Shown here one piece after another: positions 1 through 64,000 of a stretch of DNA of 64,000 nucleotides. Position numbers and translations under genes: made by a program. Location: assembly GCA_014526335.1 (NCBI GenBank), contig JACTAT010000032.1, forward strand, positions 10,112,152-10,176,151, written 5' to 3'. This DNA is from Chrysaora quinquecirrha. Lineage: Eukaryota > Cnidaria > Scyphozoa > Semaeostomeae > Pelagiidae. The notes under the pieces are model-generated. The model was not told the origin of the DNA and did no database searches. It worked only from the letters and a program-made list of their open reading frames with translations. Position 1 is the stretch's first letter, and every line of letters starts with the position of its first letter.

Positions 1-299
1 CCAATTAGGCGTGGCCAACACGGTAGATAAGGCAAGTTTTGCCAGTAAGTATGGCAAAGGGATGTAAAGTAGGAATTTCTGTGCATTTGTAAGCAAGAAG
101 TTACATTACAGCCATTGCTTATCAAAGAAGTTACATAACAGCCATTATTTACCGCATAAAAGGATGTAATTCATTAGCCCAAGAGTGGGCGTGGTCTTTT
201 TCTAGGGAGGCGTGGTCAAAAATGGAAGACTTTTAAAATATCTTCATACAAGGAAGTCAAGCAACATGAAATAAAAAATCAATTTTAACACGAAAAACC
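1..299. other. Left edge, no gene seen
   Basis: No coding signal is visible. A 21-base unit (AGAAGTTACATTACAGCC and onward) occurs near 97 and again near 126 with one mismatch, giving a short direct repeat. The segment lies beyond the 3' end of the minus-strand LINE fragment that begins at about 300. Confidence 0.4.
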
Positions 300-1560
300 A
301 TCGGGAAAACGCAAGGGACTGCACTACTAGGTCATCAGCATAAAGAAGGGAATGTATTTTGTCACCATTCAAAGGTACCCCAGTGCAAGAATCTTAAATT
401 AGAATATTCAAGTCGTTTAAAAAAAGAGCGAAAAGTATTGGGCTTAAGACACACCCTTGTCTTACGCCTTGAGAGCATGGAAATAAATCAGTTAGACTAT
501 CCTCACTCCTAACACACGATTTGACATTTAAATACAAAGAAGCTATAATATCTGGAAATTTACCCTTAATACCGTAGTTGACAAGTTTATGCAATAATTC
601 TTTGTGATTTACCTAGTCAAACACTTTTCTGAAGTCAATGAAACACAAATATAGTGTACCTTTACGCTGGAATGTGTATTCGATTATGGAGCGCAAAGTA
701 TGAATATGATCAGAAGTTTGATGCCCTTTCCTTTTTGCAAGAATGTGAAGCTGATTGACTACCCTCTTTATCCTATCTAAAAGTGTACCAAGAAACATTT
801 TTCCGAAAAAGCATAATAAAGTAATGCCCCTGTAATTATCGAAATTTTTGTCACCTCCTTTATATAAAAGAACGACAATGCCTACTGACCATTCCTCTAA
901 AATAGACCAGATATCAGAATTTTATTGAAGAGTTTTACAAAAACAGAAACGAATTTTCTATTTCAGCATCTCGAGTTCAGCATATCAGGCCAGCCGCTTT
1001 ACCAGATTTTAATTTTCTTAACATGTTAACAACTTCTTCGAAGTTAAGAGGCAAATTAAACAATCATCTATTGAAGAAAGTGCAAAATCATCAAGATAAG
1101 GTATAAGTTGATTTTCATTCATAAAAACAGTAGTACTGGCAACTGAATCAATGGTGGTGGTGTTTTTATTTGAAGTAGTTGAATAGTTCAGTATTAGAAA
1201 AATCAAGGTTATTTTGTTTCTTTCTGTTACTGAGTTTATTCCGAAAATCGTTAGGAGAGTCAGCCTTCAGTGCCAAAAGATTATCCTTTTCAGTATTCAA
1301 GTATGAAATACACTTTTGTTTTAGAAGTTTTTGCACTGCCTGCGTTCAGAAAAATAGGCGTTTCTTGCCTCGTCTACCCTTGCACTAGTTTCACACAGAG
1401 AGATTTTAATTATATTCTTGTAGCATTTTCTAGCCTTGTTTAATCTTTTCTTATAATTTTTAAATTCTGTGTCAAACCAAGCACAGACTGAATTAGTTTT
1501 CTTTTTATGGTCAGAAATTATTGGTTTTGAGGAAGGATTTTGATTTGCGATTCAAATTAG
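300..1560 (-). mobile_element. Dead non-LTR (LINE) reverse transcriptase fragment
   Basis: Read on the minus strand, broken frames spell consecutive reverse transcriptase blocks of a LINE. Near 1480-1400 is the linker FDTEFKNYKKRLNKARK. Near 900 is EEWSVGIVVLLYKGGD, followed by NYRGITLL. At about 620 is FIDFRKVFD, the first catalytic block, with V in place of the usual A. At about 480-420 is GVRQGCVLSPILFALF. At 342-328 is the catalytic YADDL. Stops and frame changes separate these blocks, and the sequence after YADDL is lost near 300, so the copy cannot make an active enzyme. The block order is typical of CR1/L2/Jockey-like elements, but I cannot settle the clade by eye. Confidence 0.85.
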
Positions 1561-2822
1561 TTTTTGTCCAAGCAAACTGAATGTGGTTTCAACTAATTTA
1601 TTATCATTATCAAGCTCAGTTTCATTTCAACTTAAAAACTCAGAAACATCGTCACTGTTACATTCAAACTGTACAAGATCTGGGAATGTTCTCTCCATGA
1701 AATTTTTTCTATATATATTTATATATATATTTGTTTTTCTAAAGTTAGCAGTCTGCAGTTATTCAATATTTAATGAAGGACAATATAATCTTTGCTTAAA
1801 TCAACTAAAGTAATTAAAAGGCAACATACCAAACATCTATTTGTTGGCAAATTTTTTTCTACACCTGGGAACGGTCCTGAGATCCATGAAGGGCGTCATT
1901 GAAACAAGAAACAAGATACGGAATAATGCACATCTCATTAAACGGTGAAGGTAACTGCAAATTTCCACCGAAGATGGAAATGCAAGACAACCAGTCTATG
2001 AATGTTCTCAAGGAATCGTCAGTCATGAATTGAAGTTTATAAAGAACGAATGATGAATGCGTGCGATATTTGTGTTTGTCTTAAGGAAAAAGTGTGGATC
2101 TATTTTTCTACGAGAGAACTAATATTGTTTGATGCGCAAAGGAAATTTTTCACCTCCTAAAAAATTGGTGCCCTTTCACCCTTTTTCCCCCGTAGTGAAG
2201 ATTCCTTAAAAAATGCTATGGCAGAAACAGTCACATAGGGAAAAATCGAATGGGTATGACGATTGCTTGCTTAAAGGAATACAGATTTTGATAAAAGATA
2301 TTACCCTTTTCCACTTCATAGAAATCACGCTGCCCTTTTTATGATATGCGATAAATTTTTCTCATTCTGATAATATAGCATCTGTAATCTTTCATAGAAA
2401 TCTGCAGTGGATCAGAATCGAGTTTGAAATCATTCACTTTGCCATAAACTGGTTTACTTTTCGTAGCTGCAGAAATCTTGGATAAACTATAAAGTCATTG
2501 ATTATTGATAATTATGATATCAGAATGTTAGGATTCACTTTACGTTAACGATTGAAAAAATTTTGTCAATAGTCAGGACGTAAAACATCTTTGCTCAACC
2601 TAAATAGCAAACAAGACTCATTTATGGATGATCGAAATAATGAATCGTCATATTATGTATATCGCATCTCCTTCCTGATGAGGTCACATGAGAAACGTAC
2701 ACGCGCCTGAAAGGCCATTTATGTGTTTATCCTATATGTTATCGAATAAAACGACAGCCAATGGGAATTTAGAGGTCATTATAAAGTACAGAAAGTAAAA
2801 AACATTCAGAAACTCATATTAC
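1561..2822. other. Intergenic, A+T-rich, nothing recognised
   Basis: This stretch has short chance open frames in all directions and a TATATATTTATATATATA run near 1712. I see no motif, repeat structure or splice-framed coding signal. The 5' part of the neighbouring minus-strand LINE may extend a little into its left end. Confidence 0.4.
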
Positions 2823-2827
2823 GAGTC

Positions 2828-3067
2828 TTGTTGTACGCTTTAAGAACAATTTATTGCGAATTAGCTAAAGAATTGCGGACTTTGAATGAGCAAAAACAAT
2901 TGATTGACAGTGATAAATTTCAACTATTATATAAATCTTTGGATCTGCTCTTTGATGAATGGAAGCTATTTAGTTTGAAAGGTCGTTTGAGAAATGCAAA
3001 TATTCCTGGTGAACAGAAAAATCCTTTATCGTTACCTTGCGGAAGTCTCGTGAATAAATTGATCTAG
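2828..3067 (+). CDS. Unassigned open frame, possible exon
   Basis: This frame of 79 residues is preceded by more open codons and ends in TAG. It has a charged, helix-like composition (for example ELAKELRTLNEQKQLIDSDK) and even codon use, more like real coding sequence than the low-complexity frames nearby. There is no good upstream ATG: the frame opens on a TTG. It would therefore have to be a last exon of something to the left, entering through an acceptor such as ..ACGAG near 2824, or chance. No partner exon was found and I do not recognise the protein. Confidence 0.2.
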   Translation: MLYALRTIYCELAKELRTLNEQKQLIDSDKFQLLYKSLDLLFDEWKLFSLKGRLRNANIPGEQKNPLSLPCGSLVNKLI

Positions 3068-3376
3068 GCACGACTAAATGCAATTTATTCGGTTTAATAT
3101 GTGACAAGGGCTGGTGCGTTGAAAAACCTGTAACTGTTTTAAGCATATTTAAACGAAAAACAGCTAACAGTTAAATATTTTGTGCAGCAAGTGCAGCAGA
3201 TGATGATGACACAGCACAGAAAGCCAACCATTTATGAAAGGAAAGTGACTTAGTTTTACAAAATCCTGCCACATTTTTTCATTTTAGAGGTTGCTGACTA
3301 ATTTTTCATGATTTCGTCCACCGATTTATGATGATTGTCAGCATCGTGATGATACTTTTGATAAATTACTTTCATA

Positions 3377-3665
3377 TTGATGATGATGATGATGATGATA
3401 ATGATGGGTATGATGATGATACTGATAATCATGACCATGGTTCTGATCATCATGATTATGGTGATGAAAATGATTTCTTGATCGATTGACGATGATGATT
3501 ATGATGATGACGAAAACGATGAAGTTGATGGTGGTCATGACCGTGGCAGAGTTGGTGATGATGATACTGTTGGTGAAGATAATAGTGATGATGAAAATGA
3601 TAATGATAATTATGATTTTACCATTATTGTTAATGATGATGACGATAATGAAGAAGAAAATGATG
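3377..3665. repeat. GAT/GAT-like microsatellite
   Basis: Imperfect GATGATGAT and related trinucleotide and hexanucleotide runs extend over almost 300 bases. They produce a His-rich frame on one strand and a Met/Ile-rich frame on the other. Both follow from the repeat and should not be read as proteins. Confidence 0.85.
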
Positions 3666-3699
3666 AAGCATATTTTGTAACTCTTAAATCTCTATCGAA

Positions 3700-4735
3700 T
3701 TCAATATAACAGCTGACTGTAAAATTTTTGCTTCAATAACACTTTACAGTTCAGAAATGTGTCCCTTATCAGTTAACATTAAAACCCAATTGAATCCTCA
3801 TGGTGGCAACACAGGGCTGAGGGACTTTTTTTGCATAGCCCATTTCTATTGCTTCCATGCAGTTATCGCCTTCCCTGAAACAAATATTAATATGGGATAT
3901 GCATGAGAAAACTGCGCATTGTGGAGTACTAGTTACTATAAATTTTACTTTCAATAAATTTTACTCTTTTTTACTTCGAATATATTTGGAATATTAATAG
4001 TTTAAGAGGTTCTAAGGTTCTAAATCGTGTTGTTCTCGTGGTAACCCTTTGATACAACAATCTGTTGCTACCAAGCCAAATGCTTCCGAGATTGACAATC
4101 TCTAAAAACAATTAAATATATCAAGCAGGGCCAATGAAGCAGATTTGAATGTGCGGAGGGCTATGAAATTGCGAACGAAGTGAGCCTGTAACTAAACTTG
4201 GGTGCAGGGAACGTAGACCGCCCTCTGGTGGGTACGGGCCAGAGCCAAGTTCTACTTGAACTTTGTTGTACATAAGTTCTACTGTTTATAGTGAGGGTGA
4301 AGAATGTCGCCTACTCAAGCTTCTCCATAACCTCTAGCATCAGTTATTTCAAGGCAAGAGAAATACCTTTCCTTGGCCTTTCCTTGACCAAAAGCCTAAC
4401 ATGGGTCCTCAACTACGGGGGCAATTTCATCTCACTACAGGGAAAATCATGGGGCCTGCGGGGGCAAATTCCCCTGTAGTCACAATGTTTAAAATGCTCT
4501 GGTCACTTTCTGCCTACTTGCTGTCGTCCTTTTATCCTAACGCGTGGAAGTTTTTAGATTGTTGTGACATTCGTCTTTTTTGTCAAGCAACTGGTAATTA
4601 TTCGTATTTGAAGTCAAAATATTTCACTAAATAAAGCTTTCATTTCAAACATATTGCCAACTAAAACTAATTGTTTGTTAATTCTACTTATCATTTGATA
4701 AGAAAATAGCAACGCTGTAGCAATGTCCGAAGGAC
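3700..4735. other. Intergenic, nothing recognised
   Basis: No gene, RNA or clear repeat is visible. Two overlapping short open frames between 4291 and 4634 have no family resemblance and no splice support. Confidence 0.35.
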
Positions 4736-4830
4736 GCTGATGATGATGATAATAATGATGAAGATCATGTTAATAATGACGAAGATGACGAAGAAGAAGA
4801 CAACGATGATGAGAATGATGATTATGTTGA
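4736..4830. repeat. GAT/GAA-type microsatellite
   Basis: Runs of TGATGATGATAATAATGATG pass into GAAGATGACGAAGAAG. This is the second of three similar simple-repeat tracts in the left flank. Confidence 0.8.
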
Positions 4831-5170
4831 TGGCGATGAGGAAAACCTCTCTAAATTCGTACTTTTTTTCACGTTCTCGAACATGAAAAAAACTTGAAAT
4901 AACTAGTACTAAATTTGAGCCCAAAATGATCTTTTTCCTCTTTTCGCATTAACTTTAGATATGGGATTTATGCATATATAGGTGTCAGGCTGTCTTTTCT
5001 GACCCGAAAAAGCTGTTGCTAAGCTGATCGAAGCTCGGCGGCCATTGTCGAAACTTGAGACAGAAAAAGTGGGAGTAATAGATCAGCCAATCACAGCTTT
5101 TGATTTGGGCCGTTCTGCAATCTGATTGGATATGCCAAAAAGTTGGCATATCAGCTCGACTTTTTGACTA

Positions 5171-5547
5171 GACTGATTACATTCCTCCCACTCTTTCTGA
5201 AACAGCTCATAACAACTACAACAACATAATCGCTGTTTCCTCAGAGTGGGACTTAGACTGATTACATTCCTCCCACTCTTTCGGAAACAGCTCATAACAA
5301 CTACAACAACATAATCGCTGTTTCCTCAGAGTGGGACTCATAATCTAAAAGTCAAAAGTCGGCCTGATATGCCAACTTTTGACTGTTTGTTTATGAGTCG
5401 TAGTTGAAGCGGGGTGGTGGGGTGGTGGGGTGGAGGAGCGTAGACTACGACGAATGTAATAAGTCTAGATTATGAGTCCCACTCTGAGGAAACAGCGATT
5501 ATGTTGTTGTAGTTGTTATGAGCTGTTTCCGAAAGAGTGGGAGGAAT
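5171..5547. repeat. 85-base tandem repeat with an inverted third copy
   Basis: A unit starting GACTGATTACATTCCTCCCA occurs at 5171-5255 and again at 5256-5340, almost identical. The reverse complement of the second unit lies at 5466-5547 (AGATTATGAGTCCCACTCTG...). The inverted arms (5266-5346 and 5466-5547) are nearly perfect over about 80 bases around a 120-base spacer, so the DNA could form a long hairpin. The spacer carries ATGAGTCGTAGTT and, inverted, ACTACGAC, a motif shared with repeats at 37461, 38853 and 57643. Confidence 0.85.
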
Positions 5548-5559
5548 GCGTTGAAGACG

Positions 5560-5712
5560 ACAATGATGATCACCGTCTTCAACATGATTATCATCTTCTT
5601 CAACAATGATGATCATGTTGAAGACAGTGACTGGTGATGGTGATGGTGATGATGATGATGATGATCCATTATGATGATGATGCGAATGATGACAATGATG
5701 ATCAGGTGAACT
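5560..5712. repeat. GAT-type microsatellite
   Basis: Imperfect ATGATGATGATG tracts with interspersed GTTGAAGA units. The His-rich minus-strand frame here is a by-product of the repeat. Confidence 0.8.
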
Positions 5713-7473
5713 TTTCCTGGAAGAATCCCAAACCTTTGAATCGAAAATATAAGATCTGTAGTTACGTATACTGTACTAATAAATTCGAACTCATGGGTTA
5801 AACTGTGTATGTAACAAATAAATCCGTTCAGTGCACCGAAACCTGTAATCTTCTTTTCAAATGATGAATTAAATTTTAGAACCTTCAAAAGCTATCATAA
5901 GAATTCGCATACTATGCAGATGACTATATTCGATCATTAGTAGCACTTAGAAGAATTGATTGCCAACTTTGAGTCATTCATTTTCAGATGATTCTCGAAG
6001 CCGCAAACTGTTTTGAAAAAAATTCTTCTGTCTAACTTGGCAACAATTTCTACTGCGCCAAAATCTCCTCCTCTCTTCACACGAAAATATCTTACACCTG
6101 AGACGACTTCTAGAAACTTCTGACAATAAACAACCCAATCAAAATTGTATGAAAATATTTAAAAATAAAAAATCAAATCAAATTAGATTCGAGCAACATT
6201 TTGCAATATTGTAGTCAAACCTTTTTTGAAGCCCGACCGAGCCGGCTTTTGCGAGAAAATCTTGGTGTCAAATTTTTAGTTTCCTTCATCTTGGATTGAG
6301 CTCGCAACCCTTAGCGCAAGAAACAAGCGCATTATTCCACTGCGCTACAATAACAGTTGATACTAATTGATGTTTTTGGCAAGCAATTGCATTTTGTTAA
6401 TTATGCCCACTAACGACAACACTTAACGGCGATTTCAAAGTTTAATTCCTATCATTTATGGTTTATCTTTTGTTACGCGGTTTGGCAGCAAAAAGCGTCT
6501 ATATGCCTATTTATTTTCTATGCCTACATGCGTTCCACGACACCCTCTTAATATGTCCTCCGGACATAAAAACGACAACTTTTTATCTGAAAAACTGTTC
6601 ATCTTCAGTTGCTCATAGCTAAAAATCAAGTGGTATTTTCATACTCCTGTTCGTTTTTCTTTTGTACGTTCTTTTTACTGAAATATTACTGATTATAATG
6701 ATCATTTTGTTTCCTTAAGTGTTTTTCGAATCATCTTTATTGCACATTGTATAACTATTCGAAGCTTTGGCTTCTTTAAACACCTACAAATCTATCAATT
6801 ATTAAACACTTTCTTTTCTTTTCTAGCTGTTGTAGCATTCTATCTGCACTCGTTTTAAAAAACTTCGAAGCAGGCCTCTTTTCAGACGAATGGGAATATC
6901 CCTGTGCAATTTAGGCTGCTTCATAATATTCTGATAATTCGTCCTCAAAAATGGAGGAATATTGGTATGTTAGTGCGATGAATGCGTACACTTATCTTTT
7001 AAATAAGCAAGCGCTCAATAAGCAACTAGGGCTGAACTGACCCTAACATTAAGCAACTTGAGGGCTCAACTGAATTCTGTAAGCAACTAAGAAGTCAAAC
7101 AACCAAGCTTACACGCTTTCTTGTTGTTAGGAAATTGTTTGTTTAGCATGTTGAAGTTCTTTAGCTAGCGTTTTTCCACTTACTGTCACCCAAAAGTCGT
7201 GTTATAGGCCCTACAGTTGACGATTTTGACTCGCAAAGTCAGGGGTAGTTGTTAGGTAAAAAAGGCTAAGCAACTTTTAAGCAACTTTGAGGGCTGAAAT
7301 GTCTAAAATTTTAAGCAATTTTGAGGGCTGGACAAAAGTCAAGCTGCTTATTAAAAAAATAAGTGTACTCGATGATCCATTATAGGCACAACAGTTGTGC
7401 CCCAAAGCTACCATTTATTATCCGATTATTATATTGATATTATATTCTATATTATTGGATTCGCTATATTATT
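5713..7473. other. Intergenic, one tRNA-like relic
   Basis: Apart from the tRNA-like segment at 6290-6352 there is no recognisable gene. Around 7010-7330 the words AAGCAACT and GAGGGCTGA recur (near 7014, 7053, 7082, 7267, 7281 and 7312), a loose direct-repeat cluster of unknown origin. Confidence 0.35.
6290..6352 (-). pseudogene. tRNA-like sequence (SINE head or tRNA relic)
   Basis: On the minus strand, GTAGCGCAGTGG (6348-6337) resembles an internal A box and GGTTGCGAGCTCAATCC (6309-6293) resembles a B box with extra bases. They stand at tRNA-like spacing. The cloverleaf looks degraded, so a tRNA-derived SINE head or a dead tRNA is more likely than a working tRNA gene. Confidence 0.4.
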
Positions 7474-8055
7474 TTAACAGAGCATAGATTCTATGGATGA
7501 TTCCAAACAACATTGGACAATCTGATTGCCACATTGATTAGTTATGCACCATCCTGATATATCAGTACATCGACAACGCTCAATTTCACAGTATCGGTGC
7601 AATGCTAAAACATGGGTCTCTTGTCTTCTGGCAACAGTTCTATTTTTAAAACATGTATCGAAAATGCTATCTTGACATCTTTTGCTGTTTGTTATTATTT
7701 TCCAGTTTTCCCCATAATTGTCGTCGTCACAGTAAAAGCATTTCATTTTGAATGTCATGTATGGCTCTGGAAAGTAAAGAGTGTCACTAAATTGATATCA
7801 TATTGACTAAGTAGAAGTATCTTTTAATAATCTTAGCAGATGGGAATTTTGTCTGTTCTTTTACAGTCTCCCTGGCGTTGTTATATTGGTATGAACGGAA
7901 ACAAGTGTAATTTATAAATGTTGAAATCATCTTACCATGTCCCCTTTGATCTTTTACAACTAGTGAAGAAGGGATGTCAGTCAATAAATCCACTCTTGTC
8001 GTTGTCATTGAAAATGCCTCTCTTAGTGATGTAATGTATTTTGCAAGTAACGAAC
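7474..8055 (-). CDS. Possible two-exon cysteine-rich (LU/three-finger-like) protein
   Basis: Two minus-strand segments join in phase. The first, 8055-7936, follows an acceptor TTTTATCCAG and ends at a GTAAGA donor. The second, 7766-7474, follows ACTTTCCAG and ends with TAA. The second exon reads MKCFYCDDD at its start, has about a dozen cysteines, and ends QCCLESSIESMLC before the stop. Paired Cys near the start and a CC...C near the end recall Ly6/uPAR-type or TGF-beta-receptor-type ectodomains, which are secreted or lie on the cell surface. That is a resemblance only. The first coding exon with a signal peptide was not found, and no membrane segment follows. It could still be chance. Confidence 0.35.
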
Positions 8056-9790
8056 CTGGATAAAATGTAATTTGTTACTTATTTTCGGTAAATGCAGACT
8101 AATTCGTAATACATTTCGCGGTCCAAAAAATATAATTTCAGAGGACTGAATGATGGGCAAGCTTTTCACCATACAGTATTAAGTATTTTTTAGATAATAG
8201 AAAGACGATCTCTGTGAAATAATTATTGTAATAAATTTGTGTTAAAATACCTGATATAAGCATTACAGAGAAACAAATTAAATATTTTTGATAATTTCTT
8301 TCATTGTGCATTGTGATTTCAACTCGATTTTACACAATAATATCCGTCATATTTACCAAATTGTGAATGATCAAAAGAACGTGGAGTCACCTGTCTGAGC
8401 GATCACGAAAATCCGTTGCGCTTTCAACTGGTATAATGTACCTGCAGACACCATACTCCATTGGAGAACTGTTCAATTTTACTTGTTAGAACTTTTTATT
8501 TTTGCATGGTAACCAGACCAGTGGTCAATATTTTCTCAATAGTAATGAAATTCCAAAATTTCGATAACAACCGAAACATTTTCGGGCATACTTTTCTCCG
8601 TATTGTGAATCGGTTTCCCAAATTTGGCCGAAGACTTCCCACAGAAGTAACACAGAAAAACACGTGGATATAATTTTCGCAAACTTATATCCCATGAACT
8701 CAACTGTTAAGTGTAAGTTGAATAATCTGATGAAATGAGCGAACTTAAATACACAAATGAAGCGTCTAGCCGAATTGGCAAAGAAGTAAAACAAAGCATT
8801 GTTACAAATATAGAAAAGAATACGCTAAACATGATAAAAACTAAAGGTGCCTAATAAACTGAATAACGAGGAGCCATCGACACATGAGCCATGCTAATAA
8901 GGCGCGCAAGATGCCTTATGACCCGTACACAGAAACTAAATGACGCAAAACAAGCAAAGAAAACCATGGGAAAAACAGAAATGAAAGGGCGCGAACGCGA
9001 ACGCTGCCAACTAGCAAAGCACTGAAAACTAACCGTATGACAGTATGACACTGCGCAGAGTCTGATCGTTAAGCAGGGAATTTTCCATAACAATCTGATT
9101 TTCAACCAAACTTTGAATTTTATGACAAAATCAGACTAAATCGATAGCGTTGATTCCAAATCCGAGATGGGCGCTGTGAAATTTTTAACGGAAATAGGAC
9201 TTTACGATGACGTCATTAAAGTGCCTTTTTGCCTTTTGACTGTAATAACTCTTTACTGGTGCATCAAAAGAGTTTGATAAGGGCAGATATGTATTTTCGT
9301 GACTTAGAGCTTTCTATTGGTATATAATGAGTTCGATTTTACTAAACTTCACCCAAATCTTGACGTCACCACGATGACGTCATCACCGAAAAAAATGTTT
9401 ATTTTGACAACAATTTTTTGTGAAAACTGTACTTAGCGCTATAAATAGTAGAAAAAAGTCATAGTGTCTGTGCTAGCTTATATTAAAAAATTTACCTTGC
9501 TATAGCCTGTTTTCAAAGAATACACCAAAGTTGCTGCTGTTTAGAACACTGATTGTTCAACCATATTACCACAAACCGCCCAGACAAGCCAGACTATTTT
9601 ATTAAATATGAGGTGCTGAAAATAGGCATGACGGATCACTACTTCGATCACTATACGATAGAGATATAGCGCACCTGTTAATTCTGTCACAAATCACAAG
9701 TTGGATCGCCTAAATCAGGCATTTAACCGATTCAAGCCGAGTCATAGCTGAGGGATTTAACAATCAATTTTGTAACTATTGGTCCTAAAT
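8056..9790. other. Intergenic, nothing firm
   Basis: Several overlapping short open frames lie on both strands between 8461 and 9105, none recognisable. A possible upstream exon for the minus-strand cysteine-rich candidate was sought here. The donor-like CTGCAG|GTACAT at about 8442 (minus) was not supported by an open frame of useful length. Confidence 0.3.
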
Positions 9791-9798
9791 TAGCTAGC

Positions 9799-10992
9799 AA
9801 GCTCACCCGGGGTAATGTCTCTGCAGTACAGTGGAGGCTGCGCAGTACAGTGGAGGTTGTTCAGTACAGTGGAGGGATAATATGATGCGCGTGGGGGATA
9901 ACATTGAGTACAGTGGAGGCTGTTCAGTACAGCGGAGGGATAACATCAGTACAGTGGAGGTTATAGCGCCATCGTGCTGCTTTCAGCAAGCTATTTTGTT
10001 GTGTTATTTTATTGACTGAGAAATGAAGGAGGCCTGTTTGATTTAAATAATATAAAGGGTAAAATAAGCAAATAGGAGTATTCACACTAACATACTTGTT
10101 TGTCGTTTTGTATTGTTTATATTTTCCGATATGAAAACGTAGCCCCGCACACAACCGAAAATGCGTGTTAGTGCGTAAGTAAAAAGAGTGATCGAGTTTA
10201 AAAAAGAATGCCACAGGGTCAAGGTAAACAATTCAAGCATTCGAGTTTTTCTTTCTTACTTATCTGAAGTTATGCCAAGAAGAACATAAATGGATGAAGA
10301 ATTTAAATCCTTTTTGCTTAGAGCTCCCTCAAAGAAAAGCAGAAAAGCAGTAGCCCGAAATATCAATTTCGACAGAATAGACAAGTATTTTGTTAACTTA
10401 ACCTTTGATCTTATAGTAATCAAATTCTAACGTTCGGACTTGTTTCTATTGTATTTAATTTTTGGCTAGTTTTTGAATTGACAAATTCAAGATGTTTATT
10501 CTCATTGCGCCATAATGCTCGACAAAGTAGCTTGCTGAAAGCAGCACGATATGGCGCTATAAACTCCAATGATGTTATCTCCCCACAGTACCGAACAGCC
10601 TCCACTGTACTGGTTACCCCTCCATAGTACTGAACAGCCTCTACTGTACTGATGTTATCCCCCCACAAGCATCTTGTTATCTCTCCACTGTACTTATGTT
10701 ATCCATCCACAGTACTGAACAGCCTCCACTGTACTGATGTTATCCCCCCACATGCATCATGTTATCCCTCCACTGTACTGATGTTATCCCTCCGCAGTAC
10801 TGAACAGCCTCAACTGTACTCAATGTTACCCCCCACACGCTTCACGATATCCCTCCACAGTACTGAACAGCCTCTACTGTACTGATGTTATCCCCTCCCC
10901 CACACGCATCATGTTATCCATCCACTGTACTGAACAACCTCCACTGTATTGCACAGCCTCCACTGTACTGCACAGACTACCCCTCGTGAGGC
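9799..10992. mobile_element. Foldback transposon built of GTACAGTGGAGG units
   Basis: The left part (9799-10000) holds repeated CAGTACAGTGGAGG units. The right part (10510-10992) holds many inverted copies (CCTCCACTGTACTG). Deeper inside, AGCGCCATCGTGCTGCTTTC (9965 on) returns inverted near 10558-10520. An 8-base word, TAGCTAGC, flanks both sides (9791-9798 and 10993-11000) and is the likely target-site duplication, though it is largely palindromic. The element has no transposase frame, so it is non-autonomous. The 8-bp duplication would suit a hAT-type transposase. Confidence 0.75.
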
Positions 10993-11516
10993 TAGCTAGC
11001 TGGCAAAATCAAGGCAAGTAATAATAGCCCCACCCCCACTTATGCATATGCACCATATAAGGCAAGACCATCCTTCCAATGATACATAAACTAACGCATA
11101 TAAGACAAAACCATCTTCAAAACGTCAACCCGTCAACCCAAGCATATATGAGAATTATAGCAAATTATGTTCGGTATAAGATCTGATCTTTCGCTTTATT
11201 ATATGCCAAACTTATAAAACTGTGATTCTAGCGGGCTTTTATTGAGTTTTGTGATCGGGTCAACTAATCTAATGTATTCCGGGAATTATATTATGTGCGA
11301 TTACAATCATTATGTAATGATTTCAGGAGTTCTGTTATTGTAACATGAAGTCGTTACCGTTTGAGTTCAACAACCGTTGTTATGTTTTTATTCGTTGTGT
11401 TTGTTGCTAAGTTGAGATGCCTTGCTTGTTGTCTTGGCCTCTGATCTTTTCATCCATCATGGCGTCACCCTATCGAGCTCAAGCCTAGGCCTCTAGATAC
11501 TGAAGTTTCTGCAAAC
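10993..11516 (+). promoter_or_regulatory. 5' flank and probable leader of the CCDC162-type gene
   Basis: The region between the foldback element and the first ATG should contain the promoter and 5' leader. There is an in-frame TGA at 11442-11444 and no in-frame ATG between it and 11517. The start context, GCAAACATGA, has A at -3. No TATA box at a convincing place or other control site can be named. An out-of-frame ATG at 11459 would precede the start if the leader begins upstream of it. Confidence 0.3.
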
Positions 11517-11656
11517 ATGAATAAGATTTACACACTTTCAAGTTCGAAAAAAGTAAGACAGTTGGAAGACGAGCTTGAGAAAGAGCTCAAAGAATTAAAA
11601 AACGAAATTGAAGATTCAAGTTCCCTTTATAATGGCGGAGGAGGAAAAGGATTTAG
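11517..11656 (+). CDS. CCDC162: CCDC162-type gene exon 1 (start codon)
   Basis: The exon begins at ATG 11517, the first in-frame ATG after a TGA at 11442. It encodes 46 residues plus two bases (AG), which join C at 14431 to make Ser. The protein opens [20 protein letters not shown] and continues as a charged heptad-rich helix, ending in a glycine run (GGGGKG). This start matches the conserved N-terminus of the DUF4549 family as I remember it. The donor, AG|GTTTGT, is weaker than average. Confidence 0.85.
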
Positions 11657-14600
11657 GTTTGTGTTTAGCTGAAGCTGGTTAGGGTTTATAAAGTTAGTCT
11701 CAAACAGAACCGAAATTTGGTTTTTGAGACGCTTCTTCAGTTCTTCTTATAGTGAAATAAGATGGTTTTGTACATGTAAAAGTAAAGTGGTGATGTCCGT
11801 GTCTTAATACCCGTAGACTAGGTAGATAGTTTAAAAAGGACATTTTGATTGTTTACAGCCAGCGCATGGAGCAGACCGTAGGCTACTAATTGATATATAA
11901 AAATTGAATGACCTGAAATAATGATTTTGATTCATGACAATAAAAACCCTTTTGAGTTACTACAGTACAGGTAGATACTTACAGAGTTACTAACTCAAAT
12001 GATGAACTGCTACTAATATAAAGACCTAAATGTAAAATTACAGTTAAGGTTAAAGACGGTATCAGGTCGATTCGCCCAACCTCCGTTTCGCCCAACTTCC
12101 TTTTCGCCCAAGCTGGACTTTTCGCCCAACATTCTTGGTTGTTTCGCCCAACTAAATTAATTGCTATTTATCATTATTATTTTCACTAAAAAGTCACCAG
12201 TGTCAAAATCGGGGGTTTGGGGGCAGAGCCCCCAATGTTATCAATCAAATAATTGACAAAGTACACAAAAGAAGTTGTCTGTGTCACTTCAGGTTGGGCG
12301 AAACGACCACGATGTGTTGGGCGAAACGTCTTAGCGGCCTTGGCGAAAAGGAAGTTGGGCGGATTGGAAGTTGGGCGAAACGTCTTGAAGGCTTAAAGAC
12401 GAAAATCATCATAATATTCAAATATATATTTGATTAAAGATTAACAATAAATAGACTAAATGAATAAGAAAATAAGCAAATCATTGTAAATACAGCAAAA
12501 ATGATCAATGGGAGAACAAATTGCACTCCTCAGGTATTCCACGCATGTGATGGTGTGCAGTTAAAATATCGCTTTTCTTTACATTAAATCGAAAACAACT
12601 TCCCAGACCTCCTTTGCAGGCAAAAAGCAGCCAGTAATGTTAACAGTTTGCCAATGAAGCATATTTTCTAAACATAACCAACTTCTTACCTATGGTAAGA
12701 AGTATGTATACCCAAGTACCTAAACGTGTAACAAGAAATGTTAAAGTAAGATTATTATGGTCTAAAAATTTTGAAAGTTAGACACAAACACAATACAGCA
12801 AACTAAATATGACCTCGATTCTTCATTGTTCCTTTATTTTTCTTTGGTAACACTACAATTTTTCCTACAGTGCAATAAAAATATTAACACTGTCCAGTCA
12901 ACAGAACTAAATGTCATTCATCAGTATCAACACTACAAATTTTTAATAACGGAATTACAGAACATCTTGCAGCAAAAATAAAACAGCTGATTATTGCAAA
13001 TGCAACAATATGAGAAATGATTTGAATTTATAAATCAAAGCAAAAATGTTATGCTATCTAAGACAAAGGCGTGTGGCAAATTGCACTTCTAGAAGAAGGT
13101 AGACGTGCATGGAGGGGCGAGAGCTGTCGCACACAATTTCCAGTAAGGCCTGCGTAGACATTTGTGCATTGTAGGTATTTTGTGTAGATCACTGTGTCTT
13201 GTGGGATAAAAAGCAAATAGCTTTTATTGTTGAATTAGCTTGAAAGAAATTATGGAATACCTGTGGGCCAGTATCTTTGTTATGTGTAAAAGAGTTGCAT
13301 GATTTTCAACACTTTTAACTCATATTGATCTTTAACTTTTAAAGTTTCAAGGGCGTTGTATATTTTATTTGTTGATGCTAATCAGTTTTTGAATTTTAGG
13401 ATTGAAATGAATTGAAATGACCTGAAATGATCTAATTGACCTGAAAATGACCTAAAAATGAGCTGATCAGACTTGCTCCTTTCAATTTAAGAGTTATTTA
13501 ACATCCATGATTGCTGTTGAAAAAGACAGAACCAGTTTTCAGATTTGAAAATGCAAACCTGGGACTGGGATCTAAGAATAGGCCTTTCAGAAAGGAATGT
13601 AGGAATGGGAATGTGGAAATAGGAACCTGGGGATCATAATCTGAGAAAGGGAATTTGCGAAGAGGAATGTCAGCTACGAACTAATTTATGAAACTTTCTC
13701 TTCTTGTGCTAAGTAAATATGTTGAACAAGGCAGACCAAGCTTCAATGAAAATCATCTGCAAACAGAAGGATTGCAATCAAATCAATGACTTCAAACAGA
13801 AATTGCAAATTTCTGTGGAAGAAGCAGTTGCTTCATTTCAAAATTTCAAACAAGCATTTGCTTGCATTGCTTCACAATCAAGTAGCTGCCTACAGGTTTA
13901 AATGGTTGAACAACAGAGAGAAAGAAGTTCCTACAATAAGTCAGCCATTCTCAAATGTAGCTCTAATAAAAGCCAGAAGGTTGGAGTAGTCTAAAGCATC
14001 AGAAGACCCTAAGCATGAAGAGACATCTGCACACACACAAGTGAAAAATGTGCATACACACAAGAAAAGATGTGCATCCACACAATACAGAAAGTGCATA
14101 TTGTGCACTTAAGCGATAAATGTTCATACAAATGAGAAATGTGCATTCCTGGAATATTCCTTTTTCCAAAACAAGAGAAGCATTACGATCCTTATAATGT
14201 GTCTTTGTGTCTGTAAACGTGTCTTTTACCAATGTTAACTTTCAAAAATGATAACAATTACAGAGCTGCTATTAAATGGTTGGGCTGTTAAGCTCTTATG
14301 AATTACTCATGATTCAACATCTTTGTTTGCTTCTTAAGTTTTGTAAAAGGGAAGACTTTCATTTAAATTTTATGATTAGATTCACTGTTAAGAAGAACTT
14401 TAGCCAATTGACATGCTTTATCTTTTCAAGCTCAATCACAACCCCAAGAGACACAGCTTATTTTCGAAATGAAAGAAGAATTGCATTTGAAAATGCATTG
14501 ACTGTAAGTTATTTATCACTTTTTTCTGATTTGATGGAAAATCCCTCACCACAATTAGATTTGATAATGGTAAATAAAGAGCTAAAATTTTTCTCAATTG

Positions 14601-17600
14601 AATTCTAACTTATGGGCATAACAGCAAACTAATCAGAATACAATTTTTCTTTCAAAAAGAAACTAAATTTTGCTTCCCTCCATCTTTACTGCTTAAAGGT
14701 TAGAGAAGCAATGCCTTTAATTATGAAATCAGAAGTTATGAGAGAGGAACTGTCAGCATCCCTGCAAAATGAATTCACTTGTGAGAATGTTGGCTTGATC
14801 CTTCATCAGGTATTTATTTTTTCAAATTTTAATTGGCCAATAAGGTACTCTTTGTAAAAATAATGTCATGCAATTCTTTTTTCAAAATTTTGCAATGAAT
14901 ATAGATAGAATATAAGATTATTCAGTTTTGATTTTTGTTTTACAAATTCTTTTCATTTCGCTTAAAATTTACAAGACTAACAAACGAAACGAAACGAAAT
15001 CAAATGAAACAGCAGAAATTTGAAGAAAACCTATAATAGCTGTAATGACGTAATCTTAAGAGCAATAGGAAGAAAAATGACAGAACATCAAAGTAATGCT
15101 TCGCGAAACGGATTGAATATTTCGAAAATAATAAGTCCCTTGATAATTTTTATCCAGAATTCCTGTGTGAATGGGCAAGGACTTACCCTAGAACCCTTTT
15201 CCGTCCGAAGACTGCACTTGTTACCTTGAAATAAGGAGAAAAATGGCAAAACGTAAAAAATAATATTTAGCAAAACGGATTGAGTATTTCGAAAACAATA
15301 CGTCTCATGATAATTTGTATGCGGAATTCCTGTGTGAATGGCCAAGGGCATGCCCTAGAATCGTCTTCCGTTTGAAACCTGCACTTGTTGTCTTGAAATA
15401 AAGGGAAACATGACGGAACATAAGAAGTGATATTTAGGGAAACGGATGGAGTATTTGGATGATAAGATTTAGGGCCCTAGTCTGTTGCAATCACGTCATT
15501 ATGGGTTTTCTTCAATTGTCTCTCGTTTCGTTTTGTTTGATTTGGTTTCACTTCGTTTGGTTTCGTTTTGTTTCGGTCCGTGTGAATGAATATAATAAGC
15601 CTACTATTATAGCAAAAAACAAGTAAGAAGCATCCAAATTTAAACAATTTATTCAACTAAACCTCTCGAATGTGTTTAACGGCTTTCGCAACAAAAAATG
15701 GAAATTGATACAAAATAGTTGCTCACATTTGATTAATCAAGCGTTTTCCCAGGCATGACAATATCACCTTGTCCCCGATCCAAGGAATCCGTCGTTCGAA
15801 ATTCGAATAAAATCCGCACAAATCAGATTTTTGCAGCGAATATCACAAATGCGAATAGTCAATGAGCAGTTTTTTTGCGCGGAGATTGCTGGCCGATTGA
15901 TGCTTTGCCTAGCTAAATGTAAATGAGTATTCGTGTTACATTCCATCATATTTTTATGGTAGAATCCTATTATTTGATATTTCTTATTTTGTTACTCATC
16001 TTTGTCTTTATTTTCCCTTTAATTTCAGTTTTTTTGTGACCAAGTTGAAAGCTTAGCCTATTGCAAACAGATGCATATGCTAAGATGGGCAAGAATTTGT
16101 AAAGACAGCAGAACAACTGAAAATCTTTATCCAATGTACCAACAGAGGCTAAAGTAACAATATTATCGTTGTTTTTTTAATATATTTGTTTTGTGATGAC
16201 GTTGCCACAGCTATTCTGTTGGAAACTCGTCTAATGCTGTTATTCTGTAAAATAATACAGATATTGTATGTCATGGCATCTGTACTAACAGGCAGCACGC
16301 ATTTCCTGTATGATACGCCCGACCAGTTTATAGTGCCCCCATCTAATAAGCGCCCGTCGGTATTAATGGATTAAGAGCCTCCTTTTTCAAGCGACCAGTG
16401 CTGTTCAAGACCTCTTCCAATTTATAGTCCAATGTAGCGTGCAATAGACTAGAGCTGTCGTGATTGATACAAACAATTTTCACCCTAAAATACCGAGACC
16501 AGAAGTATATATAATGTCCAAACCACTGTTATCTAAAATATTGAAATCGATAAGCTCTCGATCAATGGGAATTCGATTGAATTGACACGTTCGTTTAAGT
16601 GCAAACCCAGCTCTGGTGGCACCTAATTTCCTTCCTTCCTACTTAAATAAGGTTGGTAGTTCCAGATTAGGTGGCTCTGAAAACCGCTAACATACAAAGA
16701 GTAAAATAACAATATTATAATAAGATAAAGCATCTAAATGCTATCGCGATACGTTTAAGCATCACAGGCAAGGCGGCAACATTTCATAGTAAATGAAAGA
16801 GCTACCCTCATAGAATGCATTGAAAATCTGACATTCATTTCTCAGTTAAATCCATTTTGGTCGTTAAAGTGGTATGCTTTTTATTTTCGCACGTCAAAAA
16901 GCTCAGTTCTTCAATTCTAGAATTCTAGTGCGAGTGAGCAATTCCGGAAGTTTGAGACACAGACGCGTTGAGCATGTGTATAAAACATTTCTCTAATAAT
17001 TTCATACCAATTTTCTACATTGATAGGCATATCATGGAAGAATATCAAGATGCCATAAACAGATCAAAACGACTTGCTATTTGCAGAGATATATCAAGCA
17101 ACAAAGGAGCTTCATTTAATATCGTTACGAAAGAAGATCTTGAAATTTATTCTAGATGGATGATATGTCATTTGCATTCAGCAAAGCACATCCACTCGTT
17201 TATAAAGGTTATTGCTCGTTATTTGTTTCATCGTTTCCTCGCTGTCAAAGTTCTAAAGACTAGATCCCAATCTTTTTCTAAAAAAACTAAAGAATTATCA
17301 TTTATTTACTTTGTTCATTTGCAAAAGATAAACTTAAATGAACTATGTACAAAATGCGAAATGCTTCCTAGCATTAAGTACACAGACCAATACCAGGGCA
17401 AATTGTTATTGTTTATGGATTCTTTGTTGATCATACTTTTGTTAATGTTTTGAAGGTAACAACGCACAATTGGCCAACACGGAATGTCATGAATCGAACA
17501 AGAATAATCATGTGTTTTTATCACTTATGGTTCCTTTATAAGAAACTATTGATATATTTAGGACCATTGGTTGTGGGCTTATAGCTAACAATCAAAGCAG

Positions 17601-20600
17601 TCGGATGGGAGATACAACCATTTTCTATGTTATTTTCTAGTTTCTATATTCTTGATTTCTGCATTTAGTTCTTGCAACAAGGAAACTGAACTAGGACACC
17701 CAGGGCTTCAATTTCATGGCGGAAAAATTCGGTCCAAGCCCCTCTCTACTTCATGAAGGGCTTTTTGTTTGATTTGAGGCAAAGCTGAAATTTTTCCAGC
17801 TATCTTATCTTAAATATGCTAATGTTTTCAATTGTATTATTGAGTGAGCTTCAGTTTTAAGACTGCATCCGCAAAAGTAATGATTTGTTCAATCATCTTA
17901 GATATTGGAATGGCTGCCAGCATCGAAACATAGCAGAATATTTCCTGATGTAAAGAAGGATTCAATTATGGAAAGCTCGAAATCACATAATTTCATGCGT
18001 ACTTTGACAAGAAAATTGTCTACTGTTGGCAAAGCGACCACTCTTCTGAGGCAAACAAGACCATCCATGCCTGACTATAGTATTCCTTTGGCACCAAATT
18101 TAACCAAAGGTTATGTCCAGAAACCGGTGGCATCTAGTTTCACTGTCCATGATATTGCAGCAGCTACTGGTGGAGGGCTTGCTTGTAATGAAGTCAATCT
18201 CTCAATTCCTTTCAATGAAACAAATATGGATTCATACAGGGCGCTTCTGGATTTCTTATTAAAGTGCTATGGGATCAACATGGTAAGCTTAGACATTATG
18301 ACAATTTTATTTTGTACTCGATCTTATGATATTTCATGAGTTATATCGTGTGATGGTTATACCATCTTTAAAATATTTGTCTGAGCTCATTAAACAAAAA
18401 GAACATTCTGTAACGGTAATAGATTCCAATTGCAAAACATTAAGAGTTTTCATTTACGATGTTATTTAAGAGAATACGTGGTTAGTGATTTCACGCAATG
18501 AATCACGTTAAAAAGCTCCCTTAGTTTCGGCGTCAGAACGCAAGAACACGTAAACGCGTATGTGTCGAAATTCTAACAGCTGTGATGAAAGCAAAACAAA
18601 GCATTAGACTGTGGAAAACTTATAAAATGTTTAAATTGTAAAGTTATAACTTGTGTGCTTGCTTTAGTTTTTTTTATCAGTTTATTCAAGAAGATTCAAT
18701 TTCTAGTAGTCTTTTCGTCGTTTTTAAGAGAGAAATTCAAATTACTGTGCGTTGTCAGGTTTTACTGCTGAGCTTAGTAGTTTTCCAATAGTAGCGAAAG
18801 ATGCAACAACATACCAACAACCTGCGTACCAACATACCTTCGGCGCAGCCAGGGGAGTCAACGCCTAAATATAACCTTCATTAATTCATTTTTAATAATA
18901 GACGAAGACGGTTCTGATTGTTTTGAATGGTTGAATTATTCTATGTAGATTGTGACGTTTTGTCGTGCCTGGTCATGATTGCTTGTTAAACGCAAATCAA
19001 ATTTATGATGATAACGAAAGCTTAAAGTCGAATTTTGAAGCCAGTTGTGAAATACTTCAAAGAAATGTTCACCATGGAAATTGAGACAAAAAAGCTTTTT
19101 TTTTGAAAAAAGAAATTTTTAAATTAAAACATGTAATTCACGTTCAAAATTTCTATACCAGTTTGCCAGATTATAAGACTTTTTCAGCACTGCTTCAAGT
19201 GAAATGAAAAATCAAGCTCGAAATTTCTTTTTCTCGAGAAAGAGTTTATTTGCTAGAGTTACTCTTTCCAAGTGACCTTTTAGCGTGTCCCAAGCTTCCT
19301 TTGGATTATTGCACGAATAATAAAATATTGTGACGCAGGTATGGCTAGGGTAAGGTGTGCTATGGTTTTCTCTAATTTCTGCCTGCTTCCATCGACAACT
19401 GCCAATAGGCCAGCTGGTACCTTCTAGCTTTTCGACTGACCATTTTTCTTCCATTTTCATCGAAATACATCACTATTATATTCCCGAAAAAAATAATCAA
19501 TGATACCTAGTGCAACGTATTTCAGGAGTCTCGAATTCTGTAGGTTTTTTTGATACAACGTTTTTACTTTTGCTTTGAGCCCATAGTCTGTTGATGTTCA
19601 TGACGCAGCGACGAATTACAAAGTGAATAAAATATTAGCAATACTATCTTTCAAGATGAAACAGCAGAAACTATCGCCAAAATAAAATTTGGCTTAAACA
19701 AACTCATTACAAGTAATTATATCTATAATTCATATTCTACATAGGCCACAAGAAATTTTTGAAGGGACCTTTACCAGATTTCCTTGGATGACTTACGAAG
19801 GAGTAACCAGGAATGTAATACATCAATTCCTCTTGGTTATAACTCGTGTCAATATGTGCTTCTCTTAGCGATAGAGTGTGCATATGAGGCAAAATGTGAA
19901 TCTATTTTGCAACAAGCTCATAGTTGCCACTAACTCTTGTATGTTCCTAGTACAATTTGTAGGGTCAGGGAATGACTGCACATCACCACACATAAGGATA
20001 AGCATGTTGATCAAACGTATAGAGCTTCGCATACGAAAACAAAACTTGTCATCTCTCATTTGGAATAAGCTAAAACAGATAAAGATTTCTCCAAGGTTTA
20101 CTTCGTCAATTTCATTTCCAAGCAATGTGAGACCAATTTAGTCTGAGTGCCTAAAGGAGCACCTTTTAACTCGCAAATTGAACACGAGCATGAAGAAATT
20201 ATACAAAACCGTGCTGCAAGTCGCCATACTCCTCAAATTCAGCCTTCTCAGAAATCGTTTATAGGCACCCGCATTTTCACCCGAATGCCTCCTGCAACGT
20301 ACACACAAAAGCTTAAGGCTATGTTACAGGGAGCACGAAAGGAAAAGAAGCGACTATGTAATGACAGGTCATCAATGTTGAAAGAGGCACCTTTACAACC
20401 TTGGTTTTTCAACATTTGGAGGCATTGATAGAGAACGTGAAGCATACAAAAGCAGAATTGCCTCACTACTATCTTCTTAACAGGACATGTCCACGTGATG
20501 ATCTATATCCGCAGAAAAATCTGGATTTCCCTCCTAAAGGCTATTCTTGTTTCTGTCAGGAGTGAGTGGCAAATAATGGCGAGCAAAGATCAGCAATGTT

Positions 20601-23600
20601 TCTCAAGAATATTTCAATATATTCTCTCAGAGATCGAGGATTGATCGTCTTATATCAAAGGACAAAATAGCAGCTTATAAATGCTTAGGCATGAAGATGG
20701 ACAGCTGGAAAAAAGAAAACTGCGAAGAAATATTATAAATCATTGAGACTTATATCTCTTCCGGGGTTCACAATTTGGGGTTTGCCCATGATATCTTCGA
20801 ATTTAACTGTACAATATCCGAATAAAATAAAATTCTCGCTTAAATTAGATTTCTTGTTTTAGTTTCTTAAATTAACAGAAATTGTATATGCTTCTTATAT
20901 GAAAATATTATTTTTTAAGCTCAATATCAGGTTTTTTACGACAGTGTAATATTTATACGAATCAATGCTTACTGCTCACTTACGTCCTTATACTTTGCGA
21001 ATGAAGTTTTCACGAATTTAGTTCATTGCAGCTGATCTCAATCAAACCCTGAATTCATGCAAATTACTATTTTCATAAGCTTGTAATGCAGTTAATTTCT
21101 ATAGAACAGCTTATTATATAATTTTATCCATTTGCGGACATGTTAGGCAATTGTCGGACGAGTAGTTGCTTAGAGCAAGTAGCTTGTGAAAGTATTTGTA
21201 TCTTTGGATATCTGTATATTGTAGTTTTCAAGGTTTTAGACTAGAATCGTGGTGCCTATAATTATATATTTTACATACGGACTATGGATGCTTGAGAAAG
21301 GCTGGTCAGTGGGGTTGGTTCGTTGTTCTATTGACTTAGTAGTGGGGCTGTCTTGAAGAGACGGACACAAAGAATCACTTTAGCATTCGGAATGGTATAT
21401 TTGATTCGATATATTTTCCTTTTGCTACACCTAGTAACTGCTTTGATTAGTTTTCTTGTTTATTTGATATTTCGATGTTTATTTCATATGTTGTTTACTT
21501 CAGTTCCCAATACGCTGTTAATATTTCATCTAGTTATCGGATTAACATTGAATGTTATCTTGGAAATCATAAGTGAGACATTATTTCCTCTCCAAGATAG
21601 TCTTTGTTATAGTATCGGGATTTTGATATATTGTATACGTAATTATGATTAACCAATCAGAGAAGTTTGTGAAGCGTCTTTTGTTATTATAGTAGTTATA
21701 ATCATGCAGTATTAGATTTAGAGGGATTCTTGGTTCAATGGCAGGGACACATGTCACCTCGCCGAACTACATGCATATCGATATGATGAGATAGAATCAG
21801 TCAATTCTGGCTCTCAAATCTTCAAAACGCAATGATGAAGAAAGACTGCTCGCGCTCTTTTCCTTCCGATTTAAAAGCTTAACGTAAGTTAACATTCAAA
21901 CACTGATGTAGCGGTGTAGTATTGTTTCTTTAAATAATGTAAAAGATTATTCTGTATTGTTTTTCAAGCAAACAAATGATGTACAAAACCGCTCAGACGA
22001 AATGGATTTACTCCATTTAGTTCTCAGAAAGTTCAAAAGAGCCCATTACAAGCAAGAACAAATGCGGCATTTTCCTGTTTATGACCTTGATAAGGTAAGA
22101 CTGATCACACCAGTCCCTCACCCTCACCCACGCTGTTGTTGTTGTTGTGTAGCTAAATGATTTGAGTCTCGATCAGGATCGAGTATTTCAGGTCCACACT
22201 ATTTTACTTAAGCCAATCAATTTTCAGGAGCTTCATTCTTGCATGGAAACGAATCCAGACTAACGTTCCATTACAAAGGAGCAAGCAAAAGAGTTCCCAA
22301 TTCCTTTTATTGAATCTTTGGGAAAAGGTGCAAGCTTCTGCTTTTTCGGCATGTTTTTATCATACAGAGTATTATTGAACTGAAATTTATGTAAATCTTT
22401 GTATGTTGCTTTGTTAAGACTTGAAAGATTCTTTCTATTTGTGTAATACACCTCAGCAACAAGAGTCTGATGACATTCAGATTGGCCATTTTCTTACTTC
22501 GTTTCAAAGAATTGAAAACGAGGTTGTCGAATCTGTCTCTATTATCTGATTCAGGAAATGTTTTTTTCAATAAATCTCTGTTTTTAGCGACCGATCTGTT
22601 CTTAGAAGCATAGAAGAGATTTTTGTAGCGTTTTAATTGCGACCATCAAATTTGACGTTCTCATAATTTTCGCTCCGTCAGTATTTCCTGTCACAAATTT
22701 TTTGCATCCTTTAAAACCTTTTTCGTCCAAAGTCCCACTCGCACTGAATAGGGATAACGTACAAGGCCAATTTCCAGATATTTGCAAAAGTTGAAACTTA
22801 AACAATCACAATTTATCTATACCCATGTCGTTATACAGTATTTGCATTGTGTGTACATTTTCACGAAATTCAAATAGTCTGAAGGAGAGATTTGGATGTA
22901 TTTCTATAAAACGCTCTTGTCCACGAGCATGAAATTAAAGATCATTCTAGGTTTTTTCGTCTTCAAAAGAAAAATCATCGATTTATTTTCATGGGCAGAT
23001 CACATTTTTTCAGCCCGTAAATTGTTTCAAAATTTTTCTTCGAGAAATTTGAAAGTATCAAATTTTATAGATCTATGATATTACAGATACTTACTCTGTA
23101 GGATAGAATCGATCCTAAAGTCGGTGAAGATGAAATTACAACAACGTATAAAAAGAAATGCAACTGGCTTGATTTCATACAATTGAGGTATGTATTACAA
23201 GATTAATTTGCAGATACAGTATAGCTAATCAGAATTTTGCCCTTATTTATGTTTTCATGTATTTTATCTCTCTTCACAGGCAAAGAGTAGACGGTGGAAA
23301 TTACAGAGCCATAACCATGCTTAAACAAAAGAGTTTTATCGATGAGGTAAAGGCCTTTTAAGTCTTTAAACATATAAACATATGAATTAAATATATACCG
23401 TAGATGTACATTGATTCCAAAGAATATGTTATTCATCCAACGCTGCTTGTTTATTGCTACGATTCCGTTTTTTTTTCAGCTCCTCAGAATTCATTCTCAG
23501 TTTTTACATGTCAGTGATAGCCAGGTAATCTCTTCTAAAATTCATTCGCTTCTCTTGAGCTTATATAATTTGTATTTCTTCATATACCTATATCTGAGGA

Positions 23601-26600
23601 ATAAAGTTGCGAGATGGGAAAATGAAATATGTCAAGTGTGTTGATTAGTTAGCCATCTGCCCAGACATCATCTATGAAAAAGAAAAACAAGGAATAAATC
23701 AAAATAATACTTTTTATTTTAGAGGGTACTCACTTGTTTAAGAGAGCATGCAAAATCATTGGAAGGGGCTGAGATATTGCCTGTTTCAGTTTCAACATTT
23801 AGATCAAACAATGATACAATAAAACTTTGGAATAGAATATTTGATTATTCAAATAGAAGGTAACCTATTATTTGAACTGCATATATATATATTTTACATT
23901 TGTCTTGTGGAATGTGTTTATTCTGGCACAAGGATTTATAATATTTCTGTCACATAATCACAGATGTAGGTTGTTTCTTTTTTCTAGAAAGAACTTGAAG
24001 CAGCAAAAGAAGAAACCTCTGAGTTTTGAAATGAAGTTATCAAATGAAGACATTGCAGGTGTAAATGACAGTGAGTTGGATCTTTCTGCTGCCGTTGAGA
24101 CACTTGGTTTAGAAACTGATGATCAAAGGAAACACCCACTATCCAATCAAGGAACGTATCTTGCGTTTCTTGTTTTGAGACACCTCAGAATAAGAGATCT
24201 TCAAAGAACTGTAAGCCTAATTTCATCTTCCTGCTTTTCATTTCTTTTTCTGCTATCAGCGGTAAAATTAATGTTATATTTTCTGGAATTACAGTGCCTT
24301 GCAATTTTGAACTACTTCCGTTCTATTGAGCGTACATTGACTATAGACGACGGTGGACTGATTTCTAACGACGAAGGTTTCCATCTGAAGAGGTGATTAT
24401 TTTCTTCTTACCTATGAGAATAGATTTGGTGTTTGCCTGAAAATGAACTAAGTCATGCTGTTGTATATATTGATGTTCTCTATTACAAGGCTAAGCGAAG
24501 ATCGTGAGCAATTCGCCTCTGGTATTGGCTCTCACCAGTATATTCATAATACACCAACTGATTTCAGGTACTTATAAAATCACTGAATCAAAAACGTCTT
24601 GTTGATTTGACATTCTCGTCTCCTAATATCTTTTGCATTTCTCTTCCTGTCTCCCTGTCTTTGTCGCATCTCTCTAAATCTCATCTTCCCATACAAAGAA
24701 GGCTATCAAGATTTACTCCCAGAATTTCTTGCAACTCTCCACTGACTGCTCCTGCTTACACGTGCCTGTTTATTTCCGCTATGGAAATAACCTCTCTCAA
24801 ATATTACCGGAGAACTGAAGCAGAAACTGGACATTAAAACCTGGAATATTACCAAGAGCACCAAATTTGTGCCGAAGAAAGTCCAGTTCATGGCTCATTG
24901 CCGCAATTGCCCGTATGGACCCGTTGCCTTTTGCTTTCTGTAAACACCCGTCTCTAGCAGAGCCCCACAGAGAAATTTAAATGAGACCTATTTTAAAATA
25001 ATGTTGTTAGAATGTTGATTTTGTAGGATTGATCAGAATGAGTTTCTTGAAATACTTGAGGTAAGTCCTTTCTTTTTGGTACGTTTCGCATTTTTGCTAG
25101 TTTATTTTCTTTTTTAATTTATACTCACGCACATTTATACTAGCGATACGGTATGATTTTGTCAACCATTTGTTGAAGATATATGTATTTGAAGTTGAAA
25201 ATATAGCGCTATGACCACTTTAACCGTTTCACTCAGAAATGAACACTGCTGTCAAACATTTGAAATATTAGATTATTTGTTTTAGATTGACAATCATGAT
25301 GATTTTTACGTGTACGAAAACGGCAGAATTCATGTTCAAGATCAGCAGGGAAAACATATCATTTATGATGAAAGTTTAAATGATTTCACGTAAGCATTCC
25401 AAATTCTGTTTAATTCAAAAGCATGTAAGCATACCAGTGTCGATTAAATCATTGTTTTTATTGACTTCTTCTTTGATACTATTCTTATCAGTTATCGACT
25501 TTGCATTCATAGAGAGTTGGAACATGAATTATTGCTCATCGGATCGCACTTCATTTGCAAGGAGAAGTTTATAAAAAGGCGACGTGAAAAGGTAGAAGAA
25601 TATTTTGCACATCAATATATATATTATTGATCGGATAATCAAAAGTCGTAATTCCTTATTCATTGATTTCTAAGGTATGCAAAGGTAATGATTTTGAGCT
25701 AGTGGATTACAGTAATCAAGACGTTGATCGCATTGGAGTTCTGTTGGACCTTTGGACAAATGAAGCTGCTTTTTTAGAAAATAAAAGAAAGGTTACTTTG
25801 CGGATAAAGTTTTACTGTCATTTTGTATATGTTTGTTACGTTTTCATTGAGATTTCTACTATACATATTGTTTCACTATAGTTTTATTCATTTGCTGATG
25901 CAACTATTCGTCTACCCTGGGTGCCAGAGTCTCTTTAAGAAAAAGGAAAGGAAAGGGAAAGCGATAGACAGAGGGAAGAGAGAATGAGACTCTGGATCGA
26001 AGAGAACCTAATCTCGTTCTGAAAAAATGGCTGCACTTCCACCTATGGTTTATGAGCCGTGGCCGCGGCGAACGCGGTCAGAAACCCTGGATAGAATCAG
26101 TTGCAGATCAAATGAATTGACTGGAAAACTTGAGAAAGCTGTGAAATAATCGGCCTAAGGAAACGGATGAAAAGGATGGCGAGATCGATGCGAGGAAACG
26201 AGCCAAACCAGGCCAAAAATTTTCAATGAGGCTCTGAAGAAGGTATGCTCGTCGATTATTTTTTATTCTCCAAAGATAGAGGATACATTAAGTTCGATGA
26301 AAGGAGGTAATTAATAACAGATTGAAGCTTTGAAATCCATATTCTTGCTGAAAAGTTCTCGTTTATTTTCCAATACGGCGCTGTTGGCTCGACAGAAACT
26401 GGTGCTTCCAACCTAGGCCTTCTAGATTCACATTGAATCAATATCCTCACAATGGAAGTAGGCCCTCGCCATTTAGGGACGCAATGTACTACAGTCATCT
26501 CGTCATCTCTTCTAAATTTGGCAAATATTCGACAAGTACCTTCTTCAGAACCTCATCAAAATGGCTTGGCCTAGTTGACTTGTTTTCTCGTACCTATCTA

Positions 26601-29600
26601 ATCTCGCCATATTTGTCAACTGTTTCTTTAGGCCAATAAATCTCTCTTTGCAGCTTTTTCAGAAGTGAACGGTTAAATCGAAAGCCTGTCCGCTCAGCCC
26701 CATTACTACAGAGTCTCGCTGATTATCCAATCACAACCATCATACACGTTCGTGTATCTTCGATTTGATTGGCGAATGAAAAACAATAAAAGGACGCAGT
26801 TGACCAGAGCCTTAATTTTCTCTTCTCGTATCAATTTTTTCTTTTTTTCTTTTGTTTTATTCTAAAAGGCTCTGACACTCAGGGTACTATTTGTCAATCA
26901 GTTGCGAAAATCTCTTATGATACAGATCGAGATACTGATATAGAACTAAGTGTACCATGTTTACTCTTCCTGCTTTGTGAAATCGTTGGTTTCTTTCATT
27001 TAGCTTGCTTCATGCTATATGGAGCTTTACCAGCACGTTTTTCACCCTAAAGAAAAGAGAAATATCGCACAGGTGATGTATTATATGATTTTTATGTTTA
27101 TGATTTGGAAAGGCGAATTGATGCTTCAAAAAATACAACTTAAAGACTCCCTTCTGTTTATTTTGAAGTTATGTTTTTGAAATGCAGATGAATTATATTT
27201 TGCTGTGCCGAACTTCCAATTGTGACTATCATCTGAAACATCATAGAGCATAGTCAAAAAGCTTTTTTCGTCTGACAGCCTTGAGAGAAGGACTCTTATT
27301 TAAGCACAGACAGAGGCAATGTCATGTCAGTAACTTTGATAGATCTGGAGAAGGCTTTTGACACGGTAAATCATGAGATTCTTTTCAAGAAGCTTTGCAT
27401 GGAATGAACGTTAAGAAATTATGCTGGTTTCGTTTGTCCTTTCTAACGTAAAAAATAATTTTAACCCTCGAGTAGCTTTTCAAAAAGTACAGTAGTAGGA
27501 GATTTTATGAAAAGAAAAGAATTTCCAAAGGGATTTCTGTAAAAACAATAGGTTTTCTGGCTAGGGTGTAAGAGATTTTCAAGGGGTGAATCTTGAGGAC
27601 GATACATGTGTCATTGCACAAGGTTCATGCTTAGGGCCACTCCTCTTTTTTCACTACATCAATGGGACGATCATATTTACGCGATTAATAAAGGTATATC
27701 AAAAAGAAATTGGAATGTGACACCACAGAAAAAGATATCTTGACCTAAATACGATCAACTGGATGTACAGAAGTCTTGCTGAGCCATATTGCAGATCCTT
27801 TTGTCAGGTGTGTGGAGTCTGTGGTAGCGATTTAAATAAACTACAAAGCCACTGACAGCCCTAAGATGCATCTTCTAAACTACTTGTGAAAAAAACTTGG
27901 ATGGCGAACAATAAGGGAATATTTTGAGACGGAAACGGCAAGGATCGTGTACAGGTTAATGAACAAGGGAGCTCCCGATTATCTTACAACTTTGTTCGAA
28001 AGTGTCAAACTATAGCATTAGATAGATTGGTACTACCAATATCTCCCTCAAGCGCCTCTCCCAATTCCAGCTTCCAATTGTACTTTTCTTATAGAGGAGC
28101 ACGACTATGGCATAACCTTAGCGCTGATGTACGGTGTCCACTTGAAGTCGGTTCCACGCTTTATACACCTTATGTACTGTATGTCCTTATGTTCATACTA
28201 TTTCTTTTTATCTTTGTCCTTGTATGTAAATTTTATGATTAGAAATATGAATTTGTTGTTGTTTTATAGGGCAGTTTGGACATTTGATTTAGCTGAACAC
28301 CTAAACCTCTTTAGGAATTATAGATCAAATCAAACGGTCAAAATCAATCTGAATCAATGATTTAATAAAATCTGATACAATATTTTAAGGATTTTCATCG
28401 TGACAATTTTTCTTATAGGTTGTCACTGACATCATTCACCAAAGACCAAGATTTGATTTCGAGAGATCATATTTTGTTGAGACTTATCGAAGCGAATGTC
28501 AATGCTTACGAATCCAGCTAAGTTTGACCGAAACTGTCTCAAACAAGCAGGTTTGTGTTTGCCGCGTTCACTACGAACCTTTGACATTTAGGTATGAAAT
28601 TGATTGTCTACCCAATGTTAACATGTTCAACTGTCATTTCTGTCATGCTCAACTGCATCTACTAATTACAATTAACGCAATCTAAATAATGATAACAGCA
28701 GACCCAGTTTCCTTTCGATCGGCCATTAATTTTGTTTTTGAGCTTTATAGTAACATCAGTTAGAAATGTATTTTGATGACATTTAAATCTATGACTTAAA
28801 ACGTGTCAACATATGGAAATAAAATGTGTCAACTTTGCAGTATTTACAAATTGATAGCACTAAACACCTCATTTACTTACACTTTGAAAAACAATAGAGA
28901 CATAGCCACTCGTAACGGCAGAAAATGAAATAAATGCGACAGGAAATTGGCTTCATAAATTTAAGGTTCGTTGTTTGATCTTCAGATTGACAGCCAACGC
29001 GAATACATACAAAAAATCAACAGATCATCTGAATCAGGTAAAAATATTTACAAAGAATTCGCTATGCTTTTGTGCTCAGTGAAAATGTTTATGTATGTGT
29101 CTATGCTTATAACGCAATACTTTTAACATAGTATTACATTTGCTTATGTTTGTATACATATGTTTACATATGTATTTGTCATGAATGCGAACACAAGGAT
29201 AGATTTTCCGCAAGTGGCATACCATAGTTGATAGGATTTGAACCCAAGATTGTACGATGAAAGAGCAAACGACGATTCCGCTAAGTGGAGTATCTCTACA
29301 GCCCAAGATTCTTTTTCCCGTTAATACTCATTTATGTATATTAAAATGCAAGTACTGAACTTGTGTAAGTAAACTGTGCATCGTTAATTTGACCTTTATT
29401 CAAAAAAGGGAAATATGTGATAAATTTACGATCTTGAAAATGTCTTTACAATCAAAAATCAGAGTAGAAACTGTTTTTGGGTTTTCATGGAATATCTGTT
29501 CTTAAAGTTTTCAAACGTTGATGAGCTGATATGCAAAGAGATGTTGCCACTTTCGATTCTCATTCGATTCTCTTTCGATTTATTAAGGTTTCTCAGTTGA

Positions 29601-32600
29601 AACCTTAATAAAAATAAATGAAGGTGGTCTCAAGAAAAGCACAAATTTCTTCCAGTAAATCCATTTCAATATTTTTACTGAAAATCGCAAACCCAAACGA
29701 TCTCTGTTATCAACATCAAAATCATTTTTGTAAGCCAAGAGGGCCTATTTTTAGTTCTCGCGAAACAGGGCTAACAATTGATTTATTACTATTCATGCTA
29801 TCATTTTAATCACGCTAAAAGTATATTTAAATTTTGATTGATTCTTGCAGAGTTTGGTATGCCTTTGAAAATAATCCCGATGCAAAATATATCTCTTGAT
29901 CAAGACAGGTGACCGGATCAAGCTTTCTTTTTTTAGATTTCTCGAAGCTCGGCCTTTCTCTGTTAGTATTAATTTATCCTTCATTCTTAATTTTCTGCTT
30001 AGGTGTTGTAGCTTCCACTTCAGCAATTTTCTACCCTTTCAATTTCACTTGTTTATCAATTGCTGCACTACTTCCTTGTTGGTCTCTTGTAACAAAGTTG
30101 TTCTCCTCACAAGTCTAACAAATCCTTGCATTCTAAATCATATTTGCAATACTTTTTTAACGACTTTATATTATGTTTAGGTCTGCATTAAGATATGTTT
30201 ATTTTTTGGAGTTTCATCCATCACTGGCTTTAGTCTGCAAAGTCAAAGAAGCTTTAAGAAGAGTTCTTGAGGTAATTCTTAAATATACTATTATTTTAAT
30301 TTACTTCGTACTTTTTTTTAGACCGAATTCATACAGAGCACTGGTTACACATTTTGAAATAGCAAATAGATATTACAAAGGCACAAGAAAGGTTCTGAAC
30401 TCTTTTCAAATTAAATAAGGGAACACCTTGAAAATTTAGTTTTTTCTCAATTTTTGAGCCAAGGCGATTTTCAGGTATCTACAATCCTCACTAAAAGTTA
30501 TTGGAACATACCCATAAATTTTGTGAAATATGCCTAGTTTTCTCTTTGCTTGAAAATATAGAAAATCAATTCTTCCAAAAACAACGTTGTTCTGTTCGTC
30601 AACAGTCCAAAGTTTTATGTAATGCAGAACGGATATCACGAATATCGTAGGTCCCTCTAAATTGTGTCACAGACCAAAAGTGATTGAAAGGGAGGTGGTT
30701 TTGCTACTCCTATAACTTAGGACAAAAAATGCAAGTGTTCCAGTACTTGTGGCAAGCATTGTCTTCAAGTTGCATATTAAATTCTAGAAATTATCTAAAT
30801 TTCAGACGAAATTATAAGTATTTATTTAATATTTATATCAAATATCACTTATTTCCTAGGAGTTTCTTCATATTCAGAAACCAGAAGGATCTCATGGAAT
30901 GATCTCATTAGAGCGACGCCTTTACGAAGTTGCATTTGATGAATTTCAGAAGCTTCAATCACCTGGTCATGATTACACCACTCAAATTCAACGTGATGTA
31001 ATGTAACTTTTCTTTTTTATCCTTGTTGGATCTCTTTCTTATCACGCTTTGGTTCCTTATAGCAAGATCGCTCTTATTTGGTTCCATTCAGCTATGTATC
31101 GACATGTACCAGTCTTGTTTGTTGGAAAATGCGTTATTGCCAGCGTTGGAAAGAATTGTTCTGAATTTCTTCATGTAAATATCCAAAGTTGCGCAAATTT
31201 GAAACCGGAGGAGGCCCAATCGCACAAATATCATCAGTGATATAACCTTAATTGTGTTGTTTTCTGCCTAAAATGTCCTCTTTTCGATATAGATATTTGG
31301 TTGTTGCTGTTGTTTAGAAAACGCCACATTGTGATAGCTTTATACGTATATAATAAATAATAACAAGGAGTGAAGCGACCTCGTCCCCAGGCCCCAAATC
31401 GAATTTCCTCGAATCTCAACCGTCAAATTGATCTTGGCCCTGGTACTGGCCACAAAATCTGCCAAAATACTGGCAATTTTGGCCTAGGCATCAAAACTAG
31501 ATGTAGATTCCGAAAGCAGTTGTTCTTAGAAAGAAAATGCAAAGAACTTCATCGATAACTGTCAGGCAAGATACCATATCTCATGTAGCATCATTTTTTG
31601 GTTTTTATACGTGTTTTTCACATAGTTTTCGGCCTATTTTGGTGTGAAATTTTGAAGAAACTGTGACGTCACTTAAAATTTCTATTGTTTGAACAGCCAG
31701 TCAAATTGCGAATAGACAAGGCCGGTTCCAGGGTCGAATATGGACAGCGGAGTTTCACGTAGAGGCCTATTCACCCTGGGGACGAGGTTGGGAGTGAAGC
31801 TTTTTGAATAGCCTTGATACAACATTGTTTCGTTTAGCCTGTTATTTTCGGTGAATTTTGCTTGAAACGCCAACTTCTTTACATCAAAATGTTCCCCACC
31901 ACCTAAACTGTCTTCAGAGTACACTTGTTTTCACTTTCCTCAACTAAATCATTTAAAACAGGCACGAAAATATGATTGTCTATCCGGCGGTTTGAAATCT
32001 GCCGAGGCGCGGTCCTATCACTGTGGCCAGATCAAAGCAACCGCCGTTCGAAAAATCGTGATGCTGTGTTCGAAAGATGTTCAAAATTACGACATAGACC
32101 TCCTGGATTCCTTACGTTTCTTTTGTTTTCAATGCCGTGATTTTCGTTGAAATTTCGAATACGTTTTGGATTTTGAAAACGTGGCTCTTAGTTTTAAAGG
32201 TGTATATTCGTGGCTGCACGATCTTGAAGTAAACAGATTTTGAAGAAGCATTCAACAAGTAAAATTGGACATGAACAGCGCTACGAATAACAAGCCTGTT
32301 ATATGTTCAATCGACATTTTAACCAATATTTCGTTTTCCTAATTAAAGGTGTTTTGCTGCATCTTATTTTGTCGTCACGAAAGCTCTTCATACGAACTTT
32401 ATTTTTCAAATTAATCAAGCATATCTTTAATTCAGCTGTTTTCAGAAACATTCATTGAAGATCCTCTACTTGTCTGCAATTTTGGGATGTCAGCGTTATC
32501 TTTGATGGATCTTAAAGGAAGCCGGCAATCAGTTAAGGATGAAAAAATGAAGCTGCTAAAGTTTTGGTGCCAGCTACTAGAAGTAGGTTACTTAAAATTT

Positions 32601-35600
32601 GCTTCGCCCACACGTCCCATATCTTTTTGAGAAGTCGATTTACATTGACCGACCCTTGCACAGTAGAAGAATAGTACTGAGTTGATTTAACTTGATAAAT
32701 TAAATTTGTTCCTATGCAGCAAGTCTTGAGTTTAATATTTTATTTTTTGGCGGTTGAGACGATTCAAACTATGATAGTCTTTTTATCTTCGGGTTTTAAG
32801 TAATCCTGGTGTATGATGACCATTACAAAAACAAACATACACACACAGAAAGTCCTCAAAAAAAGTGATGGACATGTAGCTTAGATACATCAGGCTGATT
32901 CTTTGGTTACAAACATGTTTTGAAGAAAAGGTTTTTGTTTTAAGACAACCCCTGGATAAAAAGTAGATGCAGGAATCCTACCGCAAGGTTTCAACATGGA
33001 AAGTTTGAAGCCTTAAGCATCATCATCACTTAACCAATGCATTGCCATGCCATGGGTGCATTCATTTATTGACATCATTCCTCCATTCATTTCTATCTTC
33101 TGCCCTTCTGCACAGGCCTCTTAAACTCTCATTTGACTATGTCTTCATATCATCGATCCAGTTCCTCCTAGGTCTTCCAACTTTTCTACAACCGTCAACG
33201 TTACTCTGAATTAGAGCTTTTGTCATTCGTTCAGCTCTTTAATGATGTGCAAAGAATTTCATCTTGTTTTTCTTTATTGTTGCCATTAACCTTTCTGGAA
33301 CATTTCCATTGTTTTCTTCAGCTATCTTCTGCCACACAAATGCATTGGTTTTCTTCTGTTTCCAAGTTATACCAAGGATCCTTCTATAAGTTTTCATTTC
33401 AAAAGCTTCTAATTTCTTTTCTGAAGTATTCTCGATGGTCCAACTTTCAAGTATGATAAGTTAGAAAAACTACCTGATTAGCTCGGATATTAAAGAAGCT
33501 GCTGGCAAGTTTTCAAATGTAGCTTTCAGTACCTTATTCTGTAGGCAAAAGCGATTTCTAAATCTCCCGTACAAAAAGCATGAATGTTGCTTGAAAAGAT
33601 ACGCCAATGTAAAAAAGTTCTGCGTGCTTTCACCAGTTAACAATTTGGAAATAAATGAAATCGTTTATCCTTATGTGGTAATCCTTATTCATAGGTCGTA
33701 TTTACCACAGCTTTATAGAAGCTTTTTCATACAAAAATTTCATCGAATCACCTTATGTGTGGGCTCTGTATAAAACAATTCATTTTTTCTATTCTTAGGT
33801 AATAACACTTCGTCATCGTCTTGTTGAATCCTGCCATGAATCTAGCATTTTATCTGAAGTAGGTTGTATATGTTTTTTGTGTAGAATGCTTGTATGAAAA
33901 TTTTAAAGTTTTGCTTTTTAGAGAGACCCAAATAATTGATTTTACAGTGTATTAATAGATGTTGTTTTTATGTCATTGAAGGTTTACAGGAAAACAGCTA
34001 AGGATCTGGGCTTTGATGACTGCCATCTATTTCTAAGAACTGTCTCTTTCGAATTTGCTCAAAAGAAATCAGAAGTGGAAACAAGACCAATATCGACCGC
34101 TCAACTTTTGCAAAATGATGGCTGGATAGACAGGTATTTGTAACCCTTTTCATTGGCTATTTATTCGTTGGATTTCGTCAGTAAAAACACTTTGAATGAT
34201 TTAAACGTTAAATCTTGGTTTTTTGAATCATGATTGATGAATTTATCCTTTGCGATCCTTGAATTTCTAAGTACATATCTGACCCTTATCTCTGCAGTGT
34301 GCAACATGAATATCCTAAGGTTCCTCTTCTGCAATGTTCTAGCGTGTATCGATCTCAGATTATGGTTGTTCTAAGTAAAACAAACCCCAGGCACATGTTA
34401 TTGCTTCATTTCTAATGCTACTTGTTATCTTTGTTTCATCGAACAACATCTTGTCGTATTTAATTTCTTACCATAATCCTATCATGCGCTTTAATCCACG
34501 CTTGTTACTGGATAAATCAAAATTGAAATACTGTATTAAAATTGTTTAATTTTTCCTAGATACACCCCAAACTCATTGTCTTTGGCTGTGAATGAACTCG
34601 ACGAGAAGCACATCGGCAATTTCAGCTTAAGAACTCAAGAAGGACTTTTGCAAGTGAGTAAGACTTAGCTATTGGTCCATTTTCTTTTGTTGTACGTTTT
34701 TTAATTGATATGGAGATATCAATAATGGCGTGGTTGCAAAAGGTGGATTTTTTAGTCAACTCAAAGAACAATCAAATGTGTACTTTAAGAAAGTACAGCT
34801 CGTCATAAAAAAACTTTTTAAACAGTTTTGTCCGTCTAAATCAAACATTTATCAAACCCTTGGCCTGAACTAACCGATGGTTTTATCAATAAACACTTGC
34901 TGCAGCCTATCCCAGCAACAGAAATCAACTACATGAAGTGTGCACAAAGTTTGTGCACATACTTTGTTTATCAATGAAATTCATAAGAGCATATTTTTGT
35001 GAAGATGAAATATGAAAACTTATCCTTTTACTCACAAGAGTGTATGTGTACAGTAAGTATTATGAGAACATTTTATTGGCTTTGAAGCTTAGTTTTGCAA
35101 GTAAAAAATAGTTTCTAAAGCGGGTTCCCTTTTTCGGAACACCTTGTACCTTGCTTTTACGATGCATTATAAATTCCGCAATGGTATCCTTTAATAAAAT
35201 GAAGCTTTACCCAAAAGATTCTATCAGAGCAAACTCGATATCTTCTTCAAGGGTGAACACTTTGAAAATGTTATTGTGCCAAAGCCAAGTTTTAACATAT
35301 ATATAGTGCCAAAGCTAAATTTGTCACAGTTTTTCTCATGTCTTCGAATTGCAAAAGCATTGTGCCTTGAAAATGTTTCCCTTCCGCCACAGATCTTTAA
35401 ATGATCTTCAAAACGTTCTTATTGTCATGTTTGTTTTGAACAAGAAATGCTTTTTTCTAACTACTGCTATATAGTTCTCTGTTATTTCGTCAAGGAATTC
35501 CACTGGAATTTTAACCTTGTCGTTTTAAAAAGACTGTTTATAGCAGCACAGTGTAATGTGTAGTGTAATGTATTTCATGTAATACGAATGAAAGATAGTA

Positions 35601-38600
35601 TTTTATGTCATATTTTTACCAGTACAGATATATACATTGAGTTCGTAGGCTTATTTTATTTCAACCTTTAGATTAAGAGCATCTATAGATGACTTGAAAG
35701 AAGTATGCAGAGAAATTGTGGACAAATTTTTGTCGGGAAGAAGTGCTATTTCAGGGCTTTGTTAAAACTAACCATTGTTCTTGCTATAAGATGAACGTTA
35801 GATTTCCACAAGAAAGAATAATTGTCTTAAAACTTTTGAACGGTATGCAGTTGGTAAAAACATAAAGATTGATCTTCTCCATTTTCTAGATTTTCAAGGA
35901 AAATACAGTTGAAAGATTGAAAACGACACTTGCATGCCAGGTAATAAAATTCTTTCCTCCTCAAAATCTGTTTATGTAGGCAGATAATGCAGTGCATCTT
36001 TTATCGCATGCGGGGAATATTAATGATTTTCCATTCGACGTCCAAGTATGTCAAAATAAAAACACAGAGGAACTTATAATTAGCATATATTTTTCCTATT
36101 GTCCATATTGTGAGTCAATCAGAAGTTGCTGACTGTCCAGTCAGCACTCAGGAATTGCATTTTTTAAGCTTCGAATTTTCCAACAACTTGTCAGGCAAGA
36201 AGTGGCACTTCTAAAATATATTGGGCCCTTCGATCAATTTTACAAAAAGGGACATGGATAAATATTCCTCACTGAACCTTACTAGATTTTTCAAGCAAGA
36301 GCTCCTTTCCTGTTTCGATTCCTAAGCGAGCTTTATCTTTTTGAACGGTCCCTTATCAGCAAGTTAATATGCAAGAAGGTTGCACTTCCTATATTCCTAT
36401 GTATATCAGGACCGGCTATCGATTTTGTCAGAAAAGAGACATGGACACATATTCCTCACTGAACCTTGCTAGATTTTTCAAGCAAGAGCTCCTTTCCTGT
36501 TTCGATTCCTAAGCGAGCGTCATCTTTTTGAACGGTCCCTTATCAACAAGTCATAACGGAAGAAATTGCACTTCCTATATTCCTATATCTATCAGGACCG
36601 GCTATCGATTTTATCACTTTGGTGTAAAATTTTGAAGAAACTGTGACGTCAGTTAAAAAATCCATTGTTCGAACACCCAATCAAATTGCGAATAGACAAG
36701 GCCGATACCAGGGTCGAATATGGACAGCGGAGTTTCACGTAGAAGCCTATTCACCCTGGAGACGAGGTTGATCAAAACACGAAAGAAACAGATTTTCAGC
36801 CTCTCTCTCTCTTCGAAAGTTGAAGAAGTTAAAAGAGTTGAAATTTTGATTAGAAGGAGTTTTCGAAAGGCTTGGCAATCCTTTTCACATACAGTTAGAT
36901 GACTCTTTGAAATTTTAGAGTTGTTTGAAGTTGATGCAAAAGTTCAGAAAAATAGCGAAAAGCAGATTAAAAAGCATAAGAAGCTTGTGAATGATTACAA
37001 ATGCATACGAGACCTATGATGCTTAGCTCTTTTCCGTTTATTTGCTCTATTGAACTCAATCTGTTGCGTGTCTAACGCAAATAGGACGTACTTGCATATG
37101 AAAAGCGTTGGTACTTTGTAAAGGAATACATTTTGATGCTTTGATGATAGATAAAGAACCGTATTTTCTGGATAAGTTACCAGTCTTTTCCAAAACCAAA
37201 AAATTTGCTCAAAATTTGATTCGGGACCTTGAAAACCATTGCAACCATATTGAGCTTATTTAAGAATAAACATTTTGCATATCAAAATCTAGAGAAAACG
37301 TACTTTTGAGGATCCAAAAACTCCAACAAAGTTATCCACTTTGCGCCCGTGCCAATTAAGAGATGGTAAAAGCCTCTGCCATGAAATTTTATGCCCATAG
37401 CCGCCTAGACTCACTACAAAAGTCTTAGATTCGCTCCCAGCCCCGCATGCAACACAGCCCGCTCATACTACGACTTATAATATTTCAGTGTGGAAAAAAG
37501 GACTGAAATTCGTTGCCTCGATTCCATTATTTTGTTCAGCTGAGGATGTGGGGACCCCCTGACAGAAATCTATCTCATCCTAATTTTTGCAGTGTCTTCA
37601 ACTCGGCAAAGCAAAAAAGAATTGCAAAAAAGTTTCAGAGCAGAAAGATAAAAAAGAAATGAGACTCAGTTTTGCTTTTCTTCAATCTCTTTTACCGAAA
37701 TTGAATCAGTTAACTTCCAGAATTTACTTCCAGAAAGGTTTGCAAGTTTGTTTGCTTTCGGTAACGGGCAAAACGGGCAGGAAATAAGATAAGACCTACC
37801 CTACCCTTGTTTATTTATCTATAGTCATACACGAAGCGACGAAGCTAGCGAAGCAATAGAAACAACAAAGTTTTGACCTGTTATTCTCATTATTAAATCA
37901 AATTTTATTCAAGTTCTTACCGCCAACAGAGTATGATTAAATTGATAAGGCAAAAACAACGAAACCTACTTTTTGATCAGTCAGTTCACCCAAAACAAAT
38001 TTAGAGTTAGACTAACTACCATGTATATTTAGGAACAAAACTGGCCGCTCAGTTTCAGGCAGTCTTAGCGGTCTCAACCTTCAAATTCAGATTTCGTTAT
38101 TTGGTACCGTTGAAGGAAATCATTGTGAAAATAAAATTAATGTTTGGGAACAGTTGTTCGTCAAGAAATGACAAAAGTGAGTGAACTATGAAGCCAATGT
38201 TTTAATTATTTCAAGGCAAGCCCGCTTGCTCAAAACTGAGAAGCTGCTCCGAAAATATTTAAATTAAAGGTTGAAAAAGAATTATTGGAAAGCTGCTTAA
38301 CTTGATTAAATTCTACCAATTAAATATCAATAAATGTTCTGTATTACTGAAAATGCAGCCAGAAAAGCTAAAAAATATTTTGATACTGTTGCAGATGTTT
38401 CCAGGTCTCCAATGATCTTCGGTTTTTCAGGCTGGATCGGGGGCTGGATATCTGTGTTGCCGTGAATTTAAACCCAAGTCCACACAAAGCAAAGCCAGAA
38501 AAAATCCTTTCTCTTCCAGTTAACCGCATGAAGCCAACATAAATTTGCCAAACGAAGCACTTTTCAATTAAGGAGAAACTCCGGAATACTCCTCACACTT

Positions 38601-41600
38601 CCGTTTAAATCTTGTAATTTATTTTCTGCAGCCGTGGCGAGAAGCTGTGGCAAAGTTTTCCCTCCATTTTCCCGACAGTAATCACGGGGGGTCACAATTT
38701 CAGTAAAATAAACGGAAAATTGCACGTGAAAGGATCGAAATCACTGAATAAGCCAATCAGAGTGCTCGATTTTGAAATGCTGCTCTCTGATTGGAGCGAC
38801 AAAAAGTTGGCGCCGATGGCCTAAGTAGTCCGGATTTTCAAACAGTAATATTATGAGTCGTAGTTTGAGCTGCCGCCATAAACAACAGCAAAAACTATTT
38901 TTTGATTTTACATTTTTCTCAATGAATTGAATTGAGGTGAAAGCAGCGAAAACTACGACTCATCTAGTAAGTTTAATAGCCGCCATTAGGCTCAACTTGA
39001 AGTTTGGCTAGGCCAAAAGTGCCCTTTGCACAGCGGCAAAAACATTTCTTCCCTATGTTCGATATTGCCTCTAGTTACGATTATATACCCAGTTAAATCT
39101 GTTTGCAATACAAATACAAGCCTTGCCATCGAACAGCATTTAAGGATTTATGATGGCAGTGAATATATCAATTTTATCTCCCAAGACTCGAAGAGACTCA
39201 AACCAAATTTTGAAAAAGTCTTTGAAAATGGCTTTAGCTAGGGGTAAACGGGTATAATTTGCGTGGGGACTCTTGGGGCCGATAATTATTCACAAAATGC
39301 GTGGTCATTCAGCGCTTCCATAATGGACTGGCCTAAATTGCTGCTGAAGTAAATTGATCAAACATAGCGCTGTGGCGATTCTCAACGCAACTGAATTGTC
39401 TATCTTAGAAAACATAGAGGCATCTAATGACTTAAAGATTTAAGCGATTCCTTCATAATACACATTTCAAAAAAATCCAGCCTAAGTTCAAATGATCTTG
39501 TCAACGCTGTTCTGCCATTGTCCCACTACATCCGAGGAAAAACTACCATCGCTGCTAAGGGGGCGCATTACACATTGCTCGCACGTTTCAGCGTGCGTTT
39601 CCTCTTCCTAAATTTATCTCCTTGATCGTTATACTAGGCAAATTGCGCATTTTACCTGATCTGGATGGAGAACATAGGAGAATAGGCGGGCCACAGCTTC
39701 CGACGGGTCAAAAGAGCAGCCTGCAACAGAACAGTGTTGATGAGTATTGCATGCAAACCTTCGAGAAAGGACGGAAATTTATGATAACGAGCATATTTTA
39801 TTAAATAATCAGCGATGATTATAAATGCTGTTCGAAGATCTACGTAATACGTGATCTCCAACAGTGGCTAAAAAATCATGACAAATATACCAGCCTTACT
39901 AGCTACAACATTAAACCATCCCCTTTAGACAAGCGATCGCTCTATTAGAAAGAAAAATTTAAATGGTTCATATGTTTATTATAGGCCATGCGCTATGTGA
40001 ATATGTGACTGATGATTTCTAACATTTTAAGGAAAAGGTGTTGGATTGAGCTAGTCCCAGACTGCTTCACCGGTGCGCGCGCATTGTTTCTAATTATGAT
40101 AATTATTCTATTATTCTTTGGGTGTGTTAATGAGTTCAGTTATGATGTGAGAAAACGAGGAGTTGCTAAGTTTCTAGATTGAGAAATCATGTTAAAACCA
40201 GAAATAATAATCTTAACTACTAATTTGTAAATATGTTCTGTTGCTTTTCGTTATGTATAAAGTTTGAAGGAAATGTCAAGTCTTTTTCCTGGATTAGTCT
40301 TCTTCAATTTATTTAAACTCCACAACAAAAGGAATAACAAATGTATTGGAAATAGAGAAGTAAAGAATACCCTTTAAATCAATTTGCGCTTAAAACGTTA
40401 CCTTAATTATCCTATCAATGAAATAGATAATTTTGCTGAATTTTGGTCATTTGTACACAGGTTAGTCACAAGAATCTTCTTGCAACTTGTGTAATGAAAA
40501 TGGAAAATTGTCTCATGGCTGAAAAAAGACAAAATGTTGGAAAATCAAAGTAATTTGATTATTTTTAAGAAATTCTAAAGATCCAACATTCTTTCTTTGG
40601 TTTTATTTTCCAGGCACATAATGACATTCGCCCCCATTTTTATGTGCAACATTTTAATGTCAACAACGCGCTTGCCTTTTGTCCATTCTCAGTTTTAGGT
40701 TTTAATAAGCAGAAAGTGCGGTTGCAGAAATTTTTATCTTTGTTAATTCTTGATGTTTTAAAATTGCTAGCTATAGGGATGACGCAACTTGTTTAATTTT
40801 TTTAATGTTTATGTTTCCATGTTTCATGTTTCAATGCTTTCTCTGGAGTAATAATACCCAAAGAAATGTTTCGAAATAAAGTTATTCCATGTAAAGTAAC
40901 TAGACAAATTTTATACCATAAACGAAATAAAATTTAGGCGAAAGCGCAATATTCGCTTGCAGAAGGAATTGTAATCGCTCCGTATTTGCCCTTAGCTGAT
41001 CGCTATTGATTATCAAATAACGAATTGCCACGATTAAAAAAGATACATTTTTTACAGCGCTGCGTATGATCAATGAATTTCAATTTATAGATGTCTGCGT
41101 GATTCAAAATGTTCATCAAATACCAAAGAAGTTGTACTTTCGTATTTTTTACGGCGGCCATGTTTTTACTTTCTTGTTTTCTTCGAGCTAAAAGCGGTCG
41201 AGTCGAGTTGAGATTAGTTCAAATGTTCGCCAACACAGTGGCCTATTTACCACAGTGTTGTAAATCACAATTTGTATTTTCCTTTTTCTTAGTATCGCAA
41301 AGCCTAATGCTGACCTATATCGTAAAGTCCAAGAGTCATTTACGTCCGTGCAGCTTGAAAAGGTATTCAAATTGAAAACATCATTACTGTATTTATCTTG
41401 TATCCCCTTTATTTGGCCATCTTTTTACGTTCCCATGTTGTATTAAAGTGCCTGGAAGACTTCCAATCACTGCTGGTTGATTTACTGGTGCCTTTTGGAT
41501 ATACTGTAGGCCATAATATAGAACCATAGGCGTTTCCTTGGTCGTGCTGTCTTGGAAGGCAATTTTGATGAATGAATTAAACTACTTTCGTCATAATGAA

Positions 41601-44600
41601 GAATGGTCAGTTCAATCCAATCTTAATGTCTGTAGATTTCGAATTTAGCTTGGAAACACCCAGGAGCAGATCCAGACTACCTGAATTTTATGTTGACCAA
41701 TTTCCCGCTCACTATCATGTCTACCACTGAGTGTGTCTACCACTTAGAGTTAATGAACATACGGCGAATTTGTATGATTCAAAGCAACAACGATGCTGGT
41801 CAACTTCAGCTTTGCAAGATGAGTTTTAGCGCGAAAAAGTTTCATCTAGGCCTTGCAGTGATGGGCGTTTGCTTGTTGGAAATTGGGCGTTTCAATAAAG
41901 GAAAAAAGGGCATGGTCCAAGAATGTTCCCTGGATCTCCTCTCTAGACCTCCTAGCAGTTTTCAGATTTGACTGCATCTGCCCCTGAGATCTGCTTGGAG
42001 CTACTCTGACATCTGATCTCGTTATTTTCTAAAAGAAGGCAGGGTGCTTGTGGAATACTGTCTACTGTCACAAATCAATATGTTTACAGGGGAAGAATTT
42101 CCGCTGCTATAAACAAAGTAACAAAGTGCAATTGGTCCAAAAATTTTGGCAGGCATCGGTTGAAAACTATAGTTGAACTGGTGAACTACAAACTGTGGGG
42201 TTGCTCCCTACTTAGAAAATCAATTGTACTGATCTCTTTCGCAGTGAAAGACTGAAATGAAATATTTTGCATCCCACTGATGTTATTGAGGAGGCAGTCC
42301 CTTGATGTATAAATATATAGCGTTGTTGCTATTTCCATGATAATATATACAACAAAAAGTTCATAATTTTTTTGCCATATTACCTGATTCTTATGTTATA
42401 AAAGTATGACCACGAGGGATGGAGGGAATAATAGTGCCCCTCTCCACAACGAGGCTATCCAAAGAGAGTATAAAGAGCTTCTTGGTTGACGCTCAACAAC
42501 ATCCAACATCGCCCAATGGAAGATGAAATTAGCTAGGAAATCATTGCCTTCGAGAAAATGTCATGTCACATTGCAGTGGTATGGTATGGATTGACACAAC
42601 CGTTTGCAAAAGAATCAGTAGAACGGTCATGCTCAACGAAGTCCTCGAGTTTTGATGTCTAGTTCTCTTTCTGTTGTGTAAAAGTGTCGTATGTGAATTT
42701 TTTCTTATCATGGGCAGGGAGTTGTTAGAATTTGTTGTTGTGTATGTATCTGAAAGTACAGGTAATGCCACATCTTTTGCCGCATGTGACGGCAAAATTT
42801 CACTACGAGTAAGTAATATAGGCAGGAAATAACTTGTTGAGAGTGGCAGTTGACCGTTTTTTAGTGTTTTGGATAAAACTAGAAATGGGGATACCTTGCC
42901 GTGTGTGGCATCGCTGCTTCAGTAACAGCCTTACGTGCAGTCAAATCACTTAATGCTATTAAAAACGATGATGGAAGAAATTAAGGCATTACACAAAGTA
43001 AAATTTTTGTCGTTGTGTACTCTAATGCTAGAATTAAAGATTTTCGATTCATGGCAGATAATTGTCTTACCTGGAATTGCTTCTCGTTTATTGGTATTAG
43101 AAATCTAAATTTACTCCTCCGCTGAATAAACCCAGAAATTTAACTGGAAGTTATTTCTTGCTAATAAAAGCTTCTGATCTTTCTGTTTCTTCGTTCCTTT
43201 TCATATTTGCCTTTATCCTTGAAGATCAAAGTAATTTATTCGCCATCTGTTAGATGTTCCTGAGAAACCAAATGCTAAATAAATATCTCGATGAAAAAGC
43301 GTCGAAAGGTGTTGTCATGAACAACGTAGATGAAGTTGTGAAACTTAAAAGGTATTCAAACCTGTTTTCCTGCATCTTAAGAATCTACTTTTGTAGATGA
43401 TGTGAAATTAGCCGGTTTTCATTTCTATTGACCCTTTTACTTTGCGATTTAATGTATTTGGATTATTGATTTTTACCCAAACAGGAAGATGATTCAGTCG
43501 TTTTGTTTCAATCTGCAGAAGAGAATAGAACATCACTGCTTGCAGTTAGAAGTAATTTGTTTATGCCTTTCATTAGCACATAGCCCGTTTTTCGCAGCTT
43601 TTATTTAGCTTTAGATCCATTGTTGGACTGCTGATCAGTTGTAAATATATGCTGGAACATCAGAGCGTAGGAACTAAGCCACCTTGTTTAAGCTTTAAGT
43701 AATGTAACCCCGAAACTTCGAAAGAGTGCAAACTGTGTAAAGATAAACGCCAGCCACTCTATTCCAACGAGACCGGCTCAACTTATTTTCCTAATTTTTT
43801 CTTTTACTTTCCTAGATCGTTGAATATACCAATTGTCTTTCAGACCTTCTCGCCGAATTCCCTCGAACTAGGTAATATTTTGTCTCTACTGTTTTTTGTG
43901 TTTCTGAAAATCCTGCGTTGAAGTTGTATGTTCTTAACAAACAACTACTGTTTTCTATTCATATTTTATTGTTGTCACTTAATGCTGCAAAATAATCCTT
44001 ATGCTCAAAAAACAGAAAGAATGTATTTCTTAGAACAATCATCGAAAGTAAACATAAAGATTCTTATACTTTGAATCTGTTGCATTTTGGTTGTTCTTGG
44101 TCGCTCCCTTTTGCCCTTGCAAAAAAGGTGAAGCCGGCAATTTTGCACAACATCGTTGGGAGCTTGTTTGGCAAGCTTTCAAATCATTTTTTCTAGTGCA
44201 GAAAATATTATGAATATAGATAACTGCAAAAGTGAATTAGTAGGCATATTAAGCGGACACAAGAATCAAGCAGGAAAATTAAGCAAGGGTTCATTTCCTC
44301 CACTCATTAGAAAATCAAGTCTCAGAGTGAAAAGGCAAAGAAACATTTTCCCATTATTTCAATTCGGACAGCATTCGCTGTTGAACTTTTTGGGTTTTAA
44401 GTAGAATTTTGTTTTTGCAGACAAGGTAAAATTGGCAATTTTATACAACAGCGAGGAGAGGTTGTTTGGCAAGCTTTCAAAACATGTTTTCCAGTGGAGG
44501 AAATACTATGAATAAAGATAAAGATAAAGATAATGATAAAGATAACTGGAAAAGTGAATAAGTAGACTATGCATATCAAGCGAACACAAATATCAAGCAG

Positions 44601-46723
44601 CAAAATCAAGCAAGGGTTCATTTTCCTCCTATCATTAGAAAAATCAAGTCTTAGAGCTCAGAGTTAAAAGGCAAAGAAACATTTTCCCACTATTTCAATC
44701 GAATAGCATTCACCGTTGAACTTTTTTGGGTTTTTAATAGAATTTTTGCTCACCCATTCAGTCAGTCTCTAAGAGAGCAACAAGTAGGTCTTTTGTTGTT
44801 TCACAAAAATTGTCAATGAACTAATGGGTAAGTTTCAAATAATTTTAAAGTTGTGCACGAATCGTAGACAAAGTCCCCAAAAGCAATATCACGCGGAATG
44901 CAAACGATACTGTTATAATGTTATTAAAATTACTGTAAGATTTTGGCTGATATCTGTGATCCGGACTTCTCTATTTCACTATGTAAATGGATGTTGCTAT
45001 TGTGCAATGTTGCCGTTCTTGTTTGTAAAGAGTTGAACTCATTGAGAAGTTTCCTGCTTTGGATATGTGAATCATTCATTATCATTTGTCATTTTTTTTC
45101 ATTTTTAGGATTTCTTTATTTTAATCTTTTCTTAACATAATACTTTAGACATCCTTAATAAACCACACGCCAACGCCTCTATCTTATTTTCCATAAACCA
45201 TTCATATCCAAAAAACATCTTCTGAAAGAGGATGAACAAGATCTGAAAGGGCCTTACATTTGTGGCCGTTATTTTAACAATCTAGATATGCAAACAGTAA
45301 TGCCTAAATTGCCGAAATCAAGGGACAATTGCAATACCAACAAAACTAAAAATGAAAGATTAGGATTAAACTTGATTTTAAAGACAACAGAATTCATTAC
45401 AGTTAGAACATATGTTGCTTGTGAAGCAAGATAACTTTTCTTCGAAACAACATTATAATTGGGCAGGTGATGTATCCATGGATTATTGCAAAACTTTTTG
45501 ACTGTTCCAATATTTTGTGTCCATAATTTCAGAAGTGATTTGATTTTTCATTTGTGTGTCATAAAATTTTTCCTTGGATGTTTGGAAATATCATGGCCTA
45601 GTTGCTCATAGCTTCAGATCGTTTGGTACTAGTGTAGGACGAAATTCATATTTACCTAACTACATACCAATACATACCAATGTCTACATGCCTGCCTTAC
45701 TTTCCATCTACCTACCCAGATAGAAAATTATAATCTTTTCAGATTACCGCTGCCAAGCAAGTGCTTTGAGCTACTCCGAAGCACTTTTTATCACGCATCG
45801 CATGCATCCATGTAATTGGCAAATTTCCCAGTTGCATTGCAGTTTTGCTAGGGCAATGCTTTTAGCCTTAGCAATATCCCTAAAATTGAAAATACTCTTT
45901 TTTCGACTCCTGCCTCTACATCAAATTATATAACATCGTCTAAAGTTCTAAAACAGTATACATCGATTTGAATTTTATAGAGACAGCCATTTTTGTTTTG
46001 GAAGTGAAGATTGTAATAGCAAAGAAGACGACAAAATTGAGTTTGGAGAAGATTTGACGTAAGTTTGGTCACATTCTGTATATGTCTTATCAAGTTCAAA
46101 AACCCGTGTTGCTATTTTGGATTGGTTTCCTCCCTCCCCGAGGCTTATTAGCTATGACATTTGCAGCTTGGAATATGAAAAGTGGAAGCGACCGTGACGT
46201 TTTGTCTTTGCATCACACACCTACTTGATAAACAGACCACATTGAGCGTATGGTCAACATTAAAAAGCATTTTACCACATTGAAGCACTGTACCTCTAGA
46301 CACCATAGAGATATAAACGATTGTGAAAAGAGAAAATTCAATCCAATTTGTCCAATAAGCATTGGACAAATTCGTACAATGCACTCCTAATGAACCACGT
46401 TACAATGACAGGCTTGGTGTTTAGTGTTGCTGAATGAAATATTCTTTTTGACAAAATAAAACGCATCGGAATCGAAGAGTTGAACGGGTGATGATCTCAA
46501 AAAATTTCATCACTTAAATCGAGCAAATTACACAACTTCCTATCAAATATTTCTGGTAATATAAGCGGTACAAATTCACGCGACTTGTTCAAATTTCGAT
46601 TTGGACTGCTGTCGGCAAATTTGAGGTCAAATCTTATACCAAACTAAATTTTATGTGAATGAAAATAGATAATTCCAATATAAAAGGCGCGCAGTGATCT
46701 GGACATCGTTGTGGGGAGTCGTC

Positions 46724-46785
<62 letters not shown>

Positions 46786-49700
46786 CGAATATTTATACAG
46801 GATAGCCTATCAGCATATTGAAATGCTGTTATCTTAAGGGTCCTGTCATGAAAGTAAGAGTTAAAAAAAGGTGCGCAGTGATCTGACTTTTTTAGTTCAC
46901 CGAAGTGCAAAAATCTCCCTTCGCACTAACTGAATTTTCGCAGATGACGATGTTTTTCCTCGACATCGTCGAAGAATTACATAAAGTACCCGCAAGGTCT
47001 GCAGAAAAATCTTTTCCTACCCTGGTTATTTTACTACACACTCTCAAGAAAATTTATACAAAATCTACTCAAAATTAGCTTAAACAATTAATATTCTAAT
47101 TAACGAAGACTCTCAGCATCATTGAAATTTATTTCTTGGGGTAAACAAAGTCAATAGGCGTAATCGCCGGAATCAGCACGTGTAGAGTTAATTGGGTTAA
47201 TAAGCTTGAGGGGTTGACTTCCTAAAATCCCATTTCAACGTCTTCACTTTATTTTTTATTTGCCGACGTCAGTGCAAAATGCCATCAAGACGTCATCAAT
47301 TCCGTCACTCTCGTCCAACTTTATCAAGGATTTAAATGCCTATTTTCGGATTGTCCATACTTCAGAGTCCTGGAAACGTGCTTTTGTTTGCATATTTATC
47401 CTATTATCCTAAGCACAAGTTGCAAAAGCCTGTAAGCAGGCCTTGTAAGCAAGGTTCGCTAAAACATTTTGCACTCTACGACGTCATTGTAACATCACAA
47501 TTAAACAACTTTCCAAATCTGCATATTGGTATGTTTGGTGTTATTCCGCCATTACACAAGCTATCACGCCCTAGCAGTATATGAAAGGCATTTTACAAGG
47601 AGTTTATGACCAGTTAGAAAAACACACCCGTCATAAATGACAGATCGAATAGATTCCATATTGATAAGGAAAGTAAAATACTTTTATTGTTCCGTTTGTA
47701 GATTGTCGTCTGTCTGACCAGCGACAAAACATTTTCCATCGGCACCACTTAGGGAAGGTATACAAAAAAATAAGACTGGAAGAATAGCTTTATACTAGAA
47801 AACCCAATGCAATCGATATGAGTTCATACTCAAGTGTCTATTACCCTTTTTGCTTGCTTCTTTAAGCCTGGTTTCCAATTCGACGCAAGGATCGCTGGAT
47901 CGCTAGGATCGCACACAATTGTGACCAGCAATCACCAGCGATTCTTGCGTCAAGAAGTTTCCATTCATCGTAAGGATCGCACGTTTTTGATACTTTGGCG
48001 CGAAATTAAATTTCTTAAAATGACGACATCAGGGCGCCAAAATCAACTTCTCAAAATTCTGTAATCACGATCGAATTTATTATATACACAGTGGTACTTC
48101 TGTACTTCTTCCACAAAGGCATGATTCTCGGGATTATCAAACGCCATTTTGCCAGTAAATGTGGAAGGGAGGCCTCGATCTCGAATCTACTGAACTAGAA
48201 AGAGAGGCCTCGATCGCTGAAATTCATGTTGACTTGGTTTCCACTGAAAAGTCTCTCGACGCAAGTATCGCTGCGATCGCAGAGATAGAAATTTTTCTAT
48301 CTCGAACGCAACGATCGCTGGCAACGCAACGATCGCTACCGAATTGAAAAAGTAGTTTCCATTTCGACGCAAGGATCGCTGGTCACGAATTCGTGCGATC
48401 GAGCGATCCTTGCGTCGAAATGGAAACCAGGCTTTACTGAACATTTCGATAAGCATCTTTTTTGTTATCAGTGTTTTGTTGTTATAATTTTGTTCTTAAT
48501 TCCTTTGGTATTTGTAACAGGCAATTTAAAAAGAGGCCTCCCTGTTTGTTGTCAGATGATGGAAAACAGTTGCTAAACTTGTGGTTTATTCCACATTACA
48601 AACAGGTACGTTAATTTACTTATCTAATGTTGACTCTGAATAAGGGTGAGACGTTGTGTGGTCTTTATCAATCTCGGTTTTTTCGTCACAGGATTATAGC
48701 TTCATTACCACAAGGGGTGATTGCAGATGTGGTAGTTTAAAATATAACCCTGATTTAATGTGTAATATGTTTCAGCCGTATTGATAGTCTAGGGATGCGA
48801 GTCTATCAGTAGCTGTGTTTCCACATAAGCACGTATTCTGAGAAAATCGACATCACTCTTGCGTTTTCTAATCTTCACTTTTCAGTCGAAAAATTTTAGT
48901 TAGATCAATGAGTACCCGGTTTGAAGTACAATCTGAATTGAAGAATTTTATTATTTTTGGATGTTTACTTACTTTTTAAAAATATGCATAAGAAACCCTT
49001 GCGTGATGTGGTTCAAAAATTCTAGGAGAAATAAGCATTGAATAGTATTATATGATTATATGACAAATTAATGCCCTTTTCAAAAGTTCTTAACGCTAAT
49101 TAGATAAATGAGATGTTGCTAGAAAAATAAATTCTTAACTTCCTTTTTCTTATTGAGTAGGTTTTATGCATCGGAGAGAGTTCACGTGAAATCGACCTCG
49201 CCAATGTTCTTTCCCCTATGCTGGTAAGTACACTGTAAAATCAATCTATAAAGCTTTTAGGAGGTCAGAGTTGTCCAACAGAATGCCTCATTTCAGACAG
49301 AGATTAGTTCCCTCGGTACTTTTGGACAAGCCCCTATTTGGTCTATATCAATGAGTCGAATGATTGTAGAAGAACAGGAGATGAATATGAATGATATCCT
49401 TTTATTTCGATTTAATATCATTCAAATTTCTTTTGCCTTTAATTTCATAACTTTCTGTATACCTGCCAATTAATCAATTTTTACCCGAACCATCTTAAAA
49501 CATGTCGCATTTTGATTTTCCAATTCCCAATCGTCAACCAAATGCTTGTTTCGCCTTCTTGTTCTCTCTGGCTACAAATCGGCAAAGATGCATTTATCAA
49601 GCACTTCCAAAGTCTTACGAAGCCTAATTTTGGAATTTTTGCATATTGTGTACATGGTTGCACGGAAATTTTATCAAATTGAAAATGTTGAAAGAAGTGT

Positions 49701-52700
49701 ACTAAATGTTTGAAAACTATTAGATATGATTCTTTTAATTTTAGAAACTAATCGCAGTTTTGCACGATATTTGTCAGTTCCTGTGTGCTCATGCGAAACT
49801 TGGAAGCTCTGCCGCCAGAATGGGATCTAAGAAACTTGAATTCTCTTGTGTAACAGCAGACTGGGGTGGAACAGAAGGAATAGGTACGCTGAATATTTCA
49901 TTACGAATGATTACTTCTGTTCACGTACACAATGAAAACCATATTAAATTTTAACTTCTTTTCATAATAGGTGCTGAACTGCGAGAAATTCAAAACCAGA
50001 TCAACAATTTGGAAAATCCGTCCAGTCCTGAATTGGTAATACAACGGCAACCTTTTTTAGTTATATATCACAACCATGCCTAAGAGCTTATTGAGAAGGC
50101 AAACCTGATGGTTGCCTTTGTTGCTAATTTTTATAGCGTTATATGAGTTATGTAGATCAAGCAGACAAACTTCTCAGATTGCTGCTCTTTTAGCTTTCTA
50201 TGCTATTTGTCTCCTTCTTTATTTTCACAAAAAAGAAAAGAAACATCCTCCTGTTAAATTCTCCCTCTCCAGGATAATACCAAAAGCCAAAACCCTGTCA
50301 GGAAGTTGGGCGTTTGTGCATCAGCCGAATGAGATGGCCTCCAAAGGGCTTCTGGAGCGTATGCATTACCCTTATATGGCCCTTGGTCCTCTAGCCTATA
50401 AGCCCCTAAGTGGCCCTTAAAATCACTGACTGGGACAAAGAAAGAATTTCCGGCCCACAGCATACACCCCTTCTGACCCCGGCCCTCAAGCATCTGCTAC
50501 CAGTTAACTGCCTGACCACAACAAACACTTTATAGTCGCTGGCTAATGCACCTTGCTCACCACTGAAGGAAGTGGCAAACGAGAGGAGTAGTAGGAGAAA
50601 ACAAAGGTTGAAGATGTCTTGAAAAGACGAATTGGCAGAATAAGCACTATCCAAGGGGAGGGAAGAGCAACTTGAAACGACTGTACACCGAGCACTGATG
50701 ATGATGAGGTTTGCCTCGTGCTTGCCAATTTATCTATTCTATCATCCGGGACATTGACCCCAAGCATGTGCCCTTCCCATCATCCATAGCAGGATCCGTT
50801 CCGGGGGTAAATAACTGAGATTTAAACCTCTGGCTTAAATATATATTTAAACCTTTCATTGATTATATAGAATTAGTTTAATTTTTTCGATCTCTGGCAT
50901 TCTCGTTGCTCAATAGGTGATCGAATTTTTGACCATGAAGCGAGACGTGATGTATTTAGAATTTGATGTAGCAATTTCCAAATCTGTTCGAAGAACCTTC
51001 CTGTTGACTGGAAATGAAAAGGCGTACCAGGTAAGTGCCTTTGTTAGTTAGCAACTGCCTGAAAAGTAATATGAACCATAGTCAATAGAATAAACATTGG
51101 TTGGGAAGCCTATAGTTGTAAGTTATTGTTCGTTTTATTTCAGTCACGTGATCAAAAGATGTGCATTGTGACGCCTTGACAACATAGAATATACTGTGAA
51201 ACTATTAGTAAAACGACAAGTGCTACGTTGTTTCGACTTTTGCTTTGATATTGAAGAATACTACTAAATTTTTTGTTTATTAAATAGCAAATGGCATCAA
51301 GAGAACATTACGTAAGAACATGCCTTAGAAAAGGAAAACCAAATGCAAATCATGAAATGCAAATCCAAAATGCCCGGGAGGTACAGTACTGTTCTTTATT
51401 TAATTTCGCTACAGCTATATGCTGCTCATATGGGTGGGTTTTACCAAGGAAATTCTCAAAACATGGGTGTATTTCCTACCTAAGCCCATGTAAGAAGGCG
51501 GGAAAGCGGAGATAATTAATAAAACGTTTATTTTTGGGTCAAATAGCATTAATATCGCGCAGCAGATACTATTACGAAAGTGAAGATGAGGCCTGAAAAG
51601 TCTTATTACTCTAATATTTCACTTATATTCCCTATAATAAGGAGTATGTGTTTAAACTTTTAGTGGGTCTTGGTGGGTTTGTAAAATCTCGGCGACACAT
51701 TTCGGCCCATCTACAAGTGGTGTTATTCACCCCACCCCAGAGCAGAAGATGGGGGAAGAAATTCATTATAAATCAAACAACTATTCTATCATTTTTTAGC
51801 CAGGGTTGTTTTCGTCAGGCCCGGAAAAATACACAACTCGCTTAATGCCACAATGAGGTAAAACAGGTAAAACGTCACGTCGTATCTAAAACGAATTTTC
51901 GCATGTTTTTTTATCAAGACTTCAAGACTTTTTTTGTTAGTTTTATCTATTCCAGTAACACTGTTTGTTCGCATTCGAAGTTCGCGTTGTGTTAGGCCGT
52001 TCTCGAAAATTTGCAGAAATGAATTTTTAGGTGAGATCTTCAAAAAGTACAAACAAGTTGGACTTGTTGTTGGACGCATGTATTTGCGAATATAAGCTAG
52101 CTTTTAAAATGTTTCCATCCTTTTCCCGGTAGGTACTTTTACTCCAAAACACTATGCGAATATCGAGAAAAATAAAGTAATTGCGGTCCCAACAAGTCAA
52201 GATTTTTATCCGCTAAAAGTGTATTAATTGTGTGACACCGAACCACGAAAAGTGCAGAAAATTGTAGATAAACTGACAAAAAATAAGGTGGTTGTTTTGC
52301 TTAATTTTTCAGGAGGCTAATGTCGAGGTATTTTTACAAATTCAAATACCAGTATTCTGAACCCATAACCGGGATCACCTCGGTGACTGAGCACTGCGGA
52401 ACAGCGGAGTTATTCGAAGGTTAAATTGTGTTATGAGGTTCTAAAGAACTGTTTTTAATTATTTCCAAAATTCCGATGCATCTTTATCTTCTATAAGTAC
52501 AAAAATCTGCATGTATTAAAGTATATTTTTTTAGCATATCGATGTTCTAGAAAATGCATTTCACTGTCATTACCATTGGTTTTACATTTTGCCGGTGTTG
52601 CTTAGGCGTCTCAATGCACGGTTGCTGATAACGTGAAAACTTTTTCACACTGATTCTACGTGCGAACAATAGACCGAAGCAATAGGCTTCCAGACCAGTT

Positions 52701-55700
52701 ATTATTCTATTGACTATGTATGAACATTGCTGTCCTAATTATTTTCTTTCGATAGTCCGTTCTTTGCTTTCCATTTTTATGAATATTTTTCAGCTAGTTG
52801 CTAATGCTTTTTGCTTTTTAAGGCAAAAACGCCCCCAACCAGCCAAACATTTTAGGATAACTCAAAAAGCGGAAAAGAACTACACAGTAAAACAAATCGA
52901 CCCTATATCAACTTAATCCCCAAACTAACCACAAATCGACCCTATTCTATCCCTAAACTGTCCTCATCCCTACATCGCCCCGAAATTGTGCCGAAGTTAT
53001 TATTTCCCTAAAGCTCCGGCCAAACGTACTGAACATGTTCACTGAACTTATCCCAACATTGTTCAGTGTTGTTCAGTATCGGTGGCCAAATGCGTTGCAC
53101 ATTCTGGTGAATTTTTCATCGATTGTAATATGTTGTTTTTTTATTGAAAATATATATGTATATGGCGAAAATTGATCGAATCTCTAGTGGTATATCTGGA
53201 ATAATAGAAAATAGGGGGTAACGCTTTTGTAATGTCCATAATTTTTATGGATGGTTTAGAGACAATTTAGTGACAGTAAGCATCCAATAACAATGGCCTC
53301 TCCGAAAGAAATAACTTGAAAATTTATGGACAAATTAAAAGCTTTTGCCTCAACTCAGATCAATGGTATCTTAAAAAAACGCTTATTTAAAGCATTCATA
53401 TTTATTTCGTATATTTCGTTTATAAGTCTTAAATGCAAGGGGAATGTCAATAATTTCTGACTAAGAGCAAAGTATTACATGGTTTCTGTCGTAAAAGTTC
53501 GACCTTTTTAAAATTATGTGAGCTGTCTCAGCAATAAGGCATATTTTTCTAAATGCTCTGGAGTACCGAATAATCGAGGGTAGGCAATAAGCAGAGTCGG
53601 ATTGCAATGTGATTTTTTTTTTTTTATTCAAGAACATCTCCAACTGCATGCTATTTGCCATGAAAGATCTCTGCAACGAAAGCAGGTATGGTCAAGAGTG
53701 GAATGGTTAAGATCATAATATCAGAGCGTGTTATCTGCTTGTTTCCTCTTTATTGCCAAATATATTTGAATTATTTCAATTTGAATTTTGTCATATTATT
53801 TTGAATAATATCATTTTTTCTAGTCCTTCCCTATATGGTTCTGGCTTTCCTTTGCCTGAACCCTTGAAAGCGAAAGAAAGAATTTCTTCAGAAATTTTTC
53901 CGTGGAGGACATTTCTTGCTCGGTAATATCACAAACTAGTTTGAATGATGATCGACATTGCAGCGTAGATAACTCTTTTCTTTTAGCAAAGAACTCATTA
54001 CATTTTCTGAAACCACTTTCCTTATTTCTCGCCAGTATATATACGTTGGTATTTCTCTGATGCAAACTCTTCTTCATTCGGCACTTATGATCCATTCTAA
54101 AAGTTAGCTTGATGTTGAATAAAAAATGGGAATTCAAAGTCAAACAAAAAAGGCCATAACTTGTGCTTTGCTGCTTCCAATTATTGGTTAATATTTAGCA
54201 TTCTAAAATTTCTACCATGAGTTCAAAAGGAATGCGTACCTATAACATAAAGAAGTGTGTCTATTAATGAAATTACGTCCTGTGTGACGTCTGGTACGTT
54301 AGTTCGCAAGTTACAGAGATGAAAAGATAAGATAAAACAACATGTTGAAACTAACATTCGTCAACGCAACTTCCGGCGAAGAGAGCAACCACCCCGCAAT
54401 CCCAAAAGAGCCTACCCTTCTGCCATAGGACAGCAGATTGCGCAGAAAATTGCGCAGAAAATTGCGAAGAAAATTGTTCGATTGATTGGCAAGCAAGATC
54501 TTTGTTTCGTTAAATTATTTGGATTTTCTCCACATCGAAACAAAAATGCCGGGTCTGTGTAGACATAAAGAATTCGTTGTCTCACTTTGACTTTCCAAAT
54601 TATTCTTTTTGTCTCCCCGCTGTGTTTCGCGAGCTGATCGTTGTTGTGAAATTGATGCATTTCGATCTGCATCTGGATATAAATTCCACTTTATTGTTTC
54701 AATCTGTTTCTGACGTTGTTATCAAGTATGCCCTATGATTTATCCGCTCTTTCTCGCAATAATTTACTTACGCACCAACGCTTGAGACCATTCTTTTTTC
54801 CAGACATGGTCCTTTCTCTCTGCTCAGAAAGCCTTTTTACAACATTGGTCTTAATATGCAGACTTGCCTTGTTGGACTTGATGACGTGGACAGGTTATAT
54901 TATATTTTTACGTTTCCTAAGTTATTATTCAATCATAATGCAACTTTTTTGTATTTTATTGTGTTAATCGGCACAATTATATGTTCGATGATTATGGATT
55001 TGCTTAGGCCTTTTAATTTATTCATTTCATTTCATTTTTTTCGTATAATGTTTAATCTACCTTCCTGCATCTATTTGTTGATTTGTTGATTTTATATTGA
55101 TTGTAACTTCTGGTTTTAGACATGTTGTAAATGGTGAAATTCTAAGTCTTTCATTGTTGCTTGAAGATGTCTTATTGTTCGGCCAACCTGATATGACATT
55201 TGTTCACGGTGACGATGACTCGACTGGAAATCAAAGAGCCAGCTCTGGTGCAGAAAGTTTTGTAGCTAGTGCAAGGTATTTTTAATTGAGGAGATAAGTT
55301 TCGTAATTGAATGAATATTACGCAGCACTTATAGAATGAAACCTTATCAGATGCATCGTTCTTTCTATAGTTTTGAACATACTGCAGCCCTGCCATCTAC
55401 AGAGACGACCAGCAGAATTTTATCCTTGCGAGATAATCCACTCAAGTCGGTGGAATTTCTTCGCGACTTCCTTCTCCTGTATTCCAGATTAGAGAAGTCA
55501 AAAGATGAATGGGGATGCAGAAAGCTTGGAGTGCTCATGCTTAATTCGACAAAATCATATCGCAGTTTTGCGTAAGCTTTTATACCTTAAATTATCTATT
55601 AAACAGGTATTAATGCAAAAATACCCCTATCAAATTGTTAGCCCAATTGTACTAACCAACAAGGCACATGCAATGTCATATTTATGTTATGCTTTGATCT

Positions 55701-56917
55701 CTTTTTTACAGAACATTGTATAAAAGCGAAGTATTGCAGCTCGTTTATAAGCAAATTGAAGCATCTCGAGGAGAGGTAAAGAAAGCTCAATGTGTGGCTC
55801 AGTATGACATAAAATAACTGATCTCGTTAGTTGTATTTTTTGTTAGCTATGATGCATTGAAATGTTCTAAATTTTTAATTGTTTCAGGAAGACGACTACA
55901 GCAAAATTAATATCATAGACGACAACGAGCCCTTAATTTTTCCCGAATATGTTGGAGACTATGAGCTCAAGGCTCGACAAGTAAGTTACTTTTATACATA
56001 GACAGGGTTTTTACCGCAATAATCCAGCAAAGAGGGTTATCTAGGGTTTTCAAATTGAAATCTACTAAAAAAGGTCGGATAACACGAATCCAGGATGGGA
56101 TATCTTAAAAACAGGGAGCGGGGAGCGGGGAGTGGGGAGCGGAGCGGAGAATGATATTTTATTTCTTTCATAAGGAAACACCACTAAGCATGCGCAAGTC
56201 ACTTCTCATCAAGAAAGAGTAGGGCTGTCCAAAGGCAATATTTTTACCAACGTATAAGCACTTGTACTGTGAAACTGCGAATGGCTCATTAAATCAGTTA
56301 TCGTTTACACGTTTTTTTATAAGAAACCGGTTTATAAGAAACCTAGAACTAGACACGCCGAAAGCTAAGAAACTTTTAGAACTAGGAGGAAGAAGTTGAG
56401 AAACTGTAGAAATTTTTGCGTCCGTTTTCCAACATACTGATTCACATTTGTGGAGGTAGTAATTAGTTCTCACGCATTTCCGTGCAATTCCTCGCACCAG
56501 CGTGGCTAATTCTGTGCGATTTCTCGCATCTGTGAGCAATACTGGTTTCCGTGTATCTCACAGAAGCTATTTTGTCGTTTTTACTGCAATTTATTTCAAT
56601 TCATTAAGAAACTGTTAAGAAACTTTTGGAACTAAAATTAGGCAAAAAATTAAGAAACTTTTAGAACTAGGCCCCGAGCTAGGTTTCTTATAAAAAAAAC
56701 GTGTATTTGATTGTACCTTACTACATGGATAACCGTGGTAATTCTAGAGCTAATACATGCGAAAAGTCCCGACTTCTGGAAGGGATGTATTTAGTCTTTA
56801 TCCTAGTTCTAACCATAAACGATGCCGACTAAGGATCAACGGGCATTATTTTATGACCCCATTGGCACCTTATGGGAAACCAAAGTTTTTGGGTTCCGGG
56901 GGAAGTATGGTCGCAAA

Positions 56918-56955
<38 letters not shown>

Positions 56956-59900
56956 AAGTGGAGCCTGCGGGTTAATTTGACTCAACAAGGGAAAGCTCAC
57001 CAGGTCTAGACATAGTAAGGATTGACAGATTGAGAGCTCTTTCTTGATTCTATGGGTGGTGGTGCATGGCTTAGTTGGTGGAGTGATTTGTCTGGTTAAT
57101 TCCGTTAACGAAACGAGACCTTATCCTGCTGAATAGTCACACGAATCTCGCTTCGTGCCTGACTTCTTAGAGGGACTGTTGGTGTTAACCATCGTAAGGA
57201 AGACAACAGCTGTGATGCCCTCAGATGTTCTGGGCCGCACGCGCGCTACACTGACGATGGCAGCGAGTCTTGTCAAACATCGTCGTGATGGGGATAGATC
57301 ATTGCAATTATTATTCTTGAACGAGGAATTCCTAGTTAGCGCGAGTCATCAGCTCAAGTCATCTAGTTGAATCCACCACGTAAAGTGAAACCTAACTTTC
57401 GCCCAGAACCTCTGATTAATGAGTTGGAGTCACTTGCACATTTGCGCATATTAGTGGTGTTTTGTTATCCCACAAATAAGGGATTATTCTCCACTCCGCT
57501 CCCCACTCCCCACTCCCCACTCCCCGCTCCCCACTCCCCGCTCCCCACTCCCCGCTCCCCACTCCCTGTTTTAAAGATAGCCATCCAGGATGGGCCCTCA
57601 AAAATTTACGCCGGAAGTACCCTTAATTTAGACTTATTACCTGAGTCGTAGTTATCGCTATTGAATTCAATTGCTGAATGCTCAAACTACAACTCATTCA
57701 ACTTTGTTTGCGAGCGTATGGACTGACATTTTTGCCCCGTTTCCATAATTCTGTTCGATTGCAGATACTGCGAATCCCTGACAGAAATCTGTCTCATCTC
57801 ACTTTTTGCTGTGCAAAGTAAGAGCCTGTTTACACGAGCCCGGGTTGACTGCAACCCGCCTCAGAGGGTCAGCCCTTCGCCAAATCTTTTCAAGCGTTTA
57901 CACGAACATAGCAGTCAACCCTGGTCAACCCGCCTAGGCTGGTAACCCTTCTCGAGGGTAGGGTTGACCCTTGTAAATGGGTTACCTTTTTGTAATTTTT
58001 TCCATGTGAAGGTGGGTCGACTCAACCAGCGGTCATTTTTCCGCGCCAAAAATTCGGCGCATGCGTTATTCTGTTTTTTATATCAACAATATGGTGACAA
58101 CGAAGCCAAGCTATAGCAATTACTTTGGAAACGAAAAAGGGCAGAAAAATCGGTGGGCAGTGGACAAGTAAGATGCTTGTGGTGATTATAACACATACAA
58201 TTTGGCGCCTGGGTTCCAGACCCCAACGCATGCGAGGAACAGCAAGCTGGCCCGAGCTGAGTCTGCCAGCTGCGGAAGAAGCCACCCCGGGTTCGTGTAA
58301 ACACTCAAAAATTTTTATTTTAAAGCAACGAGCTGCTCCGGGTAGAGAGCCAACCCGGGTTCGTGTAAACGGGCTCTAAGTGCAAAGTGCAAAGCTCGAC
58401 TCAACTCGGCTGAACAACAAATTTGTTCGATTGCTAATTGAAACAAATAAAAAATTTATCAGCAAAGTACTTATTAATCCAAAAATTAAAAAAGAAAAAC
58501 AAAATAAAGTACACTTTATCTATTCTTCTTAATTTTATTACTCAAGCAAGACATGCATGTCCAAAGTTTATGCAATATTTTTACCAACGCGGGCAGAAAA
58601 ACATCAAGGCAAAAGACATGAAATATCAAAACAAACTAATGCAATTCTCTTTAACGTTAACATAGTTTCCACTATACATTTTTAATTTTATGGGTAGCCA
58701 ATCTTAGAGGGCGGCTACTATCTAGACAAAAATAACGAACAAAAATAGATTTTCTGGTCGATTCAAAGCGCGATTCAATGCGACAAATATTAAGTTGCAA
58801 AATTGATTCAACTTCCATTTTCTAGAGGAGTAAACGAAAAAGGACATAAAGTCAAAATTACGGATAATGCAACAAAATTTATATGCTATAGGCCTACAGC
58901 CTTTCTGTTCTGTTCAGTTTTGACGAAAAAAGTTGGAGAGCGGAGACCTCGGAACGTAATATCAGAGAAAACTGTGGAGAATCTTAAACAAAATGTCAGG
59001 AAGCTGAATCAACTTCAACTTTCTACTACATGCACTTAAAGTATCTAAAAAAAATTTTCTCGATGATACATTAAAGTTCAGAAATATATACTGTTGCAGT
59101 TCCTTTGACTTGACGGCTTTCAGTTCAGGTTTTTCGGTCCCGCTTCAGTCTGTGTTTCAAATAACAAATTTTAAAGCAAAAGCTTCTTTTCCACTCCAAA
59201 TTTAAACAGCGAAAAGAAATCATCTATTGAAAAACACTGCATCGCAAAATTTAATTGAAAAATGCCTTGCAAGACCCTCAACTTTTCGATTTACATAATT
59301 TGTTGCAGAGCCTATGCGAAGCTGCGATGAAGTTTCCCCTCCATTGCCAGCCAAAATCTCTTGTGATCCAGGGGGCTCGCAGTTTTATCCAAACAAACCG
59401 AAGTTTTATATTTCGAAATCAGAAACGAATTTGATTGGCCAATAAAACAATATATCTTGTTAAATGGTCTATTAACAAATACGGACAAGTCCTTTTGTTT
59501 GAATTTTGTTTGTCATTGATCCATTGCCGGTGCTCTAAATGCTGGTTTGTACGCACGTCTGCACTGTCTCTCGTACAGCTCCGTAGGGAGCTGGAGCTAT
59601 TTTGTGACTATTGCACCCCAACTCAAAAGTAATACAAGCTGAAAAATAGAATCCATGTCTGTACTGATCATAATGGTGATGACGTCATCTTTATTTCAAA
59701 CGAGTTTACCTCGAAATTGGTAGTTCGTTTTGAAATACTGTCAAAGACAATTTTACTGAGCATTTCTTCATATGAAGTAATCAGATTTGAAAATGTGCGA
59801 CTTTTTTGATTAACTTAATTAGGCCTAATTAGGCGTTGATAAAGGCTACTTCCGGTAAAAATTTTTGAAGGCTCATCTTGGATTCGTATTTTCCGACCTT

Positions 59901-62900
59901 TTTTATATAGATTTCATCGAAAAAACCCAAGGTTACCCTCTTTGCTAGATTGTTGCGGAAAAAACCCTGTCTATACATAGCTTCTAAGAGCTTTAAGAAA
60001 AAATGATTTCAATTTTTTACTTTGGCTCTCAAACAGGCACAATATAGAATAGTTTGCAATTGTCTCTTTTAGCTGAATTGGTCAATGGGAGGGCAGTGAG
60101 TGTGGTGTTTTCAGGATCTTTTTAATATCTAGTGCTCAAAGGTGTTTCTTTTGCCCACCACATTTTTTATTTTGGACAGCATAGGGAGGAAATGAGTTTT
60201 TTCGAATTGTATAGCTAACTTTGCATAGAAATAGAATTTATTTGCTTTAGTTTAGAACTGCTAGAGCGTTAAAGACGAGATTGTGCATAACTATGTTAAC
60301 CAAGAAACGTTGTTGTCAATTGTGAAGAAGAGGAAAATACAGTTATTCGGGCACATTAATCGTCACCACAATTCTCTTAGTTTAGCCAATACCGTAATCT
60401 ATTGGAGGGTACTTGGCTGAGGGATTCTAAGAGAAAACTTGTTGTCTAACATCAGTGAATTGACCAATCTATCAGTGATAGGCGCTACAACAAGGAATGC
60501 AGCCGAGGGAAAAACGTGGGAATGCATAGTTGAAAACAAGCTAGTGCACCTAAATGGATCTTGATGATGGTGATGTCGTGTCGTCAAGCTGATTGCGCAT
60601 CCCTAGCAACAACTGAATTCCAGATCCAGACTACTGTATTATTGATATTATTGTTTCCGTTTATTACTATTGTATGATAACTATATTACTTCTATTTCCG
60701 TAGCTAAGAAGATTACTCGAAAGCTTGGAATGTTTCATGATTAATGCCGTCATTAGAAGGATCTCTCGAGAGCATACTTTTGTTGTTGCAGAAAAAAGTA
60801 GAGAAGATCCTAATTTACCCACAGATCTGTGGAAAAACACGGTTTGCAAGTTATTTGAAATTTTAAAAATAATTTTCATATATAATACTTATGTGTCACA
60901 TTTATCAGGATAGTGAGTCAAATACCAAAACTTTGAGAAAAGTTGTCAATCCTGAAGGCTGGCTTCAGCAAAATAGTTAAAGGATAATAGAGCACGAAAT
61001 GAAATTTTTCACATTCATCATTTGTTATGTTAAGCCAAACAAAGCCTTAGGTGGCACTAATAGAGACCACGATTGTCTTTTCTGCTTTGGTTTGTTGGGT
61101 TCTGGTGTTTCTCAACAATATCTTCTTTCAGACATCTTTGATTAATTATTTATTGCAGGCAATGAAAGAAAGCATTAATTTATCAAGACCGCAAATTGTA
61201 GAGGATTTTTTGCAGACCTTAATGAGTGACCATCTCGAAAATGACGATATTATTACATTCAGTAAGGTATGCAACTATTTGATGATACATGACAAGTACT
61301 GTGCACGCATGATGCTTTCTGAATAGTCTAATGCATTTTCCAGAAATTTAGAATTCATCAATCGGTCACAACTTAAGTCATCTGCTCCAAAAACACTATG
61401 CAATATCAGATTTTGTAATATGCCAAGTTTCCTCATTTCCAATTCCAAGGCTATATTTTTTGTGCCACAACTTCACTCTTCGCCGTTATGAAAATATTTC
61501 AAAATTCCAGAATGGAATTGCAGGAACGGCAGTTTAAACGATTTGTTAATACACTTTCCATTTGTCGTGACTTTAGTGCCAATGATTTTGCAAACTGACG
61601 ATGTATTCTCCTAATGTTTTTTTGTAAAAGGGACATCTGGAGAAAAGCTTGATTGTACTAGCTTCAAGTGTTCATGAAAGAGAACGACAAAATTTCAAAA
61701 GGTTATCTATTCAAAAATATATTAGTTTTTTTCAATAAATTTGAAGCACCATAAATAAACTACCCTAGCTAGTTGCTATAAATTAACCATTAATTAATAA
61801 ACTTATGTTGACAAACTGAAAAACCTAAACTAGTTGATTAAGCCCCAGTTGCACTATACTGGCATGCCTCGTCGCGCCATGATTTTTGTATCAGATTGGG
61901 CTGTCAGTTACACTATGACGGCTCAATCCGGTATAAGACGCTCCGAAAATCGTCATGAAAATCATGGCGCGTTAAAGGTGATTTGAAAATCAAGACGCGA
62001 CGTGGCGGCACAGTGTAATCAGACCAATCCAATACATGACGCTCCGAGACCTTTTTTCTATTGTTTCACAAAACAAATGCGAGCAAATCTGCGAAGGAGC
62101 TGCCATGGCGTCTCAGTGTAAATGCAATGATCGTGATAAACACTGGTAAAACTTACCTTTTCTGACAAAGAACTAGAATTATGACATTAGGGTGGAATGG
62201 ATTCAGAAATGTGAAACACTTGGTGCTTGTTGTTAATTCTTAAGAAGAAATTTTGCTTTGTTGCTTTTAAACATTTTGCTAGAAACGAATACTTATTTAT
62301 ATATGGTTATCTCCAAATTTTGCGCGGAAGTCATCCAACTTTCTTTAAATATACACTTTCATTGTGACGTTGCCCTTGTGATAAAATTAACATCCAATTT
62401 TATTTATTTCGAAGAATCAGCATGCCCATATTTTCTTTCAACAGATGTTCATTTAACTGACCATGCTACCTGAAATAATGCAACAACGACCAAACAATGC
62501 GTTTTTATTTTACAACAATTCATTCGGCAATATGCCGGATAGCAATCCAGAAATTTTGAGAAGTTGACAACTGTATGCTTTCTCTTTCCAGCTATTCTTC
62601 CTTCTATGAAAACATACTGAAACAGCTAAATCAGACAATTTACATGAAAGAACAGGTAAGATATAACAGAAATCAAACAATCGTTTTCAAGGAGAGTTGT
62701 AAGCCTTTTTCTTTTGAACTTTTAAACTATTTTATTGTTACGTCATGAATGAGGTGATCGTATCGCATATCCTGTCGAAAGTAATTCTATATTAAATACC
62801 AGAGTTCTCTCTCAATCTAGGAAATCAAGAAGGTTGAAAATGAAACAAAACTGTCAAATTCTGAGCAAAGCGTTGAAGTTGACTGCCTCATGGCTGAAAA

Positions 62901-64000
62901 ATGCCACTCATTAATCATAGGTATCAAAACTATTTGGCTCTGTGCTCTGTATCAAATTGTAATATATATCCTTTCCCAGTATTTTTATATTTGATAATTT
63001 TGAATTTTCTATAGAAATCACGTCACTTCGAGCGAGAATTTCAGAAATGGCTCAAGTAATCAGAGAACAGGTACAAATTATATGTTTATGTGAAAAATAT
63101 TGCTTAACAAGCCATTAAAAGTTGAAGATAGTAAAGCATCTGCGACATGTAGATTTTGAGTTACAATGTTTGTGTACTTATTTGACCTATTTTGCCTTAA
63201 GCATCAAAGGTGAATTGTGACTTTTTTACATTATTCCGCTTTTTGGCTAGAATTTTTTCACTTTTTAAACTCATATTACATATATCACTCGCAGACTGTC
63301 AGAGGATACTATGTTAATGAATTCAAAATCGAATACTGGAGGCAGTAACCAGATTGTCGAATTCGAATCTTAGCTACCCTTGAAATCATATGGATGTTTT
63401 TAAATTTTAGAATCCTCGCACGCCAATCTATAAGCCAGTTAGAAATGTAATATTCCATTTAAGGAATACTTACAATAGATTAACAACAATTTACACCAGT
63501 GTGTATCAATTTCATATGCTGTGCATTAATAAACACTATATGCTCGATTCCTCTATACCTGTGCGCTTGACTGATTTTTTCTATTTATTACGTCGCCATT
63601 CCAAAAGCCATCCTGTCAATGATGAAGCAAAAGCAAAAGGCAAATCGGAATAAAAACTGGATGTATTAACTTTTTCCACTAAATCTGATTACATAAGATG
63701 TCGGAGTGGCTTGAAACTTCTTCACTTATCACAGCTGCTTTTAACTGTTGATGTTTTCGATCTGAAGGATATTTCCATAAGGGAGCAGTATCAACAAGAA
63801 TATAATTCGTTGACCATTGAACTTTTTAACAATGCTTTTGGGATGAAAAACAGATTTGAACAGTTCCGGTAAGTATGATTCGCCCTGCGTAAATTTCTGC
63901 CACTCTCTTGCTAAAAAGAAACGCAGTTTAAAAACAAGCGGTTTAGAGCAGTGTAATTTGAAAAAAGTATATAATATGAAACCTTACTATGAAACCTTAA
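11517..64000 (+). CDS. CCDC162: CCDC162-type coiled-coil protein gene (DUF4549 family), 53 exons, 3' end outside window
   Basis: Fifty-three GT-AG exons chain with matching phases to 5,555 coding bases (1,851 codons plus two bases), with no stop. The coordinates are given in the exon entries that follow. Family recognition rests on the N-terminus ([19 protein letters not shown]), the [11 protein letters not shown] block, [21 protein letters not shown]-like [24 protein letters not shown], and [16 protein letters not shown], which I recall from CCDC162/C6orf183 proteins. The family has no known enzyme activity. Its sequence is helical and coiled-coil, with no signal peptide or membrane segment seen, so a cytoplasmic structural role is an inference. 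The known family length of roughly 2,000 residues implies that only a few exons lie beyond 64000. Introns range from about 80 bases to 7.3 kb and carry most of the window's mobile elements. Single exon boundaries could be off where noted. Confidence 0.9.
11657..14430. other. Intron 1 contents
   Basis: This 2.8 kb intron holds the TTCGCCCAAC foldback (12070-12385). It also holds an ATGACCTGAAATGA-type minisatellite (13395-13465), a GGAATGTAGGAATGGGAATG tract (13590-13675), and a GTGCAT/ACACACAA repeat cluster (14015-14150). The open frame at 13719-13901 was considered as an exon and rejected because its phase does not fit. Confidence 0.6.
12070..12385. mobile_element. Small foldback element of TTCGCCCAAC units
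   Basis: Five copies of TTTCGCCCAAC or close variants lie at about 12070, 12085, 12102, 12119 and 12142. Five inverted ones (GTTGGGCGAAA, GTTGGGCG or TTGGCGAAAA) lie at about 12292-12380. The centre carries a G-rich hairpin (GGGGGCAGAGCCCCC, near 12218). There is no coding capacity, and the ends are not clear enough to call a target duplication. A MITE or a transposon remnant made of subterminal repeats is likely. Confidence 0.7.
14431..17207 (+). CDS. CCDC162: CCDC162-type gene exons 2-5 (DUF4549 core)
   Basis: The exons are 14431-14503, 14699-14809, 16029-16153 and 17027-17207, covering residues about 47-210. They carry the most conserved blocks: [13 protein letters not shown], the [13 protein letters not shown] helix, [21 protein letters not shown] across the exon 3/4 joint, then [20 protein letters not shown] and [13 protein letters not shown]. 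The phases run 2-0-0-2-0 and all joins keep the frame. The exon 5 donor, AAG|GTTATT, is non-optimal but is the only one that gives the conserved IK/ILEWLP joint with exon 6. The region is predicted to be all-helical. Confidence 0.9.
14980..15580. mobile_element. 0.6 kb inverted-repeat element in intron 3
   Basis: The left arm is CAAACGAAACGAAACGAAAT..., then TTTGAAGAAAACC(T)ATAAT and a TGACGTAAT-like word. It returns inverted at 15490-15580 (ATTATGGGTTTTCTTCAAT...CGTTTCGTTTTG). Inside, a unit of about 170 bases (GCGAAACGGATTGAATATTT to TTGAAATAAGG) occurs twice in tandem (from about 15100 and about 15270), with part of a third. There is no transposase, and the target duplication was not resolved. 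Confidence 0.6.
17902..18282 (+). CDS. CCDC162: CCDC162-type gene exon 6
   Basis: This is the largest exon, 127 codons in phase 0 at both ends. It opens [20 protein letters not shown] and ends [15 protein letters not shown]. The middle is less helical, rich in Ser/Thr/Pro, with a glycine run (ATGGGL), and may link the DUF4549 core to the following helices. The acceptor is ATCATCTTAG and the donor is ATG|GTAAGC. Confidence 0.9.
19212..19460 (-). pseudogene. Ty1/copia-type gag fragment
   Basis: The minus-strand frame of 82 residues carries the gag (UBN2-like) signatures [18 protein letters not shown] and [20 protein letters not shown], with the conserved AW-x-x-L followed by a Leu-Ala-Asn-Lys-Leu block. 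In a full element, gag packages the retrotransposon RNA. Here about 20-30 residues between the two blocks are missing compared with usual gag proteins. No protease, integrase or LTR is seen, so it is a dead scrap. Confidence 0.6.
19865..20125 (-). pseudogene. LINE-type ORF relic with decayed 2A-like motif
   Basis: The minus-strand frame reads [20 protein letters not shown], with the last block at 19987-19961. It resembles the N-terminal Leu-rich stretch followed by D-V-E-x-N-P-G-P, the 2A-like ribosome-skipping motif known at the start of some CR1-type LINE proteins of marine invertebrates. Here N is F and G is D, so skipping should not work. No endonuclease or reverse transcriptase follows clearly. 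The call is by motif shape and could be chance. Confidence 0.4.
20140..20560 (+). pseudogene. Unassigned frame-broken coding relic
   Basis: Overlapping frames read [20 protein letters not shown], then a basic helix ([17 protein letters not shown]). After a frame change they read [19 protein letters not shown] up to a TGA near 20565. Amino-acid use looks coding-like but the frame shifts at least once. I do not recognise the family. Its place among retroelement scraps suggests a mobile-element protein. Confidence 0.3.
21969..24210 (+). CDS. CCDC162: CCDC162-type gene exons 7-12
   Basis: The exons are 21969-22094, 23102-23187, 23280-23346, 23480-23524, 23723-23859 and 23988-24210, covering residues about 338-565. 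Exon 7 has [20 protein letters not shown] and [12 protein letters not shown], and joins [11 protein letters not shown] of exon 8 in phase 0. Exons 9-11 are short and charged. Exon 12 carries [20 protein letters not shown], then [20 protein letters not shown]. Joins 8/9 and 11/12 each rebuild an Arg codon from AG plus one base. Intron 7 (22095-23101) shows only chance frames. Confidence 0.85.
24295..25791 (+). CDS. CCDC162: CCDC162-type gene exons 13-18
   Basis: The exons are 24295-24392, 24490-24567, 25027-25060, 25286-25389, 25492-25591 and 25675-25791, covering residues about 566-742. The blocks in order are [67 protein letters not shown] and [20 protein letters not shown]. The first and last are the family signatures I trust most. 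Exon 15 is only 34 bases long. The exon 18 donor, AAG|GTTACT, is weak. Intron 18 holds the 974-bp transposon at 25913-26886. Confidence 0.9.
25913..26886. mobile_element. Inverted-repeat transposon with 9-bp target duplication, intron 18
   Basis: The left end, TACCCTGGGTGCCAGAGTCT, matches the right end read in reverse (TACCCTGAGTGTCAGAGCC). CTATTCGTC (25904-25912) and CTATTTGTC (26887-26895) flank it, a 9-bp duplication with one mismatch. There is no transposase frame. A 9-bp duplication would suit a Mutator-like transposase, although end sequence and length alone do not prove the superfamily. Confidence 0.75.
27004..30997 (+). CDS. CCDC162: CCDC162-type gene exons 19-24
   Basis: The exons are 27004-27072, 28419-28550, 28986-29037, 29851-29908, 30181-30271 and 30860-30997, covering residues about 743-922. 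The blocks are [84 protein letters not shown] and [19 protein letters not shown]. The exon 20 end at 28550 was preferred to a later donor at about 28593, because only the former puts exon 21 in the [10 protein letters not shown] frame. Intron 19 carries a LINE fragment and intron 21 a tRNA-like relic. Confidence 0.85.
27315..28242 (+). mobile_element. LINE reverse transcriptase fragment in intron 19
   Basis: Broken plus-strand frames show [19 protein letters not shown] (27330-27386), [10 protein letters not shown] (about 27616-27650), [10 protein letters not shown]...[16 protein letters not shown] (about 27898-27990) and [15 protein letters not shown] near the C-terminus (about 28092-28137), ending CKFYD and a stop at 28242. 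These are the reverse transcriptase core and the 3' end of a CR1/L2-like protein. The part between [10 protein letters not shown] and LGW is much shorter than usual and the catalytic YADD is not seen. The copy has internal deletions and is dead. It shares the host gene's orientation. Confidence 0.8.
29226..29298 (-). pseudogene. tRNA-like sequence in intron 21
   Basis: On the minus strand, TACTCCACTTAGCGGA (29292-29277) is an A-box-like word and GGTTCAAATCC (29244-29234) is a good B box at tRNA spacing. The ends pair poorly, so I take it as a tRNA-derived SINE head or a tRNA pseudogene, not a working tRNA. Confidence 0.5.
31377..31790. mobile_element. 414-bp MITE with 10-bp target duplication, intron 24
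   Basis: The left end, ACCTCGTCCCCAGG (31378), returns inverted at the right (CCTGGGGACGAGGT, ending 31788). GGAGTGAAGC flanks both sides (31367-31376 and 31791-31800), a perfect 10-bp duplication. The right 150 bases (AAATTTTGAAGAAACTGTGA... to the end) recur at 36615-36775. There is no coding capacity. A Mutator-like mobiliser would suit the duplication length. Confidence 0.8.
32436..35940 (+). CDS. CCDC162: CCDC162-type gene exons 25-29
   Basis: The exons are 32436-32582, 33799-33858, 33982-34133, 34560-34653 and 35890-35940, covering residues about 923-1090. The blocks are [86 protein letters not shown] and [15 protein letters not shown]. All joins keep the frame. Intron 25 (32583-33798) contains a minus-strand LINE end. 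Exon 29 is followed by the largest intron (35941-43253). Confidence 0.88.
33000..33460 (-). mobile_element. LINE C-terminal fragment in intron 25
   Basis: Minus-strand frames read [20 protein letters not shown], then [20 protein letters not shown]. After a stop they read [14 protein letters not shown] and [18 protein letters not shown]. This order (an EAFEM-x-x-YRR-x-L block, then K-x-x-x-FFGH-like, then GRPRR-x-WIDD, then A-x-DR-x-x-WR) is the usual tail of RTE/Craig-type LINE proteins. Stops interrupt it and the reverse transcriptase core is absent, so it is a truncated relic. Confidence 0.75.
36225..36615. repeat. 187-base tandem duplication in intron 29
   Basis: A unit containing GACATGGATAAATATTCCTC, CAAGCAAGAGCTCCTTTCCT and GAACGGTCCCTTATCAGCAA occurs at about 36225 and again 187 bases on. 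A fragment of a third copy (TCAGGACCGGCTATCGATTT) ends near 36615. It abuts the MITE-related segment that follows. Confidence 0.85.
36615..36775. repeat. Second copy of the intron 24 MITE right half
   Basis: It is nearly 90 percent identical by eye to 31640-31790, sharing GGTGTAAAATTTTGAAGAAA, GACAAGGCCG, GGGTCGAATATGGACAGCGG and the terminal CCCTGGAGACGAGGTT. The left half is missing, so this is a truncated or recombined copy joined to the tandem repeat on its left. Confidence 0.8.
37461..38870. repeat. 1.4 kb inverted-repeat element in intron 29
   Basis: The left end, GCTCATACTACGACTTATAA (37461), and the right end read in reverse (38870, GCTCAAACTACGACTCATAA) agree at 22 of 24 bases over 24. 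Inside, CTGACAGAAATCTATCTCAT near 37559 and a segment near 38625-38770 resemble parts of the intron 46 unit (near 57778 and 59305-59440), so the two belong to one repeat family. The target duplication is not clear and no transposase frame was found. Confidence 0.65.
38853..38966. repeat. Small hairpin of ATGAGTCGTAGTTT ends
   Basis: ATGAGTCGTAGTTT (38853) and AAACTACGACTCAT (ending 38966) form a perfect 14-base inverted pair around about 85 bases. The first arm is shared with the right end of the 1.4 kb element. The same motif pair appears at 5395-5455 and 57643-57697. Confidence 0.6.
38967..43253. other. Right part of intron 29, nothing firm
   Basis: This is over 4 kb of A+T-rich sequence with short open frames (41109-41375, 41690-41971 and 42541-42795, for example), none recognisable. 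Exon 29 joins exon 30 in phase 0 without needing anything from here. A missed small exon whose length is a multiple of three cannot be excluded. Confidence 0.4.
43254..46058 (+). CDS. CCDC162: CCDC162-type gene exons 30-33
   Basis: The exons are 43254-43351, 43485-43551, 43816-43871 and 45981-46058, covering residues about 1091-1190. The blocks are [58 protein letters not shown] and, after [11 protein letters not shown], an acidic stretch ([16 protein letters not shown]). Two joins rebuild Arg from AG plus one base. Intron 32 (43872-45980) holds a tandem duplication. Confidence 0.85.
44121..44750. repeat. About 320-base tandem duplication in intron 32
   Basis: Two neighbouring copies (about 44121-44410 and 44424-44750) share TTGTTTGGCAAGCTTTCAAA, TCAAGCAAGGGTTCATTT-like words, AAAGGCAAAGAAACATTTTC and GTTGAACTTTTTTGGGTTTT-like ends. 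The second copy has gained a GATAAA microsatellite (about 44516-44545) where the first has a single ATAGATAACT. No coding role is seen. Confidence 0.8.
46725..46783. repeat. (AAT)n microsatellite in intron 33
   Basis: About 20 uninterrupted AAT units. The flanks carry a direct repeat of GCGCAGTGATCTG at about 46689 and 46873, so the tract may sit inside an older insertion. Confidence 0.95.
47865..48433. mobile_element. Harbinger-like MITE with TTA duplication, intron 33
   Basis: The left end, AGCCTGGTTTCCAATTCGAC, matches the right end in reverse (AGCCTGGTTTCCATTTCGAC). TTA flanks both sides (47862-47864 and 48434-48436). GACGCAAGGATCGCT and inverted copies recur inside, so most of the 569 bp can fold back on itself. 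A 3-bp TTA/TAA duplication is the usual mark of PIF/Harbinger elements. There is no transposase. Confidence 0.8.
48521..51380 (+). CDS. CCDC162: CCDC162-type gene exons 34-39
   Basis: The exons are 48521-48605, 49161-49223, 49745-49883, 49971-50035, 50917-51030 and 51288-51380, covering residues about 1190-1376. The blocks are [102 protein letters not shown] and [18 protein letters not shown]. Exons 36 and 37 share a split Gly codon (G|GT). Intron 37 (50036-50916) shows nothing recognisable. Confidence 0.88.
51381..53632. other. Intron 39, nothing firm
   Basis: No gene or named element. Near 53020-53095, GGCCAAACGTACTGAACATG and GTTCAGTATCGGTGGCCAAA form a loose inverted pair that may be a MITE relic. 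AATCGACCCTAT occurs twice near 52897 and 52933. Confidence 0.35.
53633..55980 (+). CDS. CCDC162: CCDC162-type gene exons 40-46
   Basis: The exons are 53633-53685, 53824-53922, 54804-54893, 55120-55275, 55371-55571, 55712-55775 and 55888-55980, covering residues about 1377-1628. The blocks are [112 protein letters not shown] and [18 protein letters not shown]. The middle blocks look less coiled and more globular. The exon 42 donor, AG|GTTATA, is weak. The seven joins rebuild Ser, Arg or Ala codons without a break. Confidence 0.9.
56252..57356 (+). pseudogene. Collapsed 18S rRNA gene fragment
   Basis: GTATAAGCACTTGTACTGTG through ATCAGTTATCGTTTA (56252-56307) resumes after the foldback insert at TTTGATTGTACCTTACTACA (56706) and runs to GGGATGTATTTAG near 56794. 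It then jumps to TCCTAGTTCTAACCATAAAC (56801), a loss of roughly 800 bases of the normal gene. It continues through AAGGAATTGACGGAAGGGCA and TGTTCTGGGCCGCACGCGCG to AGCGCGAGTCATCAGCTC (57356). Smaller gaps occur near 57070 and 57275. Several conserved bases have changed and both gene ends are missing, so it cannot be ribosomal. The matched bases are animal-like. Confidence 0.92.
56308..56703. mobile_element. 396-bp foldback MITE inside the 18S fragment
   Basis: The left end, CACGTTTTTTTATAAGAAAC, and the right end in reverse, CACGTTTTTTTTATAAGAAA, are nearly perfect inverted repeats. TA occurs on both sides (56306-56307 and 56704-56705), and removing the element plus one TA restores the normal 18S word ATCGTTTATTTGATTG. 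AAGAAACTTTTAGAACTAGG occurs in direct copies near each end (56368 and 56653). The TA duplication is the mark of Tc1/mariner-type insertion. No transposase. Confidence 0.9.
57640..57710. repeat. GAGTCGTAGTT hairpin in the composite element
   Basis: CTGAGTCGTAGTTATC and, inverted, CTCAAACTACAACTCATTCA bracket about 25 bases including the palindrome TTGAATTCAA. The unit is related to the hairpins at 5395-5455 and 38853-38966. Confidence 0.55.
57822..58376. mobile_element. Harbinger-like MITE with TAA duplication
   Basis: The left end, GAGCCTGTTTACACGAGCCC, pairs with the right end in reverse, GAGCCCGTTTACACGAACCC. TAA flanks both (57819-57821 and 58377-58379). The host sequence on either side (..TGCAAAGTAA and TAAGTGCAAAG..) closes up neatly. 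The 555 bp are G+C-richer than the surroundings and contain only chance frames. The 3-bp duplication points to a PIF/Harbinger-type mobiliser. Confidence 0.85.
60285..60565 (+). mobile_element. LINE C-terminal fragment at the end of intron 46
   Basis: Plus-strand frames read [20 protein letters not shown] (60317-60376), then, after a [23 protein letters not shown] and [15 protein letters not shown]-x-x-x-FGH-x-x-R block followed by a W-x-x-x-I-like stretch and a WR-like end is the usual tail of LINE proteins. It has stops, lacks the reverse transcriptase, and sits just outside the right edge of the composite element. Confidence 0.65.
60704..63868 (+). CDS. CCDC162: CCDC162-type gene exons 47-53
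   Basis: The exons are 60704-60841, 61159-61266, 61631-61701, 62592-62655, 62821-62920, 63015-63070 and 63735-63868, covering residues about 1629-1851. The blocks are [106 protein letters not shown] and [20 protein letters not shown]. Exon 46 (ends CAA) joins exon 47 in phase 0 across the nested insertion. The exon 53 start (63735) was chosen for phase; a longer exon from 63698 is open but out of phase with exon 52. It ends CG|GTAAGT, so the gene goes on beyond 64000. Confidence 0.87.
61850..62035. repeat. Imperfect foldback element in intron 49
   Basis: TTGCACTATACTGGCATGCC... near 61858 and, in reverse, ATTACACTGTGCCGCCACGT near 62022 are related inverted ends. Inside, GCGCCATGATTTTT (61895) and AAAATCATGGCGCG (61960) form a clean inner pair. 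The remnant is about 180 bp with no clear target duplication. Confidence 0.5.
63869..64000. other. Start of intron 53, cut by the window edge
   Basis: The sequence after the GTAAGT donor at 63869 shows only A+T-rich intron-like DNA up to the window end. Confidence 0.6.

Follow-up and report, generated by a model that had tools for sequence, protein, structure and literature searches.

A transposon nest in the jellyfish Chrysaora quinquecirrha contains an element that carries part of the host 18S rRNA gene between inverted ends. With a probability of about 0.88, this element belongs to the non-autonomous foldback transposons of Mutator type, took up host 18S rDNA and has since moved with it as one unit. 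It is real and well supported, ordinary in mechanism and unusual in cargo. The nest lies in the window, the whole stretch of 64,000 nucleotides that was analyzed, on contig G000:C257. The genome searched is the 328-Mb assembly.

Architecture of the nest

The original prediction placed a three-level nest at 56001-59971 with the 18S-bearing element at 56098-57582, and these coordinates hold on direct sequence check. The nest is real and is deeper than first described. Three levels is an undercount, as a second insertion stack within the outer unit, in which a repeat designated element B is split by MITE C, had been overlooked. The outer element of the window therefore contains two stacks, one in the left arm, formed by the 18S-bearing element and its TA-flanked MITE, and one in the middle, formed by element B and MITE C (Table 1).

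Table 1. Features of the nest, in order of position in the window.
Feature	Position	Strand	Evidence
Outer element, left 8-bp target duplication, TATACATA	55993..56000	.	direct sequence; second copy at 59972-59979
Outer foldback element, left arm, first part, starts GACAGGGTTTTTACCGC	56001..56097	+	84-90% to L073/L076 arms
18S-bearing element, left target duplication, ATCCAGGATG	56088..56097	.	exact 10-bp repeat of 57583-57592
18S-bearing element, left terminal inverted repeat with GGGGAGYGGGGAG minisatellite	56098..56197	+	82-93% complementary to 57442-57582; 9 copies share the ends
18-bp sequence private to the window copy	56235..56252	+	exact repeat of 58572-58589 in element B
18S rRNA piece 1 (host 18S ruler 63-118)	56252..56307	+	98%
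TA-flanked MITE in 18S piece	56308..56703	+	ends CACGTTTTTT../..AAAACGTG; TA both sides
18S rRNA piece 2 (host 18S ruler to 206)	56704..56793	+	98%
18S rRNA piece 3 (host 18S ruler 1013-1605)	56801..57355	+	88%, gaps counted; RF01960
5-bp loss (CCGTT) in window copy at the hAT-like MITE point	57069..57070	.	L001 vs L006/L007/L008 alignment
18S-bearing element, right arm: old subterminal sequence, minisatellite and terminal end	57360..57582	-	matches both L070 ends
18S-bearing element, right target duplication, ATCCAGGATG	57583..57592	.	exact 10-bp repeat
Outer element, left arm, continuation	57593..57628	+	89-91% to L073/L076 over 57583-57628
Element B, separate dispersed repeat inside outer element	57629..~59464	+	boundary-matched copies elsewhere; L074 89-91%
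MITE C 9-bp duplication, GTGCAAAGT	57811-57819 and 58380-58388
MITE C inside element B	57820..58379	+	solo copy L075 88%; empty site readable in L074
Unassigned stretch between element B and outer right arm	59465-59599
Outer foldback element, right arm	59600..59971	-	90% to L073/L076
Outer element, right target duplication, TATACATA	59972..59979	.	direct sequence

The outer unit had been described as having inverted ends of about 125 bp between TATACATA duplications. The inverted ends and the duplications are confirmed; the arm length was too short, as the arms of relatives L073 and L076 are 303-385 bp. When the inner element and one target copy are removed, the restored left arm aligns with the right arm over ~134 bp. 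The outer ends match a ~1.1-kb foldback family with at least 16 two-armed relatives among the matches listed (40/2146 candidates scored), of which L073 and L076 were read. The target duplication of L076 is TAGTATA (7 bp), less tidy than the 8 bp in the window, and no exact duplication was found on reading the sequence of L073. Approximately 590 bp of the outer middle are present in L076 and missing from the window copy. Just upstream, in 55888-56000, an exon-like stretch runs to 55980, where GTAAGT follows, and the outer element begins ~20 bp further on. The nest may therefore occupy an intron, immediately downstream of its splice donor. Neither the exon-like stretch nor the three plus-strand frames of 50001-59902 (stops as X) matched a Pfam family.

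The inner element has its own inverted ends and target duplication, as predicted. The extra GG that had been appended to the duplication was assigned to the element because 9/9 copies start with GG. The termini read GGATATCTT.../...AAGATAGCC and are followed inward by the GGGGAGYGGGGAG minisatellite, which is built of 7/14-bp units in arrays whose length varies between ends and between copies. Inverted arms of short tandem repeats that vary in number are a trait of foldback elements of the Tm1/FB type. The terminal inverted repeats of the window copy are at least ~100 bp long, and those of relative L070 490 bp.

The cargo was recognized as 18S rRNA by the Rfam model SSU_rRNA_eukarya (RF01960; 434 bits, E 7.9e-128), in agreement with the original prediction. 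Identities of the pieces were taken from alignment to host rDNA on contig C378. The cargo is rearranged, amounts to ~700 bp and is the same in all nine copies of the element found in the genome; the 806 bp of 18S absent between pieces 2 and 3 are missing from 9/9. We infer that the 18S piece travels as a passenger and has no ribosomal function. The private 18-bp sequence beside piece 1 is missing from the other eight copies in the alignment and is probably templated repair filler. Its match to element B suggests that local templated repair took place after both stacks were present.

Copies and relatives of the 18S-bearing element

Genome searches were carried out with the whole element (40/1649 candidates scored) and with its MITE-free part (40/53 scored). 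Both yielded the identical nine high-identity copies, L001-L009, where L001 is the window copy and nine is a lower bound. As support, the original prediction asked for many copies that share the ends and contain 18S but differ in their flanks. At least nine such copies, all with both inverted ends, occupy eight separate sites, each with its own 9-10-bp duplication. Identity to the window copy is 91-100% over the main stretches. The target duplications are exact in 9/9 copies, 9 bp in four and 10 bp in five, while exact 9-mers at random position pairs in the window were found in 44/2,000,000 trials. Pairwise differences among the nine copies are 0.24-4.46%, and an unrooted tree divides them into two groups, L001/L006/L007/L008 and L002/L003/L004/L005/L009.

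The flanking duplications could instead have belonged to a larger segmental repeat. This was rejected on pairwise comparison of the flanks of 8/9 copies (L001-L005 and L007-L009), since among these only L004 and L005 match. These two have their target in common, together with 266 and 128 bp of flanking sequence (~394 bp), beyond which they diverge, leaving eight independent sites. They probably represent one insertion copied along with a piece of its surroundings, as though a small duplication or some other mobile element had taken it along. L004 and L005 lie at 859 kb and 496 kb of contig C376 in inverted relative placement. L006 is inserted at the margin of a 305-bp satellite array, and the adjacent units of that array show its empty site.

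The 18S copies have relatives that lack 18S. The terminal 21-mer of the element occurs at 274 places (≤2 mismatches) compared with 1 for a reversed-pattern control, and the family termini are GGCTATCTTTAAAAC-type ends. Among the matches listed for the 21-mer, at least 17 further inverted pairs, 0.2-2.5 kb apart, were recognized by eye. Together these results suggest that the 18S copies form a single subfamily within a large foldback family. In L070, which lacks 18S, the two arms are 85% alike. The right arm of the window copy (57360-57582) matches both L070 ends, at 81% and 86% over 223 columns, and the match departs about where the 18S begins. By this alignment L070 locates the right-hand capture boundary of the 18S. 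L070 has no exact target duplication; 8/9 bp agree. L071 and L072 represent one 18S-less insertion that occurs in two contigs and has a 10-bp duplication; they share only the outer arm with the 18S element and have a different interior. A host gene fragment moved as a unit is a Pack-MULE trait, and here 18S is present in 9/9 copies and absent from L070 and L071/L072. The left junction of the capture includes ~34 bp of unassigned sequence. The 18S seems to have taken the place of the middle of a foldback element with longer arms, a replacement that would probably have occurred via gap repair or end joining after excision.

C439:1615313-1615391 is a 92% match to the non-18S tail, ~1.1 kb from a family end (1616519-1616539), and is probably another 18S-less relative. 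Positions 9823-10975 of the window hold a CCTCCACTGTACTG-type minisatellite similar to a GTGGAGG minisatellite inside L071/L072; these are possibly related foldback elements.

Insertions into the 18S and order of events

The TA-flanked MITE that had been predicted to split the 18S is present with TA on each side. Its solo copies elsewhere are 93-96% identical, and the 14 distinct ones examined by eye are all TA-flanked. Since the MITE occupies the same 18S position in 9/9 copies, it entered the 18S before the family spread, and hence before insertion into the outer unit. The predicted order, outer unit followed by 18S element, holds and is extended by placing entry of the MITE before amplification.

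L006, L007 and L008 contain an extra hAT-like MITE in the 18S, flanked by an 8-bp duplication, CATGGCCG. The window copy belongs to the same subfamily without this MITE, and has lost CCGTT at the corresponding point. We read the loss as a probable footprint of imprecise excision of the MITE from the window copy. Alternatively, the lineage of the window copy may never have carried the MITE and may have lost the 5 bp by chance, because the tree is compatible with L001 either nested within the group or not. The 18S of L006 also holds a non-LTR retrotransposon with poly(A), a TAGT duplication, and endonuclease (PF14529, 5.9e-9) and reverse transcriptase (PF00078, 1.9e-37) domains. Its reverse transcriptase frame is apparently split by ~1.1 kb with an ATG/ATC-rich microsatellite (L037:6761-7900). 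The reading of the retrotransposon as an 18S-specific R element is not supported: in the assembly, from which the working rDNA array may be missing, the pattern at its 5' junction with the 18S was found a single time. L009 has a further ~1-kb insert within the TA-flanked MITE.

These insertions are consistent with a stepwise history. A foldback element would have captured 18S with internal deletions, received the TA-flanked MITE and amplified into two subfamilies. Finally, the window copy would have entered the left arm of the outer foldback element.

Mobilization and significance

Two Mutator traits are present, long terminal inverted repeats and duplications within 8-11 bp in 9/9 copies. The assignment to the Mutator/Tm1 kind rests on duplication length, arm structure and the fit of the cargo, while membership in the superfamily is something we infer; duplication length by itself is no proof of superfamily. 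A Mutator-family transposase made elsewhere in the genome would recognize the ends and move the element by cut-and-paste. At least 59 MULE transposase domains are present in the genome. No autonomous partner was found by MULE domain or by scanning 30 MULE-domain loci of ~3.2 kb, 0/30 of which contain the terminal sequence or minisatellite at ≤4 errors. By eye, none of the end places among the matches listed comes closer than 30 kb to a MULE match among these 59.

Mobile elements derived from rRNA are often SINEs. An rRNA-derived retroposon (SINE or retropseudogene) lying between inverted repeats by chance is nevertheless scarcely credible here, since in 9/9 copies the termini are one common pair of inverted repeats, located outside the 18S and adjoined by the 9-10-bp duplications. 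No poly(A) borders the 18S in the alignment, and the sharing of the 18S with its 806-bp deletion by 9/9 copies also counts against retroposition. A SINE origin, which would show as a tail and variable 5' truncation at the rRNA segment, was rejected on the fixed DNA-transposon ends that lie outside the 18S in 9/9 copies. It is highly improbable that the 18S arrived through several independent events, or by gene conversion with rDNA as donor, rather than as one unit. Such a history would draw on the older 18S in the genome: at least 32 further pieces outside C378, 72-90% identical, lie at 23 loci among the matches listed, and contig C58 has 18S in both arms of an inverted repeat that extends over at least 1120 bp with arms 98.8% alike. 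Against it, the nine copies share the deletion and the MITE at their low pairwise divergence, and the older fragments are more diverged.

It is also unlikely, though less so, that another superfamily (P-like, Merlin-like or Rehavkus-like) moves the element and not Mutator proper. P elements make target duplications of 7-8 bp, to which the 10-bp duplications found here along with those of 9 bp are ill-suited. A foldback structure is reported to have arisen in the P superfamily as well, in Galileo. Rehavkus has 9-bp duplications, long inverted repeats (26-400 bp) and a minisatellite near an end, and is described from arthropods and annelids with a PHD-finger transposase (PMC6446971); the present element differs in having minisatellites in both ends. 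Mutator elements yield duplications of 8-11 bp (PMC6446971). We retain a Mutator-type foldback element as the preferred reading.

The older 18S fragments, some of them inverted pairs, suggest that rDNA was dispersed at least twice. A locus on C155 shares 18S and some adjoining non-18S sequence with C58, and coordinates alone show similar inverted 18S pairs at C190 (2.484 Mb), C294 and C194. Some of the older pieces may be plain rDNA pseudogenes. The rDNA on C378 (L031-L036; 1.405-1.425 and 1.56-1.60 Mb) is degenerate, with partial 18S and 28S genes and one 18S of ~1.5 kb. An intact donor array was not seen in the assembly, where the working rDNA array seems to be absent or collapsed.

On our best reading the closest known system would be Tm1-HH of root-knot nematodes, with a kinship in kind to Pack-MULEs. 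In Tm1, a Mutator/Foldback family, the composite inverted ends have variable 13-15-bp tandem repeats and the duplications are 8-10 bp, mostly 9; Tm1-HH is non-autonomous, has host-derived cargo (a histone hairpin) and occurs in nested insertions (PMC3169594). The present element differs in its 18S rRNA gene cargo and its end sequences, and in that Tm1 has a Phantom-type transposase (PMC3169594) and none is tied to the present family. Pack-MULEs, as cited in the Tm1 study, are likewise non-autonomous Mutator-type elements with host gene fragments between inverted repeats (PMC3169594); they are found in plants, whereas the present element has an animal host, an rRNA gene cargo and minisatellite foldback ends. 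Tetris of Drosophila virilis is a foldback element with tandem repeats in its arms, 8-10-bp duplications and no transposase found, and the portion of its description available mentions no captured rRNA (PMC4079207). The original prediction called mobilization of an 18S fragment by a DNA transposon uncommon; for rRNA sequence in DNA transposons this is fair and not absolute, as Pokey of Daphnia is a DNA transposon containing sequence derived from the rDNA spacer (PMC3315735). Pokey differs in belonging to the piggyBac superfamily, with a TTAA target, a captured intergenic spacer and insertion into 28S (PMC3315735). No DNA transposon with 18S gene cargo was found among the titles and opening lines of abstracts listed from the open-licence literature, which is weak evidence of absence.

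Plants provide the best-known examples of Mutator-type elements that capture fragments of host genes. The element described here is a clear animal case of such capture, with rRNA-gene cargo, in which a cargo-less relative fixes one capture boundary and the order of nested insertions can be read. A broader proposal, decidedly doubtful, is that this genome repeatedly made 18S rDNA mobile, giving rise to a young foldback family of Mutator type and to one or more older inverted-arm repeats. The 18S segments would then serve as transposon landing sites, as three different insertions among the 18S segments of the nine copies might indicate, and would move rDNA-homologous sequence with its inserts out of the array; the arms could make rRNA-matching dsRNA. 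Surveys based on 18S and counts of rDNA copies could pick up transposon-borne pseudo-18S and call for caution. The family offers a tractable system for how foldback elements acquire sequence.
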